Positions 1-64,000 of a DNA stretch of 64,000 bases are shown here, piece by piece. A program made the position numbers and the translations under genes. The notes beneath the pieces were generated by a model, which saw only the letters and a program-made list of their open reading frames with translations, did not search any database and had not been told where the DNA came from. The stretch's first letter is position 1. Every line of letters starts with the position of its first letter. The DNA comes from Candidatus Moanabacter tarae (lineage in GTDB: Bacteria > Verrucomicrobiota > Verrucomicrobiia > Opitutales > UBA2987), in NCBI GenBank assembly GCA_003226295.1, contig CP029803.1:1234211-1298210 (forward strand), in the 5' to 3' direction.

Positions 1-830
1 GTCCGCCCATCCTGATTCACTACTGCCGCTCGAATAACCGCATACATTGGATCGCGATCTTTTAGTGCCTTGTCCAACGGTTTGATCGCAACCATTCCTA
101 CGCCCTCGCCCCGAACATAGCCGTTGGCCCGAGCATCAAATGCAAAACACTGTCCGTCGGGAGAGAGCATTGAAGCTTTACTGAAACCAATCGATGAATC
201 CGGAGTAATAATAGCATTCACTCCTCCAGCCAACGCCAGGTTACACTGCCCATCCCAAATACTTTGACAAGCCAAGTTAACCGCCACTAATGCCGAAGAA
301 CAGGCCGTATCTACCGAAACGCTTGGGCCTTTCAAGTTGAACAGGTAGGAAATTCGATTAGAGGCGATGCTAAGGGTGCTGCCGCTGTTGGTATGAACAT
401 CGACATCGAATGGACCCTTCTGTTGTATATTCGCATAATCGTTACTTGAGATCCCAACGAACACCCCAGTGCGGGTCCCTGAAATCTGATCCTGGGAAAG
501 TCCTGCATCTTCTAGTGTTTCCCAGGCGGTTTCGAGAAGCCACCTCTGCTGCGGGTCCATCCGCAGAGCTTCTCGGGGAGAGATTCCAAAAAACTGGGCA
601 TCAAACCCACCCACATTCTCAAGGAATCCACCCCATCGCGTTATCATCTTCCCGGGTACATCCGGGTTTGAATTAAAGTAACGTTCTAGATTCCACCGAT
701 CATCGGGGACCTCAGAAATCCCGCTCTGTCCTTCGCGAAGAAACTCCCAAAACGAATTTGCATCAGATACGCCACCAGGGAGACGGCACCCAATGCCCAC
801 AATAGCTAGGGGTTCACGTTTTTCTTTCAT
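1..830 (-). CDS. Type I polyketide synthase, N-terminal ketosynthase domain (partial)
   Basis: Read on the minus strand from ATG at 830, the frame stays open to the window edge (about 276 residues), so the gene is cut and continues to the left. The N-terminus EPLAIVGIGCRLPGG and the motifs MDPQQRWLLE and VDTACSSALVA are classic for the beta-ketoacyl synthase domain of modular type I PKS. The nucleophile is Cys177; the two catalytic histidines would lie beyond the edge. KS condenses malonyl-type extender units onto an enzyme-bound acyl chain. A strong GGGGAGG ribosome site lies 7 bases upstream of the ATG (838-844), which fixes the start. The protein begins directly with KS, with no loading domain or docking helix before it. 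Whether it is a polyketide, PUFA-like or hybrid NRPS enzyme cannot be told from this piece. Confidence 0.95.
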   Translation of the reverse strand, partial: MKEKREPLAIVGIGCRLPGGVSDANSFWEFLREGQSGISEVPDDRWNLERYFNSNPDVPGKMITRWGGFLENVGGFDAQFFGISPREALRMDPQQRWLLETAWETLEDAGLSQDQISGTRTGVFVGISSNDYANIQQKGPFDVDVHTNSGSTLSIASNRISYLFNLKGPSVSVDTACSSALVAVNLACQSIWDGQCNLALAGGVNAIITPDSSIGFSKASMLSPDGQCFAFDARANGYVRGEGVGMVAIKPLDKALKDRDPMYAVIRAAVVNQDGR

Positions 831-1564
831 GATTCAGCCTCCCCTTTGAAATATGAACCCAGGTTTTCCGGGTGTTGCTCCTTAAACCGATGCTCGTCGC
901 TATTAAAAAAACTGTCAGGTCTTGCTCTTTGCAACCAACCTGAATTCGAGATTGCGGGCTGAAATGTGTAAATAGCAACCATTCTCATACGGACGGATTC
1001 CTCACAGTCATTACTAGGGTCAAAGAATTACTAAATGGATAAGCTGCAACCTGTTGTCTAGAAAATTTATAGTTCCCGCAATGGCCAGAACAGATCATCC
1101 GTAATCTGCCTACCCATGCACATAGAGAGCAAGAGGGTCCCTGAGTTTCATATTTATTCACACTCGAGAAGGTCTATTCCTAACGTTACGGATATCCGAA
1201 AGAAACAGAAGGTAGAGCGAGTTGTGTCGTTGAGTACTCAAGAATAAGCTTACAATCCTATCTTGCTTTCTTGAACAAAATACTGGATACAGTCAACAAC
1301 CCATAACGGGTAGTTAAAGGCAAAACATTAAACCGTGATGGCCAACTACTAACAGCCGGGAACCTGAGCTCCGAACTAGAGGTCATTGATTCGAATAGAC
1401 TCGAATTACGATAAGATCCGAGGGATGGCTCTAGGAAAGTGGTTGCCATCTTCGAGATAAAAAAATTCCCTAACTCCTTTGTCAATCAATTCGCTTCATC
1501 ATTCTACCCCTAATTTAGGAAGCGTCTTCAGGCTATTTCCGTGCCATCCTAACCTCCTGTCGAG
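831..1564. other. Intergenic region between PKS and RND genes
   Basis: These 734 bases separate two divergent genes and should hold both promoters. The only clear element is the GGGGAGG ribosome site for the PKS gene at 838-844. A 75-codon open frame on the minus strand (1258-1485) has no ribosome site and no recognisable protein character, so I do not call it a gene. I see no tRNA, terminator or repeat here. Confidence 0.6.
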
Positions 1565-1567
1565 TTG

Positions 1568-4500
1568 ATGAGAATCACAAAGACCGCTCTTAGAGAGACC
1601 CGTCTTACCTGGACTCTGGTTGTTTTTACCATCCTCGGAGGAATTATTGCATTTTTAACTCTCCCTCGCTTCGAAGATCCGAAAATCCCGTTTCGCTATG
1701 CGCTGCTCACCACCATATATCCCGGTGCTTCGGTGGAAAGAATCGAGTCTCTAGTTACGACACGCATTGAGGAAGCAATGCATGAAATTTCCGAGGTGGA
1801 GTTCGTAAATAGTATATCGCGGAACAATGCTTGCGCCATACTCATCAAACTCAAAGATCGATATGACAAGCTTCAGCCAATTTGGGATCGAATTCGACGG
1901 AAGACCGAACAAATACGATCTGATCTTCCTGAGGGAGTTAGGGGTCCTTTTCTCAACGACCAATACGGTGAGGTCTTCGGAATCATCCTAACGGTATCGG
2001 GTAAAAACGCCTCCGCGGAGGAAATTGGGCGAGCTGCAGATCAACTCCGTGGGCGACTCCTCCGCATAGACGAGGTTTCTAAGGTAATCAAGTTAGGAGA
2101 GCAGGAGGAAGTTGTTTTTGTCGAGTACGACGATGCTGACTTGGCAGACTTGGGCCTCTCGGCCAGACATTTGAAGACCTATCTGACAGCCCAAAACATA
2201 ATCGCTCCGGGAGGGAGCATCAAGCAGGAGAATTCTCGCATTCCAGTTGAACCAGTTAGCGATTTGCAATCGGTAGAGGAGATTGAAAATCTAACAGTCA
2301 CTCTCCCAGACGATGAGGATGTTTATGCTTTAGGCGAGCTGCTTGACATTTTTAAAGGCTCTCATCAGCCACCTGTAAGCCTGCTTCGCTCATCTGGATC
2401 CCCTGGAATTGGACTCGGGATTTCTCTAACCGAGGGGGGCAACGTAATCAAACTTGGGAAACAGGTCCGCGAACTCGTTAGCACCTTCGCCAAAGAGATA
2501 GGAGACAAGGTTCAGTTCGAATTTGTCGCTTTCGAACCCGAAAGGGTAACCACACGCGTCAATCGGTTTTTCTTCAACCTAGTTCAAAGTCTTCTTATCG
2601 TCATGTTTATCCTTATGGGATTTTTAGGCTTTCGGACTGGATCGGTAATCGCATCCATGATGCCGCTCGTAATCCTTGCCACCCTCATGGTCATGCTAGG
2701 TCTCAATGTAACCATTAATCTGGTCGCACTCGCTGCTTTCATTGTAGTCCTGGGTATAATGGTCGACAACCATATTGTGATTTCTGAAAGGATTCTATCG
2801 CTTAGAGAAGAGGGTCAGGACCCAGTTACCGCCGCAATCTCAGCTACCGATCAACTTCATGGTCCTCTCATTACCGCTACCGTAACGGCAATCGTAGGAT
2901 TCCTCCCAATCTATCTCGCAGAATCCACCAGCGGAGAGTACGTTACTCCTCTTTTCCAAGTAATAGGGCTGGCTCTTATTTGTTCCACTTTCTTCTCTTT
3001 TACCATCACCCCGACCCTTTCAGTCCATACCTTCAAATTACATCAAACTAGGGACGGCTCTCCAGGGGAAAGACGCTGGCTAGGTTTCTATCGGGGCCTC
3101 CTTAATTCGACTCTTCGAAGACCACTGTTTATTGTTGTCTTGGTTCTTTTTGCCTTTTTGGGAGCAATCTACTCTTTCCGCTTCTTCGTTCCAAAAATTT
3201 TCTTTCCTCCCTCAGACCGACCCATATTCACTCTCGAAATCGAATTCCCTTCCGGTACCGTAATTGAACGAACCGCAGAGGCCGCTGCCAGAATTGATGC
3301 GTTTGTCCAGGGATACCTTAGAAATCGTTCGGATAGCGATCCTTCAATTCGCAACTGGGTATCTCTTGTGGGAAGAAATGCTCCTCGCTATGTCCTTAAT
3401 CACCGCACTAGGGAATATAGCCCTGAATATGCTTTCTTCATATTCAATGTCGAAACCACTAAAGTTATACCTTTCTTTAGAGAAAAATTGGAGGGGTTTT
3501 CTCGGAGGGAATTCCCTGAGGCGCAAATTAGAGTTCGTTCTATTGAATCCGGCCCCGCAATCGGCTACCCCATCAGAATTCATGTATCCGGACAGGATAC
3601 GGGAGAATTGATAGCCGTTGCCGCCGAAGTGAAAGAATTCCTAAGTAGAACACCTGGAGTCTACAACATTGGTGATGATTGGGGCCAATCAGTAAAGAAA
3701 CTTCTTGTGGAAGTCGACGACGAAGCGGCTGGCTCTTCTGGAGTTACAAACGGCGAGGTTGCATTGGCACTTCAATCACTTCTCACCGGCATTCCAGCCA
3801 GCAGCCTTCGTACTGAGGATCACGTGATCCCCATATTCGTTAAGAGTTTGGTAAGAGGCAAAGATGAAATTCAACGCATAAAGGATGTAAACGTTCATTC
3901 TGAACTCACTGGGAAAAGCGTCCCACTGGGCGAAATAGCATATATCCGGGAAGTACATGGCCCAGCCAATATTATGCGAAGGGATTTTGAGAGAACAATA
4001 ACCGTACAATCTGATCTCAATTCCGATTTTCACGCTAAATCAGTGGACGATTCCATCGAAGAATTTATCGGAAAGAATTGGAACCGCTGGGGAAATCGGA
4101 TAAACGTACGGCTAGGCGGGGAAAGTTCGGAATCGAAAAAGGCGAACCGCTCAATTCTTGTCAATCTCCCATGGGCAGGTTTTCTTATTCTACTTTTACT
4201 TATTCGTCAAACTCGGTCCTTTCGACGTACTCTTATCATTCTAAGTACGATTCCAATGGGTTTTATTGGAGTCGTATTCGGCCTCCTTGCAACCGGTGTC
4301 GAATTCGGATTCACTACCCTCGTTGGAATGGTTTCGCTGATTGGAATTGTCGTCAACAATGCCATCATACTCATGGACCGAATTCGTTGCAATATCGACG
4401 AAGGGACCCTCTCTGAAAAGGAATGTATTCTGGAGGCAGCTTTAAATCGGGTGCGTCCTATCCTCCTAACCTCACTGACCACCATAGGAGGGATTCTTCC

Positions 4501-4648
4501 CCTCTACTTACGTGGCAACCCAACCTGGGAGGGTATGGCCGTATCCATTATATTTGGACTTCTATTTTCCACTGTCCTCGTTCTATTTGCCGTGCCGGCC
4601 CTATACGCCTTACTCTTTCGGATTAAATTTAGTGACCAACAAATCTAA
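1568..4648 (+). CDS. RND-family efflux permease (AcrB/HAE-like)
   Basis: A protein of 1,026 residues, the usual length for an RND inner-membrane pump that uses the proton gradient to export toxic compounds. It shows the typical order: N-terminal TM1 (about residues 14-32), a large periplasmic loop, TM2-6 (about 340-500), a second TM and periplasmic loop from about 520, and TM8-12 near the end. In TM4 the proton-relay pair, Asp-Asp in AcrB, reads VDN (GIMVDNHIV), so the second acid is Asn. TM10 carries IGIVVNNAIILMDR in place of the AcrB Lys region. A TTG at 1565 precedes the chosen ATG at 1568; neither has a clear ribosome site. No membrane-fusion or outer-membrane partner lies next to it, so partners must be elsewhere. 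Family is certain, substrate unknown. Confidence 0.93.
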   Translation: MRITKTALRETRLTWTLVVFTILGGIIAFLTLPRFEDPKIPFRYALLTTIYPGASVERIESLVTTRIEEAMHEISEVEFVNSISRNNACAILIKLKDRYDKLQPIWDRIRRKTEQIRSDLPEGVRGPFLNDQYGEVFGIILTVSGKNASAEEIGRAADQLRGRLLRIDEVSKVIKLGEQEEVVFVEYDDADLADLGLSARHLKTYLTAQNIIAPGGSIKQENSRIPVEPVSDLQSVEEIENLTVTLPDDEDVYALGELLDIFKGSHQPPVSLLRSSGSPGIGLGISLTEGGNVIKLGKQVRELVSTFAKEIGDKVQFEFVAFEPERVTTRVNRFFFNLVQSLLIVMFILMGFLGFRTGSVIASMMPLVILATLMVMLGLNVTINLVALAAFIVVLGIMVDNHIVISERILSLREEGQDPVTAAISATDQLHGPLITATVTAIVGFLPIYLAESTSGEYVTPLFQVIGLALICSTFFSFTITPTLSVHTFKLHQTRDGSPGERRWLGFYRGLLNSTLRRPLFIVVLVLFAFLGAIYSFRFFVPKIFFPPSDRPIFTLEIEFPSGTVIERTAEAAARIDAFVQGYLRNRSDSDPSIRNWVSLVGRNAPRYVLNHRTREYSPEYAFFIFNVETTKVIPFFREKLEGFSRREFPEAQIRVRSIESGPAIGYPIRIHVSGQDTGELIAVAAEVKEFLSRTPGVYNIGDDWGQSVKKLLVEVDDEAAGSSGVTNGEVALALQSLLTGIPASSLRTEDHVIPIFVKSLVRGKDEIQRIKDVNVHSELTGKSVPLGEIAYIREVHGPANIMRRDFERTITVQSDLNSDFHAKSVDDSIEEFIGKNWNRWGNRINVRLGGESSESKKANRSILVNLPWAGFLILLLLIRQTRSFRRTLIILSTIPMGFIGVVFGLLATGVEFGFTTLVGMVSLIGIVVNNAIILMDRIRCNIDEGTLSEKECILEAALNRVRPILLTSLTTIGGILPLYLRGNPTWEGMAVSIIFGLLFSTVLVLFAVPALYALLFRIKFSDQQI

Positions 4649-4746
4649 GTAATCCTCTGTAGACATCCAGACTCTTAACCACCATTATAGTCAAGGTCAC
4701 ATCCTTCGAGTCAGACTCCGTCAATCCTTACCAGGAATACTCCCAA

Positions 4747-6300
4747 TCAGAAGTCCAGATTAAGTCCCAAATGCCTTCTGCTGTAGCCTGTCCCTTCTGG
4801 ATGCACCCCCGTTAGGACATTTCGCCAATCTTCTACTAAAAACCTGCTCTCAAATTCCGCAAGGTTTCGGGCGTAGCGTTCTAAGAGATCCATCACCACG
4901 CCCGGTTCCGCAAACGAAAACTTGAGACTATTCTGCCCGAGTCCAACAAGCTCCTTCCATGTAAGATCGAAATTAGATACAGCGGTATAGTACTCATCAG
5001 TCATATTTGAATCAAACATCCCTCGATCGTCAGTTGACAGGGCGCAAGGGATGCCATGCCTCAGGTAAATGGGGAAAGGGTGCTCTCGCGAATGCTGAAC
5101 ATATTCCAGCATGTGATTACTTACAAGGTTGATCTCAAGCATAAATTTACCAAACCGCATGAGCTGCATGGTTTGGGCATCATGTATCAAGTTGATACCG
5201 TGTCCAATTCGGGTCGCTCCTAATCTCAAAGTATCAAAAATATGTGATGATGGTTCGTCTTGTTCGCCAGCATGTATAGATATTCCGATTCCTGAAAATC
5301 TTCTCAAAGCGTCATCAAATGCCTTTGTGAAACGAGCCGGATATCCCTTTTGATTGTCCTCTCGACCTGCCATATTGATTCCTCTCCAAAGATCATTATT
5401 CCGACTGATAAACTCGAAGGCTGGGATAATCTGTTGAGGCGCAGTTTCGCCAAACCGCAAAATCGTAACCAAGAATCGCATTGTCACTCCGGTTTCCCTT
5501 GCATCCAATCTTCCGATACGCTCCTTGTAGATCTCATTTACTTTTGAAGATGAGAGTGGTTCCCCTTCCCGATTATGGAACCCCTTCCAGGCTACTTGAG
5601 GCTCTAAATAGATGAGACCTTCCGCTCCAAAACGTTTCATATTAACAACCAAAAGTTCCGCCATCAAATAAGGATTCCTGAATAAATCGTTGATCCGACT
5701 CCAATGATTCTCAAAAAACTCATTGCGCCCCTCTCCGGGCCGATCAAGAATGAGAGAGGCTTCCCAATCTTTTCTCTCCCTAGTCGTCAACTTATCAATA
5801 GGCTTAAACTCCCCTTGATGGCATTGGGAAAGCGTCTCCCATGTCCATTCATTGATATTAACCCAATAAAGAGATCGATCGTAACCATTCCGCCCCCAAT
5901 TCGAATCTCCACCTTCGCCGCAATTATTGATGCGGTAGCGAGAAAAATAGCGGATTCCTCCATTCAGTTCAGGGTCAGTTGCGACTCGATACCAGTCTTC
6001 GGTAAATATGGAACCAGCGTGATGGTGGTGCAAATCACCTCCCTTGGGAACGGAATACAGGAAGCGATAAAGCTCTTCTGGCGAAGCTTCCCGTTTAATT
6101 CTATCAAAAACATCTTCGAACCAGCCAATTTCTATTGATTCCGTCGGTCCATGGAAGTGCGACTGATGCACCGCTGTCACCTCCCATATCAGCCCTAAAT
6201 ATCCGCTTAGCAAATATATCCAAAGCCACTTTGGGAAAAAACAATATTGAGTCCGAGAGACTCCAACGTTTCTTCTCTTGAAGTAATTTTTCTCAAACAT
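4747..6300 (-). CDS. Adenosine deaminase-family hydrolase, exported or membrane-anchored
   Basis: Member of the adenosine/AMP deaminase TIM-barrel family, which converts adenosine to inosine and ammonia using a bound metal. Visible active-site motifs are GGDLHHHHAGS (metal His-x-His at about residues 91-94), SIHAGEQDE (metal His and catalytic Glu), IGHGINL, and LSTDDRGMF (metal Asp). At about 517 residues it is longer than cytosolic Ada (about 340) and closer to secreted ADGF/CECR1-like enzymes. The N-terminus has a hydrophobic stretch at about residues 21-40 after basic residues, suggesting a signal peptide or anchor. ATG at 6300 is preferred over a TTG at 6342. It ends convergent with the RND gene. 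Two more purine genes with export-like N-termini lie at 8-11 kb. Family is firm; the exact substrate is inferred. Confidence 0.88.
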   Translation of the reverse strand: MFEKNYFKRRNVGVSRTQYCFFPKWLWIYLLSGYLGLIWEVTAVHQSHFHGPTESIEIGWFEDVFDRIKREASPEELYRFLYSVPKGGDLHHHHAGSIFTEDWYRVATDPELNGGIRYFSRYRINNCGEGGDSNWGRNGYDRSLYWVNINEWTWETLSQCHQGEFKPIDKLTTRERKDWEASLILDRPGEGRNEFFENHWSRINDLFRNPYLMAELLVVNMKRFGAEGLIYLEPQVAWKGFHNREGEPLSSSKVNEIYKERIGRLDARETGVTMRFLVTILRFGETAPQQIIPAFEFISRNNDLWRGINMAGREDNQKGYPARFTKAFDDALRRFSGIGISIHAGEQDEPSSHIFDTLRLGATRIGHGINLIHDAQTMQLMRFGKFMLEINLVSNHMLEYVQHSREHPFPIYLRHGIPCALSTDDRGMFDSNMTDEYYTAVSNFDLTWKELVGLGQNSLKFSFAEPGVVMDLLERYARNLAEFESRFLVEDWRNVLTGVHPEGTGYSRRHLGLNLDF

Positions 6301-6432
6301 TTCTTTAATCCAGGTTCTCTCTGATTCGGATTTCCAAGTCAACTATCCCACATAATTAAAAGTTCCAACCAAGTCAGACTGAATTCGGATAGGAAGTTTA
6401 TTGCTTATTAATCTAAAATTTTCCTCAGACTC

Positions 6433-7182
6433 ATGGTTATTTACGATTTTGACGGAGTAATGATCGATTCGCTGAGCGAAGTCCTAATCACTGCTTACAA
6501 CGCGGCTTCAGGTAACCTTTTAACCCACCCCCAGGATCTGCCGGAAGGATTTGAAGACCTTTTTAGAAAAAACCGCTTCCATGTCCAACCGGCAGACGAT
6601 TTCCCTATTTTTGCACAGTGGTGTATCGAGTGCTCGAGTAAAGGCCTGGACCCACTTCTCTCCCCAGATGAATACAAGGAACTTATCCATACCAACGACG
6701 AACCTCCAAATGAGAGACGCTTTCGTTTCTTTGCCACTCGCAAGAGGTTCATCGAAAAAGATCGAAACTCTTGGCTCAACCTGAATTACCCTATGCAGCC
6801 ACTCTGGAAACGACTTCAAAAGGCTGGAGGAGAAACAATTGTGATTCTAACAAACAAGAACAAATCAGCTGTTGTAGAATTATGCGGAAACTTCAACCTC
6901 GGAATCGATCCCACTAATATTTATTCCGCTGAAAGTGGCGCTACAAAAACCGAGAACTTGAGGGCGATCAAAGACCGATTCGATCAGTCTCACTACTACT
7001 TTGTCGATGATTCCCTTCAGAATCTTCTGCAACTCAAAAGCCATTTCGAGAGAAATAACGATGTCACCTTCCTTCTCGCTGTCTGGGGTTATGTAGGGCC
7101 TAATGACGAAACAATAGCCCGGGCAAATAGTATTCGAAGCTATACACAGGAGAATTTTATTTCGTTTATCGAAAATCTATAG
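6433..7182 (+). CDS. HAD-superfamily hydrolase
   Basis: A 249-residue cytosolic HAD hydrolase. Motif I is YDFDGVMIDS at the extreme N-terminus (nucleophile and acid Asp). Motif II is ILTNKNKS. The acidic motif IV is FVDDSLQNLL. An alpha-helical cap lies between motifs I and II. These enzymes usually remove phosphate from small metabolites; the substrate cannot be told. It is divergent from the adenosine deaminase gene and convergent with the heptose nucleotidyltransferase gene. Its position in a purine neighbourhood might hint at a nucleotidase role, but this is only suggestion. Confidence 0.8.
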   Translation: MVIYDFDGVMIDSLSEVLITAYNAASGNLLTHPQDLPEGFEDLFRKNRFHVQPADDFPIFAQWCIECSSKGLDPLLSPDEYKELIHTNDEPPNERRFRFFATRKRFIEKDRNSWLNLNYPMQPLWKRLQKAGGETIVILTNKNKSAVVELCGNFNLGIDPTNIYSAESGATKTENLRAIKDRFDQSHYYFVDDSLQNLLQLKSHFERNNDVTFLLAVWGYVGPNDETIARANSIRSYTQENFISFIENL

Positions 7183-7210
7183 ACTTAGTAGCAGGACGAA
7201 CCAAACAAGG

Positions 7211-7699
7211 CTACGGCCTCTTTTGAATACTCTCAATTATCCTAGTGGTCGATTGATCCTCCGTCAATTTTGCTAGGACAACCTTTCCGCCGCTCTTTTC
7301 GACTATTTCCCGGCCGCTTACGTAGTGCATCCAATCTTGGCCCTTTACCAGCACATCTGGCACAAGGTCACCGATTAGTTTGCAGGGTTCGTCCTGGTCG
7401 AAAATCACTACGAAATCTACCGCCACTAATCCCGACAACATTAACGCTCTGTCCATTTCTGAAACTATCGGACGCCCGGCCCCTTTATTCCGCCTTACAG
7501 ATGCATCACTATTTAGGCCTACCATGAGGCAGTCCCCTTGTTCGCGCGCGAAAGTTAAATATCTAAGATGCCCTAGATGCAGAACATCGAAACATCCGTT
7601 TGTGAAAACCACCACCTTCCCTTCTTCTCTCAGCTGCGTCCGCTCCCTCCTCACCGCACTCCAACTGAGAATCTTAGAATTGTAGTCGAAAGCAGACAT
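7211..7699 (-). CDS. rfaE2: D-glycero-beta-D-manno-heptose 1-phosphate adenylyltransferase (RfaE2-type)
   Basis: At 162 residues this is the stand-alone nucleotidyltransferase half of HldE/RfaE. It makes ADP-heptose for LPS inner core from heptose 1-phosphate and ATP in the cytoplasm. The cytidylyltransferase fold is shown by VVFTNGCFDVLHLGH, with the HxGH motif at residues 41-44, followed by MVGLNSDASVRRNKG, then RPIVSEMDRA and LVKGQDW; TTRIIESI near the end replaces the ISTS-type motif. The kinase half (RfaE1) is not in this window. The gene supports an LPS-bearing cell envelope. A glycerol-3-phosphate cytidylyltransferase is less likely because the sequence fits RfaE2 throughout. Confidence 0.9.
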   Translation of the reverse strand: MSAFDYNSKILSWSAVRRERTQLREEGKVVVFTNGCFDVLHLGHLRYLTFAREQGDCLMVGLNSDASVRRNKGAGRPIVSEMDRALMLSGLVAVDFVVIFDQDEPCKLIGDLVPDVLVKGQDWMHYVSGREIVEKSGGKVVLAKLTEDQSTTRIIESIQKRP

Positions 7700-7998
7700 C
7701 AGTTAACAGCCAAGATTAAAATTTCAGAGTTAAAAGGCGCATAAGTACAACCTGGGTAGGAGCATTGACGCCAAACCCATTACTCCATGTCAACTTCCGA
7801 TTTTTCTAACTAAATTATAACACCACAAATCGAACATTGGATACGGCTTCTTATCCTATCTTAAAGGATTCCCCGCACTTTGTTGTTGGCTAACAGTGGG
7901 AATTTTCATCGATTGATCATTTCCTTCATGCCTTGACGATGATTGAACAATGTGCACTCGAATAATTAAATTCGATTTTGGTTCAACAATCTTTATTT

Positions 7999-9087
7999 AT
8001 GGTCAAGAGAAGTAATCGAACCTACCAAGTTATGAGATTCAAGATTTACATCCCATTCACTTTATCCGTTCTATCGATCTTCTCGTTCCGAACAACTTTG
8101 TTTAGCTCAGATCCTATTCCGATTAAAGTTGTTGTCGTAGCCCTTTATGAGATAGGCGAGCACAAGGGCGATGTACCCGGAGAATACCAATTTTGGGTCG
8201 AACGAGAGCATCTTGACAAAATTCACAGTTTCCCATTTGGCCCGCATGATCTTCGTACAAACGACAGGGGCTTAATGGGCGTCTGTACTGGACCTGGCGT
8301 AACAAATTCAGCAATGGTTATAACTGCTTTGGGAATGGATTCTCGATTCGATCTTAGGAATTCCTACTGGATCATCTCAGGTATTGCCGGCGTCGATCCA
8401 GCCGATGGATCAATCGGTTCGGCAGCGTGGGCAAACTGGGTCATTGAAGGAGATTTGTCCAAGGCAATCGATTCCAGGGAAGCTCCTGAGGACTGGCCCT
8501 ATGGTATCTTCCCAACCAACAGCAAACGCCCCAATCAGATTGGCCAAGGCTTCTCCTATAAAAACATGGCATTCCGACTTAACCCTGCCCTTGTCAATTG
8601 GGCTTATGAGTTATCCAAAACCGTAAAGTTAATGGACCATCCTGAAGTCGTCGAATTCAGAAAGCTTTACAAAGAATTTCCCAACGCACAAAAGCCTCCT
8701 TTTGTCATGAAAGGAGACAGCTTGGGATCGAATACTTACTGGCATGGGACCATCCTCAACAAGTGGGCTAATGACTGGACTCGCCTATACACAAATGGCC
8801 AAGGTAACTTTGTGATGACTAATATGGAAGACAATGGTATCGTACGTGCACTTCATCGACTTACGAAAGTCGGCAAAGTCGACTTTGAACGCGTCCTCGT
8901 ACTTCGTTCGGGCAGCAACTATTCAGCTCAACCTCCCGATGAAACAGCGAAATGGAGTCTTACCGCTCCCTACCCGGCGAAAGGCATCACTGCCAAGGAA
9001 TCGTGCTATCGTGTCGCCCGTCCGGTCGTCCATGCATTAATTGAAGGCTGGGAAAATTATAAAGAGATCACCCCTGGCCATGAGTAA
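7999..9087 (+). CDS. NUP-family purine nucleoside protein (PF06516 type), exported
   Basis: Member of the family named purine nucleoside permease after a Candida protein. The bacterial members are single-domain and resemble nucleoside phosphorylases rather than membrane carriers. Here the mature part has no membrane segment. Typical stretches are VVVALYEIGEHKGDVPGE near the start, CTGPGVTNSAMVITALGMD, YWIISGIAGVDPADGSIGSA, and MTNMEDNGIVRALHRL. The N-terminus (IPFTLSVLSIFSF after Arg/Lys) looks like a signal peptide, so the protein probably acts in the periplasm or outside. ATG 7999 is used; ATG 8032 would give a tighter signal peptide and is equally possible. An adenine deaminase gene follows 166 bases downstream on the same strand, and an adenosine deaminase lies upstream. 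Binding or cleavage of purine nucleosides is inferred. Confidence 0.85.
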   Translation: MVKRSNRTYQVMRFKIYIPFTLSVLSIFSFRTTLFSSDPIPIKVVVVALYEIGEHKGDVPGEYQFWVEREHLDKIHSFPFGPHDLRTNDRGLMGVCTGPGVTNSAMVITALGMDSRFDLRNSYWIISGIAGVDPADGSIGSAAWANWVIEGDLSKAIDSREAPEDWPYGIFPTNSKRPNQIGQGFSYKNMAFRLNPALVNWAYELSKTVKLMDHPEVVEFRKLYKEFPNAQKPPFVMKGDSLGSNTYWHGTILNKWANDWTRLYTNGQGNFVMTNMEDNGIVRALHRLTKVGKVDFERVLVLRSGSNYSAQPPDETAKWSLTAPYPAKGITAKESCYRVARPVVHALIEGWENYKEITPGHE

Positions 9088-9253
9088 TCCTCGAAACAAT
9101 CGTAACTTCTCAGCTAAAATAAGACTTTCCTGGAAGGTTGTCGTTCTGAGGTTCCAATTGGATCTTACTCTTCACGATATTGTTTAATATCGGTTTGGAA
9201 TTTAGAATCCAGAAATCTCAATTCAATTCTATTCTACTGATCCTTCTTAAGAA

Positions 9254-11143
9254 ATGAAATCACTCCTTGCTTTCCTTGCTCTCCTTTCTCTCCAAAATCC
9301 TTCTCACGCATTAGGGGAAGAGAAAAAATTTGAATTCAATGAGGAGATTCAAATTCGGCAAGAGCTTATGCTGGTGGCATTGGGTAAAAGTAGGGCGGAC
9401 CTTATCCTGAGCGGGTTGACGCTTCTTAACGTTCACACTCTGACCTGGAACAAAAACTGGGACATTGTTATAAAAGGGAATCGGATTGCTTGGATAGGTC
9501 CTCGCGGAAAATGGAATGGGACCTCCAATCAAACTGTTGAAGCGGTTGGTTATTATGCTGTTCCCGGATTTGGAGAATCTCACAAACATATCGAAAGTTC
9601 CCACCTTACACCCGAATTCGAAGCTGCCCTTGTAATCCCATTTGGCAATACTTGGACGATCGAAGGGTCTCACGAATTTTCCAATGTTTCCGGCGTGCAC
9701 AATGTCGAATTCTGGCTGACCCCAAGGGAACACAATAGTCCTCTAAAAATATTTCTGGAAATGGGATCCGCAACTCCCCCAACTCCTTACGAGTCGGGTG
9801 GCGGCTATTACGGGTATGAGGAAATTCGGCAAGCCATGTCCCGAGATCAGCAAGTTGTCGGTCTCGGAGAAGTAATGGACTGGCCTCGGCTATGGAATCG
9901 GAAACTTCCAGGCTATGAACGGCTCTGGCAGGTTATCCAAGCAGCAATGGACTCACGAGGTGTCGTCGAAGGTCACGGAGCTGGTCTGACGGAACTCAGC
10001 GAGATCAATGCATTTGCCGCCTCCGGACTTGAAAGCGATCATGAAGTCCGATTGGCGGAAGAAGCATGGGACAAAGTTAATCGCGGAGTTTTTCTGCAGA
10101 TTCGCTACGATGTGATCCAGTCAATAGTAAAACACTTTCTCGATAAAGGAATCCAAGATTGGTCCCATCTATCCATTACGACTGATGATCGTGACGTTTC
10201 CACATCACTCAAACTAGGAACATCAAACTATAATTTGAAACTTGCTCTAGATGCTGGAGTCCCGATGGAAGCGGCATACGCTATGGTTTCTCTTTACCCG
10301 GCAAAACACGCAGGAATCGACCATCTTGTTGGTTCGATAACACCCGGACGTTACGCCGACATTGTTCTGCTTCGAAACCCTCAGAAAGTCGAGATTGCTA
10401 AGGTTTATGCCGATGGCAAACTGGCTGCAGAAAATGGCCAATACCTGCTTCAATTACCCAAAATTGAATGGCCTTCCTGGGCTCGAAACACAATCAACTT
10501 TGGCCGCAAATATACTGCTGAGGATTTTATCATTGAAGCACCTTCTGGAAAGAAGGAAGTCAAAGCTGCAGTTTTAAAACCCTTTCATTTTAAACAGGAT
10601 TTCTTGATAGAAACGCTCAAAGTTAAAAATGGGATGGTTTTTTCAGACGCCGCAAATGGTATAACTAAACTCGCCCTCATCGATCGCTACTCCGGAGAAG
10701 GAGGCATCTCAAAGATGTTTTGGAAAGAAGTCGGACCAGTTACGCCTGCTTCCGCCCTCGCCTGCTCCGTCGCCCACGACCTTCACAACGTATGGGTAAT
10801 TGGAAACGATGATACTGCAATGGCGCTAGCCGCAAATACCCTGGCTGATCTACAAGGAGGTTGGGTCTTGGTTAAGAACGGAAACATTGTTGCTTCCGTC
10901 CAATTCGAAATTGGCGGTCTTATGAGTGCCCGTCTTCCTCACGAAGTCGCTAAAGATCTCGACACTCTATATGCAGAAGCTGACAAAATGGAGTGGATCG
11001 GTCACCCTGGCCTCCCACGCCGAATGATTTTTGCCTTTCTTACTTGCACTCCATGGAAGTGGGTCCTGGTAGCTCCTTCCTCTCATGCCCCACAGGGACT
11101 AGTGAACGTAACCAACGGCAAAACCCACCCCGTAGTTTGGTAG
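9254..11143 (+). CDS. Adenine deaminase, exported form
   Basis: A 629-residue protein of the amidohydrolase superfamily that matches adenine deaminase (adenine to hypoxanthine plus ammonia) along its length. Motifs: VPGFGESHKHIESSHLTP (metal site), EGSHEFSNVSG (canonical PHEIANVLG), VGLGEVMDWP, GHGAGLTE, ASGLESDHE, ITTDDRD (metal Asp), then the C-terminal Ade domain with IDRYSGEGGISKMFWKEVGP. Cytosolic Ade starts without a leader, but this protein begins MKSLLAFLALLSLQNPSHALG, a good signal peptide, so it should act outside the cytoplasm. The ESHKH in place of DAHxH keeps both histidines but changes the preceding Asp to Glu-Ser. It lies 166 bases after the NUP gene and may be co-transcribed. 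Substrate assignment rests on family resemblance. Confidence 0.88.
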   Translation: MKSLLAFLALLSLQNPSHALGEEKKFEFNEEIQIRQELMLVALGKSRADLILSGLTLLNVHTLTWNKNWDIVIKGNRIAWIGPRGKWNGTSNQTVEAVGYYAVPGFGESHKHIESSHLTPEFEAALVIPFGNTWTIEGSHEFSNVSGVHNVEFWLTPREHNSPLKIFLEMGSATPPTPYESGGGYYGYEEIRQAMSRDQQVVGLGEVMDWPRLWNRKLPGYERLWQVIQAAMDSRGVVEGHGAGLTELSEINAFAASGLESDHEVRLAEEAWDKVNRGVFLQIRYDVIQSIVKHFLDKGIQDWSHLSITTDDRDVSTSLKLGTSNYNLKLALDAGVPMEAAYAMVSLYPAKHAGIDHLVGSITPGRYADIVLLRNPQKVEIAKVYADGKLAAENGQYLLQLPKIEWPSWARNTINFGRKYTAEDFIIEAPSGKKEVKAAVLKPFHFKQDFLIETLKVKNGMVFSDAANGITKLALIDRYSGEGGISKMFWKEVGPVTPASALACSVAHDLHNVWVIGNDDTAMALAANTLADLQGGWVLVKNGNIVASVQFEIGGLMSARLPHEVAKDLDTLYAEADKMEWIGHPGLPRRMIFAFLTCTPWKWVLVAPSSHAPQGLVNVTNGKTHPVVW

Positions 11144-11220
11144 CCAAGAAATCAACTCTAACTTCGGAAAAAACAGGCAGGAACTCCTTGGAAACCGAAA
11201 AGTCTTATCTCGCCGGAGGC

Positions 11221-13164
11221 TTAAGAGAATTTGGAATTAAAAATTTCAACAGGATCAAAATTATCATCGATCGGAAATGCAAGGACCTGACTGTAAAAAA
11301 AAAGTTCCGCTTCGTGCGCTCGTATTATACTCTCAGCGCTTCTGAATCCGTGCTGTTCTCGCGCGAATGGAACATAGGCGACAGGCACACCCTTGTCTTT
11401 TAGTGCCTTAACCATCGACTCAGTCTGGCTTGCCGGCACAACCTCGTCCTCTAAACCCTGGAAAAAGATGATAGGAGCCGAGACCGTTTGAAGACTATTG
11501 ATAGGTGAACGATCGAAGTAATTATCTTGAGATTCGGAGAGGGGCCCAATCAATCTGTCAAGATAGCGTGCCTCAAACTTATGTGTATCCTTAGCTAAAT
11601 TTAAAAGATCGCTTACTCCATAATAGCTAGCACCTGCCTTGAATAAGTCATGAAAAGCAATGGCAGACAAAGTCGTGAATCCACCAGCACTCCCACCTCG
11701 AATTATGAGTTTATCTTCATCAACTAATCCATTATCAACCAGAAATTGAGCGCCCATAACACAATCTATAACATCTGCGATTCCCCAATTTTTATTGAGA
11801 AGATTCCTGAATTCTCTACCAAACCCACTGCTTCCTCGGTAGTTGATATCAAAGACTGCAAATCCACGACTTGTCCAAAACTGGATCTTCATAGAAAAAA
11901 CCGAATCGGTCGCCGCAGTAGGACCGCCGTGGATCTTGACAAGTAAAGGCGGTCGGGTTCCTGGAGGACCTGCAAATCGATCGTTAGTTGGAGGGTAAAA
12001 ATTTCCGTTAACAACATGACCATCTCCGGTAGGAAATTCCAAGGATTCCGGCAAAGAGGTATACCCTTTCACTGCACTACTGGGCATAGAGCGCCTTAAG
12101 ACCAAAAATCTCTTGGATAAGAGATCCAATTCTATCAGTGAAAGGGGAATCTCTGGGGATCCTGCCAAACAATAAACCCTGTCGCCAAGCACTTGAATGG
12201 AATCGAAGTACGTGAAAGGGAGGTCAAACTCTTTAAGACGCCGATCTTTCTTTCCTATCTTCCCAAGAAACCAAGTCCCCCCAACGGTGTAAGAACAAAC
12301 AATAGAACCGGAATCGAGAAGACCGTAGTTCATTAGACCAAGCAACCACTGAGGTCTTCCAAACTCAGCGTCACGGTTGTAAACTCTCTCGATTACACCA
12401 TCCGCCCACTGGTACAGATTCCACCAATTGGACCGATCGGAGACAAAATACAGAACACCATCCTCCGACCAACAAGGTTGCTGAACTGACTCCCTATTTC
12501 CTCCTGCAACCTTGATCCTACCTTTGGGATAACCAGCATCGTCCAATTCGGCAACCCAAAGTTCGGACTCATCCCAAGGCATGTTTGGATGGGACCAACT
12601 TAACCAGGCTAAATAAACCCCATCAGGACTAAGTCGGGGAGCAGAATAAAAATCGCTCCCGGATATCAAAACCACATCTTCGGTACTTACTGAATGTCCG
12701 ATCCCAACAATCTCATTGTCCACCTGGCCACTATTCCTATAATGGTGTTCTCGTACCCCGATCAGTCGATTCCTCCTCACATCGGATACGTAGTCGGCAT
12801 AACGAGATCCGTCTCCCTTTGTAATAGGTTTAGAGTCACAATGGACCTGTCCAACGTAAATTCGTTGGTCGGCGAAATTTGAAAAATACACAGCCCCTTG
12901 GTCCACCAAAAACGCACCACCCCCGTATTCATGAACCCTACTTCTGGCACTGTAAGGCTTCTGCAAGATTTCTTTTATCTCGCCATCAGGAGATCGTCTT
13001 AAAATTACGCATCGCCCACTCTCCTCGGGCCGACTTTCGATCCAATAAAGACATTCTCCATCTGTCCTTAAATCTCCAAATTCTATACTATCCTCAACTA
13101 AGTGATGAGAGGAAATAGGAGAGTTCCAAGAACCATAAGGAGCAATCATTGGTTTAGTTTTCAT
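11221..13164 (-). CDS. S9-family prolyl oligopeptidase / acylaminoacyl-peptidase
   Basis: A 647-residue serine peptidase of the S9 family. The N-terminal two thirds form a beta-propeller-like region with repeats such as SPDGVYLAWLSW and WSEDGVLYFVSDRSNWWNLY. The C-terminal alpha/beta hydrolase domain carries IHGGPTAA, the oxyanion strand DINYRGSSGFG, the nucleophile in IRGGSAGGF, the Asp region GLEDEVVP, and the His in REQHGF. No signal peptide is apparent, so it is probably cytosolic and trims short peptides. It runs convergent with the adenine deaminase gene. Family certain, peptide preference unknown. Confidence 0.92.
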   Translation of the reverse strand: MKTKPMIAPYGSWNSPISSHHLVEDSIEFGDLRTDGECLYWIESRPEESGRCVILRRSPDGEIKEILQKPYSARSRVHEYGGGAFLVDQGAVYFSNFADQRIYVGQVHCDSKPITKGDGSRYADYVSDVRRNRLIGVREHHYRNSGQVDNEIVGIGHSVSTEDVVLISGSDFYSAPRLSPDGVYLAWLSWSHPNMPWDESELWVAELDDAGYPKGRIKVAGGNRESVQQPCWSEDGVLYFVSDRSNWWNLYQWADGVIERVYNRDAEFGRPQWLLGLMNYGLLDSGSIVCSYTVGGTWFLGKIGKKDRRLKEFDLPFTYFDSIQVLGDRVYCLAGSPEIPLSLIELDLLSKRFLVLRRSMPSSAVKGYTSLPESLEFPTGDGHVVNGNFYPPTNDRFAGPPGTRPPLLVKIHGGPTAATDSVFSMKIQFWTSRGFAVFDINYRGSSGFGREFRNLLNKNWGIADVIDCVMGAQFLVDNGLVDEDKLIIRGGSAGGFTTLSAIAFHDLFKAGASYYGVSDLLNLAKDTHKFEARYLDRLIGPLSESQDNYFDRSPINSLQTVSAPIIFFQGLEDEVVPASQTESMVKALKDKGVPVAYVPFAREQHGFRSAESIIRAHEAELFFYSQVLAFPIDDNFDPVEIFNSKFS

Positions 13165-13234
13165 CTATAAAAACAAAAGTCCAACGTCCACGCCAGACCC
13201 TACCGTTAGAGAAACAAGGGAGATAACAAAAAAG

Positions 13235-13951
13235 TCACATCCCGCGTTTCACGAAAGTAACTTCATCATCACTCTCCTTCAGTGTAATCTCCTTCTGCCT
13301 CTCAGTGCTCGCCCCAACGTAAGGAACTGCAGCCGCTGCCATCAATGGAAGATACTTTCGGAGGTCGTCGCTCTCGTCCTTGTTGTTAACATAGATGCTC
13401 CACACTTGAGCAGGTGCTTCGCTGTCATCGACGTTCTGATTGTCTCGAGCCGTCAGTCTCAGGTATTTCTCATAGGTAGTGACGGGAACCATCTTCTCTT
13501 CAAAATCCACCACTTGCTTGCGAGGCGGATCATAGACAGTAACACTCCTGTAGCCAATAATACTGCCTTTATTGTCAAATATCGGAATCGATACCAGCCT
13601 AGGCCCCCCAGAACTCACCGCATAAATAGGCGTTGTATAGGTCTTATAATCGATCTGAGGATCTCCTACGCCGAAGGATATATCCACAATCATATCTGCA
13701 CTCTCTGTGTCAGGTGCCTCGTAGAGGCCTTGCGCAGATAGGGTCGTCTTTACGTAATCCGAAACTTCTTTGTACTGAAGATCATTCTCATCGAACTCGG
13801 CATTCGAACTAACCATTTTGAACGACCTGTACCCCTCAACATCAGGGTTATTTATCGCATCAACCTTAAATGTATAAGGGGAAGCACATCCTCCATACAG
13901 GAGCGCGACAGCTGCGAACCCTAACAACCTTATAGATTTAGAACCCAACAT
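13235..13951 (-). CDS. DUF4136-like lipoprotein
   Basis: A 238-residue envelope protein. The N-terminus LLGFAAVALLYGGC, followed directly by Ala-Ser, reads as a lipoprotein signal with Cys at about residue 22, though Tyr at -3 is atypical. The mature part has the YxxFxVDAINNPDVEGYRSFKM-like start and a later ADMIVDISFGVGDPQ strand, as in DUF4136 lipoproteins. It ends in a moderately charged tail. Function is not known for this family. It lies 86 bases downstream of a second lipoprotein gene on the same strand and could be in one operon with it. Confident of lipoprotein nature, less of family. Confidence 0.7.
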   Translation of the reverse strand: MLGSKSIRLLGFAAVALLYGGCASPYTFKVDAINNPDVEGYRSFKMVSSNAEFDENDLQYKEVSDYVKTTLSAQGLYEAPDTESADMIVDISFGVGDPQIDYKTYTTPIYAVSSGGPRLVSIPIFDNKGSIIGYRSVTVYDPPRKQVVDFEEKMVPVTTYEKYLRLTARDNQNVDDSEAPAQVWSIYVNNKDESDDLRKYLPLMAAAAVPYVGASTERQKEITLKESDDEVTFVKRGM

Positions 13952-14037
13952 TTGATACCGGCTATCGTTCTTAGGTTAAAACAGACACTATTCTACTGGC
14001 ACGCCTACCAAGAAGTAGAGTCATAATTATCAACAGG

Positions 14038-14598
14038 TTAGTTTTCGCCTGCCGCTTCCTTCAGATGTTTCAATTGTTCTTCCAAACGTTTAATCTCCTC
14101 CTCATTTTCAAGCGCTTTTCGGTTCGCATCCTCTAGAGATTTCTGACGATTCCTCGCTGCCGCAATCTCATCCTTAAGTTTCTTCAATTCGATCTCAGTT
14201 TGCTCCTTACGAATCTCTGCTTCTTCAATTTCCTGATTAGTAATCCTCAGACCCTCAGCAATTACTAATTCCTCTTCTAGTCTAGCGCGCTCGCGAGCCT
14301 CAACCTCACGCATCTTAGCCAATTCTTGCTGGTGGGCACGCTCCTGAGCAATCTCATCCTGCTGCTTACGTTCCTTGGCGTCTTTCACAGCACCATAGAT
14401 ACCTCCTATGAGCATGCCTGTTCCCGCACCAATAGCAGCACCCTCGACCGTCTGCCCACTTTGACTGCCAATTATAGCACCTGCCACTGCTCCTCCAACT
14501 CCTCCCTTTTTCACTCCTTGAGTTGTGTTGGAGGTGGTCTGACATCCGATCTGAAGAAAAATTGAGAAAATCAGGATGTAGGCCACAATATTATTCAT
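14038..14598 (-). CDS. Glycine-zipper, coiled-coil lipoprotein
   Basis: About 186 residues from ATG 14598; a longer frame upstream lacks support because the signal peptide begins at this ATG. MNNIVAYILIFSIFLQIGC is a lipoprotein signal with lipidated Cys19. Next come two glycine-zipper repeats (GGVGGAVAGAIIGSQSG and EGAAIGAGTGMLIGGIYG), as in 17-kDa/SlyB-type outer-membrane lipoproteins. The rest is a long, highly charged helix rich in Glu, Lys, Ala and Arg that should form a coiled coil. The architecture suggests a membrane-associated structural protein. It is divergent from the TolQ-like operon, with a 332-base spacer, so it may share control with that locus. No exact family name can be given. 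Confidence 0.75.
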   Translation of the reverse strand: MNNIVAYILIFSIFLQIGCQTTSNTTQGVKKGGVGGAVAGAIIGSQSGQTVEGAAIGAGTGMLIGGIYGAVKDAKERKQQDEIAQERAHQQELAKMREVEARERARLEEELVIAEGLRITNQEIEEAEIRKEQTEIELKKLKDEIAAARNRQKSLEDANRKALENEEEIKRLEEQLKHLKEAAGEN

Positions 14599-14930
14599 AT
14601 CTGAAATTTCCCTCTTTATTGACTCTCTATACAAGCCCACGACAAGCCGAGCACTAGACCCAACCAAAGCAACCTATAAAGCCCCTTTATCCCATTAAAA
14701 AACGTTTCTAAAATTTTATACACCACTCTATAGAAGAGACGGGGAAACCCCTAGAAGAAGAATTTATAATTATGACCACTAGCAGCTGAAATGGCAAGCG
14801 AGAAACAGCTAGTTGTAAATGTAGTTACTAAAAAGACTTGTCCCTAGAAACTTTGAGGCCATGATAGAGTGCTAAGCCCGGCGGAGTCTTGGAAGGAGTA
14901 GACTTTTCGAATTAAGAAAGGTTTGTTTCT
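14599..14930. promoter_or_regulatory. Divergent intergenic region upstream of the TolQ-like operon
   Basis: This 332-base spacer separates a minus-strand lipoprotein gene from the plus-strand TolQ/vWA operon, so it should carry promoters for both. A small perfect hairpin, GGGG-AAA-CCCC, lies at 14741-14751. I cannot identify a confident -35/-10 pair, riboswitch or operator. An AAGAAAGG run at 14914-14921 could serve as ribosome site for the TTG start at 14931. Confidence 0.4.
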
Positions 14931-15836
14931 TTGTTAGAGGGGAAAACTATACAGAGCATGACGGGAAGAAATAGCCAGCACAGTTTTTTCTCAAACGAGA
15001 TGGTCATTAAATACGGTGGCTTGATTTTTGCCATAGTCTTCGTCGGCCTACTGTATTCATTAATCATTCGCCCACAGGCGGAAAAGGTTGAGAGAAACAA
15101 TCGGGTGCTACTAGCTCAAGATGCTGGCAAAGGTGAGTTTGTTCCGGCCCGAAGCATCTCTATAATAATAAAGAATCCGGAACAGCAGATCTGCTTCACC
15201 CTTCTAGTCTGGGCCGTGATTATGGTTAGTGGAAAAACAATAACAATCCACAGAATCAGAAAAAACATGGGAGAGGTTTTCATCGAAGTTGAAGATGGAG
15301 AACGGATCATTCCGGAAGAAGCTCTCAGCCATGCAAAACACCTCGATTCACGACTCCAAGATGACCCTGATCTAAAAGAACAGATCCTTCCTAAAATCTT
15401 CCTCACATCTCTGCGTCGTTTCCATTCGACACATTCAATTCAAGAAGTCTCTCAATCAGTTCGGGAGATCTCCGACTCTGAAGCTGAACGAATGGATTCA
15501 GATCTTTCTCTTCCCCGACTGATCATCGGATTCCTCCCGATGGTTGGATTCATTGGAACTGTACGCGGAATCGCTCAGGCCCTAACCAACGCAGAAAAGG
15601 CTATCCGGGGTGATATCCAAGGAGTTACAGAGAATCTTGGCCTCGCCTTTAATTCAACCTTCGTGGCCTTGATTTTAAGCATAGTTCTGATGGTCTACGT
15701 TCACTACTTACAAACCCGTCAGGAAAATCTCATCTTCGAAGTACAGGAATATTGTCGAGACAAACTTGTCGCGTTGATGAAAATCCCATTTAAAGAAGAA
15801 GGTGAGATCTCCATGACTCAGAACTCAAGTAACTAA
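14931..15836 (+). CDS. MotA/TolQ/ExbB-family proton channel protein
   Basis: An inner-membrane protein of about 300 residues. Hydrophobic segments lie at about 27-46, 84-100, 200-225 and 240-263. The last pair holds the family signature: LPRLIIGFLPMVGFIGTVRGI, then a short loop, and LGLAFNSTFVALILSIVLMV, with the Pro, Gly-Thr-Val and Thr positions typical of TolQ/ExbB. Such subunits form a pentameric proton channel that powers work in the envelope through partner proteins with one transmembrane Asp. Here the partners are probably the two vWA proteins encoded downstream, which have TolR-like N-termini. TTG 14931 is the listed start; ATG 14958 or 15000 are alternatives. It is the first gene of a four-gene operon, with 12 bases to the next gene. 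It is not flagellar MotA: no MotB lies nearby. Confidence 0.9.
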   Translation: MLEGKTIQSMTGRNSQHSFFSNEMVIKYGGLIFAIVFVGLLYSLIIRPQAEKVERNNRVLLAQDAGKGEFVPARSISIIIKNPEQQICFTLLVWAVIMVSGKTITIHRIRKNMGEVFIEVEDGERIIPEEALSHAKHLDSRLQDDPDLKEQILPKIFLTSLRRFHSTHSIQEVSQSVREISDSEAERMDSDLSLPRLIIGFLPMVGFIGTVRGIAQALTNAEKAIRGDIQGVTENLGLAFNSTFVALILSIVLMVYVHYLQTRQENLIFEVQEYCRDKLVALMKIPFKEEGEISMTQNSSN

Positions 15837-15848
15837 GTTAGAATTTCT

Positions 15849-17375
15849 GTGAGGATAATCGGATTAGAAATCTGTGACGAGGGCATTCTAGCGGCCGAAA
15901 ACAAAGACCGAGAAGTTCGGATTTTTCCTTTGGAAAGCGAAGGCCTCTCAAGCCCTGGACATGTCTTCTTTGACGGATCCGAATTTAAAACTGGGAGGGA
16001 AGCAGAATTCTTGCAAAGGATCTATCCCCGATATGTTTCCGACCGGTGTTGGGATCAATTGTCATTGCGTCCTTCTGAGCTTAACACTCCAGGAAATCCG
16101 CCACCCTATTCGGAACTCGCTTTTCGGCACATCCATTTCATCTGGAAGAAACTTCAAATGGGAGGACAGATTGACCGTTTAATAATCATTCTTCCAGGGA
16201 AGTATCTCAGTGGAAGATACGGGGATGAGGAAAAAATCGGTCTTATCCTTGGCATGGCACAAGATCTTGGGATGCCGCTAGTCGAACTGGTTGACCTAGG
16301 CGTTTTTTCTGCTGCCGCCGGAGCTTCTTCAGTAGGGGCTGGACCCTCGTTCGCGCTGCATGTCGATGTTCATCTTCACTCAACCTTTGTCACCGTTATC
16401 CGAACAGGCCAGGTCTTTTCTAGAGTCAGTCTACATCGCTCGAGGGTTGGCTATGCTCAAGTCTATTCCGAGCTCTTTCCTAAGCTTGCAAACCGATTTC
16501 TAAGCCAGACAGCTTACGACGTAACCCACAACGCAAAAACGGAACAGGTCTTTTTCGCCCACATGAAGAATGCTTTGGAAGAACTGACCGAACAAGAAGA
16601 GGTCTCAATAGAGATGAATGGGGTCAGGCGTATTCGAAAAATGGTCGTTACCCAGGAGGATATATACCACCATCTAAATGTTCTAAATGAATCTAACCTA
16701 AACTTTATAAAAAAAATCTATGATGAAGTTGCCACCTCGGAAAGAGAGAGTCCGAAACACATATTCATGACAGAACGGGCAATTCGTGTTAGTGGGTTAA
16801 AGGAAAAAATTGGCTCGTGGAAAGGTGATCAAATAGTTCTTCTACCCCGTGGGGCTGCTACCCTTACGGCGGTGCGTTACGGTTTAGAAAAAGAACTGGA
16901 AACGAGCTTGGAAGATACTCCCGTAACTAGTACCATCAACTTGAATGAAGTCGGTTTGTCCCCTACAGAACCATCTCCTATTCCAGACTGTAATTCGTCT
17001 GTATGGATAAATGATCAGCCCTCTGAAACTTCCACCGGTGATAGGAAATGTGAGGGTAATTATAAACCCTCACACATTGTTCTCAATGGTATTGGATATC
17101 GAATCCAGGGAGATGAGTTCATCATTGGAACTGATTTTCCAAAGAATGGGTTTGGTCTGATAATTCCGAATTCGATTCAGGGAATAGGACGGGAGCATTG
17201 CTCAATTTTAAGCGGAAATAACGAAAAGATACTCGTTCCCCAAAATGCCTATTCAACATTCCTTAACACTAAACCGTTACTGGAAAACGAAACTCTCAAG
17301 GCAGGCGATATTCTATCCTTAGGTAGCGGAGCAGAAAAAATTGAGCTCCACCTAATCTGCTGTCGCGAGGAATGA
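15849..17375 (+). CDS. Actin-fold (Hsp70-like) protein with C-terminal FHA domain
   Basis: A 508-residue cytosolic protein starting at GTG. The first about 350 residues look like a divergent actin/Hsp70 ATPase fold: IIGLEICDEGILAA resembles phosphate-1, LIIILPGKYLS plus VELVDLGVFSAAAG resembles the connector segment of DnaK, and ALHVDVHLHSTFVTVI resembles phosphate-2. Catalytic glycine-rich loops are weak, so ATP use is uncertain. A linker of about 50 residues follows. Residues about 405-505 read as an FHA phosphopeptide-binding domain: GDEFIIGTD, GIGREHCSIL, then NAYSTFLNTKPL and LKAGDILSLGSG. The stop overlaps the next start by ATGA, implying translational coupling with the vWA gene. Likely role: cytoplasmic regulator or assembly factor of the channel. 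This is inference; no known named family is recognised. Confidence 0.7.
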   Translation: MRIIGLEICDEGILAAENKDREVRIFPLESEGLSSPGHVFFDGSEFKTGREAEFLQRIYPRYVSDRCWDQLSLRPSELNTPGNPPPYSELAFRHIHFIWKKLQMGGQIDRLIIILPGKYLSGRYGDEEKIGLILGMAQDLGMPLVELVDLGVFSAAAGASSVGAGPSFALHVDVHLHSTFVTVIRTGQVFSRVSLHRSRVGYAQVYSELFPKLANRFLSQTAYDVTHNAKTEQVFFAHMKNALEELTEQEEVSIEMNGVRRIRKMVVTQEDIYHHLNVLNESNLNFIKKIYDEVATSERESPKHIFMTERAIRVSGLKEKIGSWKGDQIVLLPRGAATLTAVRYGLEKELETSLEDTPVTSTINLNEVGLSPTEPSPIPDCNSSVWINDQPSETSTGDRKCEGNYKPSHIVLNGIGYRIQGDEFIIGTDFPKNGFGLIIPNSIQGIGREHCSILSGNNEKILVPQNAYSTFLNTKPLLENETLKAGDILSLGSGAEKIELHLICCREE

Positions 17376-18433
17376 AAAAAAACCGCGGAGTTACGAGTTT
17401 TAGTATCTCATTTCTCGACTGTATCAGTTGTGGGTTCGGCGCAATTATTCTTCTTTTTGTCCTGACCAGCGGAAAAAAAGTCGAAGATAGTAATCAGCAG
17501 CTCTCAGACAAAGAAGTGGATCTAGGTGCCCTTCGTCGAAATATCCAGGATGAAGAACAGGACCTCCTGCGACTCTCTGTAGATATCGAAGAGATCCGTA
17601 AACGCGTCAAGATTCTCGAAACCGATGAAATTGAAATTGAAACGAAAATTGAGGATAAGACACTGGAGCTGAGGCTGCTCCTGGAGCAATTAGCAGAGAT
17701 GGAGGAATTACGCGATAACCTCCTCGCAAGACTTGAGAAATTACCGACTGTAGAAGAAGCAGTTCCAATCCCAGTACCAAACCCAGTTCGGCGACAATAC
17801 CTTACCGAGTTTAAACTCGATGGGGAACGTGTGATCTTTCTGATTGAATCCTCGGGCGGAATGCTCGATGCAAACGTTGAATTGGCGATCGAGCGTTCCA
17901 CCGGCACCAAAGAAGAGAAGCGTTCAGCACCCAAGTGGAAAAGGACCATGCGAGCTGTGGAATGGCTTTTTACGTCTCTCAAACCGCCTAGCCGATACCA
18001 AATTTACTTCTTTGGAAAAGAGACTGAATCCATTTATCCGACTCGCGCCTTTGATTGGATGGACATGAGCGACCGAAAACAAACCGCCGAAACTCTTAAA
18101 CGGCTCAGAGAGAAAACACCACAAGGTCCGGCTAACCTCGAGAAAGCGTTCTATGTAATTGGGAATCTGGATCCACTTCCGGATAACATTATTCTATTAG
18201 TGGATGGCTTACCGACCCAAGGGGAATCAGTCAAAGCAGGGCATGTCGTCGATACTCAGACACGTATTCGAATGTTCAACGCTGCTAAACGTGCAATGCC
18301 ACGCGGAGTCCCACTCAACATTATTCTCTTGCCCTGGTCCGGCGACCCAGAAGCTGCTTCAATGTACTGGCTCATGGCTACCGAGACTGATGGCTCCTTC
18401 ATCTGTCCTGCAAGGGATTGGCCAACGATATGA
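17372..18433 (+). CDS. TolR-like membrane-anchored vWA protein 1 (degenerate MIDAS)
   Basis: 353 residues. A short basic cytoplasmic tail is followed by one transmembrane helix, FLDCISCGFGAIILLFVL, with Asp16 at its start, as the proton-carrying Asp in TolR/ExbD. Next is a coiled coil (about 40-130) rich in Glu, Leu and Arg, a proline-rich hinge (VPIPVPNPV), and a vWA domain from about 150. Its metal-site motif reads IESSGGM (residues 158-164) instead of DxSxS, so metal binding is probably lost. The strand NIILLVDGLPTQG matches the later vWA motif. The domain should sit in the periplasm. The start overlaps the previous stop (ATGA) and the next gene starts inside its stop (ATGA). It is a paralogue of the next gene. 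Function is inferred from architecture. Confidence 0.8.
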   Translation: MKKNRGVTSFSISFLDCISCGFGAIILLFVLTSGKKVEDSNQQLSDKEVDLGALRRNIQDEEQDLLRLSVDIEEIRKRVKILETDEIEIETKIEDKTLELRLLLEQLAEMEELRDNLLARLEKLPTVEEAVPIPVPNPVRRQYLTEFKLDGERVIFLIESSGGMLDANVELAIERSTGTKEEKRSAPKWKRTMRAVEWLFTSLKPPSRYQIYFFGKETESIYPTRAFDWMDMSDRKQTAETLKRLREKTPQGPANLEKAFYVIGNLDPLPDNIILLVDGLPTQGESVKAGHVVDTQTRIRMFNAAKRAMPRGVPLNIILLPWSGDPEAASMYWLMATETDGSFICPARDWPTI

Positions 18434-19434
18434 ATAATCGGAAACCAAGGAGAGAACGCTCGGATTTTAGCCTTTCCTTTCTCGACTGCATCAGCTGTGG
18501 ATTCGGTGCTGTGATCCTCCTCTTCGTTATTTCCTTAGGATCAGAACGCCTAGTCATCATCGACATCCGCCAAACGCTGGAGAAGCTCTACCAAGAACGT
18601 TTAAAGGAACTAGACGATATCAGGGACAAAAACAAGGAAGTCATCAATCTGATTCAACAGGAGACACAAGAGGAAAAGGACAAAATACAAAAAGTAGATT
18701 CAATGCAGACTACTCTCGAGAAGATCATTGATAGAATCAAGAAAACCGAATTCGGTAATGAGAAGCTTGTCGTTAACTTGGACAACATTCACGAGATAGT
18801 CGATGCCAGGGAGAAGGAAATCGATATCCCTCAAAATACAGCAGAGCTACCCATTGGAGTACCAGTGGCAAATAATCACCTTGTTTTCATATTGGACACC
18901 TCAGGAAGTATGAGAGATCCCGGCACGGGCAAAATATGGGAGTCCATCGTGACTAAGTTTGAAGAGACTCTCAAAGTCTATCCAATCGTCGATGCCATTC
19001 AAGTCATGGATGCTGATGGCAATTTCATGATTCGTACTAGCCGTGGGCAATGGCTTCCCGACAGCTCCGGAAGCCGTGCAGGTATAATGAGGGCCATTCG
19101 AAACTACGACCATCACAGTCAAAGTAATCCGGTCCCTGGGATCATCCGTGCTATCCGATTCTCCAAAGAAAAAGATGAAATGGACTCAAATAAAAAGGTT
19201 GGAATCTATATTTTTGGGGACGAATTCACTCAGACCGCTGAAAAGGTTCTCCATCGCATTGAGCAACTTAACCCGGCCGACGAAGAAGGCAACAGACCTG
19301 TGACCATCAACGCGGTGGGATTTCCCCAAGTTATAAAATATGAGAGACACTTTACCCGAACCGGTTTGAAATTCGCCAACCTAATGCGCGAACTAACATA
19401 TATCCACGGCGGGGCGTTTATCGGTACAAATTAA
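18430..19434 (+). CDS. TolR-like membrane-anchored vWA protein 2 (intact MIDAS)
   Basis: 334 residues from ATG 18430, which overlaps the previous stop as ATGA; a TTG at 18418 would only add four residues and is less likely. The plan is the same as its neighbour: basic tail, transmembrane helix FLDCISCGFGAVILLFVI with Asp19, a long charged coiled coil (about 45-130), then a periplasmic vWA domain. Here the metal-site motif is canonical, ILDTSGSM (Asp156, Ser158, Ser160), with IYIFGDEFT later in the fold, so it should bind a divalent metal and a ligand or partner. The two paralogues share the FLDCISCGFGA sequence almost exactly, but their vWA parts are strongly diverged. It closes the TolQ-like operon and faces a convergent operon across 134 bases. 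Confidence 0.83.
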   Translation: MNNRKPRRERSDFSLSFLDCISCGFGAVILLFVISLGSERLVIIDIRQTLEKLYQERLKELDDIRDKNKEVINLIQQETQEEKDKIQKVDSMQTTLEKIIDRIKKTEFGNEKLVVNLDNIHEIVDAREKEIDIPQNTAELPIGVPVANNHLVFILDTSGSMRDPGTGKIWESIVTKFEETLKVYPIVDAIQVMDADGNFMIRTSRGQWLPDSSGSRAGIMRAIRNYDHHSQSNPVPGIIRAIRFSKEKDEMDSNKKVGIYIFGDEFTQTAEKVLHRIEQLNPADEEGNRPVTINAVGFPQVIKYERHFTRTGLKFANLMRELTYIHGGAFIGTN

Positions 19435-19568
19435 TTTGGAAGAAAGTTTTTTTCGTCTTTGTCTTTATCTATTTTCTGGCCCACTGAAACCTGAGTTTCA
19501 ACGGCAGATAGGAACCAGGATTTTGGACTAGAAAAAGATCCACATGGAAGAGGAGTCTTTCTAAAAGG

Positions 19569-20471
19569 TTACCTTCCAAAGATAGACCGTAGCATTTCCC
19601 ACCAATTCAGATTTCGACTAGAAGGTTGTCCGGCCGATGGTATAGAAGGACTTCCACTCGAACTGTTACTGGAACTACTTGAACCACTGGAAGATTGGGG
19701 GCTGCGCTGCCCAAACTGGACACTTGGTCGACCCGGTTGTACCGCTTTCGACTGCTGCTCTAGTTTCGTTGTCTCGGTTCCCTGTTCCCTGCCTTGCCTA
19801 CCCTGACCTTCCCCCATCCGCATCATTTCCTCAGTCTTCTTCCCAAACAATTCCGAAGTGTTTCCCCCCTGCTCAAAAACAATGACCTCCTTGCCGCTTC
19901 CACCAATCGCATTACCTTTATTATTCCCATTCGCCTGGTCTGCGGTTCCTAGCTGATCAAGATTCCCCCGCTGCTTAAGCGTTCCTTTCTCTGTACCCTT
20001 CTGGTCCATCTGTGCTTGCGCAGAATTACTCGTTGTAACTTCGACCGGGGTCCCATTTCTATCCTGCCGTCTTTTTTTCATCTCGGATTGGACTACCTTT
20101 AGCATCTCGTGATCAAAATGATAGATTTCCAGCTCACTCTTTTGCAGTGTTAAACGAACCGCAGTTACACTTTCAACGATTGCGGCGAGTTTATCTTTCC
20201 ATAACACCGCCTCCAAATAGATATCAACAGGACCGAAATAGTAATTAAGATTTTCGTGTGAATATTTTACGTAGTAACCTTCTTCATCCGGTATGTATCC
20301 TGAGATATCAATTCCAGGATGAGCACTCTCGAATTCCTCCGCGCTCATTGTAGCCGAATCCTCGATGGCCTCAACGGGTAGGATAATCGACTTTGCGGAC
20401 GATATCGCCGGGACCATGGCGCTTAGAATGAGGCTGGCAATGATCAGGATACGATTACTTGCGTTTCGCAT
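19569..20471 (-). CDS. Exported Gln/Ser-rich protein of unknown function
   Basis: I do not recognise a family. About 300 residues from ATG 20471, chosen because the signal peptide MRNASNRILIIASLILSAM starts there, with likely cleavage after SSA. The next 130 residues look folded, with YYVKYSHENLNYYFGPVDIYLEA in the middle. From about 150 it becomes low complexity: Gln, Gly, Lys and Asn rich, then a Ser run (about 265-285), ending in an aromatic tail NLNWWEMLRSIFGR. It is the last gene of the minus-strand operon, 16 bases after its neighbour. Together with that neighbour it is probably a periplasmic or surface partner of the TolQ/vWA proteins. Confidence 0.65.
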   Translation of the reverse strand: MRNASNRILIIASLILSAMVPAISSAKSIILPVEAIEDSATMSAEEFESAHPGIDISGYIPDEEGYYVKYSHENLNYYFGPVDIYLEAVLWKDKLAAIVESVTAVRLTLQKSELEIYHFDHEMLKVVQSEMKKRRQDRNGTPVEVTTSNSAQAQMDQKGTEKGTLKQRGNLDQLGTADQANGNNKGNAIGGSGKEVIVFEQGGNTSELFGKKTEEMMRMGEGQGRQGREQGTETTKLEQQSKAVQPGRPSVQFGQRSPQSSSGSSSSSNSSSGSPSIPSAGQPSSRNLNWWEMLRSIFGR

Positions 20472-20487
20472 ATGATACCTTTCAAAC

Positions 20488-21195
20488 TTACAGATCAGTT
20501 GGAATAGATTGTCCCGTCTCAACCCCAATCGACCGTCCCTTGTTCTTGCCACGCATCTCGGGACCCTTTCCGTCCAGCATTTCTTTGTCTCCTAGACCCA
20601 TACCTTCGGAATCTTCGTTCGTATTTTCTCGAGCCTTCGAATTTTGAGCAACCTCAATCATTTCTTCTTCGGATCCAAACATTACGCTTTTAGCACCATG
20701 AAATTTATTTATCTGACCAGGACTCTCCGGATTTTCCTGACCAGCCGAAACTACATCCCCTTCACTATTGGCCAATTTCTCACTTTTTCGATCAAGTTCT
20801 GCCAATTTTTCCCCAATTACTTTTACCTGAACACTAGGATTTATTGCATCTCCTTCCGAACCCATTGAAATGGAAACAGGTTTCCCGTCTTCCTCGTCAA
20901 CATCAGCCTCCGAAATTACACCTCCCATACCTTTACCATCCTGTCGCACGTAAATACCGTTCTGCCCTTCAGAGGACATACCTCCTCGTTCTGGCCTTCC
21001 AGCACTGGAGGAATTTATTCTTATCAACTCCAAGACCTTTTTAATAGCGTAGTGTTTTGAAATTTCCTCCCCATATTTGGTGCCGTCAAATATTTCAGGA
21101 TCTGGCGCAGCATTGGTTTCCTTGGTTACTACTATAACAAGCAAACCAGAGACAAGAACCGGAACAACATAGAGCAATCTATTTATGTATTTCAT
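20488..21195 (-). CDS. Exported low-complexity acidic protein of unknown function
   Basis: No family is recognised. 235 residues beginning MKYINRLLYVVPVLVSGLLV, a signal peptide or N-anchor with possible cleavage after TNAA. The first 60 mature residues look ordered (EEISKHYAIKKVLELIRIN). The rest is rich in Gly, Glu, Ser and Asp. A segment MFGSEEEMIEVAQ recalls LFGKKTEEMMRMG in the following gene product, so the two may be distant paralogues. The gene sits between the TPR/PEGA-like gene (37 bases upstream) and the Gln-rich exported gene (16 bases downstream) and is probably co-transcribed with both. Confidence 0.65.
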   Translation of the reverse strand: MKYINRLLYVVPVLVSGLLVIVVTKETNAAPDPEIFDGTKYGEEISKHYAIKKVLELIRINSSSAGRPERGGMSSEGQNGIYVRQDGKGMGGVISEADVDEEDGKPVSISMGSEGDAINPSVQVKVIGEKLAELDRKSEKLANSEGDVVSAGQENPESPGQINKFHGAKSVMFGSEEEMIEVAQNSKARENTNEDSEGMGLGDKEMLDGKGPEMRGKNKGRSIGVETGQSIPTDL

Positions 21196-21232
21196 TTCTT
21201 AAGGTCTCCCCTGTCTCGAATTCGATGATGAG

Positions 21233-22930
21233 TCAGGATCGCTGAAAACAAATAACCTTTACGAGGCCAAAATCACGGCCGCTGCGCACTCTGATTTCTA
21301 ATAGAATATCACGATATCCTTTTCGTCTACCTCGTACTTTATAATTCCCAGGATAGATACGAGCAGTTTTTTGTTCAAATCTTCCCAGCATCTCAAAGCC
21401 AGCAATGCTAACCCAAGTCTTTCCGTCGGATACGAAATTAACCGGCACTGGTTTCGATTGTTCCCGCAACATGTTTTGCAGATTTAAGCTCGCCTCCTCA
21501 AGGGGGAGATAGGAGGGTTTAATAGACATTCCTTCATTAAAGACCCGAATAGATTTTTGAAATTCTCCCTGATTCGCCAATTCCTGTGCCTGTTCGAGAA
21601 GTTGGTTATAGCGAAGGAGAACTCGGACCAAATTACCTGTCCGAAGGAGACCATCTGTCGCCTCTTTATTCCCCCTGTCTAATTCAAGCACTTCGATAAA
21701 AGAGTCCCTTGCCGCAATCCATTCGTAATCGTTCTCGAAGGCCAATGCCCGACTTCGAGCATCTTTCACTTTTGCCAATCGCGCCACTTCTCTGACTCTC
21801 GCAAGATCTTCGGCAAACCCCTCCTTATCAGGGAACATCTTGGTGGCTGCTTCCAAGGTCGTGATTGCTGCGTCCCAGTCCTCCTTCTCCTCTGCAGCTT
21901 TTGCTGCCGAAACAAAATTATCGAAATTGTTTTTCTCAATATTTCTCCTGACTCTGGTAACCCCTTGTTGGGCTCTAGCCGACCGTGTATCGATCTTAAA
22001 AGCCTTTTCATAAGTTATGAGGGCTCCTTCCAAATCACCGTCATTTTCCTGTTTTTTAGCCTTTTTTAGTAATGACACTAATATGTCGATATTTAGGGCT
22101 CGCTCTAGATTGCGCTTGGCTAATTCATTGTCTGGCTGAAGTGTGAGGATCTCTGAGAAAATCTGTTTTGAAATAGCTTTCTCCCCTTTGGAAAAAGCTA
22201 TCTTTCCCTCGATTTCCTTTTCCGCGATGAAAAGTTCGGCTGCAATCTCAACCTCCTTCAATTCAGTCATTGCTTGCTCAAAATCAGAAATTGAAGCTAT
22301 AAATTCACCGTTTTCGAATCGCCCGGTTCCCTCGTTACCATACGCTACCGCCTTTTCATATTCATAAGGAGCATGAATTCTCATTCCTTCATCCTTTTCA
22401 ACGGCAGCAAGGAATTCATCGTAGACCTCTTTGGCCTTCTCTTTTTCGGTGATAGTTTCCCTCATCTCTTCCACTAATTCCCTAACCTCCTCGAATTTAG
22501 CCAACGCCTCTCGGTAGGCAGTTGATGCCAGTTGTCGGTTACCTTCATCAAATGCGGTCTCAATTATAACTAAATTCTCAATCAACCGAGGATGGTCATC
22601 AGTGATTTTACGAATCTCAGATATCCCCAGTCGCACGGCTGCCCTCATTCTATCAACCCGTTCCCGGCTGACAAATTTTCCATTTTCATAACCGGGAGAG
22701 CTACTCGGCCCAACCACTGGGGTAATAACTTCCCCTCCCAATCCAAGATACTTTCGAGCACCGTAAATGCCCGCCAAAGAAAGAATTAGAAGAAGCACAA
22801 CCGCAATACCGAAAACAAGGCTATTCCCCTGCTTCTTTGTCTGAGATTTATCTCGTCTCGAATCACCATCCGGATTCCAATGGATGATCTTCCGCCTCTT
22901 TGATCCCTCTGCCTTATTTCCCATACTCAT
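21233..22930 (-). CDS. Membrane-anchored TPR protein with PEGA-like C-terminus
   Basis: 565 residues. A basic cytoplasmic tail of about 36 residues (SKRRKIIHWNPDG) precedes one transmembrane helix (SLVFGIAVVLLLILSLAGIYG, about 37-57). The periplasmic part is helical and built of TPR-like repeats, for example AKKQENDGDLEGALITYEKA, AAEEKEDWDAAITTLEAA and AQELANQGEFQKSIRVFNEG. The last about 80 residues are beta-rich and end with ARIYPGNYKVRGRRKGYRDI, which resembles a PEGA domain. Such proteins scaffold complexes in the envelope. It is the first gene of the minus-strand operon converging on the TolQ/vWA operon. A tie to that machine is inferred from position and from matching single-helix topology. 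Confidence 0.8.
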   Translation of the reverse strand: MSMGNKAEGSKRRKIIHWNPDGDSRRDKSQTKKQGNSLVFGIAVVLLLILSLAGIYGARKYLGLGGEVITPVVGPSSSPGYENGKFVSRERVDRMRAAVRLGISEIRKITDDHPRLIENLVIIETAFDEGNRQLASTAYREALAKFEEVRELVEEMRETITEKEKAKEVYDEFLAAVEKDEGMRIHAPYEYEKAVAYGNEGTGRFENGEFIASISDFEQAMTELKEVEIAAELFIAEKEIEGKIAFSKGEKAISKQIFSEILTLQPDNELAKRNLERALNIDILVSLLKKAKKQENDGDLEGALITYEKAFKIDTRSARAQQGVTRVRRNIEKNNFDNFVSAAKAAEEKEDWDAAITTLEAATKMFPDKEGFAEDLARVREVARLAKVKDARSRALAFENDYEWIAARDSFIEVLELDRGNKEATDGLLRTGNLVRVLLRYNQLLEQAQELANQGEFQKSIRVFNEGMSIKPSYLPLEEASLNLQNMLREQSKPVPVNFVSDGKTWVSIAGFEMLGRFEQKTARIYPGNYKVRGRRKGYRDILLEIRVRSGRDFGLVKVICFQRS

Positions 22931-23448
22931 ACTTAGCTCAGATTATATTGATAAGATTCCAACATGTTAGGGTATGCACTAGCCAATGATCCGGGAAACT
23001 TTGAATCTAGAAAGGAAAATGTAAATCCCGCAGAGGTGAACCAATGGGATAAAGTAATTCCTGGCATCCGTACGAACAACGGCCCAATAGGGTTATTGTA
23101 AATTGACCCATCACATTCAGTGTAATAGACCAGTTAGATCTGTTCAGAATTAACCGAAGAATTGAGATATTGACAGTTGATCCCAGTAGAATGTTCCTCT
23201 TGAATATCAACCTTAAAAAATTGCTCTATGCTAACAGTATCTTCACGCGATATTTTGTCTCACCTCAAAAATTACAAACCATAAAGACTAGCCATATAGA
23301 ACGTCTTTAGCAAGTTAGTTTAGACTCAGAGGTTTACGAGACGTCGCAATTTTAAATTGCTGAAATTCAGAGTCCTGAAAACTTCTAACCTTGTAAATAA
23401 TGGATCAAAACAGCATTATGTAATCTCTTGTATTCTGAAAGGGCAGTC
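22931..23448. other. Intergenic region between divergent operons
   Basis: About 518 AT-rich bases between the TPR gene and the DsbA-like gene. It should hold both promoters. An AAAGGG run at 23439-23444 sits 4 bases before the TTG chosen as start of the DsbA-like gene. I found no convincing coding frame, tRNA or stable hairpin. Confidence 0.5.
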
Positions 23449-24468
23449 TTGAAGCATTCATTTAAACTCATTCTCGCCTCCTCGTTATTACTAATATTGG
23501 CCGGGAAGACGGAGGCTGCTAACTCGATCCTCTACCGAGGTAAAGTAACAGTCGATGACAAACCATTCAACGGGAAAGGACGTTTCAAATTCGCTCTTCT
23601 TCTAGGAGAAACCCGGATCTTCTGGCAGAGTAATGTCACCACAGATTCTATCGAACCGTCAGAATCCTTATCTCTCCCGGTAAGAAATGGCCGCTACGAA
23701 GTATTTCTAGGTGATGTAGGGATGCCTCCACTTCCTAAATCCACTTCCGACCTTTTACATTCTCTCAAACTCAGAATCTGGTTTAGCGAAGGGTCAAAGA
23801 AATTCCGCGTCCTGTCTACAGATTATTCCTTAGCCGAAAAATCCATCAAGGAAAACTCAGATCTTTCAAAGCCCAAATCCGATGAAGGCCCCTTTGCAGG
23901 TTACAATTTTTTCGACAAGAGCAAGTACTCGCTTGGTAAGATTGATGCCCCCTTAATAATGGTTGAGTTCTCCGACTATCAATGTGGTCATTGCAGTCTC
24001 TTCCATGAAATCACCTACAACAAGATTATTAGCACTTACGTCGAAACTGGCAAAATGCGATTCATCGTCGAGAACTTTCCAATACGGAACCACTCCCACT
24101 CCCAGAAGGCGGCAGAGGCCTCATACTGCGCCGGTGATCAGGGTCGCTACTGGGAGATGCGTGATCTTCTCTTTCGCCACAGCAACCGGCTCTCCTTAGG
24201 AAAAATTCGTGACCTCGCCATCCAGTTGGGTCTACATCCAGTAGATTTCAATGGCTGCCTCGAAAGCGGAAAATATGCTGAACAAGTCGAAGATGAGAAA
24301 TCCATGGGTACCAAGATTGGAGTCAAACAGACTCCATCATTTATCCTGGCCAAAGTTGTAGACGGAGAAATAAGTGGCAAACTCATTGCAGGAGGCACCC
24401 GATGGACAAATATTAAATCAGAAATAAACGCTTTTCTTGAAGAAGAAGGCCGAATACAAAATGAATAG
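23449..24468 (+). CDS. Beta-domain / DsbA-like thioredoxin fusion, exported
   Basis: About 339 residues. A signal peptide (KHSFKLILASSLLLILAG) begins at a TTG with a close AAAGGG; a farther TTG at 23428 is possible. Residues about 28-125 form a beta-rich domain (YRGKVTVDDKPFNGKGRFKF, then FWQSNVTT, LPVRNGRYEVFLGD, LRIWFSEG) of a type I recall from many exported Verrucomicrobiota and Planctomycetes proteins. Residues about 150-335 are a DsbA-family thioredoxin domain: LIMVEFSDYQCGHCSLFHE with the CGHC redox site, and KQTPSF with the cis-Pro. It should oxidise or isomerise disulfides in the periplasm. It overlaps the next gene by 8 bases and leads a three-gene redox operon. The fusion itself is unusual. 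Confidence 0.85.
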   Translation: MKHSFKLILASSLLLILAGKTEAANSILYRGKVTVDDKPFNGKGRFKFALLLGETRIFWQSNVTTDSIEPSESLSLPVRNGRYEVFLGDVGMPPLPKSTSDLLHSLKLRIWFSEGSKKFRVLSTDYSLAEKSIKENSDLSKPKSDEGPFAGYNFFDKSKYSLGKIDAPLIMVEFSDYQCGHCSLFHEITYNKIISTYVETGKMRFIVENFPIRNHSHSQKAAEASYCAGDQGRYWEMRDLLFRHSNRLSLGKIRDLAIQLGLHPVDFNGCLESGKYAEQVEDEKSMGTKIGVKQTPSFILAKVVDGEISGKLIAGGTRWTNIKSEINAFLEEEGRIQNE

Positions 24469-24721
24469 GGCAAATCAAGTTTTGAGACTTTTAAAACGTG
24501 CCATAGGTATCCTATTAATGGCGACTGTTATCGGTCTCACATCTAACGCTCTCAATCCAAACGGTATACCATTGATCAAATCATCGGTCACAGTCTCCAA
24601 ACCTGGGGCCTCTTCTCCCCTCATCACAAAACAGTCACCCGCCAGCCAAGAGGAATTCGAAAACGAAACCCTTCATATAAAATTCATCTCGGATTCAAAT
24701 GAAGGAGACTCACAGGACTAA
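24461..24721 (+). CDS. Small single-pass membrane protein in redox operon
   Basis: 86 residues from ATG 24461, which overlaps the end of the DsbA-like gene; an upstream ATG at 24437 in the same frame is less likely. A basic start is followed by one hydrophobic helix (AIGILLMATVIGLTSNAL), then an exported polar tail of about 60 residues without cysteine. The segment SNALNPNGIPLI resembles, from memory, the N-terminal stalk of membrane-anchored rhodanese proteins that often sit beside MauE-like genes, but no rhodanese domain follows. It overlaps the next gene by 23 bases, which supports a real translated gene. Function unknown. Confidence 0.6.
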   Translation: MNRANQVLRLLKRAIGILLMATVIGLTSNALNPNGIPLIKSSVTVSKPGASSPLITKQSPASQEEFENETLHIKFISDSNEGDSQD

Positions 24722-25160
24722 ACTGGTTCAAATCACCAGAATTCTGATTGGTTGTTTGATGCTTTGGGCCGGGCTTGCCAAAACAGCTAATTTACAGGAT
24801 TTTCTCGTATCGATTTACGGATACGAATTGCCTTTACCCGAACTAACCTTACGTCTTGCCGCAATCATTCTTCCTTGGCTAGAGATTCTTTGTGGCATTG
24901 CCTTAATCATCGGTATTTGGCAACAGGAATTCCTTAGTCTGCTCTCTCTCATTGGGCTAATATTTATCCTTATTACAGGCCAAGCATGGGTAAGGGGTCT
25001 CGATATTTCCTGTGGGTGTTTTGGAACGAACCTCGAAAAAGATACCTTCTTAGGTTCCGTCTCCTTCGCTTTCTTCCGTAACCTAGTCTTTTTTGGTATC
25101 GTCTTCTACCTATGGTTTCGCTCAATCACGCAAAAAAAAGACAAACCTGTCTTCTCATAG
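24699..25160 (+). CDS. MauE/DoxX-family redox-associated membrane protein
   Basis: 153 residues with four hydrophobic helices at about 10-25, 47-70, 77-95 and 125-145. The pattern LIGCLMLWAGLAKTANLQDF and the motif ISCGCFG are typical of MauE-like membrane proteins, in which the cysteines take part in passing electrons to periplasmic thiol proteins. It follows a DsbA-like gene, so the natural reading is that it helps recycle or reoxidise that protein. Start ATG 24699 lies inside the preceding gene, suggesting translational coupling. Role inferred from family and context. Confidence 0.8.
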   Translation: MKETHRTKLVQITRILIGCLMLWAGLAKTANLQDFLVSIYGYELPLPELTLRLAAIILPWLEILCGIALIIGIWQQEFLSLLSLIGLIFILITGQAWVRGLDISCGCFGTNLEKDTFLGSVSFAFFRNLVFFGIVFYLWFRSITQKKDKPVFS

Positions 25161-25192
25161 GCCTTTGCCTAGGACAATAAAACATTCGGATT

Positions 25193-26038
25193 CTACTTCA
25201 GTCCGTAGTAGTTCCGGATCAAATGGATTCGAAAACGCCAAGAAAGAAACCGTGTTATAAAAGGAGCCAGCAAAGCCTGCGTAAATCCTCCGGTCGTGAA
25301 TCTCCCATGTCTCGGATTCAAAAGGAGGTTTCGCAGCATTCTAACCGCCTTATCCACATGCGGGGAACGCAAGGTGTGGGATTCCAGTTTCCTCCATGAC
25401 CGTCCCAATTCCCCTTGACCCTTAAACATTCTTTCCTCTTTTCGAATCTGATTATTGAAATCTGTTCGAAGATCAGCTGGCTGGAAATCAATTACGATTA
25501 CCTTGCTCCGCCAAGCTTCCAGCATCAAGCTGGCACTAAAACCGGAAAGTCCACTCTTAGCAGCATTGTACATACTCATGAATGGCAGTGGGAATTTCGC
25601 AGCCAATGAGGAAACGTTGACAATTACTCCACGATCACGCGCTTTCATTCCTCCATATAATCTTTGACAGATTCTTATCGGCCCCAGCATCATCACTTCA
25701 GCCTGATCTCCGATCTCTTCTTCTGGAAACGACTCAAAGGAATAAAAGACCCCGCTTCCCGCATTATTAATCAAAAGGTCAAATTCGATATCATCACTCA
25801 ATTCTTCTGAAAACAGCTTCTCTACAGAATCTTTCATGGATAGATCCAATGCGATCGGATGCAGTTTTTCATGGTGGGGCAATTTTGCCGGATTTCGCGA
25901 TGTCGCCCAGACCTCGATTCCCTCACTCAGAAGAAGATTGGTGACTCCTAACCCCAATCCGGAACTTGCCCCAGTTATAAGGGCCCGTCGATAGAGACTC
26001 CCTAGGTTCGATCCATTTGTCGTTTTTTTTATCAACAT
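25193..26038 (-). CDS. Short-chain dehydrogenase/reductase
   Basis: A 281-residue classical SDR. The NAD(P) site is TGASSGLGLG, with LLINNAGSG as the NNAG motif. The catalytic Ser lies in VNVSSLAA and Tyr-Lys in YNAAKSG. Arg at WATSRNP just after the first beta-alpha unit favours NADP(H). The C-terminal part is longer and hydrophobic (FTQALLAPFITRFL), as in SDRs acting on lipids or retinol-like substrates. The substrate is not known. It runs convergent with the redox operon. Confidence 0.88.
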   Translation of the reverse strand: MLIKKTTNGSNLGSLYRRALITGASSGLGLGVTNLLLSEGIEVWATSRNPAKLPHHEKLHPIALDLSMKDSVEKLFSEELSDDIEFDLLINNAGSGVFYSFESFPEEEIGDQAEVMMLGPIRICQRLYGGMKARDRGVIVNVSSLAAKFPLPFMSMYNAAKSGLSGFSASLMLEAWRSKVIVIDFQPADLRTDFNNQIRKEERMFKGQGELGRSWRKLESHTLRSPHVDKAVRMLRNLLLNPRHGRFTTGGFTQALLAPFITRFLSWRFRIHLIRNYYGLK

Positions 26039-26278
26039 CTGTACTATATTGTTTCAGGGATAACCGTAGCAACCGCCCTAGAGATACTCTCTATCTACCT
26101 CAATTTGATTTTACTATTATTGTCCTACTCAACGGGCTACGGAAACAATGTCCAACAGATTAAAAAAATCAGAATCCAGAGCGGTCCGAACCCAACAGAA
26201 AAACAATTTGAATCATTTCCCGAATCTCTATAGCCCTGTCTAAGATTGATGTCGCGAGCATACGCGATACCTCTTAAT

Positions 26279-26350
26279 GTCCCCATAGTTCAATGGATAG
26301 AACCGCGGTTTCCTAAACCGTTAATCCCAGTTCGAGTCTGGGTGGGGGCA
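26279..26350 (+). tRNA. tRNA-Arg (anticodon CCT)
   Basis: A full cloverleaf can be folded by hand. The acceptor stem is GTCCCCA with TGGGGGC (one G-T pair), the D-stem GTTC/GAAC, the anticodon stem GCGGT/ACCGT with loop TTCCTAA, a four-base variable loop, and the T-stem CCCAG/CTGGG with loop TTCGAGT. The anticodon CCT reads AGG codons for arginine. The discriminator base is A and CCA is not encoded. Confidence 0.93.
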
Positions 26351-26750
26351 ATTATATATCTTCGAGGATGAAACCCTTTGCGTAAAGTTTATCTTGTCCT
26401 TTCTATCAGATCCGCCAAGAAGGCAACGTTGCTCACGATCCGGCTTCCGATTAAGGAAAGAAGTCTGTCTTCGTTATATAACTCTCTATCGCAAAGCTAG
26501 TAAGCAAATATACCGCACACCAGGAAACTTCAAAATAGCCAAAGCCAGACTTAGGAGCAAAGCGTTACTCCCTTCGCCCAATATTAAGATCGATCATGTA
26601 TCCTGGTTAAAAACAGATTCCTATTAATGGGAAATCATAAGGCTAGCCATCAGGATATTTGACCTTTATTTGAAAATAAAATACAGCAGACGAAACCGCG
26701 GTATTTCGTCCTTGAATATGACCCCTAACTGAAATCTTCAGACTCTCGGG
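26351..26750. other. Intergenic region between tRNA-Arg and rpsR
   Basis: 400 bases with no gene I can support. A 77-codon plus-strand frame (26394-26627) has no ribosome site and no family resemblance. No clear terminator hairpin is seen after the tRNA or after rpsR. Confidence 0.45.
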
Positions 26751-26951
26751 CTACTTCAATAACAACATATTCCGCGCCTGCTTAACCACTTTTGTCAAAC
26801 GGCGCTGATGCTTAGCCGAGAGGCCAGTAATACGACGTGGCAGGAGCTTGCAAGTATCGGTTACATACCGATAAAACAATTCCGCATCCGTAAATTCGTA
26901 ATCAGATGGGTTCCTCGACTGACCGCTGGGGAGATTACTCTCTGAGCTCAT
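26751..26951 (-). CDS. rpsR: 30S ribosomal protein S18
   Basis: 66 residues. The core KLLPRRITGLSAKHQRRL followed by TKVVKQARNMLLL is the S18 signature (E. coli: IVPSRITG and KYQRQLARAIKRARYLSLL). S18 binds S6 and the platform of the small subunit. The protein is shorter at the front than E. coli S18 (75 residues) and lacks the basic RRRKFC start and its cysteine, a variation known in S18. The usual neighbours rpsF, ssb and rplI are absent here, so it is an isolated copy. Start ATG 26951; no ribosome site is obvious. Confidence 0.9.
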   Translation of the reverse strand: MSSESNLPSGQSRNPSDYEFTDAELFYRYVTDTCKLLPRRITGLSAKHQRRLTKVVKQARNMLLLK

Positions 26952-27322
26952 TTAGAGGAGAGGGAAAGCAGATCAATGCATTATGGCAAGCAGAAATTAT
27001 GGGAGTTCTAGTTGCCTTCTTTCCTAAAACCATTCCCAAACAATTACATTATCAATCCCATTTATCCTACTTGGATAACATAACCTTAGAATATCAAAAT
27101 AATTTCATGATTTTAGAGGAAGCTTCTTTCAGTAGTATCAAGGCGTGTACTGCGCCGGTGATTCGTCTAATTATACAACCAGGATTCGCTTGCTCTCACA
27201 AACAGCCTGGGATCAATATAAGGTATTAATGTCATACATTCTTTCCGACTTCAGAATAGTCGACAAAATACTCGATTAAGACTAAGACATAGAAGCTAAC
27301 CTAGCTGAAAATTAATAATATT
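26952..27322. other. Intergenic region between rpsR and Sua5 genes
   Basis: 371 AT-rich bases between divergent genes. A 107-codon plus-strand frame (26906-27229) overlaps the start of rpsR and has no protein-like character. I see no RNA gene or terminator. Confidence 0.45.
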
Positions 27323-28318
27323 TTGCCTAAAATCTATCGGGATAATCCCAAGGATATTGCGAGTGTAGCGCGACTGCTTCGTGAGGGAAGCCTCGTCGCA
27401 CTACCTACCGAAACAGTTTATGGATTAGCAGCCAATACGTTTAATCCTGACGCTTGCCGGCGCATATTCGAAATAAAAGGACGACCTCTCATCGATCCCC
27501 TTATCGTCCACATCAACACTTGGTCTCAAGCATACCTTCTTGCCCTAATGAATTCGTCAGCGGAAAAGCTTGCGAAAGTGTTTTGGCCTGGCCCACTTAC
27601 CCTAGTTTTACCGAAAAAAGACTGTGTTCCAAACATTGTTACAGCAAGCCTTCCAACCGTAGCACTAAGAATGCCGAGTCATCCCTTGATGATGAAAGTT
27701 TTGGCTCAAAGCGAATGTCCGCTCGCTGCCCCAAGCGCCAATCCTTTCGGTTATGTGAGCCCGACCCTGGCTAAGCATGTGATAAAGATGCTTGGCACCG
27801 ACCTAAACCATATTCTTGACGGCGGTAAATGCAAATATGGTATAGAGTCTACTGTGGTTGATCTCTCAGATCAATTGAACCCACGCATCCTTCGACTAGG
27901 AGCTATCACGGAGGAGGAAATTAACGCCTGTCTTGGTTTCAATGTCCCAAGAGTTTCAAGCATTAATTACAAGCAGGGAACCAAAGGTCTGCCATCTCCC
28001 GGTTTGATGGGCAAGCACTACAGTCCAAACGCGAAATTGGAACTGTTTAAGGGGGAAACACCACCATTAAGGGATAAAATTAAAAAAACTGCCACCATCT
28101 TTTTTCAAAGGCGCCAAACCATTGAGAGAACGCGTTTAAGCAATTGTTTCTGGCTCTGCGAAGACGGCAAACCCGAGACGGCAGCGCAACACCTTTTCGA
28201 CCTATTACAGCAACTAGACCAGGAGAATTATGAAGTCATCACAGTAGAATTAGCCCCTGAACAAGGGATAGGAGCTGCCATTAACGATCGATTACAACGG
28301 GCCGCTGTTAACTATTGA
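27323..28318 (+). CDS. Threonylcarbamoyl-AMP synthase, Sua5 type
   Basis: 331 residues, the length of Sua5 rather than the shorter TsaC. The YrdC domain (about 1-200) shows LVALPTETVYGLAAN, IKGRPLIDPLIVH, WPGPLTLVLP, AAPSANPFGYVSPT and GIESTVVDL. A C-terminal Sua5 domain follows after a linker with PSPGLMGKHYSPNA. The enzyme makes threonylcarbamoyl-AMP from threonine, bicarbonate and ATP, the first step of the t6A37 modification of ANN-decoding tRNAs. The start is a TTG at 27323, with no better in-frame ATG before the conserved region. Single gene, no operon partner. Confidence 0.93.
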   Translation: MPKIYRDNPKDIASVARLLREGSLVALPTETVYGLAANTFNPDACRRIFEIKGRPLIDPLIVHINTWSQAYLLALMNSSAEKLAKVFWPGPLTLVLPKKDCVPNIVTASLPTVALRMPSHPLMMKVLAQSECPLAAPSANPFGYVSPTLAKHVIKMLGTDLNHILDGGKCKYGIESTVVDLSDQLNPRILRLGAITEEEINACLGFNVPRVSSINYKQGTKGLPSPGLMGKHYSPNAKLELFKGETPPLRDKIKKTATIFFQRRQTIERTRLSNCFWLCEDGKPETAAQHLFDLLQQLDQENYEVITVELAPEQGIGAAINDRLQRAAVNY

Positions 28319-28605
28319 AGATGAAACTCTTCCAACGGATAAAAACTTTATCAGATTTTCAAAAGGCTCAATAGAAAGGATCCAAGCTAACCAGATTTAA
28401 AACTCTATTTTCTACTAAGCGATCCAAATGGGCCGTATTCACAAACGAATTGCTGTAATATTCTAGGGGATCAAAACGCTGTTGGTCCGTGCAAATCTAG
28501 AGAATGTTCGGCCTCAGATTTATCTCTCCGTTATATTAGTTTTGGGTGCATTTCTTCACCTCAATGACTCACCCTAAGAGTCTTGATTTCCAATCTAAAG
28601 CAATC

Positions 28606-29892
28606 CTATAGAAGGTTTTTAACTGTTGTAGAAATCACGCGGGTCTCATCGACCTCCGTGATCCGCACTTCCAAATCGTTTAAAACAAGAGATTCGGAGG
28701 TCTTTGGAATACGGCCCAACTCAACCGTAATGAGTCCTCCAAAGGTGGTAACTTCATCCTTGTTCTCAAGCTCGACACCAAATGTATCTTCGACATCTCG
28801 AAGCGGAGCCAATCCCGATACCCGGTATTCCTTATGACTAATTTGATCGATCAAGGTCTCTTCAGCATCAAACTCATCCTGGATTTCTCCCACTAGCTCC
28901 TCGATTACTTGCTCCATAGTAACAACTCCGACCGTCCCGCCAAAGTCATCCCGGACCAGAGCCATATGAGTCTTACTCAGAAGGAGCTTCTGCAGGACAT
29001 CTTCCACCGGATCCTGCGGATCGACTTGAGTCATCTCACGCTTGATCCTGCGCAGATCAATCCTGCTTACATCAACAGTAGAATGGAACACATCTTTTAT
29101 ATGCACCAGGCCTATACAGTTATCTAGGTCTCCTTCACACAGGGGAAAACGGGTATGCCCGGATCGGGCCATCAATTCCAGATTTGCTTCGTTATCTTCC
29201 TCAACATCGAGGAACTGGACCTGGTTTCGAGGAAACAAAATATCCTGAACCTTCGTGTCTTTCATCTTAATCACGTTCTTCAGAATCTTTGGAAGTACTG
29301 GAAATTCTTCAGGGCTCTCTTCAAGAGTCCGCAACTGACCCTCTAAAGCAAGGGTATCAAGATCTGATTCCGGCTTGGCACCAAAAGGCTTGAGTACAAT
29401 GCCAGCAAGGAAGTGAAGAGGTCCAAAGAACGGTCGAGTGATAACGCCAATCACTCTAATAGCCCACGAAGATGAACGCAATGCGTGCTCAGGGAAAGTC
29501 AGAGCAAGACTTCTGGGAACCAAATCCCCCACTATATAATGGAGAGATACTGCAAGTATAACCGAAATCAGGCCGGAGAGGGCTGGAGAAATCGAGTACC
29601 CGTAGATGTTTAAACTTGCAAAGAAAGGTTCCAGAAGGAGAAAAGCTGCCGCCGCATATCCAAAAGTGCAGAGCAGCGTCCCCAGACGTGCAACTCGTAC
29701 TGATTTCTCTGCATTCTCAAGCAGACGAGAGGGACCTTTCCATTGATTAATCCGCTCGTGAGCATCATCTTCAAAATGACTAAGCCGAATTTTGATGACA
29801 CTAAACTCAAAGGTGACCAGCAGGGCGTTTAGCATCAATAATGCAACGGCCCCGATGATCTCGAACACAAACCCGTACAGGATAAGATTCAC
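28606..29892 (-). CDS. CNNM/CorC-family membrane protein (DUF21, CBS pair, CorC_HlyC)
   Basis: 428 residues in the order expected for the hemolysin-like HlyC/CorC family: a DUF21 membrane part with three to four helices (about 1-170), two CBS domains (about 200-325; for example GHTRFPLCEGDLDNCIGLVHIKDVF and DFGGTVGVVTMEQVIEEL), and the C-terminal transporter-associated domain (YRVSGLAPLRDVEDTFG and the TFGGLI strand). Bacterial members are linked to magnesium and cobalt export. The start is GTG at 29892 with GAGG ten bases upstream. It follows hisC by 38 bases on the same strand. Confidence 0.9.
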   Translation of the reverse strand: MNLILYGFVFEIIGAVALLMLNALLVTFEFSVIKIRLSHFEDDAHERINQWKGPSRLLENAEKSVRVARLGTLLCTFGYAAAAFLLLEPFFASLNIYGYSISPALSGLISVILAVSLHYIVGDLVPRSLALTFPEHALRSSSWAIRVIGVITRPFFGPLHFLAGIVLKPFGAKPESDLDTLALEGQLRTLEESPEEFPVLPKILKNVIKMKDTKVQDILFPRNQVQFLDVEEDNEANLELMARSGHTRFPLCEGDLDNCIGLVHIKDVFHSTVDVSRIDLRRIKREMTQVDPQDPVEDVLQKLLLSKTHMALVRDDFGGTVGVVTMEQVIEELVGEIQDEFDAEETLIDQISHKEYRVSGLAPLRDVEDTFGVELENKDEVTTFGGLITVELGRIPKTSESLVLNDLEVRITEVDETRVISTTVKNLL

Positions 29893-29930
29893 GATAGGGA
29901 AACCTCAATTGAGGACCCGCAGACGCCTCC

Positions 29931-31031
29931 TCAACCGTCTATACATTCTTCGAGGGTCTCAAGAAGTCGATTGTTCTGCCCTTTGGTGCCAACCGTGATA
30001 CGCAAGTAATCAGACAACGAATAGCCATTTAATGGTCTAACTATGATGCCCTTCATTTGTAGAAAATCAACCACTCTCTTCGAATTTTCAACCCTAACCA
30101 AAAGGAAATTTGCCTTACTGGGAACCCACTCCAACCCGAGAAAGTCCAATCCCTTCTCAAGCTGGACGATCCCTGCGCGGTTAATCGTCCTAGAATGTTC
30201 AACAAAGGAATTGTCTTTTAGTGCTCCTAGAGCAGCAGCTTGAGCTATGCTGTTGACATTGAAGGCAAACCGAACCCGATTAAGGATTTCGGCAAGGTCT
30301 CGATGGCAATATCCGTAACCAATGCGCATACCAGCTAAACCGTATATCTTAGAGAATGTCCGGAGGCAAATAACTTTTCGTCCCGCCTTGATGAGCGCCC
30401 GAAGATCAGGTGGATCATCGAGGTACTCAGAATAGGCCTCGTCAAAACATAATATCACGTGTTCGGGTAATGATTCGACAAGCTCTACCACCTCCGATTC
30501 GCTATTTGCCGTACCCGTAGGATTATTGGGACTGGGTAAAAAGATAAGCCGGGTGGCAGAGGTAACAGCTTCAGCAATTGCCTTTAAATTATGCTGAAAA
30601 TTGGGCATCGCTACCTCAATACAACGTCCTCCATTTGCAATGGTCGCTAACTTGTAAGCAAAAAACGCGTATTCCCCCACTATTACTTCCGTTTCAGAGT
30701 CAACGTAAGTTTCCGCTAGAAGATTAATAATTTCGCTCGACCCGTGGCCAATCACGAGCTCATCTGGAGAAACCCCTCGCTTCAACGCCAGAGCTTCTCT
30801 CAGGAAAAGCGAACTGTTTTCAGGATAAAGATTAACGGAATCCAGCATCGCTAGGGCCGCTTTCATGCCCAAAGGTGTAGCCCCCAACGGATTTTCGTTG
30901 GAAGCCATCTTGAGAATCATGTCTGGATCAAGATCGTATTCGCGAGCAACAATCTCAATGGGCTTACCAGGTTCGTAAACCGGCCGAGCCAAAGCGGTAT
31001 GCTTGGCCAATTCGCTATAAGTATTTAACAT
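29931..31031 (-). CDS. hisC: Histidinol-phosphate aminotransferase
   Basis: 366 residues of the PLP fold-type I aminotransferase family. Visible motifs are MASNENPLG near the N-terminus, IGHGSSEIINLL, LPSPNNPTGT, ILCFDEAYSEY (PLP Asp), and RTFSKIYGLAGMRIGYG with the Schiff-base Lys. It converts imidazole acetol phosphate to histidinol phosphate using glutamate. Some HisC-like enzymes also act on aromatic amino acids, so specificity is by family only. ATG 31031 is preferred over a TTG at 31043. No other his genes are nearby; the next gene downstream is the CNNM protein. Confidence 0.9.
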   Translation of the reverse strand: MLNTYSELAKHTALARPVYEPGKPIEIVAREYDLDPDMILKMASNENPLGATPLGMKAALAMLDSVNLYPENSSLFLREALALKRGVSPDELVIGHGSSEIINLLAETYVDSETEVIVGEYAFFAYKLATIANGGRCIEVAMPNFQHNLKAIAEAVTSATRLIFLPSPNNPTGTANSESEVVELVESLPEHVILCFDEAYSEYLDDPPDLRALIKAGRKVICLRTFSKIYGLAGMRIGYGYCHRDLAEILNRVRFAFNVNSIAQAAALGALKDNSFVEHSRTINRAGIVQLEKGLDFLGLEWVPSKANFLLVRVENSKRVVDFLQMKGIIVRPLNGYSLSDYLRITVGTKGQNNRLLETLEECIDG

Positions 31032-31239
31032 AGAAGAGAACAAAAAAGAGACTTAGCCTTTCCTTGATGCAAGCGAAGAACGCCCTCAAAGTATAATTAA
31101 AACTCATTCAGCTCATAGTCTTAGAAACTTTATTTGTTTAGCATATATTAAGATACACTCCGAATCCTACTATCCGATTGTATACTTATCGAAAGATTAC
31201 AAGGTTGCAACAATCACTTGAACCCAGCATCAACTTCGC

Positions 31240-31980
31240 ATGTCCGATGACCTATTATTACTCCCTCCAAAGGAAGCTGATGCCTACACCAATATGACTG
31301 ATGATCTCTTGATGCTCGAGAATCATCCTGATCTTAGTGCTCTTCGATTTCGACACTATCAATGGGTGAACCCCTCTTACACCTTCGGATTCGGGCAAAA
31401 GCAGATAGAGATTTCCGAATTTCTGCCAGATAAAGATTATGATCTGTGTCGTCGGCCTACTGGAGGTGGGCTAGTAGATCACTACAATGACTGGACCTAT
31501 AGTCTTGTTTTACCCACTTCAAATCCCCTATTCCGTGGTTACCCAAATCGACTTTACTACCTTCTCCATAAAACCATGACCTATGCTTTACGGGAAGTGG
31601 GCCAAGCCGCTGAATTGGCCCACTTCGATCAAACAGAATTGAAATCTGAGGTCTCTGATCAAACGACGGAACAAGTAAATCTTTCTATCTGTTTTAAGGA
31701 ATGTCGAAAATTTGATGTGGTGGATCCAAAATCCGGAAAGAAAATCGCCGGGGCAGCATTGAAAAGAAATAGATTTGGTCTTCTGGCACAAGGATCAATA
31801 GACCGGGGTGCGGTCAAAAAGGAATTGGACTGGAACCAATTTCAGGGAACATTCACGCAAGGACTGGGATCAGAATTTAATGCCGTTACCAAAATGACTG
31901 AACATCCGAATTACGATCATAGGATTGCACTCGAAACTCGCAAGTATTTTGCATCTAAACAGTGGAACAACAGAAGATAA
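31240..31980 (+). CDS. Lipoate-protein ligase A-like (biotin/lipoate A/B ligase fold)
   Basis: 246 residues of the BPL/LplA/LipB fold. Key motifs are PSYTFGFGQKQ, LCRRPTGGGLVDHYNDWTYS (the RRxTGGGxVxH lipoyl-binding signature), CFKECRKFDVVD, and the Lys in SGKKIAGAALKRNRFGLL. Such proteins attach lipoate or octanoate to lipoyl domains of 2-oxoacid dehydrogenases. The C-terminal accessory domain of E. coli LplA is missing, so it may be an octanoyl or amidotransferase-type member. The start ATG 31240 lacks a clear ribosome site. Single gene. Confidence 0.83.
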   Translation: MSDDLLLLPPKEADAYTNMTDDLLMLENHPDLSALRFRHYQWVNPSYTFGFGQKQIEISEFLPDKDYDLCRRPTGGGLVDHYNDWTYSLVLPTSNPLFRGYPNRLYYLLHKTMTYALREVGQAAELAHFDQTELKSEVSDQTTEQVNLSICFKECRKFDVVDPKSGKKIAGAALKRNRFGLLAQGSIDRGAVKKELDWNQFQGTFTQGLGSEFNAVTKMTEHPNYDHRIALETRKYFASKQWNNRR

Positions 31981-32130
31981 AGCAGATCGATCCTATTTCG
32001 CTAGATTTCTGACCAACCCATTCCCCCACAGATCACGACTTGGATACAAACTAAGAATTTCAACCTAGGATTGGAAGAATAAATCGGTTAAGATTCTCAA
32101 AAAATAGTAGTATCCTTTATACGAAGCTAT

Positions 32131-32937
32131 TTATCTAACATTCCGCTGCTTAACGGCTTCAAACAACACGATGGCTGCTGCTGCCGAGACATTCAGAGAA
32201 TCAGATATTCCAACCATTGGGATCGTTATTCCTAACCCCCCATTCTCCAACCAGAACTCTGAAAGGCCTTCCTTTTCGCTTCCCATGACTAAAGCTATTG
32301 GTTGCCTAAGATCTGCATTCCAATAGTGGATCCGACTCTTTGGACTCACAGTCAGAATTCTTACATCGAGAGATTCTAGTTTGTTAAAACAAGCATCCCT
32401 ATCACCAACAGTTACAAAAACTCTGAATACGGATCCCTGAGATGCCCGGATCACATTCGGATTGTACAGGTCAGCTACCGGATCTGCTACCAAAACCGCA
32501 TCGACCCCGGCAGCATCAGCCGTGCGAATCAAGGCTCCCAGATTTCCCGGCTTCTCAATGCTCTCAACCACTAAATAGAAAGGACATCCCGATTGGGGAA
32601 GATTATCCAAGCTCTGACTTCGCTCCTGTCCAATCCCAATAAGACCATCAGGGCTCTTCCTGTAGGAACATTTTTCGAAGACAGCCTGAGATAGACGGAT
32701 TACCTCCATCCCGAAATCGGAAAACCTCATCCCTAGCTCAACCTCTTCATTTTCACCAAAATACTCAGGTGCATAGTAGACTTGCTCAACCGTGATTCCA
32801 CAGTCCATTGCACGGGAAAGCTCACGTCTTCCTTCGATAATAAACCGGCCCTTTCTACGCCTTTCGCGGCTTTCCTTGAGCCTCACCAACGCCTTCACTT
32901 TCGGGTTCTGGAAGCTTCTGATATACAACTGTTCCAT
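32131..32937 (-). CDS. TrmH/SpoU-family RNA methyltransferase
   Basis: About 268 residues. The N-terminal substrate-binding domain (SFQNPKVKALVRLKESRERR and GRFIIEGRREL) precedes the SpoU methylase knot domain with LVVESIEKPGNLGALIRTAD (motif 1), PIALVMGSEKEGLSE (motif 2) and ITIPMVGISDSLNVSAAAAI (motif 3). It should methylate a ribose 2'-OH in rRNA or tRNA using SAM. The exact target is not clear. ATG 32937 is used; a TTG at 32949 is the alternative. It is convergent with the lipoate ligase gene. Confidence 0.9.
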   Translation of the reverse strand: MEQLYIRSFQNPKVKALVRLKESRERRRKGRFIIEGRRELSRAMDCGITVEQVYYAPEYFGENEEVELGMRFSDFGMEVIRLSQAVFEKCSYRKSPDGLIGIGQERSQSLDNLPQSGCPFYLVVESIEKPGNLGALIRTADAAGVDAVLVADPVADLYNPNVIRASQGSVFRVFVTVGDRDACFNKLESLDVRILTVSPKSRIHYWNADLRQPIALVMGSEKEGLSEFWLENGGLGITIPMVGISDSLNVSAAAAIVLFEAVKQRNVR

Positions 32938-33450
32938 CTCCTTTTCCAAATAATAGCTGTCTGAGGATTCCCCGATCTCCCTTCTTAAATAATCTATTTC
33001 TTACACTACAAACTCAACGACTTAATTATTATATTGCCTGACACATGTAGCTTAATGGCCAAATATCTGGATCAAAGAGATGCTCTATCTTTTACGTCTT
33101 ACCTCAACACATTCTTAACCCTCTCAGAGAACATGGAAATTTCAAATCTCATATCTATCGGCTGACTTGAGAATTTCTAGCCTACACGCTAACGTAATAC
33201 TATGATCGAACAATGAACCAACTGGTAAAAAAGCAGGATCACCCATCGAAACCAAGGGAAAGTACCGAGGTTAAAACTATTTGGACTCATAAGCGCAAAG
33301 TATGGTGTCTTCCTATTAGCAGCAAAACAAGATCCTCTTCTGTTGTAGATCTGACTAGTGATCTGTAACGTCGCCCTAATCGAAAATAGTTAAAATCCGG
33401 CAACATACCCCATACTAACTCCGAATGAGCGATTTCGAACTTCTTTGTCA
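32938..33450. other. Intergenic region between TrmH and RlmD-like genes
   Basis: About 513 AT-rich bases between divergent genes. No protein-like frame, RNA cloverleaf or clear hairpin was found; it should hold promoters for both sides. Confidence 0.45.
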
Positions 33451-34692
33451 ATGAAAGACCCAACGGACGAAAAAAAGATTCCCCCGAAGTACTTTCGGGA
33501 ACATCCGTTTGAATATCACGAAGAAATTGAACTGGAAATAAAAGGATTGGGATCGGATGGCCAGGGAGTTGGAAGTCTAAATGGATGGATTGTGATGGTA
33601 CCGTACGCACTTCCACATGAAAAGGTTAGGGCTCGAGTTTGGAGAAACCGAAGCAGTTACTCCGAGGCTGATTTAGTGGAAGTCCTCTGTCCCTCACCTG
33701 ATAGAGTAGAACCTAAGTGCAGCATCTTCGGAACCTGTGGGGGCTGCCAATACCAGCATCTTCGCTATGAAGAACAACTAGTCTGGAAGCAACGGCAAGT
33801 GGTAGACCTTTTTCGCCGTAATTCAGGGCTCACGGTTGAAGTAAAACCTATCTGGCGATCGCCCAAGGAATATGGGTATCGCTCAAAAATAACACCCCAC
33901 TTCCAGAAACCGAAGAAAAACCGTCCCGTTATAATAGGATTTCAAATTAAGGGATCCCGAAAACTCGTTGATGTGTCTCATTGTCCTATTGCAACGGACA
34001 AGATTAACAAGGCCCTGCCAAAGGAACGAGATACAATCTGTAACAATTACAAGAGCCTCAAAAAAGGGGGAACCCTCCTTCTTCGGGATGTATTGGAAGG
34101 CATAGTCACAGACAGCAGGTCTGTCGTATCCAAACAACCAGGGGATTTCATTTTCCAATTTCAAGCCGGAGAATTTTTCCAGAACAACCCGTATCTCCAT
34201 ACCGAATTAATCCGCTACGTCGTAGATCAAGCGGCAGATTCATCAGTCAAATCCATAATCGATACCTATTGCGGAGTCGGCGTCTTCTCTATCTCCTGCT
34301 GTCGCTCCGTTGAGCAGGTAATCGGTATCGAAATAAGCTCCGATTCCATTCACTGGGCCAACGTCAACGCAAGGGTTAACCAAATAGAAAATTGCCGATT
34401 CATGATTGGAGAAGCAGAAAGGATTTTTCAGAAAATCGATTGCGATCCCCAATCTTCCTGCGTCATTATAGATCCTCCTCGTAAAGGCTGCGAGTCCTCC
34501 TTTCTTAATCAACTAGCTGCATTCTCTCCAAAAAAAATTGTTTACGTGTCCTGCGATCCAGCCACTCAGGCTCGAGACATCCGAACCCTTGTAGACGAAA
34601 ATTACGAAATTTCGTCCATCCAACCCTTCGACTTCTTTCCGCAAACCCGGCACATTGAGTGCGTTGCAACCCTAGAAAAAAAGGAACCCTGA
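33451..34692 (+). CDS. 23S rRNA (uracil-5-)-methyltransferase, RlmD/TrmA family
   Basis: 413 residues. An N-terminal TRAM domain (IKGLGSDGQGVGSLNGWIV) is followed by a 4Fe-4S cluster site, CSIFGTCGGC (C-x5-C-x2-C), with a fourth Cys in SHCPIA. The catalytic SAM domain shows IIDTYCGVGVFSI (SAM loop), IIDPPRKGC and YVSCDPATQARD with the nucleophilic Cys. This layout fits RlmD (m5U1939 of 23S rRNA) and relatives; which uridine is made is not certain. ATG 33451 is chosen over a TTG at 33445. It stands alone on the plus strand. Confidence 0.92.
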   Translation: MKDPTDEKKIPPKYFREHPFEYHEEIELEIKGLGSDGQGVGSLNGWIVMVPYALPHEKVRARVWRNRSSYSEADLVEVLCPSPDRVEPKCSIFGTCGGCQYQHLRYEEQLVWKQRQVVDLFRRNSGLTVEVKPIWRSPKEYGYRSKITPHFQKPKKNRPVIIGFQIKGSRKLVDVSHCPIATDKINKALPKERDTICNNYKSLKKGGTLLLRDVLEGIVTDSRSVVSKQPGDFIFQFQAGEFFQNNPYLHTELIRYVVDQAADSSVKSIIDTYCGVGVFSISCCRSVEQVIGIEISSDSIHWANVNARVNQIENCRFMIGEAERIFQKIDCDPQSSCVIIDPPRKGCESSFLNQLAAFSPKKIVYVSCDPATQARDIRTLVDENYEISSIQPFDFFPQTRHIECVATLEKKEP

Positions 34693-35004
34693 TCAGCAAA
34701 TTATAATTTCCAGTTGCAAAAATATAGTGAGCTCCTAACAGAAATGAGGGCTCACAGGGAAAGCAGTATTATCGGTCATGAAATTTTGTGTTCCCGAAGC
34801 AACAGGCTAATTTACTCTTGAAGACACAGGCAGCAAAGCTTAACAGCAATAGGTTCAATCCGGAATGATTTCCTCACTTTAGGTTCTCCTTTTAACCAAG
34901 GCTTTTGACAATTTAAGAACCCATACTCATCCAGTAGCGAGCTCCTGGAATTTTAAGGTTATCTTTCTCTTGGTTATCGCGTGAAATTTTATATAAAGGA
35001 GCTG
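34693..35004. other. Intergenic region upstream of the small ORF and trkA
   Basis: 312 bases without a gene. A 6-bp hairpin with a 17-base loop (GTGAGC/GCTCAC) lies at 34728-34756, too weak to call a terminator. AAAGGAG at 34995-35001 is the ribosome site for the small frame that follows. Confidence 0.4.
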
Positions 35005-35160
35005 ATGTGTGGTTTCTGCTCGGGTCCGAAATCACGGCACTCCGATGCGCTAGATTATGATGATCGCCTTACATGGAGTCTGGAGTTGTGGGATAACGAA
35101 AGAAAAAAGGAGACGTTGGGTAAAATTAACCCACTGAATCTAGCTGATTCTCAATCATGA
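35005..35160 (+). CDS. Candidate 51-residue small protein coupled to trkA
   Basis: A short open frame from ATG 35005 to TGA 35160. An AAAGGAG sits 3 bases before the ATG, which is close but usable. Its stop overlaps the trkA start as ATGA, and trkA itself has no visible ribosome site, so translation of this frame could drive trkA by coupling. The product starts [14 protein letters not shown], giving a CxxC pair, and continues as a charged, soluble chain with no membrane segment. No family is recognised. It could also be a chance frame in the leader. Confidence 0.38.
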
Positions 35161-36500
35161 AGATCATTATCGTTGGAGCGGGGGAAGTAGGAGGTTATCT
35201 GTGCGAACTACTGAGCAGACAGGCGCATGATGTCACCCTCATTGAATCGTCTCACAGAATCGCAAATGATCTCGAAGAAAATTGCGACGCCCGGATCCTA
35301 ATCGGCAACGGCAGTTCGGCCGAAGTCCTGACTAAAGCAAACGTTAGTGACTGTGACTTTTTTCTCGCGATGACAAGTGAAGATCGAACAAATCTGATCT
35401 CATGCTCATTAGCCAAGGCCTTGGGAGCGAAATCGACTATAGTTCGCTTCCATGACCAAACCTACACGGACAATTCATTTGTCAACTATCAGTTACACTT
35501 CGGGGTTGATTATATGCTCAATCCTGAGGGTCTATGTGCGGTGGAATTAGCTAAATCCATTCGAAACCCTGGGAGAGTAGCGGTCGAGAATTTCGCTCGT
35601 GGCCAGATTGAGGTTCAGCAAATACGGGTTGCCGTAAAGTCTCATTTAGCGGGATCAAAACTAAGGGATATTCAGCTCAGAACCAGAATTGGATACGTTC
35701 AGCGAAACGATAAGATCGCAGTCGCGAGTGCAAATACCCGTTTACAGAGTGGCGACATAGTAACCGCATTTGGTTCTTCCGAAGACCTCTTTGAACTGAA
35801 TCGTATACTCGATCCGCGAAGCGTGGCCGAACAGTCTAGAATAGTTTTATTCGGAGGAAGTGAAACCGCAATAGCGCTGGTACGTCTTCTGAACAATCCC
35901 CGATACAAGATCCGGATTATTGAAGAAGATGCGAACCTTTGCGCGGATCTAGCGGAGAAGTTTCCCGATATCAACCTTATCCATGGGAACGCCACTTCAC
36001 TACGCCTACTGGAGGAGGAGCACATTGGACAGACGGACTACTTCGTTGCCTGCACGAAAAGAGACGAAGACAATATCATGACAGGTCTTCAAGCTTCTAA
36101 ATTGGGCGCTCCTCACGTCCAGCTGGTCATTAATAAACCCGACTACGAAAACGTTCTGCAGAATCTGAAGAGTATCCTTGGAGTTGAACTTATGGTCTCT
36201 CCCAGAGTTGCAACAGCAAACGAAGTCCTACGTTACGTATCTACCGAACCAGTAATCGAACTAGCTACACTCCCCAATCAGAGCATCAAAATCCTTGAAA
36301 TCCGGATAGCCCATGATAACCCTTTCTCAGGACGGAACCTTGGGGATATCCCACTTCCAGAAGGATGTGTTGTCGTGGCTCTTCTGCATAAATTTCAAGT
36401 AAAGGTGCCCGGCGCCCAAGACTCCATTCTTGGCGGTGACCGAATCGTCATTATCACAAATGATGAGAATGTTGAACCAGTGAGGGATATCCTCGCTTAG
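35157..36500 (+). CDS. trkA: Trk system potassium uptake regulator TrkA
   Basis: 447 residues with the duplicated layout of TrkA: RCK_N domain 1 ([22 protein letters not shown]-binding), TrkA_C 1, RCK_N domain 2 ([17 protein letters not shown]), and TrkA_C 2 at the end. It sits on the cytoplasmic face of the TrkH/TrkG potassium channel and gates it in response to nucleotides. The channel gene is not in this window. ATG 35157 overlaps the stop of a small upstream frame. Assignment is firm. Confidence 0.94.
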
Positions 36501-36701
36501 TAATGGATTAGGCTCTGCATTCGAACCCTCTTAGCAATTTGACACCGAAAGGCTATTATGGTTGGTTGTAAGGAGCCATTAACCAGTCGGTTAACCCCGC
36601 CTGGTATCGGGAAAATCAGAACCTACAAGAGCGGTCACGTCTGTAAGCAGCCGAAGGCGTGTAGACGCCTCAGTGTCCTCTATAATGGCACATGAAAATC
36701 C

Positions 36702-37589
36702 ATGCTTTACGATAGACCATACATGCAAACACCGCCTCTTCGGAACGATGTTCAGGCAATAAGGTGGATCATTATTGCAAATGCTGCCGTTTTCCTCGTC
36801 GCTCAAATCCCAATAAACTTTGGAAGCACGTTTCTTCACGAAATCTTTCACCTATCATGGAGCAACATTCGTTCGGGTTTAATATGGTGCATTGCGACAT
36901 ATAGCCTTATCCACGCTGACTTTTTCCACATTCTAGCGACAAGTCTGTTGGTTTTCTTTTTCGGACGACCTTTGCAGACACAGATAGGAGGTAATAGACT
37001 TCTCGAAATCTACGTCACTTCAGTTCTATTTGGAGCCCTTTTTTGGCTGCCCGTAAACCTAACATCACAAGGAAGCGTTGTCGGCTCTTCGGCTGGGGCA
37101 CTCGGAATTGCGACAGTTTTCTGTCTGAGCAATTTCAATCAGAGGATCAACCTTTTGCTCTTTTTTATTATGCCCGTTACTATCACGGGGAAACAGATGA
37201 TCGCGTTTTTTTTTGGATTCGATCTCATCGGTTTTCTCTTCTTTGAGATGGGGCCTCTCCAAAGTGTTTCTCCCCTATTTTCCAAGGGCATCGCTTATTC
37301 CGCTCATCTTGGAGGTATGATCGGCGGGTACCTTTTCTATCGCTACCGAATTGACAGAAAGTCACTCCTCCGTCGAAGAAGCCCACTCATCGAGATTCCC
37401 CTTTGGGTAAAAAAGAAGGCGAAAAAATCGCCCTCGAAACCGAATTTCAGAATCAATATTTTAAATCGGAAGCAGCTCAAGACAGAAGTTGATCGTATCC
37501 TCGACAAAATTAATACCTCAGGATTCGGGTCGCTGAGCGAAGAGGAAAAACAAATTTTGGATCGGGCCAAAGATACTTTGAATCACTAG
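36702..37589 (+). CDS. Rhomboid-family intramembrane serine protease
   Basis: 295 residues with about six membrane helices. A loop region reads LIHADFFHILATSLLVFFFG, matching the rhomboid HxxxHxxxN area, although the usual Asn is replaced by Ser. The catalytic Ser lies in VVGSSAGALG and the catalytic His in AYSAHLGGMIGGYL, so the Ser-His dyad is intact. The basic cytoplasmic tail of about 85 residues includes a helical end (GFGSLSEEEKQILDRAKDTL) found in many bacterial rhomboids. It should cleave transmembrane segments; substrates are unknown. A TATAAT sits at 36681-36686, 15 bases before the ATG, too close to be a usual -10. Confidence 0.88.
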   Translation: MLYDRPYMQTPPLRNDVQAIRWIIIANAAVFLVAQIPINFGSTFLHEIFHLSWSNIRSGLIWCIATYSLIHADFFHILATSLLVFFFGRPLQTQIGGNRLLEIYVTSVLFGALFWLPVNLTSQGSVVGSSAGALGIATVFCLSNFNQRINLLLFFIMPVTITGKQMIAFFFGFDLIGFLFFEMGPLQSVSPLFSKGIAYSAHLGGMIGGYLFYRYRIDRKSLLRRRSPLIEIPLWVKKKAKKSPSKPNFRINILNRKQLKTEVDRILDKINTSGFGSLSEEEKQILDRAKDTLNH

Positions 37590-37735
37590 GATTTCAATGC
37601 ACAAACAAGAGTCCATTCCTTATCATAAAAATATCTGGAATCCCGATTCCTTGTGTGGTGCTTATTATGGTTAGGCGATTAAAATCGACTTTCAATATTC
37701 GGTGATCATTAACGAATTACCAGATATTCCTGACG

Positions 37736-40258
37736 ATGAGATCAACTGAAATGAACTCGGATTGGAAGTTTGTGTGGTTGTTGGCAACACTTTTGCTACT
37801 TCCAGAGCTCGGAACTGTAGGGAAGGCAAAGGAATTCGAGATTAGGGGTTCTGATCTCGAACATATGCAGAAGGAGACAAAGCAGACCATCGATCACCTT
37901 CAATACTACCACTACACAAAGAAATCGATCTCTGACGTCAACGTAGAGGAGCTTATAACTTCATTCATGGAGCAACTTGATTATAGCCACCTTTTTTTTC
38001 TCCAATCCGATAGAAATGACATCGCTCTTCGCTTCAATCGAACGTTAATCGAAGTCTACCTACGTAGAGGGCAACTTCATCCAGCTTTTCAAATCTACAA
38101 AATCTACCGTAGGCGAGCATTGGAACGCCTCGAAGTTATCTTCGAACGACTCGAGGGAACGTTTGACTTTACAACCGATAGAACCTACGTGCCAGATCGT
38201 ACAGAACTCCCGTGGCCTAAGGACAAAGCGGAGGCAGACGAACTTTGGGAAAACCGTCTTATCTTCGATCTTCTCCAGGAGAGGCTCAACAACGAGACAA
38301 TAGACCGTGCTAAAGAAAAGGTGACTCGGCGCTACCGAAGAACAAAACGCTATATCGAGGAGTTAGAGCCCCACGACATCCAAAGGCTATTCCTTACTGC
38401 CTTAACTAAGATGTATGATCCTCACTCTGCTTTCCTGTCTTCCGATTCACTGGATGATTTCTCCATCGCAATGAAAAACTCACTGGTAGGGATCGGTGCT
38501 CTCCTTAGAGACGAAGACGGCTATTGCATCATACAAGAGCTCATATCTGGAGGTCCTGCAGACATGAGCAATCAATTACATCCAGGGGACAAAATAATCG
38601 AAGTGGGCCAGCATAAGGAACCTCCAGTTGATGTTATCGACATGAAATTGCGGAAAATCGTCGAGATGATACGGGGAAAGAAAGGTACTGAAGTTCGCCT
38701 TACCGTAATTCCAGCCAGCGCAACAGATCCATCAGAACGAAAAATCGTGAGACTAAAGCGAGACAATATCAAATTGACCGAGAATCTCGCCCGAGCTGAC
38801 ATCTATCAGGTTCTAACCAACAACGGCCAATTCGTACCTATTGGAGTGATTGAACTTCCTTCCTTTTACGGTTCCGGCGTGGGGGGAAAGTCGGATTCCA
38901 GCACAACCCGGGACGTTGAGGAACTAATAGACAAACTAAAGCATGAGGGGATTCGGGGACTGGTGCTGGATCTCAGTCATAATGGCGGAGGACTCCTCAG
39001 TGAAGCAATCGATTTGACCGGGCTTTTTATCCCCAAAGGTCCAGTTGTCCAGGTTAAGAGTACAACGGGGGAAATACGACAAGATTGGGATAGAAATGAC
39101 AAAGTAGTCTATGAGGGCCCACTGGCCCTACTGGTATCCCGAAGCAGCGCTTCAGCTAGCGAAATTGTCGCCGGGGCCCTTCAAAATCACAAAAGAGCTA
39201 TAATTGTGGGAGATTCAGCAACTCATGGGAAAGGAACTGTTCAAGCTATATTTGAACTCGATCGAAACTTAAAAAGTTCTCTTCTAAGATATGGATCCAA
39301 GCAAAAGTCCGGGGCAATTAAGATCACTATCCAAAAGTTCTATTTGCCCAATGGGTATTCCACACAGAACAAGGGGGTCCGATCTGATATCACTCTACCT
39401 TCTGTTAACGACCTTCTCCCGATTGGGGAGTCCGATCTCCCAAATGCGCTCATTTGGGATGCCATCGAACCTCTTACCTGGGACATTCGGGATACCCATA
39501 CATCGAAGTCAGCTCGAGTAGATCTGGAACTTTTGATTCACCTTCAAATGTTAAGCAACGAACGCCAGGAAGAACTGGATGAATTCTTCCTACTAGATAG
39601 CAGGATTCAATGGTTAAAGGCAAAGCAAGATCAGACTGAATATTCCCTGAATCTTGAGTCGCGACGCGTGAAGAGAGATCTTGATAAACTAGCCACTGAG
39701 GAAATGGATCTCATGCGCGAGCAGCTTAACAGCAATCGATTCTCACGTAAGGGAATTACTCTTGAGGTACGCCACGAAAAAGAAAAGGAGCATCAAGAAA
39801 AACTGCGAAATTCGATCCTTCCTAATGGCAAAAACAAAGCCAACGCTTACTACCAAAAAGTATTCTACTACGAAACTGATCAGAACGGAGATATCAAAGA
39901 ATTATGGATAGAGGACTTTGACTTTGAAAAGCTTCTAAAAGATAGCGAGGAAATAGCTCAGGTTCTTTCCCTAGAATCTTCTAACCCGATTGAGGTTTCA
40001 GATATTGAAGATCTCCTCCACTCGCTGAAAACAGCTGAAACAAGTGATGAGTTTAATGTGGAGAAAGCATTTAAAGCCTATATTGGGAATACTTTGAATA
40101 AGGAATTAATTGACAGTCTAATCCCCAAATTTTTTCTCAAACTGATCGAGTTAGATCCTGATATCCTTCTAGACAGACCGGCTCTTAATATCCCATTAAG
40201 AGAGAGCTTGAGAATCGTTTCTGATTGGATCGACTACGAGAATACCACCCTACCGTAA
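37736..40258 (+). CDS. prc: Tail-specific (carboxy-terminal processing) protease Prc
   Basis: 840 residues, the large Prc form. A signal peptide (WKFVWLLATLLLLPELGTV) is followed by an N-terminal domain with YDPHSAFLSSDSLDDFSI, a PDZ domain (about 245-340; GALLRDEDGYCIIQELISGGPA), the S41 protease core with LDLSHNGGGLLSEA, catalytic Ser473 in SSASASE and Lys498 in HGKGTVQ, then a long helical C-terminal region (DUF3340). It works in the periplasm, degrading proteins with exposed nonpolar C-termini and tuning murein enzymes. ATG 37736 is used; ATG 37751 is possible. Single gene, convergent with prmC. Confidence 0.94.
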   Translation: MRSTEMNSDWKFVWLLATLLLLPELGTVGKAKEFEIRGSDLEHMQKETKQTIDHLQYYHYTKKSISDVNVEELITSFMEQLDYSHLFFLQSDRNDIALRFNRTLIEVYLRRGQLHPAFQIYKIYRRRALERLEVIFERLEGTFDFTTDRTYVPDRTELPWPKDKAEADELWENRLIFDLLQERLNNETIDRAKEKVTRRYRRTKRYIEELEPHDIQRLFLTALTKMYDPHSAFLSSDSLDDFSIAMKNSLVGIGALLRDEDGYCIIQELISGGPADMSNQLHPGDKIIEVGQHKEPPVDVIDMKLRKIVEMIRGKKGTEVRLTVIPASATDPSERKIVRLKRDNIKLTENLARADIYQVLTNNGQFVPIGVIELPSFYGSGVGGKSDSSTTRDVEELIDKLKHEGIRGLVLDLSHNGGGLLSEAIDLTGLFIPKGPVVQVKSTTGEIRQDWDRNDKVVYEGPLALLVSRSSASASEIVAGALQNHKRAIIVGDSATHGKGTVQAIFELDRNLKSSLLRYGSKQKSGAIKITIQKFYLPNGYSTQNKGVRSDITLPSVNDLLPIGESDLPNALIWDAIEPLTWDIRDTHTSKSARVDLELLIHLQMLSNERQEELDEFFLLDSRIQWLKAKQDQTEYSLNLESRRVKRDLDKLATEEMDLMREQLNSNRFSRKGITLEVRHEKEKEHQEKLRNSILPNGKNKANAYYQKVFYYETDQNGDIKELWIEDFDFEKLLKDSEEIAQVLSLESSNPIEVSDIEDLLHSLKTAETSDEFNVEKAFKAYIGNTLNKELIDSLIPKFFLKLIELDPDILLDRPALNIPLRESLRIVSDWIDYENTTLP

Positions 40259-40420
40259 AAGGCTGTTGCGAGGCACCAGTTCGAGAAACACCAAAGGGAA
40301 AACCGCTTGATGCCTTAATTTCGAACTAAAGGACTATTACTAATAAATTTAATCACCTTTCTCCAGGATTTCTGGGTAGAGTATCACACTAAAGATAGAA
40401 AAGAAAAACTCGGAAGATTC

Positions 40421-41260
40421 TTAGTATCTCGCAACCAGGAACCGATCGCGGCCACTAATATCCTGAACGGACTCAATTGAGCGATAGCCTCTCTTTTCTG
40501 CCATCGCGGCAAGTTCGGAGTACTGATCGAGGCCATGCTCCATCACAATAAGACCTTCACCTCGGAGAAATTCTGGTGCGCGTTCCAGAATTGATTGCGC
40601 ATCATGCAAGCCACTGTCCTTTGAAACCAGAGCTCCAACCGGCTCAAATCCTCTGATCTCTGGTTGCGCGGTATCCCATTCATCATGACTCAAGTAAGGT
40701 GGATTAGACACGATCAGGTCGTAATTTCCCTTCACTAAAGAAAACCAGTCTGACTGAATCAGAGCGATCCTCTCATTAAGGCCATTCAACATCAAATTCT
40801 CAGAAGCCAATTCAATTGCCTCCATACTGGAATCAACCGCAGTAACTTCGGCATTCTGGAAAGCATTAGCCAACGCAATCGCGATCACCCCAGATCCAGT
40901 ACCTAGATCCAAAATTCTATCTGGCGAATTTTGGATTTGATCAGTGGCGAGAGTAACAAGTTCTTCTGTCTCGGAACGAGGAATTAGTGCCCGATTATCG
41001 ACTCTAATACGAAGGTCGAGAAAATCAACCTCCCCAATAATATATTGGAGGGGCTCGCGTCGAGAACGGCGCCGAACCAAAGGACGAAGATCCCCTAATT
41101 CGGATTCAGAAAGAAGCCTATCATATTGCAAGTAAAGATCAAGGCGCTCACATTGAAGATAGTGAGCAAGCAATAACTCCGCATCTAGCCTTGCGTTGGC
41201 CACATTCTTACGCTGCAGAAATTCGGCCGTCTTGTTTAACACATCTAAAAGTGACTGCAT
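40421..41260 (-). CDS. prmC: Peptide chain release factor glutamine methyltransferase PrmC
   Basis: 279 residues. The N-terminal helical domain (NARLDAELLLAHYLQ) is followed by the SAM domain with REPLQYIIGEVDFL, ILDLGTGSGVIAIALA (SAM loop) and the catalytic IVSNPPYLS (NPPY) motif. It methylates the Gln of the GGQ loop in RF1 and RF2. It lies 46 bases downstream of prfA on the same strand, the classic operon of enzyme and substrate. Confidence 0.95.
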   Translation of the reverse strand: MQSLLDVLNKTAEFLQRKNVANARLDAELLLAHYLQCERLDLYLQYDRLLSESELGDLRPLVRRRSRREPLQYIIGEVDFLDLRIRVDNRALIPRSETEELVTLATDQIQNSPDRILDLGTGSGVIAIALANAFQNAEVTAVDSSMEAIELASENLMLNGLNERIALIQSDWFSLVKGNYDLIVSNPPYLSHDEWDTAQPEIRGFEPVGALVSKDSGLHDAQSILERAPEFLRGEGLIVMEHGLDQYSELAAMAEKRGYRSIESVQDISGRDRFLVARY

Positions 41261-41306
41261 GTGATCCGAACGGAAAATTCGAGAAACTTTACCGATTCCC
41301 AGTCCA

Positions 41307-42389
41307 TCACTTCTCGATCAAAGCGTTGATCTTTGAATCCGCATCTGCTCTTTCTAATGCCATCAGGATGTCTTCGAGCTGACCTTCCATGAGCTGGGGA
41401 AGAGAGTGAAGGCTTAGACCAATCCGGTGATCGGTAACCCGGCTCTGCGGAAAATTGTAGGTGCGGATACGCTCTGAACGATCCCCGCTACCAATCTGAT
41501 CGCGTCGGTCCGCTGCATACTTTGCGTGTTCTTCAGCTTGCTCTTTTTCAAGGAGACGAGCCCTCAAGACCTTAAGGCCCTTGGCTCTATTTTTAATTTG
41601 GGACCTCTCATCCGCACAATGTACTGTTATTCCAGTTGGTTTATGCAAAATCTGAACAGCAGAATCAGTGGTATTGACAGACTGACCACCGGGACCGCTA
41701 GACCGACTAACAGTGATTTCGAGATCCGCTGGATCGATCTGAACATCAATTTCCTTAGCTTCAGGCAATACTGCAACCGTGGCTGTAGAAGTATGAATCC
41801 GACCATTCGCTTCCGTAACCGGAATTCGCTGAACACGATGTACTCCCATTTCGAATTTTAGGCTCTTGTAAACATCATCTCCTGTCACAAGGCAAACAAC
41901 CTGTTTAAACCCACCACTCTCAGATGGACTGGCCCCCAACCGTTCAACTTTCCATCCCTTGGATTCAGCGAACCGGCTATACATACGAAAGAGATCCGAA
42001 GCAAATAGGCTCGCTTCATCCCCCCCAGCACCGGCTCGAATTTCTAAAACAGTATTTCGTGAATCTGCTGGATCCGGTGGAACCATGGCTATCAACACTT
42101 CGTTTCTTTTATTCTCAAACAGATTCCGTAAAACAGGCAATTCTTCCTGGGCTAGATTCTTCAATTCATCATCGCTATCAGGATCTGAAATAATCGACTC
42201 ATGATCACCAATATCTGATTCAAGTTTTTCTAAGACTCGGTAAAGCGAAATCAATAAATGAAGTTTCTGGTGTTCCCGCGATAATTCGACCGCCTTTCGG
42301 GAATCCTGAAAAAAGTCAGGTTCCGCCATAAGGGAATCGAGCTCATCATACCGTTGGAGAAACGGTAAAATATCAGGAATAACTTGCAT
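41307..42389 (-). CDS. prfA: Peptide chain release factor 1
   Basis: About 360 residues. Domain order matches class I release factors: N-terminal coiled coil, codon-recognition domain, and the catalytic loop SSGPGGQSVNTTDSAV with the universal GGQ. The segment HRVQRIPVTEANGRIHTSTATVA fits RF1 rather than RF2, and no programmed frameshift is present. It reads UAA and UAG stops. ATG 42389 is chosen; a further ATG at 42407 adds six residues. prmC follows, and the operon is divergent from a HAD gene over about 60 bases. Confidence 0.96.
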   Translation of the reverse strand: MQVIPDILPFLQRYDELDSLMAEPDFFQDSRKAVELSREHQKLHLLISLYRVLEKLESDIGDHESIISDPDSDDELKNLAQEELPVLRNLFENKRNEVLIAMVPPDPADSRNTVLEIRAGAGGDEASLFASDLFRMYSRFAESKGWKVERLGASPSESGGFKQVVCLVTGDDVYKSLKFEMGVHRVQRIPVTEANGRIHTSTATVAVLPEAKEIDVQIDPADLEITVSRSSGPGGQSVNTTDSAVQILHKPTGITVHCADERSQIKNRAKGLKVLRARLLEKEQAEEHAKYAADRRDQIGSGDRSERIRTYNFPQSRVTDHRIGLSLHSLPQLMEGQLEDILMALERADADSKINALIEK

Positions 42390-42450
42390 AAGAAAACCAA
42401 TAAACAAGAAAAGGTTGTCTACTTTACCGCAACACTGAAAAGTATGGAAT

Positions 42451-43470
42451 ATGTCGGAAAAAGACCTTCACAGCCAGAACATTGTCGCCTGCATTTGGGA
42501 CTTTGACAAGACCCTCATACCAGGATTCATGCAGAGTCCCCTCTTTCGTCGTTTTAAAATCGACGAAGAAGCGTTCTGGAAGGAGGTATCTATTCTCCCT
42601 GAAATCTACTCCAAGAGAGGTGTAAACGTAAGTAAGGATACGGTCTATCTCAATCATTTACTCAGCTATGTTAGGAACGGGCGACTTCGTGGACTAAATA
42701 ACAGAATGCTCAGAGAATTAGGAGAGGAGCTTGTATTCTTTCCTGGGCTACCCGACCTTTTCCCCAATCTAAAAGAACTAGTAAGGTCTCGACCTGAGTT
42801 TGTTTCGCATGAACTATCTCTAGAACACTATGTAATCAGTACCGGGTTGGCAGAGCTAATCCGGGGGAGCGAACTTTCTCCTCACCTTGACGGGATTTTT
42901 GGTTGCGAGTTTATCGAAGATCCAGCTCCTCCCGATTTTGACCAGCAGAAAGAGTTTGAACTTGATCGTTCAACTGAGATTAGCCAAATCGGAGTGATGG
43001 TTGACAACACTATCAAGACCCGCTTCATCTTCGAAATTAACAAGGGGTCTAATAAACTATCCGAGATCGACGTTAATGCTACAATTCGAACAGAGGATCG
43101 ACGAATACCGATTCAGAACATGATCTATGTAGCAGATGGACCAAGTGATGTTCCTGTTTTCTCTGTTGTGAAAAATTACGGAGGCCTTACGCATGCAGTT
43201 TACGATCCAAATAGGCCCGAGGAATTCGCACAAAATGATCGTCTCCTACAGTCGGGCCGTATCCACGCTTACGGTCCAGCTGATTACCGACCGGAAAGCA
43301 GTACTTCCATGTGGATTCGAATGCACATCCTCCGGATTTGTGATCGGATAGTAACCGATCGTGAACAGGCATTGGCCAAAAGGGTTTCAGTACCTCCTCG
43401 CCACATTCATTCCAACGATCATTCCTTGAACCAACCGGAATCTCCGCAACAGGGTACGTTTCTAGACTAA
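42451..43470 (+). CDS. HAD-superfamily phosphatase
   Basis: 339 residues. Motif I is [10 protein letters not shown], motif II is VISTGLAEL, and the acidic motif reads [11 protein letters not shown], as in phosphoserine-phosphatase-like (subfamily IB) HAD enzymes. The helical cap between motifs I and II carries a long insert. A segment of about 65 residues separates motif II from the acidic motif ([20 protein letters not shown]). The substrate is unknown. It precedes the TRAP genes on the same strand with 133 bases to tatT, so it could share their promoter. Confidence 0.82.
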
Positions 43471-43603
43471 TCGGAGAGCACACACTATGTGGAACTGGAA
43501 ACATAAGGCCATCTCCCTACGAATCGGGAATTTGAGAATTTCGACCTCATTCTCCAACAGGAGATCTCGGAATCTATGCTGGGATTCATCAGAAGGATCT
43601 ACA

Positions 43604-44536
43604 ATGGGACGATCGGTACTGATTCTCACAGCTATACTCTTCTTTATTGTTTTTGCCTCCGGTTGCTCAACTAAAGACATCGCAATTAAGAAGATAGCTA
43701 ACATATTAGCTTCCGGAAGTAACGTTTTTGCTTCAGACGAGGATCCTGAGTTTGTCAAGGTGGCTATCCCCTTCAGTCTTAAGTTGATGGAGAGCCTATT
43801 AAAAGAGGTTCCCGCACATGAAAGTCTGCTACTGGCAACATCGAGTGGTTTTGCGCAATATGCCTACGCCTTCATCCAGCAAGAGGCAGACGTCCTCGAG
43901 GAAATCGACTTCTCCGCCTCGCGTGAGAAACGAAAACGAGCAGCCCGACTCTATCTCCGAGCACGGGATTACGGGATGCGGGGTCTAGAAATTCGGCATC
44001 GAGATTTCGAGGAAGTTCTTTGGGAGGACTCCGAATTAGCGCTTTCCTCTACATCGATTGAAGATGTACCCTTTCTCTACTGGACGGCAACAGCTTGGGC
44101 GGGCGCCATTTCAATGTCTAAGGATAATCCTGATTTGATCTCCGATTTGCCCATCGTGGAAGCTATGATTGCCCGCGCCTTTGAATTGGATGAGAGCTTC
44201 GATTATGGCGCGCTCCATTCATTCCTTATCTCCTACGAGATGATCCGTCCTAATAGTTCGGGTAATCCAGAGTTGAGAGCAAGAGGACATTTTAATCGGG
44301 CGCTCCAACTTTCCCAGAATCGTCTCGCATCACCAATGGTCACCATGGCGGAATCAGTTTCAATTCAGAAGCAAAACCGCCAAGAATTCGAGGAACTACT
44401 TTCCCAGGCGCTCCAAATCGACGCTAATCACCACCCAGAATGGAGGCTCGTCAACATCATTATGCAACGCCGCGCACGTTGGTTACTCTCTCGGACCGAT
44501 GAGCTTTTTCTCTCTATCCCGAAAGAACGAGAGTGA
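43604..44536 (+). CDS. TRAP transporter TatT-type lipoprotein
   Basis: About 310 residues from ATG 43604, chosen since the lipoprotein signal VLILTAILFFIVFASGC starts there (Cys about residue 20); a longer frame upstream is not supported. The mature protein matches the TatT family of TRAP-associated proteins: STKDIAIKKIANILASGS, VFASDEDPEFVKVAIPF, then helical TPR-like repeats. TatT lipoproteins form trimers in the periplasm with the TatP binding protein and are thought to hand over hydrophobic ligands. tatP and the fused permease follow, so the three form one transporter operon. Ligand unknown. Confidence 0.85.
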   Translation: MGRSVLILTAILFFIVFASGCSTKDIAIKKIANILASGSNVFASDEDPEFVKVAIPFSLKLMESLLKEVPAHESLLLATSSGFAQYAYAFIQQEADVLEEIDFSASREKRKRAARLYLRARDYGMRGLEIRHRDFEEVLWEDSELALSSTSIEDVPFLYWTATAWAGAISMSKDNPDLISDLPIVEAMIARAFELDESFDYGALHSFLISYEMIRPNSSGNPELRARGHFNRALQLSQNRLASPMVTMAESVSIQKQNRQEFEELLSQALQIDANHHPEWRLVNIIMQRRARWLLSRTDELFLSIPKERE

Positions 44537-44664
44537 GAATTCCCTGGCTTCCTCCAGTCGAATAATCAGTTTGGACAAGATTGTCCCTAAAAATTAACAG
44601 TAAAAAAAGAGAAAAGTCCAAAATTAGACGATGCCTTAAAGATTCTAATGAAATAACAATTATA

Positions 44665-45675
44665 ATGAAACGAATTGTCCGAAACTTAATGACTCTTCTT
44701 TCTTTCCTAGTTATTTCCTGTTCATTGCTCGATGGGCGGCAGATAAGAATTAATCTGGGAACCATCGCCCCTCAGGGGTCTTCTGCCCACCAAGCATTGC
44801 TTATAATGCGAGACGTTTGGAGACAAGCACCAGAGGGAGGTGTCCGTCTCGTGATCTATCCCAACGGAGTACAGGGAGGGGAGGCCGACATGGTCCGTCT
44901 AATGCGCATAGATTTGCTTCAGGCGGGACTCTTCACAGCAGTTGGTATTTCGAAAATCGAACCGGGAGTATCAGCCCTTCAAAACATGCCGATGGTCTTC
45001 CGTAGTCTGGAAGAATATGACTTTGTGAGTAAAAGGCTTCGCCCAAAACTCGAGGCGCGAATCGAGGAACAGGGGTACATAGTTCTTTTTTGGGTTGATG
45101 CTGGGTGGATCCGATTCTTCTCAAAAACACCCCTAGTCTATCCTGATGATTTACTTGCAATGAAGCTTTTTGTTTGGGCTGGCAGTCACGGGCAAGCCAA
45201 TATTTTGACCAGCATGGGATTTCATCCTGTCATGCTTGAAACAGCGGATATTGTTCCTGGTCTTCAAACCGGGCTCATTGATAGCGTGGCCCTTCCTCCA
45301 ATCTACGCTTTGGCTACTCAAACCGACATACGTGCGCCGTATATGTTGGAATTGAACTACGCGCCTCTAATGGGAGCAGCTCTCATTCGTAAAGCGACTT
45401 GGGAAAGAATACCTACGGGAGCACAAAAAATCTTGAGGGATTCAGCGAAAAATGCCGGTAAGCAAATCAACACCAAAGCCCGATCGGAAAGTAACGAATC
45501 GGTAAAAGCAATGGAAAAACGGGGATTAAAGGTGCAAAAGGTTACTCCAGATATTGAACGTGTTTGGATCGAAAGAGCCGAGGCCATCTATCCTAGAATC
45601 CGCGGTACGGAGGTTCCAGAAGATGTATTTGACGAGGTTATTCGTCTTCTTGGGGAATTTCGGTCGGACAATTAA
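44665..45675 (+). CDS. TRAP transporter substrate-binding protein (DctP/TatP)
   Basis: 336 residues from ATG 44665. The signal peptide IVRNLMTLLSFLVISCSLL is followed by the DctP fold: IRINLGTIAPQGSSAH, YPNGVQGGEADMVRLMRIDLLQ, and the later MKLFVWAGSHGQANILTSMG with TGLIDSVALPP. The usual Arg that clamps carboxylates (in KxR-V or similar) reads MKLFVW here, so the ligand may not be a simple carboxylate, which agrees with TatT-linked systems. It lies between tatT and the fused permease gene. Confidence 0.88.
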   Translation: MKRIVRNLMTLLSFLVISCSLLDGRQIRINLGTIAPQGSSAHQALLIMRDVWRQAPEGGVRLVIYPNGVQGGEADMVRLMRIDLLQAGLFTAVGISKIEPGVSALQNMPMVFRSLEEYDFVSKRLRPKLEARIEEQGYIVLFWVDAGWIRFFSKTPLVYPDDLLAMKLFVWAGSHGQANILTSMGFHPVMLETADIVPGLQTGLIDSVALPPIYALATQTDIRAPYMLELNYAPLMGAALIRKATWERIPTGAQKILRDSAKNAGKQINTKARSESNESVKAMEKRGLKVQKVTPDIERVWIERAEAIYPRIRGTEVPEDVFDEVIRLLGEFRSDN

Positions 45676-45735
45676 CTATCCGTCAGATGAATCGAGTGAA
45701 CTTCTGAACAATCAAAAGCCAGAGTCCTACTTCTG

Positions 45736-47640
45736 ATGAGACAATCTGCCCGTGACAATTCTGACACCTCCCCAGTCGAGGCCGCAAACCCAGCTTCCAG
45801 GCGAAATATACTGTCGAGATCTGAAGATCTACTGCTCTGTCTGGTGATGACAGCATTGATCCTTTTACCAATTGTCGAAATTCTTTCCCGGATTTTTGGG
45901 ACACAAGGAATCGCAGCTTCCACCTCTATTGTGCAACATTTGACGCTGACTATTGGAATGTTGGGTGGAGCTATCGCGGCGCGTGAAGAACGGCTGCTCT
46001 CACTTTCGTCTCTATCTAATTTCTTAGGAGAATCGATTAAACAAAAAATCCTCATATTCAGTAAAGCCACAGCAGCCACGGTCTGTCTCTTACTTTTTGA
46101 AGCAAGTAAAGATTTTCTTCTCACTGAGAAAAATGGTGGTAATTTACTCGCCTACGGAATCCCTATATGGGTAGCACTAACTGTTATCCCAGCTGGGTTT
46201 CTTCTCATTTCAATTCGCCTAATTTGGACCAGTGGAAGCGAATGGAAGTTTCGCACAGCAACCATCCTCATATCTAGCTGTTTTATTTGGATAATCGGAA
46301 GTGATTGGATTAGTCCCCACCTGTGGTTCTTCCCTCTCCTACTCCTTCTGTTCGCAGCAACTGTCCTTGGAGCTCCGATCTTTGCTGTTTTCGGAGGTGT
46401 CACTCTCCTCCTTCTTTGGCAGGACAATCTGCCGTTCGCAATGATACCACTTAAACACTATTCAATGGTGACCAGCCCCACTCTTTCCTCTGTACCTCTT
46501 TTCGCCTTGGCCGGTTACTTTCTAGCAGAAGGTGGGGCTTCTAAGAGGCTCCTGAGAGTCTTCCAGGCAGTTGTTGGCCCGTTTCATGGGGGTACTGCTA
46601 TCGTAACGGTACTTGTTTGCGCGTTTTTTACATCCTTTACTGGCGCTTCGGGAGTCACCATACTAGCCCTCGGAGGTCTTTTGTTGCCCATCCTTGTTCA
46701 ATCGCGTTATGAAGAGAAGACAGCCCTCGGTTTGGTCACCACATCTGCTTCCCTAGGACTACTCTTTCCTCCCTGTATCCCTCTAATCCTCTATGCGATA
46801 ACAGCCAGTACGGTTGCTTCCCATATGGGCCCATCGGCAGCAACGGCGGCACAACTTACGATGGAAAGAATGTTTCTCGGCGGTATCGGGCCGGGTGTTC
46901 TTCTCGTAGTATTGCTGGCCTGGTGGGGGGTAAATAGAGCTCCGAAAGAAGGCTCGTTTTCTACAAAAATTAGCGGGGGTGAGATCGCAACAGCAATTTG
47001 GATAGCTAAATGGGAAATTCTCCTTCCAGTTGTAGCCTTAGGTACTTTATTCAGCGGTTTCGCAACCCCGGTTGAGACTGCCGCTGTGACAGCCCTGTAC
47101 GCATTCGTTGTCGAAGCCTTTTTTTACAGAGATCTTAATCTCCGTGAGGATATCCCTCGATCCATGAAAGAATGCGGGCTTATAATCGGTGGGGTTCTCA
47201 TGATTCTAGGTTTAGCAATGGGATTCAGCAATTACCTGATCTTTGAACAGATTCCGTCCCGCGCAGTCGAATGGGTCACGGCATCAATCGAGTCCCCCTG
47301 GGTCTTCCTTCTCGCCCTTAATTTTTTTCTCCTTCTCGTTGGATGTATATTAGATATTTTCTCAGCAATCGTTGTTATTGTACCAATCATTATACCTCTC
47401 GGGATCGCCTATGGAATTGATCCAGTCCATCTCGGTATTATTTTTCTTGTAAACCTTGAAATTGGCTACCTCACACCACCTATTGGGATGAATCTCTTCC
47501 TTTCTTCATACCGATTCAAGAAAACCGTCCCTCAAGTCATCCAGTCGATTTGGCCTCTATTCCTAGTTCTCCTCGTAGGGTTGCTCGTCATTACCTACCT
47601 ACCTTTTATTTCAACTACCTTGCCATTAATTTTGGACTAG
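45736..47640 (+). CDS. TRAP transporter fused permease DctQM
   Basis: 634 residues, all membrane. The first about 180 residues correspond to the small DctQ subunit (four helices, LLCLVMTALILLPIVEILSR and AAREERLLSL). The remainder is the large DctM subunit with about 11-12 helices, including FTGASGVTILALGGLLLPIL, TTSASLGLLFPPCIPLILY and GYLTPPIGMNLFL, typical of TRAP large permeases. Uptake is driven by sodium or proton gradient. Fused QM forms are known. It ends the operon; two hairpins follow (47781-47802 and 47811-47848). Confidence 0.92.
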   Translation: MRQSARDNSDTSPVEAANPASRRNILSRSEDLLLCLVMTALILLPIVEILSRIFGTQGIAASTSIVQHLTLTIGMLGGAIAAREERLLSLSSLSNFLGESIKQKILIFSKATAATVCLLLFEASKDFLLTEKNGGNLLAYGIPIWVALTVIPAGFLLISIRLIWTSGSEWKFRTATILISSCFIWIIGSDWISPHLWFFPLLLLLFAATVLGAPIFAVFGGVTLLLLWQDNLPFAMIPLKHYSMVTSPTLSSVPLFALAGYFLAEGGASKRLLRVFQAVVGPFHGGTAIVTVLVCAFFTSFTGASGVTILALGGLLLPILVQSRYEEKTALGLVTTSASLGLLFPPCIPLILYAITASTVASHMGPSAATAAQLTMERMFLGGIGPGVLLVVLLAWWGVNRAPKEGSFSTKISGGEIATAIWIAKWEILLPVVALGTLFSGFATPVETAAVTALYAFVVEAFFYRDLNLREDIPRSMKECGLIIGGVLMILGLAMGFSNYLIFEQIPSRAVEWVTASIESPWVFLLALNFFLLLVGCILDIFSAIVVIVPIIIPLGIAYGIDPVHLGIIFLVNLEIGYLTPPIGMNLFLSSYRFKKTVPQVIQSIWPLFLVLLVGLLVITYLPFISTTLPLILD

Positions 47641-47780
47641 TTAGATCCTTCGTTATATTATTTCTACCCAGCTAAAAAACGAAGGCCCTTCTTTACAAAT
47701 TATGCACAGTGAACCTCTCGGGTATGCTACGGAAGTTACCCCTTCCCATAAAAAGAGAAAAAAAGCTACCCAGGGAAGAA

Positions 47781-47802
47781 GGATCTGATTCTTCTCAGAT
47801 CC
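47781..47802. terminator. Hairpin downstream of the TRAP operon
   Basis: A perfect 8-bp stem GGATCTGA/TCAGATCC with loop TTCTTC. No T-run follows directly. It is the first of two hairpins after dctQM and may add to termination or protect the transcript end. Confidence 0.5.
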
Positions 47803-47810
47803 GACAGTCT

Positions 47811-47848
47811 AAAATACGCTGAACTCTTTAAAGGGTTCAGCGTATTTT
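47811..47848. terminator. Bidirectional rho-independent terminator between dctQM and ridA
   Basis: A perfect 14-bp inverted repeat AAAATACGCTGAAC/GTTCAGCGTATTTT with a 10-base loop. The A-run on one side and T-run on the other give a U-tract in both directions. It sits between the convergent TRAP operon and RidA gene and touches the RidA stop codon, so it can end both transcripts. Confidence 0.85.
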
Positions 47849-48309
47849 TACCTGAGCTGAAAGATCGCCTCGATTTCGACAGGGATGTTTCCCGGAAGCG
47901 AATTCGTGCCGATAGCGCTTCGCACACCAATTCCATTATCGGCACCAAAAAGTTCAGAAAAGAGTTCACTGCAACCGTTGATTACCGTCGGATGGTCAAC
48001 AAAGTCGGAAGGACAATTAACTAGTCCGAGCAGCTTTACCACACGACTGATCTGCTCCAAATTCCCAAAATGATTTTTAATAGTTGCAAGAAGCGTCAAC
48101 CCCACCTGCCTCGCTGCAGATTTTCCCTCTTCTATACTAAGGTTTTCGCCTACTTTACCTTTCGTCAAATTACCTGAATTTTCCACCGGACCATGGCCCG
48201 ATAAATATGCAAGATTCCCAACAACCAGTATCGGCTTGTATAGACCTACAGGCGATGGAGGAGGAGGTAAATTCAATCCAAGTTTAACAATATTTTCTTC
48301 AACATTCAT
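47848..48309 (-). CDS. RidA-family protein (YjgF/YER057c/UK114)
   Basis: 153 residues. The sequence matches the longer RidA subgroup: LGLNLPPPPSPVGLYKPIL at the start, LAYLSGHGPVE, the conserved VVKLLGLVNCPSDF, and IGVRSAIGTNSLPGNIPVEIEAIF, where the Arg and the C-terminal Glu form the ligand pocket. RidA proteins hydrolyse reactive enamine/imine intermediates of PLP enzymes; this subgroup is less defined. Its stop codon lies within the end of the terminator hairpin. Confidence 0.9.
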   Translation of the reverse strand: MNVEENIVKLGLNLPPPPSPVGLYKPILVVGNLAYLSGHGPVENSGNLTKGKVGENLSIEEGKSAARQVGLTLLATIKNHFGNLEQISRVVKLLGLVNCPSDFVDHPTVINGCSELFSELFGADNGIGVRSAIGTNSLPGNIPVEIEAIFQLR

Positions 48310-48435
48310 TATGTCTGACCTAGTAAAGAAATTTTCGAATCTAATGCAAGACTAGGAATTTGTGGAATTGTCAGTCCGACGCAGATTGGATTGCATCGGA
48401 AGTCAGAAGGTTCATCTTCTTAAGGAAAGAAGCAG

Positions 48436-48680
48436 GTGGCTTTAGATTCACTTGACCAGGAAAAGCAAGATCTACTGGCGGAGGCTGAAAAGGCTATGGA
48501 ACATGCTTACAATCCTTATTCTGGATTTTCTGTAGGAGCGGCCCTTCTAAGTCAAAATGGCAAAACCATCACAGCTGAAAATTTGGAGAATGCAGCTTAT
48601 AGCCCATCTATATGGGCGCCGCCCTCGCAAAGGCTAACGCCATGGGTGTAGCTCGCAACAAAAACAAATGCCCAGAATAA
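48436..48680 (+). pseudogene. cdd: Cytidine deaminase remnant
   Basis: Starts at GTG 48436 with AAGGAAAG 7-8 bases upstream. The first 59 codons match cytidine deaminase: AEKAMEHAYNPYSGFSVGAA and ENLENAAYSPSI. Where the catalytic CAER should follow, the frame shifts: about seven bases are missing compared with the family, and the expected continuation (AALAKANAMG) is found two frames over at 48618-48677, ending in TAA. The zinc-binding PCxxC half and the C-terminus are absent. The original frame stops at 48651. The gene is therefore dead and its 3' part is lost, right at the edge of the GC-rich segment. A sequencing error would not explain the missing second half. Confidence 0.8.
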
Positions 48681-48793
48681 TGATCACCCGCCAGAGCCTG
48701 ATTGGTCTACGCCGCCAGCCAAATCGCCAGCCTCGCGCAATACTCGCACCTCACATCACACCAAACAGAGGGGCTTCCCTTGATGCTTACAAC

Positions 48794-50596
48794 TTAACCT
48801 CCGATATGGTGCGTTTCCTGCAAACCGTAGACGGGCGTATTGATGCCTTCCATCCGCGCTTTGATCTGCAATGACAGGAACTGGGAATAGTGCCGAGATT
48901 GGTGCAGGTTACCACCGTGAAACCACAGTGACTCTTGCTGTGTCGGTTTCCACATGTTGCGCTGCTCACCTTCCCATGGTCCGGGGTCTTTGGGCGTATC
49001 CGATCCCAGACCCCAAACCTTGCCCACCTTGTCGGCCGTCTCCTGATCGATCAGATCTGCGACCCAGCCATTCATCGACCCGTATCCCGTCGCATAGACA
49101 ATCAGATCAGCCTCCAGCTTGGTGCCATCGTCCAATATCACGCCGTCCCCGACAACTTGCATCACCTGTCCGGCCTTGAGCTTGATCTTGCCGTCGATAA
49201 TCAGTTGGCTGGCGCCGACATCGATGTAATAGCCCGAACCGCGGCGCAAGTACTTCATGAACAGGCCAGAATTGTCAGCCCCCCAATCAAGCTGAAATCC
49301 GGCCTTCTCAAGACCGGCATAAAACTCCGCATCGACCTCTTTGATCTTGTCGTAAACCGGGATCTGAAACTCGTGCATAATGCGGTATGGCAATGAGGCA
49401 AATATCAAATCGGCCTTTTGCGTTGTCACCCCGGCCTCGACCGCACGTTCGGAGTAAAGATCACCCAGACCGTATTCCATCAACGGCTCGGATCGCACGA
49501 TATGGGTCGATGACCGCTGCACCATCGTCACGTCGACCTCGTTTTCCCACAGTGCGGCAGATATATCATGAGCCGAGTTGTTCGATCCGATCACGACGGC
49601 CTTTTTGCCTTTGTAGGCATCGGGGCCCGAGTGTTTGCTGGAATGGTGCTGGTCGCCCTTAAACGTGTTCATGCCTGGAAAATCCGGCATGTTCGCCTTG
49701 CCCGACATGCCCGTGGCAAAGACCAGTTGCTTCGGTTTCAGCGTTATCTTTTCACCGTCCCGGTCCACGGTGACGGTCCATTCCTTGGTTTCGTTTTCAT
49801 ATTCCGCATGTTCCAAAACAGAACGCGTCCAATAGTTCAGCTCCATGATCTTGGTGTACATTTCAAGCCAGTCGCCGATTTTGTCCTTGGGGGCAAAGAC
49901 TGGCCAGTTTGGCGGAAAGGGCAAATATGGCAGATGGTCGTACCAGACCGGGTCATGCAGGCAGAGCGACTTATAGCGGTTGCGCCAGCTATCTCCGGCA
50001 CGGTCGTTTTTTTCGACGATAATGGTGGGCACGCCCAGTTGACGCAACCGTGCACCCAGTGCGATGCCCCCTTGTCCTCCACCAATAATAACTGTGTAGG
50101 GTTGCGTGGTATAGCCAAGTTCGGCTTGTTCCTTGTCGCGTTCTTCGGCCCAGCTAAGCCGGCCCTTGCCTGCACCATGCTTCGCGCCAAGGGGGCGTTC
50201 ATATCCCAATGGCTCCTCATGCCCTTTCAATTCAGTCATTGACGTCAGCAAGGTCCAGATCAACCCGTCTTTGAGCCGGATCAGCCCATAGCCGCGCGAA
50301 ACGTCCGTCTCGAATGTGATCCATGCGGTGATTATCCCGCCGTCTTCCGTAGCAACCTCGCCCTCGGCCATGGCCCAATTTGCTGGCTTGGTCGTCCGAA
50401 GTTGGGCAGTCAGCATATCGCGGATTTGATGGTGCCCTTCCATGGTGCGGATGTTCCAAGTGAAACTGACCAGATCGCGCCAGTAGCAATCCGCCTGAAA
50501 CATCGTGACGGCGGCGTCAATGTCGCCGCTCTCAAGCGCAGCCCCGAACGTCTCAAGAAATTCCGAAACCTGATCATTGGTCGTTGTGTCTAGCAT
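48794..50596 (-). CDS. Flavin-containing monooxygenase with N-terminal SnoaL-like domain
   Basis: 600 residues from ATG 50596, set by a GGAGG 7 bases upstream. Residues about 1-125 resemble an NTF2/SnoaL-like domain (FLETFGAALESGDIDAAVTMF and MEGHHQIRDML). The rest is a flavoprotein: VIIGGGQGGIALGARLRQLG (FAD), GDSWRNRYKSLCLHDP, VVIGSNNSAHDISAALWE (NADPH) and VYATGYGSMNG. It should add one oxygen atom to a soft nucleophile such as an amine, sulfide or ketone; the substrate is unknown. Base and codon usage are unlike the neighbours and more like Alphaproteobacteria, suggesting recent transfer. Confidence 0.87.
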   Translation of the reverse strand: MLDTTTNDQVSEFLETFGAALESGDIDAAVTMFQADCYWRDLVSFTWNIRTMEGHHQIRDMLTAQLRTTKPANWAMAEGEVATEDGGIITAWITFETDVSRGYGLIRLKDGLIWTLLTSMTELKGHEEPLGYERPLGAKHGAGKGRLSWAEERDKEQAELGYTTQPYTVIIGGGQGGIALGARLRQLGVPTIIVEKNDRAGDSWRNRYKSLCLHDPVWYDHLPYLPFPPNWPVFAPKDKIGDWLEMYTKIMELNYWTRSVLEHAEYENETKEWTVTVDRDGEKITLKPKQLVFATGMSGKANMPDFPGMNTFKGDQHHSSKHSGPDAYKGKKAVVIGSNNSAHDISAALWENEVDVTMVQRSSTHIVRSEPLMEYGLGDLYSERAVEAGVTTQKADLIFASLPYRIMHEFQIPVYDKIKEVDAEFYAGLEKAGFQLDWGADNSGLFMKYLRRGSGYYIDVGASQLIIDGKIKLKAGQVMQVVGDGVILDDGTKLEADLIVYATGYGSMNGWVADLIDQETADKVGKVWGLGSDTPKDPGPWEGEQRNMWKPTQQESLWFHGGNLHQSRHYSQFLSLQIKARMEGINTPVYGLQETHHIGG

Positions 50597-50621
50597 TCTG
50601 CAACCTCCATTTTGCAACCTC
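50594..50621 (-). repeat. Tandem 14-base repeat over the monooxygenase start
   Basis: Read in gene direction, GAGGTTGCAAAATG is followed at once by GAGGTTGCAGAATG (one mismatch). Each copy contains a GAGG ribosome site and an ATG; only the second ATG is in frame with the protein. A further TCTGCAAC upstream (50631-50638 on the plus strand as GTTGCAGA) makes an inverted partner. The duplication may be chance, slippage, or an operator. Confidence 0.7.
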
Positions 50622-50861
50622 AGAAGGAGTGTTGCAGAACACGCTGCCTGAGGCGAACCTTTTGATTGAAGTCAGAAGGATACTGCGCGATTGCCCGCCC
50701 AAAACATACGTTAGCAAATGTCAGGAAAGGGTATTGGCGGAAGTTCTTCTTACCGAGCAAAGGGCAACGCAGGCAAGGCAGACCACACCGTGGCGATCAC
50801 ACGATAACGTCGACTTCTGCGGGATGCAGGAAATTGCCGGATACGGCCCGACTTCTTCCGA

Positions 50862-51860
50862 CTAGGAAGATCGACCGTAAGTCGCAGCACCATTACATTT
50901 GGCACGATCGAAAAGCAACTTCTGAGCAGCAGATACATTCTTAGTCTCGCCTTTCCAAGCCTTCAATGCGGGCTCCTGAAGAGCTCGACCGTAGGAAAAG
51001 CTCAATTTCCATGGATTAACTCCCCGCCTATTCATCTCATTCAGATGCGCGGTAGCCAACTCAGGACTCTGTCCTCCAGATAGAAATACGACTCCGGGAA
51101 CTGCACCCGGAACACTTCGCCGCAGACTCCGAATCGTTGTTTCTGCAACTTCTTGTATCGAGCGTTGATCCGCACATTGGTCCCCGGGAAGCACCATGTT
51201 AGGTTTAAGTAAAATCCCCTCAAGATGTACTCCCTGGGCCAGTAATTCCGAAAACACAATCCGAAGAGTTTTGGTCGTTACTTTCTCGCATTCCTCGATC
51301 GAATGATCTCCTGTCATCTGTACTTCAGGCTCAACGATAGGAACTATTCCACTCTCCTGACAAACAGCAGAGTATAGTGCTAATACGTGAGCGTTACTTT
51401 CAATACAGCGTAAGGAAGGAAGGTCTTCTCCAATAGAAATCACAGCTCGCCATTTCGCAAATCTCGCTCCTAGGCTCGAATACCCCTCAATTCTTTCCTT
51501 TAAACCATCCAGACCCTCTGTAATCTGTTCACCGGAATGGAACGGTATTGGCTTATACCCAATGTCTGCTTTTATTCCGGGTATAATCCCTTTACTGGAA
51601 AGAAATTCAGGGAAAGGCACTCCAATACTAGTAGACTGCCGTAGTGTCTCATCGAAAAGAATAACACCACTTATATACTTCTCCAACCCATTTGTCGTAA
51701 ATAGCATTTCTCGGTATGACCGTCTGGCCTCCTCAGTTGATACGATCCCGATGCTATCAAATCGACTTTTGATAGTCCTGTGACTTTCATCAGCAGCAAG
51801 AATCCCCTTCCCCTCCTTAACCAGAGAATTGGCAATAGCTTCTAAGTTCTTATGATTCAT
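50862..51860 (-). CDS. Fructose-bisphosphate aldolase, class I
   Basis: About 332 residues from ATG 51860. Class I motifs are GILAADESHRTIKSRF near the N-terminus, ISGVILFDETL, VPIVEPEVQMTGDHS and GILLKPNMVLPG, where the Lys forms the Schiff base, and VVFLSGGQSPELAT. It cleaves fructose 1,6-bisphosphate to triose phosphates in the cytoplasm, metal-independent. A longer frame to 51920 lacks a good start. It lies just beside the GC-rich segment but its own composition looks native. Confidence 0.94.
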   Translation of the reverse strand: MNHKNLEAIANSLVKEGKGILAADESHRTIKSRFDSIGIVSTEEARRSYREMLFTTNGLEKYISGVILFDETLRQSTSIGVPFPEFLSSKGIIPGIKADIGYKPIPFHSGEQITEGLDGLKERIEGYSSLGARFAKWRAVISIGEDLPSLRCIESNAHVLALYSAVCQESGIVPIVEPEVQMTGDHSIEECEKVTTKTLRIVFSELLAQGVHLEGILLKPNMVLPGDQCADQRSIQEVAETTIRSLRRSVPGAVPGVVFLSGGQSPELATAHLNEMNRRGVNPWKLSFSYGRALQEPALKAWKGETKNVSAAQKLLFDRAKCNGAATYGRSS

Positions 51861-52047
51861 GAGTTTCACTTTCACACTTGGACAGAAAAGAATACGAGTA
51901 TCAATCCCAATGGCAAACAAGGTTCGCTTAAAGTTTGGACAATTTAAAGTTCAAAATCAATCTAAGCGCGACAAACAATCTCAGATCTAGTATATTGTGG
52001 TCAACCCGTGGGTTCTACAGTAATCTCAATGCTTAAAGTTTTAAGAT

Positions 52048-52992
52048 ATGAAACTAACGCTAAATAGTGATATTTCTAAACACATAAGCGGTCCGACTCT
52101 GATTGCCGGCTGGCATGGGATGGGAAACGTTGGCCTTGGTGGAATTAGCTATATCCGTCAAAAACTAAATGCCGAACTATTCGGCACGATCGACACGAGC
52201 GGGTATGTAACTCCTGATTCGGTTGTCGTGAAGGATGGCTTAGTCGAATTTCCTGAATCACCACCAAACACTTTCTATTACTCTAGAGATGAAAATCTCG
52301 TCTTTTTTGAAAGTTCCACACAGATTCAGGGCACCGAGGGCGTTATGTTGATGGGGCAAGTCCTCGATCTAGCTCAAGAAATGGAAGTTAACACGATCTA
52401 TACGGGGGCTGCCTATGCAATAAACGTCAGCCATAAGCATCCAAGTAATGTCCTGGCGGTTGCTAATAATGAAGAATTAAGAGACTTCATGGCCGCGCGG
52501 CAGGTGAGTATTCTCTCTAAGGGTCAAATTTCAGGAATGAACGGGTTGCTCCTCGGCTTCGCAGGAATGCGAAATATTAGGGCTGCTTGCCTAATGGCAA
52601 CCATGCCGCATTACGCAATCAACCTTCCATACCCCAAAGCCTCCATAGCTCTAATCCATTCTCTTAACAGCTTCCTAACCTTCGAAATTGATCAAACTGA
52701 AATTAATCAAACTGTCAAAAAGATGGAACAATCCATGGAAAAGATTGAGGACCAGATTCAGATGACATTTTCGGAGCAGAATTCCGATGAACTAAGTGAG
52801 GAATGGAAAAAAATTGAGGAAGACAAAGTCCCCGAATACGTCATGGATAAAATTGAAAATCTCTTTGTTGCGGTAAAGAGTCAAAGATCCAAACAAGGCT
52901 CCAGAGAAAAGGCAGCCGAATTGAAAAATGAATTAGATCGGTGGGACCTCTACAATCTCTATGAAGATCGTTTTTTAGAACTGTTTCGATAG
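52048..52992 (+). CDS. PAC2-family protein
   Basis: 314 residues. It resembles the PAC2 (proteasome assembly chaperone 2-like) family, with TLIAGWHGMGNVGLGGISYI at the start, the FESSTQIQGTEGVMLMG strand, a TGAAYAI segment and ISGMNGLLLGFAGMRNIRAACLMATMPHY. A charged C-terminal coiled coil of about 100 residues follows (KKMEQSMEKIEDQIQM). Archaeal and bacterial members are of uncertain role. It is divergent from the aldolase and convergent with a radical SAM gene. Bacterial function is unknown. Confidence 0.85.
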   Translation: MKLTLNSDISKHISGPTLIAGWHGMGNVGLGGISYIRQKLNAELFGTIDTSGYVTPDSVVVKDGLVEFPESPPNTFYYSRDENLVFFESSTQIQGTEGVMLMGQVLDLAQEMEVNTIYTGAAYAINVSHKHPSNVLAVANNEELRDFMAARQVSILSKGQISGMNGLLLGFAGMRNIRAACLMATMPHYAINLPYPKASIALIHSLNSFLTFEIDQTEINQTVKKMEQSMEKIEDQIQMTFSEQNSDELSEEWKKIEEDKVPEYVMDKIENLFVAVKSQRSKQGSREKAAELKNELDRWDLYNLYEDRFLELFR

Positions 52993-53002
52993 ACAAGTGA
53001 TC

Positions 53003-53016
53003 AGCCGATATCGGCT
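53003..53016. repeat. 14-base palindrome between convergent genes
   Basis: AGCCGATATCGGCT is a perfect palindrome 10 bases after the PAC2 stop and about 40 before the radical SAM stop. No T-run follows, so it is a weak terminator candidate or a binding site. Confidence 0.45.
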
Positions 53017-53057
53017 CCTGAATCGAAACTCACGGCAAAGGTCCGTTAGATTCCTAA

Positions 53058-54941
53058 CTAAGTAGACTTAACCTCCAATATTAGGTTAAAGACCGAGGAA
53101 TCGATCACAATCCTATCTCTCAGGCTTTCGTGCACCGCGATGTTTATGCGATCGCCGTATCTTGAAAGGCGCTGTAAAAGCTTCTCGAGATGATTTTCTT
53201 TAAATTCTGAAAATTCTTCAATCCTGAGAGTGAGAGAGGCCGTCGTTTCACTGAGGAGCTTCTCAAGACTTTTACCACCTTCACCGAAAAAGTCGCTACC
53301 TAATAAACCTTTTATGGAGATTGAAAAATTAACCGAAGCATCTTTCAACTGCCCAAGGGAAACCTCCAGCGAACCCTCGTGGAGGTATCTTTGAAAAGCA
53401 AATTCGAATTTATCTACAAAGTTACGAATGCCGCTACTAACCGGCTCATCATGTTCGACAAAATGACGCTCCATGTAGTCCTTCATTGAGAGAGCAATGA
53501 TCCATTCCTTAATGACAAGAGGGATCAACCAGGGCTTCCTCAACGGAATAGAATTAAAAAACTGGACCATACGGTTAACACCACCCGGGAGGATCCCTTT
53601 AATCGCAAACCTGCCTAGAATCTTTAGCAACTCACTGAAGGTGTAGTCCTGGCCTCGATAATGAGAGTTCTTGAGAAACTGTATCTTATTCTTTAACCGC
53701 AGAGCAATATTACGATCGTCTAGAAGACGCCGGTACAATGAATGGTAACCTTCAACCATTTCATCGTAGGACATGTTCTTGGGGATAATATTTGTCGCCA
53801 TTTTCGTGTTGTCGACAGAGTTTGCATCGGCGACTACCCTGCCCTCTTTCTGCAGTCTCTCATGGAGAGGTGTTTTCGGTAGAGCCACTAATAGGCCTAT
53901 CATGGCGGATTGAATTCCTGAATTCATGATGAAATGAAACTGTTTCTCAAAGGTATCCACAGTATCGTTATCAAAACCGACAATAAATCCTCCCAAAACC
54001 TCAATTCCATATGAATAGATATGACGAATCGATTCAATCATGTCCTTGCCAACATTTTGGAGTTTCAGCGTTTCCTTGAGACTATCTTCGTCCGGTGACT
54101 CAATTCCAATAAAGACCCATTCGAAATTGGCTTCACGGAAGAGGCCCAGGAGTTCGTCATCGCTAGCCATATTCATGGAAGCTTCCGTTCCAAAACTAAA
54201 AGAGTAGTCGTGCTTCTTCTGGTAATCTACAAGGAACCTTAGTAATGCCTTTGCCTCCTTTTTATTCCCTATCAGGTTGTCATCTACAAAAAAGGCACTC
54301 TGAACCTTTTGCTTTCTCAATTCATCTAATTCCCGACCCACCTGTTCATGGGTCTTGGTGCGCGGCTTACGACCAAACATAACGATGATATCGCAAAACT
54401 CACAGCGGAAGGGACAGCCTCTTGAGAACTGGAGACTTACAGAGCTATATTTATCTAATTTGAGAAGATCAAATCTTGGAACAGGACAGTCGTGCAAACT
54501 TACTGTTCCGGTTTCGTGGTATAATTTTTTTTGGTCTCCTGAAGCATAGTCGTTACAAAACTCGGGCCAAATGTACTCACTCTCACCAGCTACAACCGTA
54601 TCAGCTAAAGTTTCGTATTCCTCCGGACAAAGCGAAGCGTAGCTGCCCCCAGCAACAACATAATAGCCCTGTTTCCGATAGAAAGTTAGAAGGGCCTGCT
54701 GGCGTTTAAATTGAACACCCATTCCGCAAACTCCTACGATATCTGCCTCAGGCCGCAGGGGAATTGACTCGATATTTTCGTCTATAACTTCGATCTCCCA
54801 ATCCTGAGGAGAAAGAGCAGCAAGAGAGGCAAGCCCCAAGGGTGGATTCAGATACCTTTTCCCACTGAGAATCTTCTCCATGGCAAACTTGTAGGTCCAA
54901 AAACTCTCAGGGAATTTAGGATTTATCAAAAGCAACTTCAT
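53058..54941 (-). CDS. B12-binding-domain radical SAM protein (DUF4070-like)
   Basis: 627 residues. The N-terminal cobalamin-binding domain (about 1-150) begins KLLLINPKFPESFW and contains VGVCGMGVQFKRQ. The radical SAM domain follows with the cluster motif RGCPFRCEFCDI (CxxxCxxC), FVDDNLIGNK and the FIGIESPDEDSLKETLKLQN strand. Residues from about 360 on match the DUF4070 region seen in this class of B12 methylases and relatives (for example the hopanoid C-2 methylase HpnP). A family-typical role is methylation of an unactivated carbon. The C-terminal about 150 residues are an extra domain. The substrate is not known, and no hopanoid genes are near. Confidence 0.88.
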   Translation of the reverse strand: MKLLLINPKFPESFWTYKFAMEKILSGKRYLNPPLGLASLAALSPQDWEIEVIDENIESIPLRPEADIVGVCGMGVQFKRQQALLTFYRKQGYYVVAGGSYASLCPEEYETLADTVVAGESEYIWPEFCNDYASGDQKKLYHETGTVSLHDCPVPRFDLLKLDKYSSVSLQFSRGCPFRCEFCDIIVMFGRKPRTKTHEQVGRELDELRKQKVQSAFFVDDNLIGNKKEAKALLRFLVDYQKKHDYSFSFGTEASMNMASDDELLGLFREANFEWVFIGIESPDEDSLKETLKLQNVGKDMIESIRHIYSYGIEVLGGFIVGFDNDTVDTFEKQFHFIMNSGIQSAMIGLLVALPKTPLHERLQKEGRVVADANSVDNTKMATNIIPKNMSYDEMVEGYHSLYRRLLDDRNIALRLKNKIQFLKNSHYRGQDYTFSELLKILGRFAIKGILPGGVNRMVQFFNSIPLRKPWLIPLVIKEWIIALSMKDYMERHFVEHDEPVSSGIRNFVDKFEFAFQRYLHEGSLEVSLGQLKDASVNFSISIKGLLGSDFFGEGGKSLEKLLSETTASLTLRIEEFSEFKENHLEKLLQRLSRYGDRINIAVHESLRDRIVIDSSVFNLILEVKST

Positions 54942-55297
54942 ACCATAACTCTTTATCAGAGACCTTTAGGAAATAGCTCAACGCCTTCCGTTAATAAAAC
55001 CGTAAGCCGTTCCAACGAGGGAAAAGCATGGCAGTTTGCTGAAATGAAATCAATCCCATAAATCAATGTCCACCGGCAGGACAAAATCAGTCCCTTCAAT
55101 CAAAGCTAAAGGTTCATCAGATTCCGACCATCCATTATTAATCTCCTCGGAATCTCAGGTACCCCGACAAATACAAGTATAATCTTCCAACGCATCCAAC
55201 TAGAGATCGTAGAAAGGTACGGATACTACTTCACCTTTTGAAAAGATGTTGGAAAACTATGTGGATCCTGTACAGGATCTATCTGTCCAATCTTCCG
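54942..55297. other. Intergenic region between radical SAM gene and uvrA
   Basis: About 356 bases between divergent genes, including the ambiguous start region of uvrA (TTG 55238, ATG 55259, ATG 55298). No RNA gene or strong hairpin is seen. Confidence 0.4.
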
Positions 55298-58200
55298 ATG
55301 ATCGAAAACTCAAAGGGATACATTCGTCTCAAAGGCGTTAGACAGAACAATCTAAAGGGCTTTGACCTTAGGATCCCTCTCGGCCAACTGGTAGTTGTCA
55401 CGGGTCTTAGCGGCACAGGTAAATCATCTTTGGTCTTTGAAACCCTCCACGCAGAGGGGCAGCGACGATACGTTGAAACATTTAGCCCCTACGCACGTCA
55501 GTTTCTAGAAATGCTCGACCGTCCTAACGTGGAAAGTATCGAGAACATTCGTCCGTCGATCGCAATTCAACAGAGCAACAAGGTTAGAACCTCGCGGTCT
55601 ACAGTTGGTACTATGACGGAACTCTGTGACTATTTTAAAGTTTGGTTTTCTCACGCGGCTTCTCTCTACGATCCAGAAACTGGAGAAAAAATAGACGACG
55701 ACAACCCGCAAACGATTTTCAAAAAGGCGTCTACGGCCTGGTCTGGGAAAACCCTTCTTATCACCTTCGAAATTCGGAGACCAAAACACTACGAGTGGGA
55801 GAAAATTATTAAATCTCTCACCGTCCAAGGCTATTCACGTATTTTACACAATGGCCAATTGGTGAACTTGGAAGATTGTGAGTCGATCGACCTATCAGAT
55901 AGCAGCATTTTCGTCATTCAGGACCGAATTTGTCTAACAAAAAAGAATGAATCTCGATTTTTAGAAGGATGTCGCACTGCGCTCAGGTTTGGTCGGGGAC
56001 GGGTTCACTTTTTTAATATGCGAGGTGTTCTGCTCGGAAAGTTTTCCGAAGGACTTAATTCTCCTGTTACGGGCCAGTCATTCCGGTCACCTTCACCATC
56101 TATGTTCTCCTCCAACTCTCCAGTAGGAGCGTGTCCTAAATGTCGTGGATTTGGCCGTATCATCGAGATCGACTATCGGTTAGTAATGCCGGATCATTCG
56201 CTCAGTATTTCGGGTGGTCTGATTAAAGCATTCCATGGAACTGTCTATAGCGAGAGTCAGCGGGATTTGTTACGAGCCTGTAATAGAAAAAAGGTTCCAA
56301 CGGATGTACCATTTCACGATCTTAGCCCGAAACACCAGGCATTTGTCCTAGACGGAGAGAGTGATTACCAATTGAAAAAAAAGAGCCTGCTTCACCCTTG
56401 GTACGGTGTACGGAAATTCTTCAACTGGCTGGAAAAAAATACTTACAAGATACACGTGAGAGTATTTCTCTCCCGTTATAGAACTTACACCGAATGCCCG
56501 AAATGCAAGGGTAGCCGTCTTAAGCCTGAAGCGTTAAATTGGCGTTGGCACTGTAACACTCTCCCTGATCTCTACAAACTGCCAATTAGTAAACTGTTCA
56601 ATCTCTTAACTAAAAATATCTGTAAAACCGGAAGTCATCAAGCCGACGTGGCAGCACAGTCAATCATTACTCGGATTCAATACCTCCTGGAAGTTGGTCT
56701 CGGATACATCACCTTGGATCGCCAATCACGAACTCTATCTGGTGGAGAAATAGAACGAGTTAACCTCACTTCATGCCTAGGAACCTCCCTGGTAGATACC
56801 CTCTTTGTCCTCGACGAGCCTTCTATCGGTTTACATTCCCGTGACATCGAAAGGCTCATTTCGATTCTCAGAAAACTTAAAGATCAGGGCAATACCGTTA
56901 TCGTGGTCGAACACGACGAATCGATAATTAAAGCAGCAGACCACATAATTGAACTTGGGCCGTCCCCTGGTTCTAATGGAGGGAAACTCGTTTTCAGCGG
57001 AGGATTACCTCAGCTCTTACCGACTAAGGCTTCGATGACAGCAGCCTATTTAACGGACAGGAAATGGATCTCTATCCCGGAGAAGCGCCGTACAATCAAT
57101 GTAGACACCCACGACTTAGTCAGAAGTTCGACAAAGTTAACACCTGGTCTGTCGATTTTTGGTGCATCGAAGCATAACATACGAAATTTGTCCCTCCGCG
57201 TTCCTCTGGGAAGGCTTATTGGTCTTAGTGGCGTTTCGGGCTCAGGAAAATCCACCCTCCTTGACAACATAATTTATCAGGGCCTCCTGGCAAGTGATGG
57301 TATTGCTGTCGATGATCCTGCGAAGATCTCAAAGATCTCAAGTGACGTAAATTTCTCCGAAGTAGCATTGGTCGATCAAAGCCCTGTCAACAAAAACTCT
57401 CGATCAAACCCAGCCCTCTACTCAAACGTCTGGAATCCGATTCGGGAGCTCTTCGCCAAAATGGAGCAAGCTAAATTGTCAGGCTTGAACCCCTCAAGTT
57501 TTTCCTTCAATAGCGGGAATGGCCGATGTGAAGAGTGCAAAGGGCTGGGCTACGAGCGTGTCGAAATGCAATTTGTTGCCGATGTTTTCGTTACCTGTTC
57601 TAACTGTGAAGGCCAACGATTTAAACCGGAGGTTTTAGAAGTATCCTACCAGGACAAGTCAATAGCTGACATTCTAAGACTGACCGTAAGTGGGGCCATT
57701 AGCCTATTCAAGGGTTTACCTTCGATTACAAATCGGCTTGAGATCCTTGAGGAAGTTGGCCTTGGGTACCTTATTCTCGGACAACCTTTAAGTACAATCA
57801 GTGGAGGAGAATCGCAACGTCTGAAGCTGATCAAATACATCCCAAAAGTAGAGAATTCTAGTAAACCTGCTCTCCTTCTGCTCGATGAGCCAACGACTGG
57901 ACTACATAGACACGACGTTAAAAGTCTGATTGGAATCCTACATAAGCTGGTCAACCAAGGGAACAGTGTCATTATTATTGAGCACCATCTCGACCTTCTA
58001 AAATCTACCGACTGGATAATAGAAATGGGCCCGGAAGCAGGTAGCGAAGGTGGGCGAATTATCTTCCAAGGCACTCCCGAAGATCTGGTCCAAAAGTCAA
58101 TTCCAACTGCGAGATTCCTTCGAGGAATGATGAAAAGAGAGAAGGTAAAAGAGACTGTAAGGAGAACGAGAATTGAGTCCATTCCCGATCAGTCCTGCCA

Positions 58201-60970
58201 ACCCCTTGGGAATCAAAATTTACATGAAAACAAAAACGCCATCACCCAAAATTTAGCTGCCGAAATAGATTCTGAAAATGAGAATAACGAAGCTAGATAT
58301 CTTCAAGTCCGTGGCGCCCGCGAGAATAATCTGAAGAATTTTTCCGTTTCGATTCCTCATCGGAAGCTTACTGTTGTTACTGGTGTTTCCGGATCGGGAA
58401 AGTCAACCTTGGCGTTTGATATCGTATTTGCAGAAGGCCAACGCCGATTTATGGAGTCAATGTCCCCTTACGCCCGCCAGCATGTAGAACAAATGGCCAG
58501 GCCCGACGTCGACCAGATCACTGGAATGCTGCCTACCGTTGCAATTGAACAAAGAGCAACACATGGAACTCGCAAATCAACGGTTTCCACCATCACCGAA
58601 GTAGCACAGTATTTTCGGCTTCTATTCGCTCGTACTGGCATCCAACACAATCCGCGTACAAACAATGATCTTATCTCTCTCCCAGCAACCGCCCTTCTGA
58701 AACGCCTTAAGGATATACTCAAAAAAAACTACCCAAGTAGTGTTAATAAACTTTACCTTTGTTCTCCTCTGGTGCGAGGAAGAAAGGGGCACCATCAACC
58801 GCTCGCAAATTGGGCATCTGGTCGCGGATTTAAACTGCTCAGAGTCAATGGTCGCCTAATTGAGATATCCAGATTCAAGAAACTCGACCGCTACAGTGAG
58901 CACGACATTGAAGTTGTAGTAGCAGAGTTCACGCCGAGACAAACAACACCACTTAACCTTCTCCGAGAGAGACTTGAAGAAGCCCTCCAGCTTAACAGCG
59001 GATCTTGCTTCCTGGCACGATCTTCAGGCCAAATCGAAACTTGGCTCTCAACCAAGAGAACTGATCCTTCTACAGGAGAGTCATTTCCAGATTTGGACCC
59101 AAAGAATTTTTCTTGGAATTCTCCGAAAGGATGGTGTCCATCCTGCCGAGGCTATGGACAGATTTATGAATGGATGTTACAGAGTGATGACTTTCCCACT
59201 AGCATTGCGAGGATGGAACCGGGTAATCCCTGCTCCGAATGCGGTGGTTCACGAATCAATGAAATCGGAAGAGCAGTTTATCTTTGTCTCGAAAACGGCA
59301 GAAAAATGAACCTTCCAGAACTACTCGGACTTCCTCCTCGAGATATCCTTGAGTGTCTTCATCAACTCAAACTCGACCGGAGAGGACGTGCCATAGTTAA
59401 AGAAATTTTACCAGAAATAGAAGAACGCCTTAATTTTATGAATCAACTGGGTCTTGGTTACCTTACACTCGATAGAGCGACCTCGACTCTATCCGGCGGA
59501 GAAGCGCAGCGGATCCGGCTCGCTGCTCAGTTGGGATCTACTCTTAGCGGTGTACTCTACGTTCTCGATGAACCTTCTATTGGGCTACATGCAAGAGACA
59601 ATGCTCACCTTCTAAAGTCGCTCCAACTACTGCGTAGAAATGGGAATACCCTTCTTGTCGTAGAACATGACGAGGGAACGATGACATCCGCCGATCACAT
59701 TGTTGATATCGGTCCAGGGGCAGGACAAAAAGGGGGAGCTATAATAGCCGAAGGGACCCTTAGCGAAGTAAAAAAGGTAAAATCATCGTTAACTAGTCAT
59801 TATCTTAAAAAAGGTATTCAACACCCACTTCGCGGCAAGTATCGGTCCCTCCCCAAACTTTTTAACTCAAAATCTCCATCACGAAATCCTGATTGGTTAT
59901 TAATAAGGCGGGTTACACTACGAAACCTCAAAGGGCAGGATCTACATCTACCCCTCGGACGGCTAATCATCGTCTGTGGAATTTCGGGAGCCGGTAAATC
60001 GACTCTCATTCGAGACCTTGTCGGACCACTCGTCGCATATGCCTCATGTAATCGCCTCAAACGCCTCTCTAACCGTTCGGTCAATGGAACACTATGTGAT
60101 TCAGTCTCTACATTCAGGAGGTCCTTCAAGGACCTCCTGAATGGCCATGTCTTCCGAAATGTTATCGAAGTGGATCAGAAGCCAATAGGAAAAACACCTC
60201 GTTCCACCCCGGCAACGTATATCAAGGTATTTGACATCATTCGTCGTTTCTTCGCATCTCTTCCCGTGTCTCGAATCCGTGGCTACGATTCAAGTACCTT
60301 TTCTTTCAATACAAAGCAAGGCCGTTGCGAAGAATGCAGTGGGGCCGGCCGAATCAAACTGGAAATGAGTTTTATGCCCGATGCCTATATCATTTGTGAA
60401 AAGTGCAGCGGAAATCGATATAGCCCAGAACTCGAAGATGTGAAATGGAAGGATAAGAACATTGCAGATGTTCTCAATATGACTTTCGAGGAAGCGGCCG
60501 GATTCTTTGACTTCCATTCTAAACTCAAGAATGCATTCAACCTTATGTTGGAAACTGGCCTTGGGTACCTCACTCTTGGCCAAAGCAGCCCAACACTCTC
60601 GGGAGGAGAATCCCAGAGATTAAAACTGGTCAGCGAACTAGCAAAGGGTTTTCAATCTTACTCCGAAGAAGTTCATGCTCCAACATCCAAAAATCTCTAC
60701 ATCATTGAGGAACCAACAATCGGCCTCCATCTCTACGACTGTGAACGGCTCATCAAATTACTCCATCGCATCGTCGATCAAGGTCACACAGTAATCGTTA
60801 TTGAACACAATCTTGATCTTATCGCGGAAGCCGACTACATCGTCGAGGTTGGTCCAGAAGGAGGGGAATCCGGAGGAGAAATCCTCTATCAGGGCCCCAC
60901 AACCGGTTTTCTCGATTGTAACCGCAGTCCAACCGCTCCGTTTCTAAAACAAAAACTCTCGACCTCTTAA
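55298..60970 (+). CDS. uvrA: Tandem UvrA excinuclease subunit (double length)
   Basis: About 1,890 residues, twice a normal UvrA, as in Chlamydia. Four ATPase modules are visible. P-loops: GLSGTGKSS, GVSGSGKST, GVSGSGKST and GISGAGKST. Signatures: TLSGGEIERV, TISGGESQRL, TLSGGEAQRI and TLSGGESQRL. Walker B: VLDEPSIGLH, LLDEPTTGLH, VLDEPSIGLH, but IIEEPTIGLH in the fourth. Zinc-finger-type CPKCRGFG, CEECKGLG, CPSCRGYG and CEECSGAG lie in the matching places. The protein recognises DNA damage with UvrB in nucleotide excision repair. ATG 55298 is chosen because homologues begin just before the first conserved strand; TTG 55238 is the longest choice. One gene, no operon partner. Assignment firm. 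Confidence 0.95.
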   Translation: MIENSKGYIRLKGVRQNNLKGFDLRIPLGQLVVVTGLSGTGKSSLVFETLHAEGQRRYVETFSPYARQFLEMLDRPNVESIENIRPSIAIQQSNKVRTSRSTVGTMTELCDYFKVWFSHAASLYDPETGEKIDDDNPQTIFKKASTAWSGKTLLITFEIRRPKHYEWEKIIKSLTVQGYSRILHNGQLVNLEDCESIDLSDSSIFVIQDRICLTKKNESRFLEGCRTALRFGRGRVHFFNMRGVLLGKFSEGLNSPVTGQSFRSPSPSMFSSNSPVGACPKCRGFGRIIEIDYRLVMPDHSLSISGGLIKAFHGTVYSESQRDLLRACNRKKVPTDVPFHDLSPKHQAFVLDGESDYQLKKKSLLHPWYGVRKFFNWLEKNTYKIHVRVFLSRYRTYTECPKCKGSRLKPEALNWRWHCNTLPDLYKLPISKLFNLLTKNICKTGSHQADVAAQSIITRIQYLLEVGLGYITLDRQSRTLSGGEIERVNLTSCLGTSLVDTLFVLDEPSIGLHSRDIERLISILRKLKDQGNTVIVVEHDESIIKAADHIIELGPSPGSNGGKLVFSGGLPQLLPTKASMTAAYLTDRKWISIPEKRRTINVDTHDLVRSSTKLTPGLSIFGASKHNIRNLSLRVPLGRLIGLSGVSGSGKSTLLDNIIYQGLLASDGIAVDDPAKISKISSDVNFSEVALVDQSPVNKNSRSNPALYSNVWNPIRELFAKMEQAKLSGLNPSSFSFNSGNGRCEECKGLGYERVEMQFVADVFVTCSNCEGQRFKPEVLEVSYQDKSIADILRLTVSGAISLFKGLPSITNRLEILEEVGLGYLILGQPLSTISGGESQRLKLIKYIPKVENSSKPALLLLDEPTTGLHRHDVKSLIGILHKLVNQGNSVIIIEHHLDLLKSTDWIIEMGPEAGSEGGRIIFQGTPEDLVQKSIPTARFLRGMMKREKVKETVRRTRIESIPDQSCQPLGNQNLHENKNAITQNLAAEIDSENENNEARYLQVRGARENNLKNFSVSIPHRKLTVVTGVSGSGKSTLAFDIVFAEGQRRFMESMSPYARQHVEQMARPDVDQITGMLPTVAIEQRATHGTRKSTVSTITEVAQYFRLLFARTGIQHNPRTNNDLISLPATALLKRLKDILKKNYPSSVNKLYLCSPLVRGRKGHHQPLANWASGRGFKLLRVNGRLIEISRFKKLDRYSEHDIEVVVAEFTPRQTTPLNLLRERLEEALQLNSGSCFLARSSGQIETWLSTKRTDPSTGESFPDLDPKNFSWNSPKGWCPSCRGYGQIYEWMLQSDDFPTSIARMEPGNPCSECGGSRINEIGRAVYLCLENGRKMNLPELLGLPPRDILECLHQLKLDRRGRAIVKEILPEIEERLNFMNQLGLGYLTLDRATSTLSGGEAQRIRLAAQLGSTLSGVLYVLDEPSIGLHARDNAHLLKSLQLLRRNGNTLLVVEHDEGTMTSADHIVDIGPGAGQKGGAIIAEGTLSEVKKVKSSLTSHYLKKGIQHPLRGKYRSLPKLFNSKSPSRNPDWLLIRRVTLRNLKGQDLHLPLGRLIIVCGISGAGKSTLIRDLVGPLVAYASCNRLKRLSNRSVNGTLCDSVSTFRRSFKDLLNGHVFRNVIEVDQKPIGKTPRSTPATYIKVFDIIRRFFASLPVSRIRGYDSSTFSFNTKQGRCEECSGAGRIKLEMSFMPDAYIICEKCSGNRYSPELEDVKWKDKNIADVLNMTFEEAAGFFDFHSKLKNAFNLMLETGLGYLTLGQSSPTLSGGESQRLKLVSELAKGFQSYSEEVHAPTSKNLYIIEEPTIGLHLYDCERLIKLLHRIVDQGHTVIVIEHNLDLIAEADYIVEVGPEGGESGGEILYQGPTTGFLDCNRSPTAPFLKQKLSTS
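60111..60143. repeat. 33-base near-perfect palindrome inside uvrA
   Basis: CATTCAGGAGGTCCTT, one C, then its exact reverse complement: a 16-bp stem with a single centre base. It lies in the coding part of the fourth ATPase module (codons for FRRSFKDLLNG). Such a length is unlikely by chance in coding DNA. Confidence 0.85.
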
Positions 60971-61074
60971 AAAGATAATCTTATTTAGCATCCTAATTAT
61001 TTCCCCCTCCGGAAGGGGAGAAACCAGTAAATGTATGGTGCCGAAATTGGGGCAAACCCTCAAATTTATTAGCA

Positions 61075-61842
61075 ATGAATAAATCAACGGTAATCCGACA
61101 GAGCCTTGCCTTCATGATTATACAGATGACTTTCATGTCTCTCTTCGCAGTCGAACATAAGCATTCCAGCCATAAAGAGCGTATTGCACAAAAGTGGCAG
61201 AGTACACTAAAGGATTCTTCCTTTCCTCAAAATGAGGGCAGATCCGGTCCTGTAGTATTTCTCGGCGTTTATACAACGCGAATAAGCCCTACGTTGAGCG
61301 CTCAACTAAAGCTCCCCACCGGAATGGGACTGACGATTCGCCATATCGTACCAAATAGTCCAGCAGCGGAGGCAGGACTAAAAGAACATGATATACTCCG
61401 TAAATTCGAAAACCAGATTCTGATTCATCCTCAGCAGCTCCAAGTTCTAATCCGCACAAGCGACGAAGGAGATTCAATCTCATTTACCATCTTGAGAGAA
61501 GGTCAGGAAATTAAAGTCGAGACCAAACTTAAAACCAAGAAGCCTGAGAAATATAAACGCGGCCACAAGTCCCGGTTTTGGATTGACAGGTCGGACGGTT
61601 ATGGAAAGGGCAGGAAAAACTTCTCTCCACCTCTATCTGATATTTCCGAAAATAAGACCCATCGGCACAAGAGAGCACACATATTTACGCAAGAACACAA
61701 AAATTCAGATAGAAGAAGTCATACAACCCCATTGACCCAGAACGGTTTCTCCAGAGAAATCCTTAATCCCGGAAAGAAGCCAAGTCCTTCCAAATCACAA
61801 CATAAAAAGCCACCTGATCGCCAAAAAAGAGAATGTCTATAA
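61075..61842 (+). CDS. Exported PDZ-domain protein
   Basis: 255 residues. The N-terminus (QSLAFMIIQMTFMSLFAV) is a signal peptide or anchor. A PDZ domain spans about 60-155 (VFLGVYTTRISPTLSAQL, GLTIRHIVPNSPAAEAGL, HDILRKFENQ, VLIRTSDEGDSISFTI). No protease domain is attached. The C-terminal 100 residues are very basic and His/Lys/Ser-rich and probably disordered. It may be an adaptor for a periplasmic protease or a DegQ/HtrA partner. Convergent with the acetyl-CoA synthetase gene. Confidence 0.8.
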   Translation: MNKSTVIRQSLAFMIIQMTFMSLFAVEHKHSSHKERIAQKWQSTLKDSSFPQNEGRSGPVVFLGVYTTRISPTLSAQLKLPTGMGLTIRHIVPNSPAAEAGLKEHDILRKFENQILIHPQQLQVLIRTSDEGDSISFTILREGQEIKVETKLKTKKPEKYKRGHKSRFWIDRSDGYGKGRKNFSPPLSDISENKTHRHKRAHIFTQEHKNSDRRSHTTPLTQNGFSREILNPGKKPSPSKSQHKKPPDRQKRECL

Positions 61843-61949
61843 TGCTTCCCCAGGTCCCTTTAACTCGCCAGGGAAAGGAACATCCAATCGGGGAATATGG
61901 AGTTCTAATCCTAGCCTTTTGAGAAGGTAAGATAAATTGATTTCAGGAA

Positions 61950-61975
61950 CGAACTAACCCGATAGGTTTAGTTCG
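61950..61975. terminator. Hairpin between convergent PDZ and acs genes
   Basis: CGAACTAACCC, loop GATA, GGTTTAGTTCG: a 10-bp stem with one internal mismatch. The flanks are AT-rich but no long T-run follows. Position between convergent stops suggests a bidirectional terminator. Confidence 0.45.
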
Positions 61976-62030
61976 ATAATTTGAAAAACATCACACCTCT
62001 TCCATCGGTGGAACCCGAACAACCTCTCGC

Positions 62031-63992
62031 TTATTCCTCGGAATAAGTCTCCTTTAACGAATCAATCACATCCGGCTCAGCAAGTGTTGTTACGTTACCC
62101 AAAGCACGACCCTCAGCAATATCACGGAGGAGTCTTCGCATGATCTTTCCAGAACGGGTTTTCGGTACATCAGCGGAAAAAATAATTTTCTCGGGAAGGG
62201 CAAATTTTCCAATCTTCTTGGCCACTAAATCGTTCAGCTCGCCCTTTAACACATCGTCAGCATTGAAGCCTTCTCGGACAATAACAAAGGAAACAAGTCC
62301 CTGCCCTTTTATGTCGTGCTTCACTCCAACCACCGCAGACTCTGCAATCGCAGGATGTTCCACATATATACTCTCTAATTCAGCTGTCCCGATCCGATGA
62401 CCTGACACATTAACCACATCATCAACCCGGCCGACAATCCAATAATATCCGTCCTCATCCTTTCGGGCACCATCTCCCGGAAAATAGTAATTCCCCTCCC
62501 ACTTTGGCCAATAAGTTTCCTTATACTTTTCCGAATCTCCGTAGATCCCACGGAGTATTCCGGGCCAAGGGTTTCTGATTGAGAGAAGGCCTGCAGTTGC
62601 TTCTTCTCCTGATTCCGTGAGAATTGCTGGTTCAATCCCAAAAAAAGGTAGAGTGGCGCTTCCCGGTTTTGTAGGGGTAACACCTGGAAGAGGAGAAAGA
62701 AGAATTCCTCCAGTTTCGGTCTGCCACCAAGTGTCAACGATAGGACATTTTTCTCCCCCGATTTTTTCATGGTACCACATCCAGGCCTCTGGATTGATCG
62801 GTTCACCAACTGTACCGAGGAGTCGAAGAGAAGAAAGGTCTTTTTTCGCAGGCCACTGATCACCCCACTTCATAAATGCTCTAATCGCAGTCGGTGCCGT
62901 ATAAAAAATGGTTGCCGAGTACTTCTCAATGATTTCCCAGAATCTACCTTCGTCTGGCCAATTTGGGGCTCCCTCGTAAATAAGCACAGTAGCCCCGTTC
63001 TGCAACGGTCCATAGACAATGTAACTATGTCCGGTAATCCAACCTACGTCTGCGGTACAGAAGTACACATCTTCTGGTTTAAGATCGAATATATACTTGG
63101 CAGTATGATAGGTGTAGACCATATAACCTGCCGTCGTGTGAATTATCCCTTTAGGCTTTCCCGTCGTCCCACTAGTATAGAGTAAGAAAAGCATATCTTC
63201 ACTATCGCAGTGTTCCGGCTCACATTTTCTCGGCTGATCCATCGCTAAATCATGATACCAGTAGTCCCTCCCATTCTGCATTTGGCAGGCGAATGGCTCC
63301 TTTTCAGGATGCCTTTGTACCACGACAACGCTCTCAACACACGGACATTCCGACACGCCCTCATCCACAATATTCTTGAGCGGAAGCACCTTACCGCGAC
63401 GCCACCCTCCGTCAGCAGTGATCACACATTTTGACTCGCTATCAAGGACTCTGTCTTTAATCGACTCCGCTGAAAATCCTGCGAATATTACCGAATGAAC
63501 TGCACCGATTCGAGCGCAGGCAAGCAGGGCAATCACAAGTTCGGGAATCATGGGCAAGTATATGGCTACTCGATCACCCTTGCCCACTCCAATTGCCTTG
63601 AGACTATTGGCGAAGACACAAACCTCTCTAAAAAGATCAGAGTAGGTCAAAACACGCTCTTCGCCCGGTTCCCCTTCCCAGATAATTGCTGCTTTATTTC
63701 GAGTCGCACTTTTCAAGTGAGAATCGACACAGTTGTAACAGATATTAGTGCGCCCTCCTGTAAACCATTTAAAGAACGGCTTGTCCGAAGAATCTAGGAC
63801 GGTTTCCCATTTCTTAAACCATTGAAGCTCTTCTGCTACTTTTGACCAATATGCCTCAGGATCATCGAGGCTTTGGCGATAAAGCGCTTGATACTCTTCC
63901 ATACTCCCAATATGGGCGGATTTGGAAAAACTCTTCGCAGGCGGAAATTTTCGATCCTCCTTTAAGATGGTATCCAGTTGCTGCGTTTTCAT
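62031..63992 (-). CDS. acs: Acetyl-CoA synthetase (AMP-forming)
   Basis: 653 residues, the full Acs length. ANL-superfamily motifs: [20 protein letters not shown] (P-loop), [22 protein letters not shown], the hinge area [20 protein letters not shown] and the C-terminal catalytic Lys in [11 protein letters not shown]. It activates acetate with ATP and CoA. The KTRSGK segment is the typical acetylation site that shuts the enzyme off. ATG 63992 is the start; only 8 bases remain to the window edge. Assignment firm. Confidence 0.96.
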
Positions 63993-64000
63993 ATTTTGAT

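Follow-up and report, generated by a model that had tools for sequence, protein, structure and literature searches.

The locus lies in a 64,000-nt window of the genome of Candidatus Moanabacter tarae (CP029803.1), and all coordinates given here are positions in this window. Four plus-strand genes, encoding a TolQ-like channel, an Hsp70-like actin-fold/FHA protein and two vWA proteins (vWA1 and vWA2), face three minus-strand genes, which we named m1, m2 and m3. The first-pass annotation had described this arrangement as a convergent two-operon locus, and all seven open reading frames were confirmed where it had placed them. The GTG start that it had assigned to the actin-fold/FHA gene (15849-17375) was also confirmed, as was the ATGA coupling of the last three plus-strand genes, with overlaps at 17372-17375 and 18430-18433. 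Promoter and terminator scans gave sites no commoner than in shuffles. Divergent to the motor operon is a minus-strand gene for a glycine-zipper lipoprotein with a coiled coil (14038..14598; Gly-zipper_OmpA), followed on the same strand by a DUF4136-like lipoprotein gene (13235..13951; PF13590, E 1.7e-6, below gathering). On the other side, next to m1, inspection of the sequence revealed a thioredoxin-fold protein resembling DsbA and a membrane protein resembling DoxX/MauE (23428-25160), genes that were not seen by the locus in L010.

Conservation of the locus

When 84,980 species genomes were scanned, 341 vWA relatives were obtained. The best 80 loci belonged mostly to Opitutales (Opitutaceae, Pelagicoccus, Puniceicoccaceae), then to Kiritimatiellia and Deltaproteobacteria. 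The order TolQ-(Hsp70/FHA)-vWA1-vWA2 was kept not only in Opitutales but also in further families of its phylum and in Desulfobacterota. Moreover, the complete seven-gene order recurred in other Opitutales families at 25-50% protein identity, which is more than would be expected by chance. In G085, for example, a member of another family, the lipoproteins, TolQ, the actin-fold gene, vWA1 and vWA2 are followed by m3, m2 and m1 on the opposite strand.

The co-occurrence check suggested in the first-pass annotation was carried out, and it bore out the expected association: the vWA N-termini stood with TolQ-like genes, and TolQ and vWA1 were both present, in all 61 Opitutales loci that extended far enough upstream, while the actin-fold gene was found in 59 of them. 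Outside Opitutales a TolQ-like gene accompanied the vWA N-termini in 5 of 6 loci, the sixth being masked with N. A search of viral contigs and plasmids brought up no vWA2 relative, and nothing therefore points to a mobile or phage system. Outside Opitutales the vWA pair is seldom found, so that it is not a general envelope function. Weak A4 matches in other Verrucomicrobiota were mostly chance similarity of coiled coils.

The glycine-zipper lipoprotein adjoined the motor in 56 of 57 Opitutales loci and was also present in genomes without it. The DUF4136-like lipoprotein was found at 50 of the 57 loci, and in 14/32 motor genomes versus 19/191 others. Because both lipoproteins also occur without the motor, they were dropped as obligate parts.

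The TolQ-like channel and the vWA pair

The channel gene (14931..15836, plus strand) has a TTG start, with an alternative ATG at 14958. Its product matched MotA_ExbB (PF01618, E 2.3e-17) in Pfam and TolQ in a profile search of the PDB (E 0.002), and contains four hydrophobic segments, a correction to the first-pass annotation. Two ring threonines, Thr201 and Thr234 (numbered from ATG 14958), were invariant in 70/70 TolQ sequences, and alignment to E. coli TolQ placed both at pore residues of TolQ relatives. Of the seven PF01618 matches in the genome, only the window TolQ had no ExbD nearby; the five ExbD (PF02472) genes of the genome each adjoin another PF01618 locus, and none of the seven window proteins matched PF02472 in Pfam.

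The place of the missing ExbD appears to be taken by the two vWA proteins. The first, vWA1 (17372..18433, plus strand), consists of an N-in helix with a TolR-like Asp16 (codon 17417-17419), a coiled coil and a periplasmic vWA domain that has lost the MIDAS Asp (E159), while vWA2 (18430..19434, plus strand) carries Asp19 in its helix (codon 18484-18486), then a coiled coil and a vWA domain with an intact DxSxS MIDAS (D156, D264). Two vWA genes had been predicted at first pass; vWA2 was recognised directly (VWA_2, E 4.7e-5), and vWA1, although missed by Pfam, aligned with vWA2 in hhalign over 307 columns (probability 100, E 1.8e-39). The helix of both opens with SFLDCxxCGFGA. The Asp that had been pointed out in the only helix of each protein proved to be invariant (96/96 vWA1 and 98/98 vWA2), with the neighbouring Cys variable. 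Since the pattern used in the genome scan included this Asp, the loci found by HMM serve as the unbiased check, and in the strong loci among them both vWA proteins again had an invariant Asp. The helices (SFLDCICCGFGA..) carry no His, so that the SHLS/His motif of TolA/TonB-type helices is absent. With no PF02472 match in the helices, their homology to TolR rests on the residue pattern and the partner gene. The earlier proposal that vWA domains replace TolR is well supported, given that no ExbD lies by TolQ and that the Asp and the ring Thr are invariant. Profile searches of the PDB with vWA1 and vWA2 returned mostly coiled-coil matches and no useful relative.

In the tree, vWA1 and vWA2 each formed one side of a branch with 100/100 support, indicating that the pair is old and has been kept together; judged from their sequences, the two are an ancient paralogous pair. 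Their heads are not equivalent, as the MIDAS Asp is kept in vWA2 and lost in vWA1 of Opitutales, where it was replaced in 82 of 85 sequences (R 53, E 29) and kept in 3. In vWA1 of other lineages it was kept in 11/11. Residue 159 of the window vWA1, at 17846-17848, is the site of this lost Asp. Taken together, TolQ, vWA1 and vWA2 likely form the core of a motor.

Other loci with a TolQ-like gene were also noted. In L137, L138, L175 and L176, which are among the weak A4 matches, one or two helix proteins of ExbD type (PFLDILCALIGVLILI type) with no recognised vWA come after it, and these are possibly related two-partner motors. In L139 (6493-8359), judged from inspection of the sequence, an FHA-like protein of 121 aa stands between TolQ and a TolR-like helix protein, which again puts FHA beside a TolQ-type channel.

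The m1-m2-m3 module and the Hsp70-like/FHA gene

The largest of the facing genes, m1 (21233..22930, minus strand), encodes a short cytosolic tail with the motif IHWNP (25/25 sequences), one helix (residues 37-55), a periplasmic TPR region (Pfam, E 2e-8) and a PEGA-like C-terminus. The first-pass description of a single-helix TPR/PEGA protein thus stands for the helix and the TPR, while PEGA is weak in the window protein and was seen only in relatives. The two signal-peptide proteins that it had placed beside m1 are present. The product of m2 (20488..21195, minus strand) has a signal peptide or anchor, a PDPxxFDG-type motif at the mature N-terminus, low complexity and a conserved C-terminal P-x-x-L; that of m3 (19569..20471, minus strand) has a signal peptide, a conserved N-domain (about residues 27-120), a low-complexity tail and a C-terminal amphipathic segment. 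For m3 the start had to be corrected, and is most likely ATG 20471, with a signal peptide, instead of the upstream GTG 20552. The m3 domain was modelled by AlphaFold2 with a pLDDT of 90, and a fold search against the PDB gave no match with Z over 3.

Of the 55 Opitutales loci whose downstream sequence was long enough, 26 had convergent m1 and m3 next to the motor. In all 26, m2, which is hard to detect by HMM, lay between them, with a PDPxxxDG-type N-terminal motif and the C-terminal P-x-x-L. This partial adjacency would agree with a functional unit of TolQ-vWA1-vWA2 alone, next to which m1-m3 lie incidentally. We regard that explanation as very improbable in view of the distribution of m3. 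Strong matches to the vWA pair, or to part of it, were obtained in 32 of 223 Opitutales genomes, and the m3 domain was present in 32/32 of these, unlinked cases included, versus 4/191 others (Fisher p 1e-34 by genome); by genus the counts were 16/16 versus 2/67 (p 3e-15), although the genomes are related and both p-values therefore overstate independence. The lipoprotein pair, in the same test, lacks such a tight link. Where m3 was unlinked from the motor, m1 and m3 stood together elsewhere in an m1-m2-m3 operon of their own, and in the cases inspected an m2-like gene separated the two (L170, L171, L173; also L172 and L183).

Homologues of m1 also speak against incidental adjacency, because other lineages have them inside the motor operon. 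Thus m1 is upstream of TolQ on the same strand in Desulfobacterota and Kiritimatiellia, with a PEGA/FGE-sulfatase protein, and Pelagicoccus mobilis and Puniceicoccaceae K14 have a second, one-directional locus with a weaker m1 match. This tie to the motor in differing arrangements is the best evidence that m1 is a part of the machine. In these two organisms (L160, 9-20 kb; L161, 1-11.7 kb) the second motor locus is paralogous to the first and forms one co-directional operon of m1-like, PEGA/FGE, two exported proteins, TolQ, Hsp70-like, vWA1 and vWA2. That m1-m3 are functional partners of the motor is well supported by genomics.

The partnership could also be that of a transporter with its cargo: the motor would energise the export or surface placement of m2/m3, and perhaps of other low-complexity proteins. 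Such a secretion or assembly system would fit the signal peptides, low-complexity tails and conserved C-terminal motifs of m2 and m3, as well as the co-occurrence of m3 with the motor. However, we noted neither a secretin nor any other outer-membrane pore in the loci, and m3 has a conserved globular domain, is not a bare passenger and is single copy per genome. We consider this reading unlikely, and prefer m1-m3 as working parts.

The actin-fold gene (15849..17375, plus strand) encodes a domain resembling the Hsp70 NBD (residues 1-350), followed by a degenerate FHA domain (Pfam, E 3.5e-4, barely above the gathering score). Its AlphaFold2 model (pLDDT 89) matched the NBD of BiP/DnaK over residues 1-350 in a structure search (Z 34, rmsd 2.8, 340 aligned). 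An MreB/FtsA-type filament was dropped as a candidate, as the PDB matches shown were Hsp70 NBDs, and the protein is called Hsp70-like here, though it may have another actin fold. While the NBD fold is common to this protein and the Hsp70/DnaK chaperones, the DLGGGT motif and the glycine loops are not shared: the window protein has DVHLHS in place of DLGGGT, the glycine triad was found in 0/25 actin-fold sequences, and the glycine-rich phosphate loops are lacking. The replacement of these motifs makes ATP hydrolysis doubtful, and the protein is probably a pseudo-ATPase regulator. The gene is accessory: it was absent from 7 genomes (families f2 and f98) in which the TolQ-vWA genes and m3 are retained, and one Opitutales family keeps the motor and m1-m3 without it. 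The Hsp70-like/FHA gene is less tightly linked to the motor than m1-m3.

The m1 homologues at L086 (2509-4716) and L136 (1107-3296) bear an extra N-terminal domain, which in L086 matched a protein kinase under the Pfam cut-off (8.7e-6) and is similar in L136. Phospho-signalling is possible, to judge from a kinase-like m1 domain and an FHA domain in the same gene set. These two domains, together with the intact MIDAS of vWA2, would also suit a regulatory or sensory channel, in which TolQ-vWA would gate ion flow when the vWA heads sense envelope stress and would pass the signal on via the FHA/Hsp70-like protein. But some genomes lack this protein and still have the motor and m3, and the characterised TolQ/ExbB/MotA relatives act as motors. 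We therefore judge a sensory channel to be distinctly improbable and retain a motor.

Proposed machine and relation to known systems

So, the window probably encodes a proton-powered motor of the cell envelope with two sensor-like vWA proteins as its moving part. We hypothesized that the pore of a TolQ-like pentamer encloses two helices, one from vWA1 and one from vWA2, and that there protonation of the vWA Asp against the Thr ring would drive the movement of the pair. The periplasmic coiled coils and vWA heads would stand in for the periplasmic domain of TolR/ExbD, and m1, with its inner-membrane anchor and conserved cytosolic tail, would couple the motor to the exported, flexible m2/m3, through which it may reach the peptidoglycan or the outer membrane. 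A regulatory role in the cytosol would fall to the Hsp70-like/FHA protein, which some lineages lack. We infer the stoichiometry, the proton drive, rotation, the contact of m1-m3 with the motor and the envelope output. As a whole, we hold with fair confidence a PMF-driven, 5:2-type inner-membrane motor with the vWA pair in the TolQ pore, m1 coupling to m2/m3 and an Hsp70-like/FHA regulator. A more specific version, to which we give slightly less than an even chance, has TolQ, vWA1, vWA2, m1, m2 and m3 as the six parts of a single, hitherto undescribed machine that spans the envelope. Its vWA pair, asymmetric in that only one head binds metal, would be moved by proton flow and would pull on m2/m3 via m1, with the Hsp70-like/FHA protein as an optional cytosolic switch. 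Characterised TolQ/ExbB/MotA motors pass force via few known partner types, whereas the candidate described here would use an asymmetric vWA pair; it is conserved and is found in the cultured Pelagicoccus mobilis and Puniceicoccaceae K14.

Among known systems, Zorya was dropped: the channel weakly matched ZorA (E 5.5e-5), and PADLOC gave no ZorB, ZorC or ZorD match among the seven proteins. Tol-Pal (TolQRAB-Pal) shares TolQ homology and a likely envelope output with the window locus, but TolR/ExbD, TolA and TolB were not found there by Pfam, and the partners are unrelated. By composition, the nearest characterised analogue is the AglRQS-Glt gliding machine of Myxococcus (PMC3169522), which likewise combines a single TolQ homologue with two distinct TolR-type partners and also has TPR proteins and an FHA-linked component. 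On the other hand, AglQ/S are ExbD proteins (PF02472), while the window partners are vWA proteins without PF02472.

The closest published counterpart is a prediction. According to its main text, PMC12204202 (Mol Biol Evol 2025) reports 'TPH-vWA' proteins in Proteobacteria and Verrucomicrobia (Fig. 4c-d), whose pore helix resembles that of TolR and which are encoded as heterologous pairs by tolQ with no tolR/exbD. For this same architecture its AlphaFold3 models locate the Asp inside the TolQ pore, and the account names no function. Compared by this description, the window agrees in TolQ, in the heterologous helix-anchored vWA pair, in the conserved Asp, in the lack of tolR/exbD and in helices devoid of the SHLS/His motor-binding motif. 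The central idea of the first-pass annotation is thus already published as a prediction. The main text makes no mention of the Hsp70-like/FHA gene, of m1-m2-m3 or of the MIDAS loss in vWA1, and the company of m1-m2-m3 with the motor in Opitutales appears to be undescribed before. With these three named partner proteins, the phenotype-less prediction of 2025 becomes a defined gene set.
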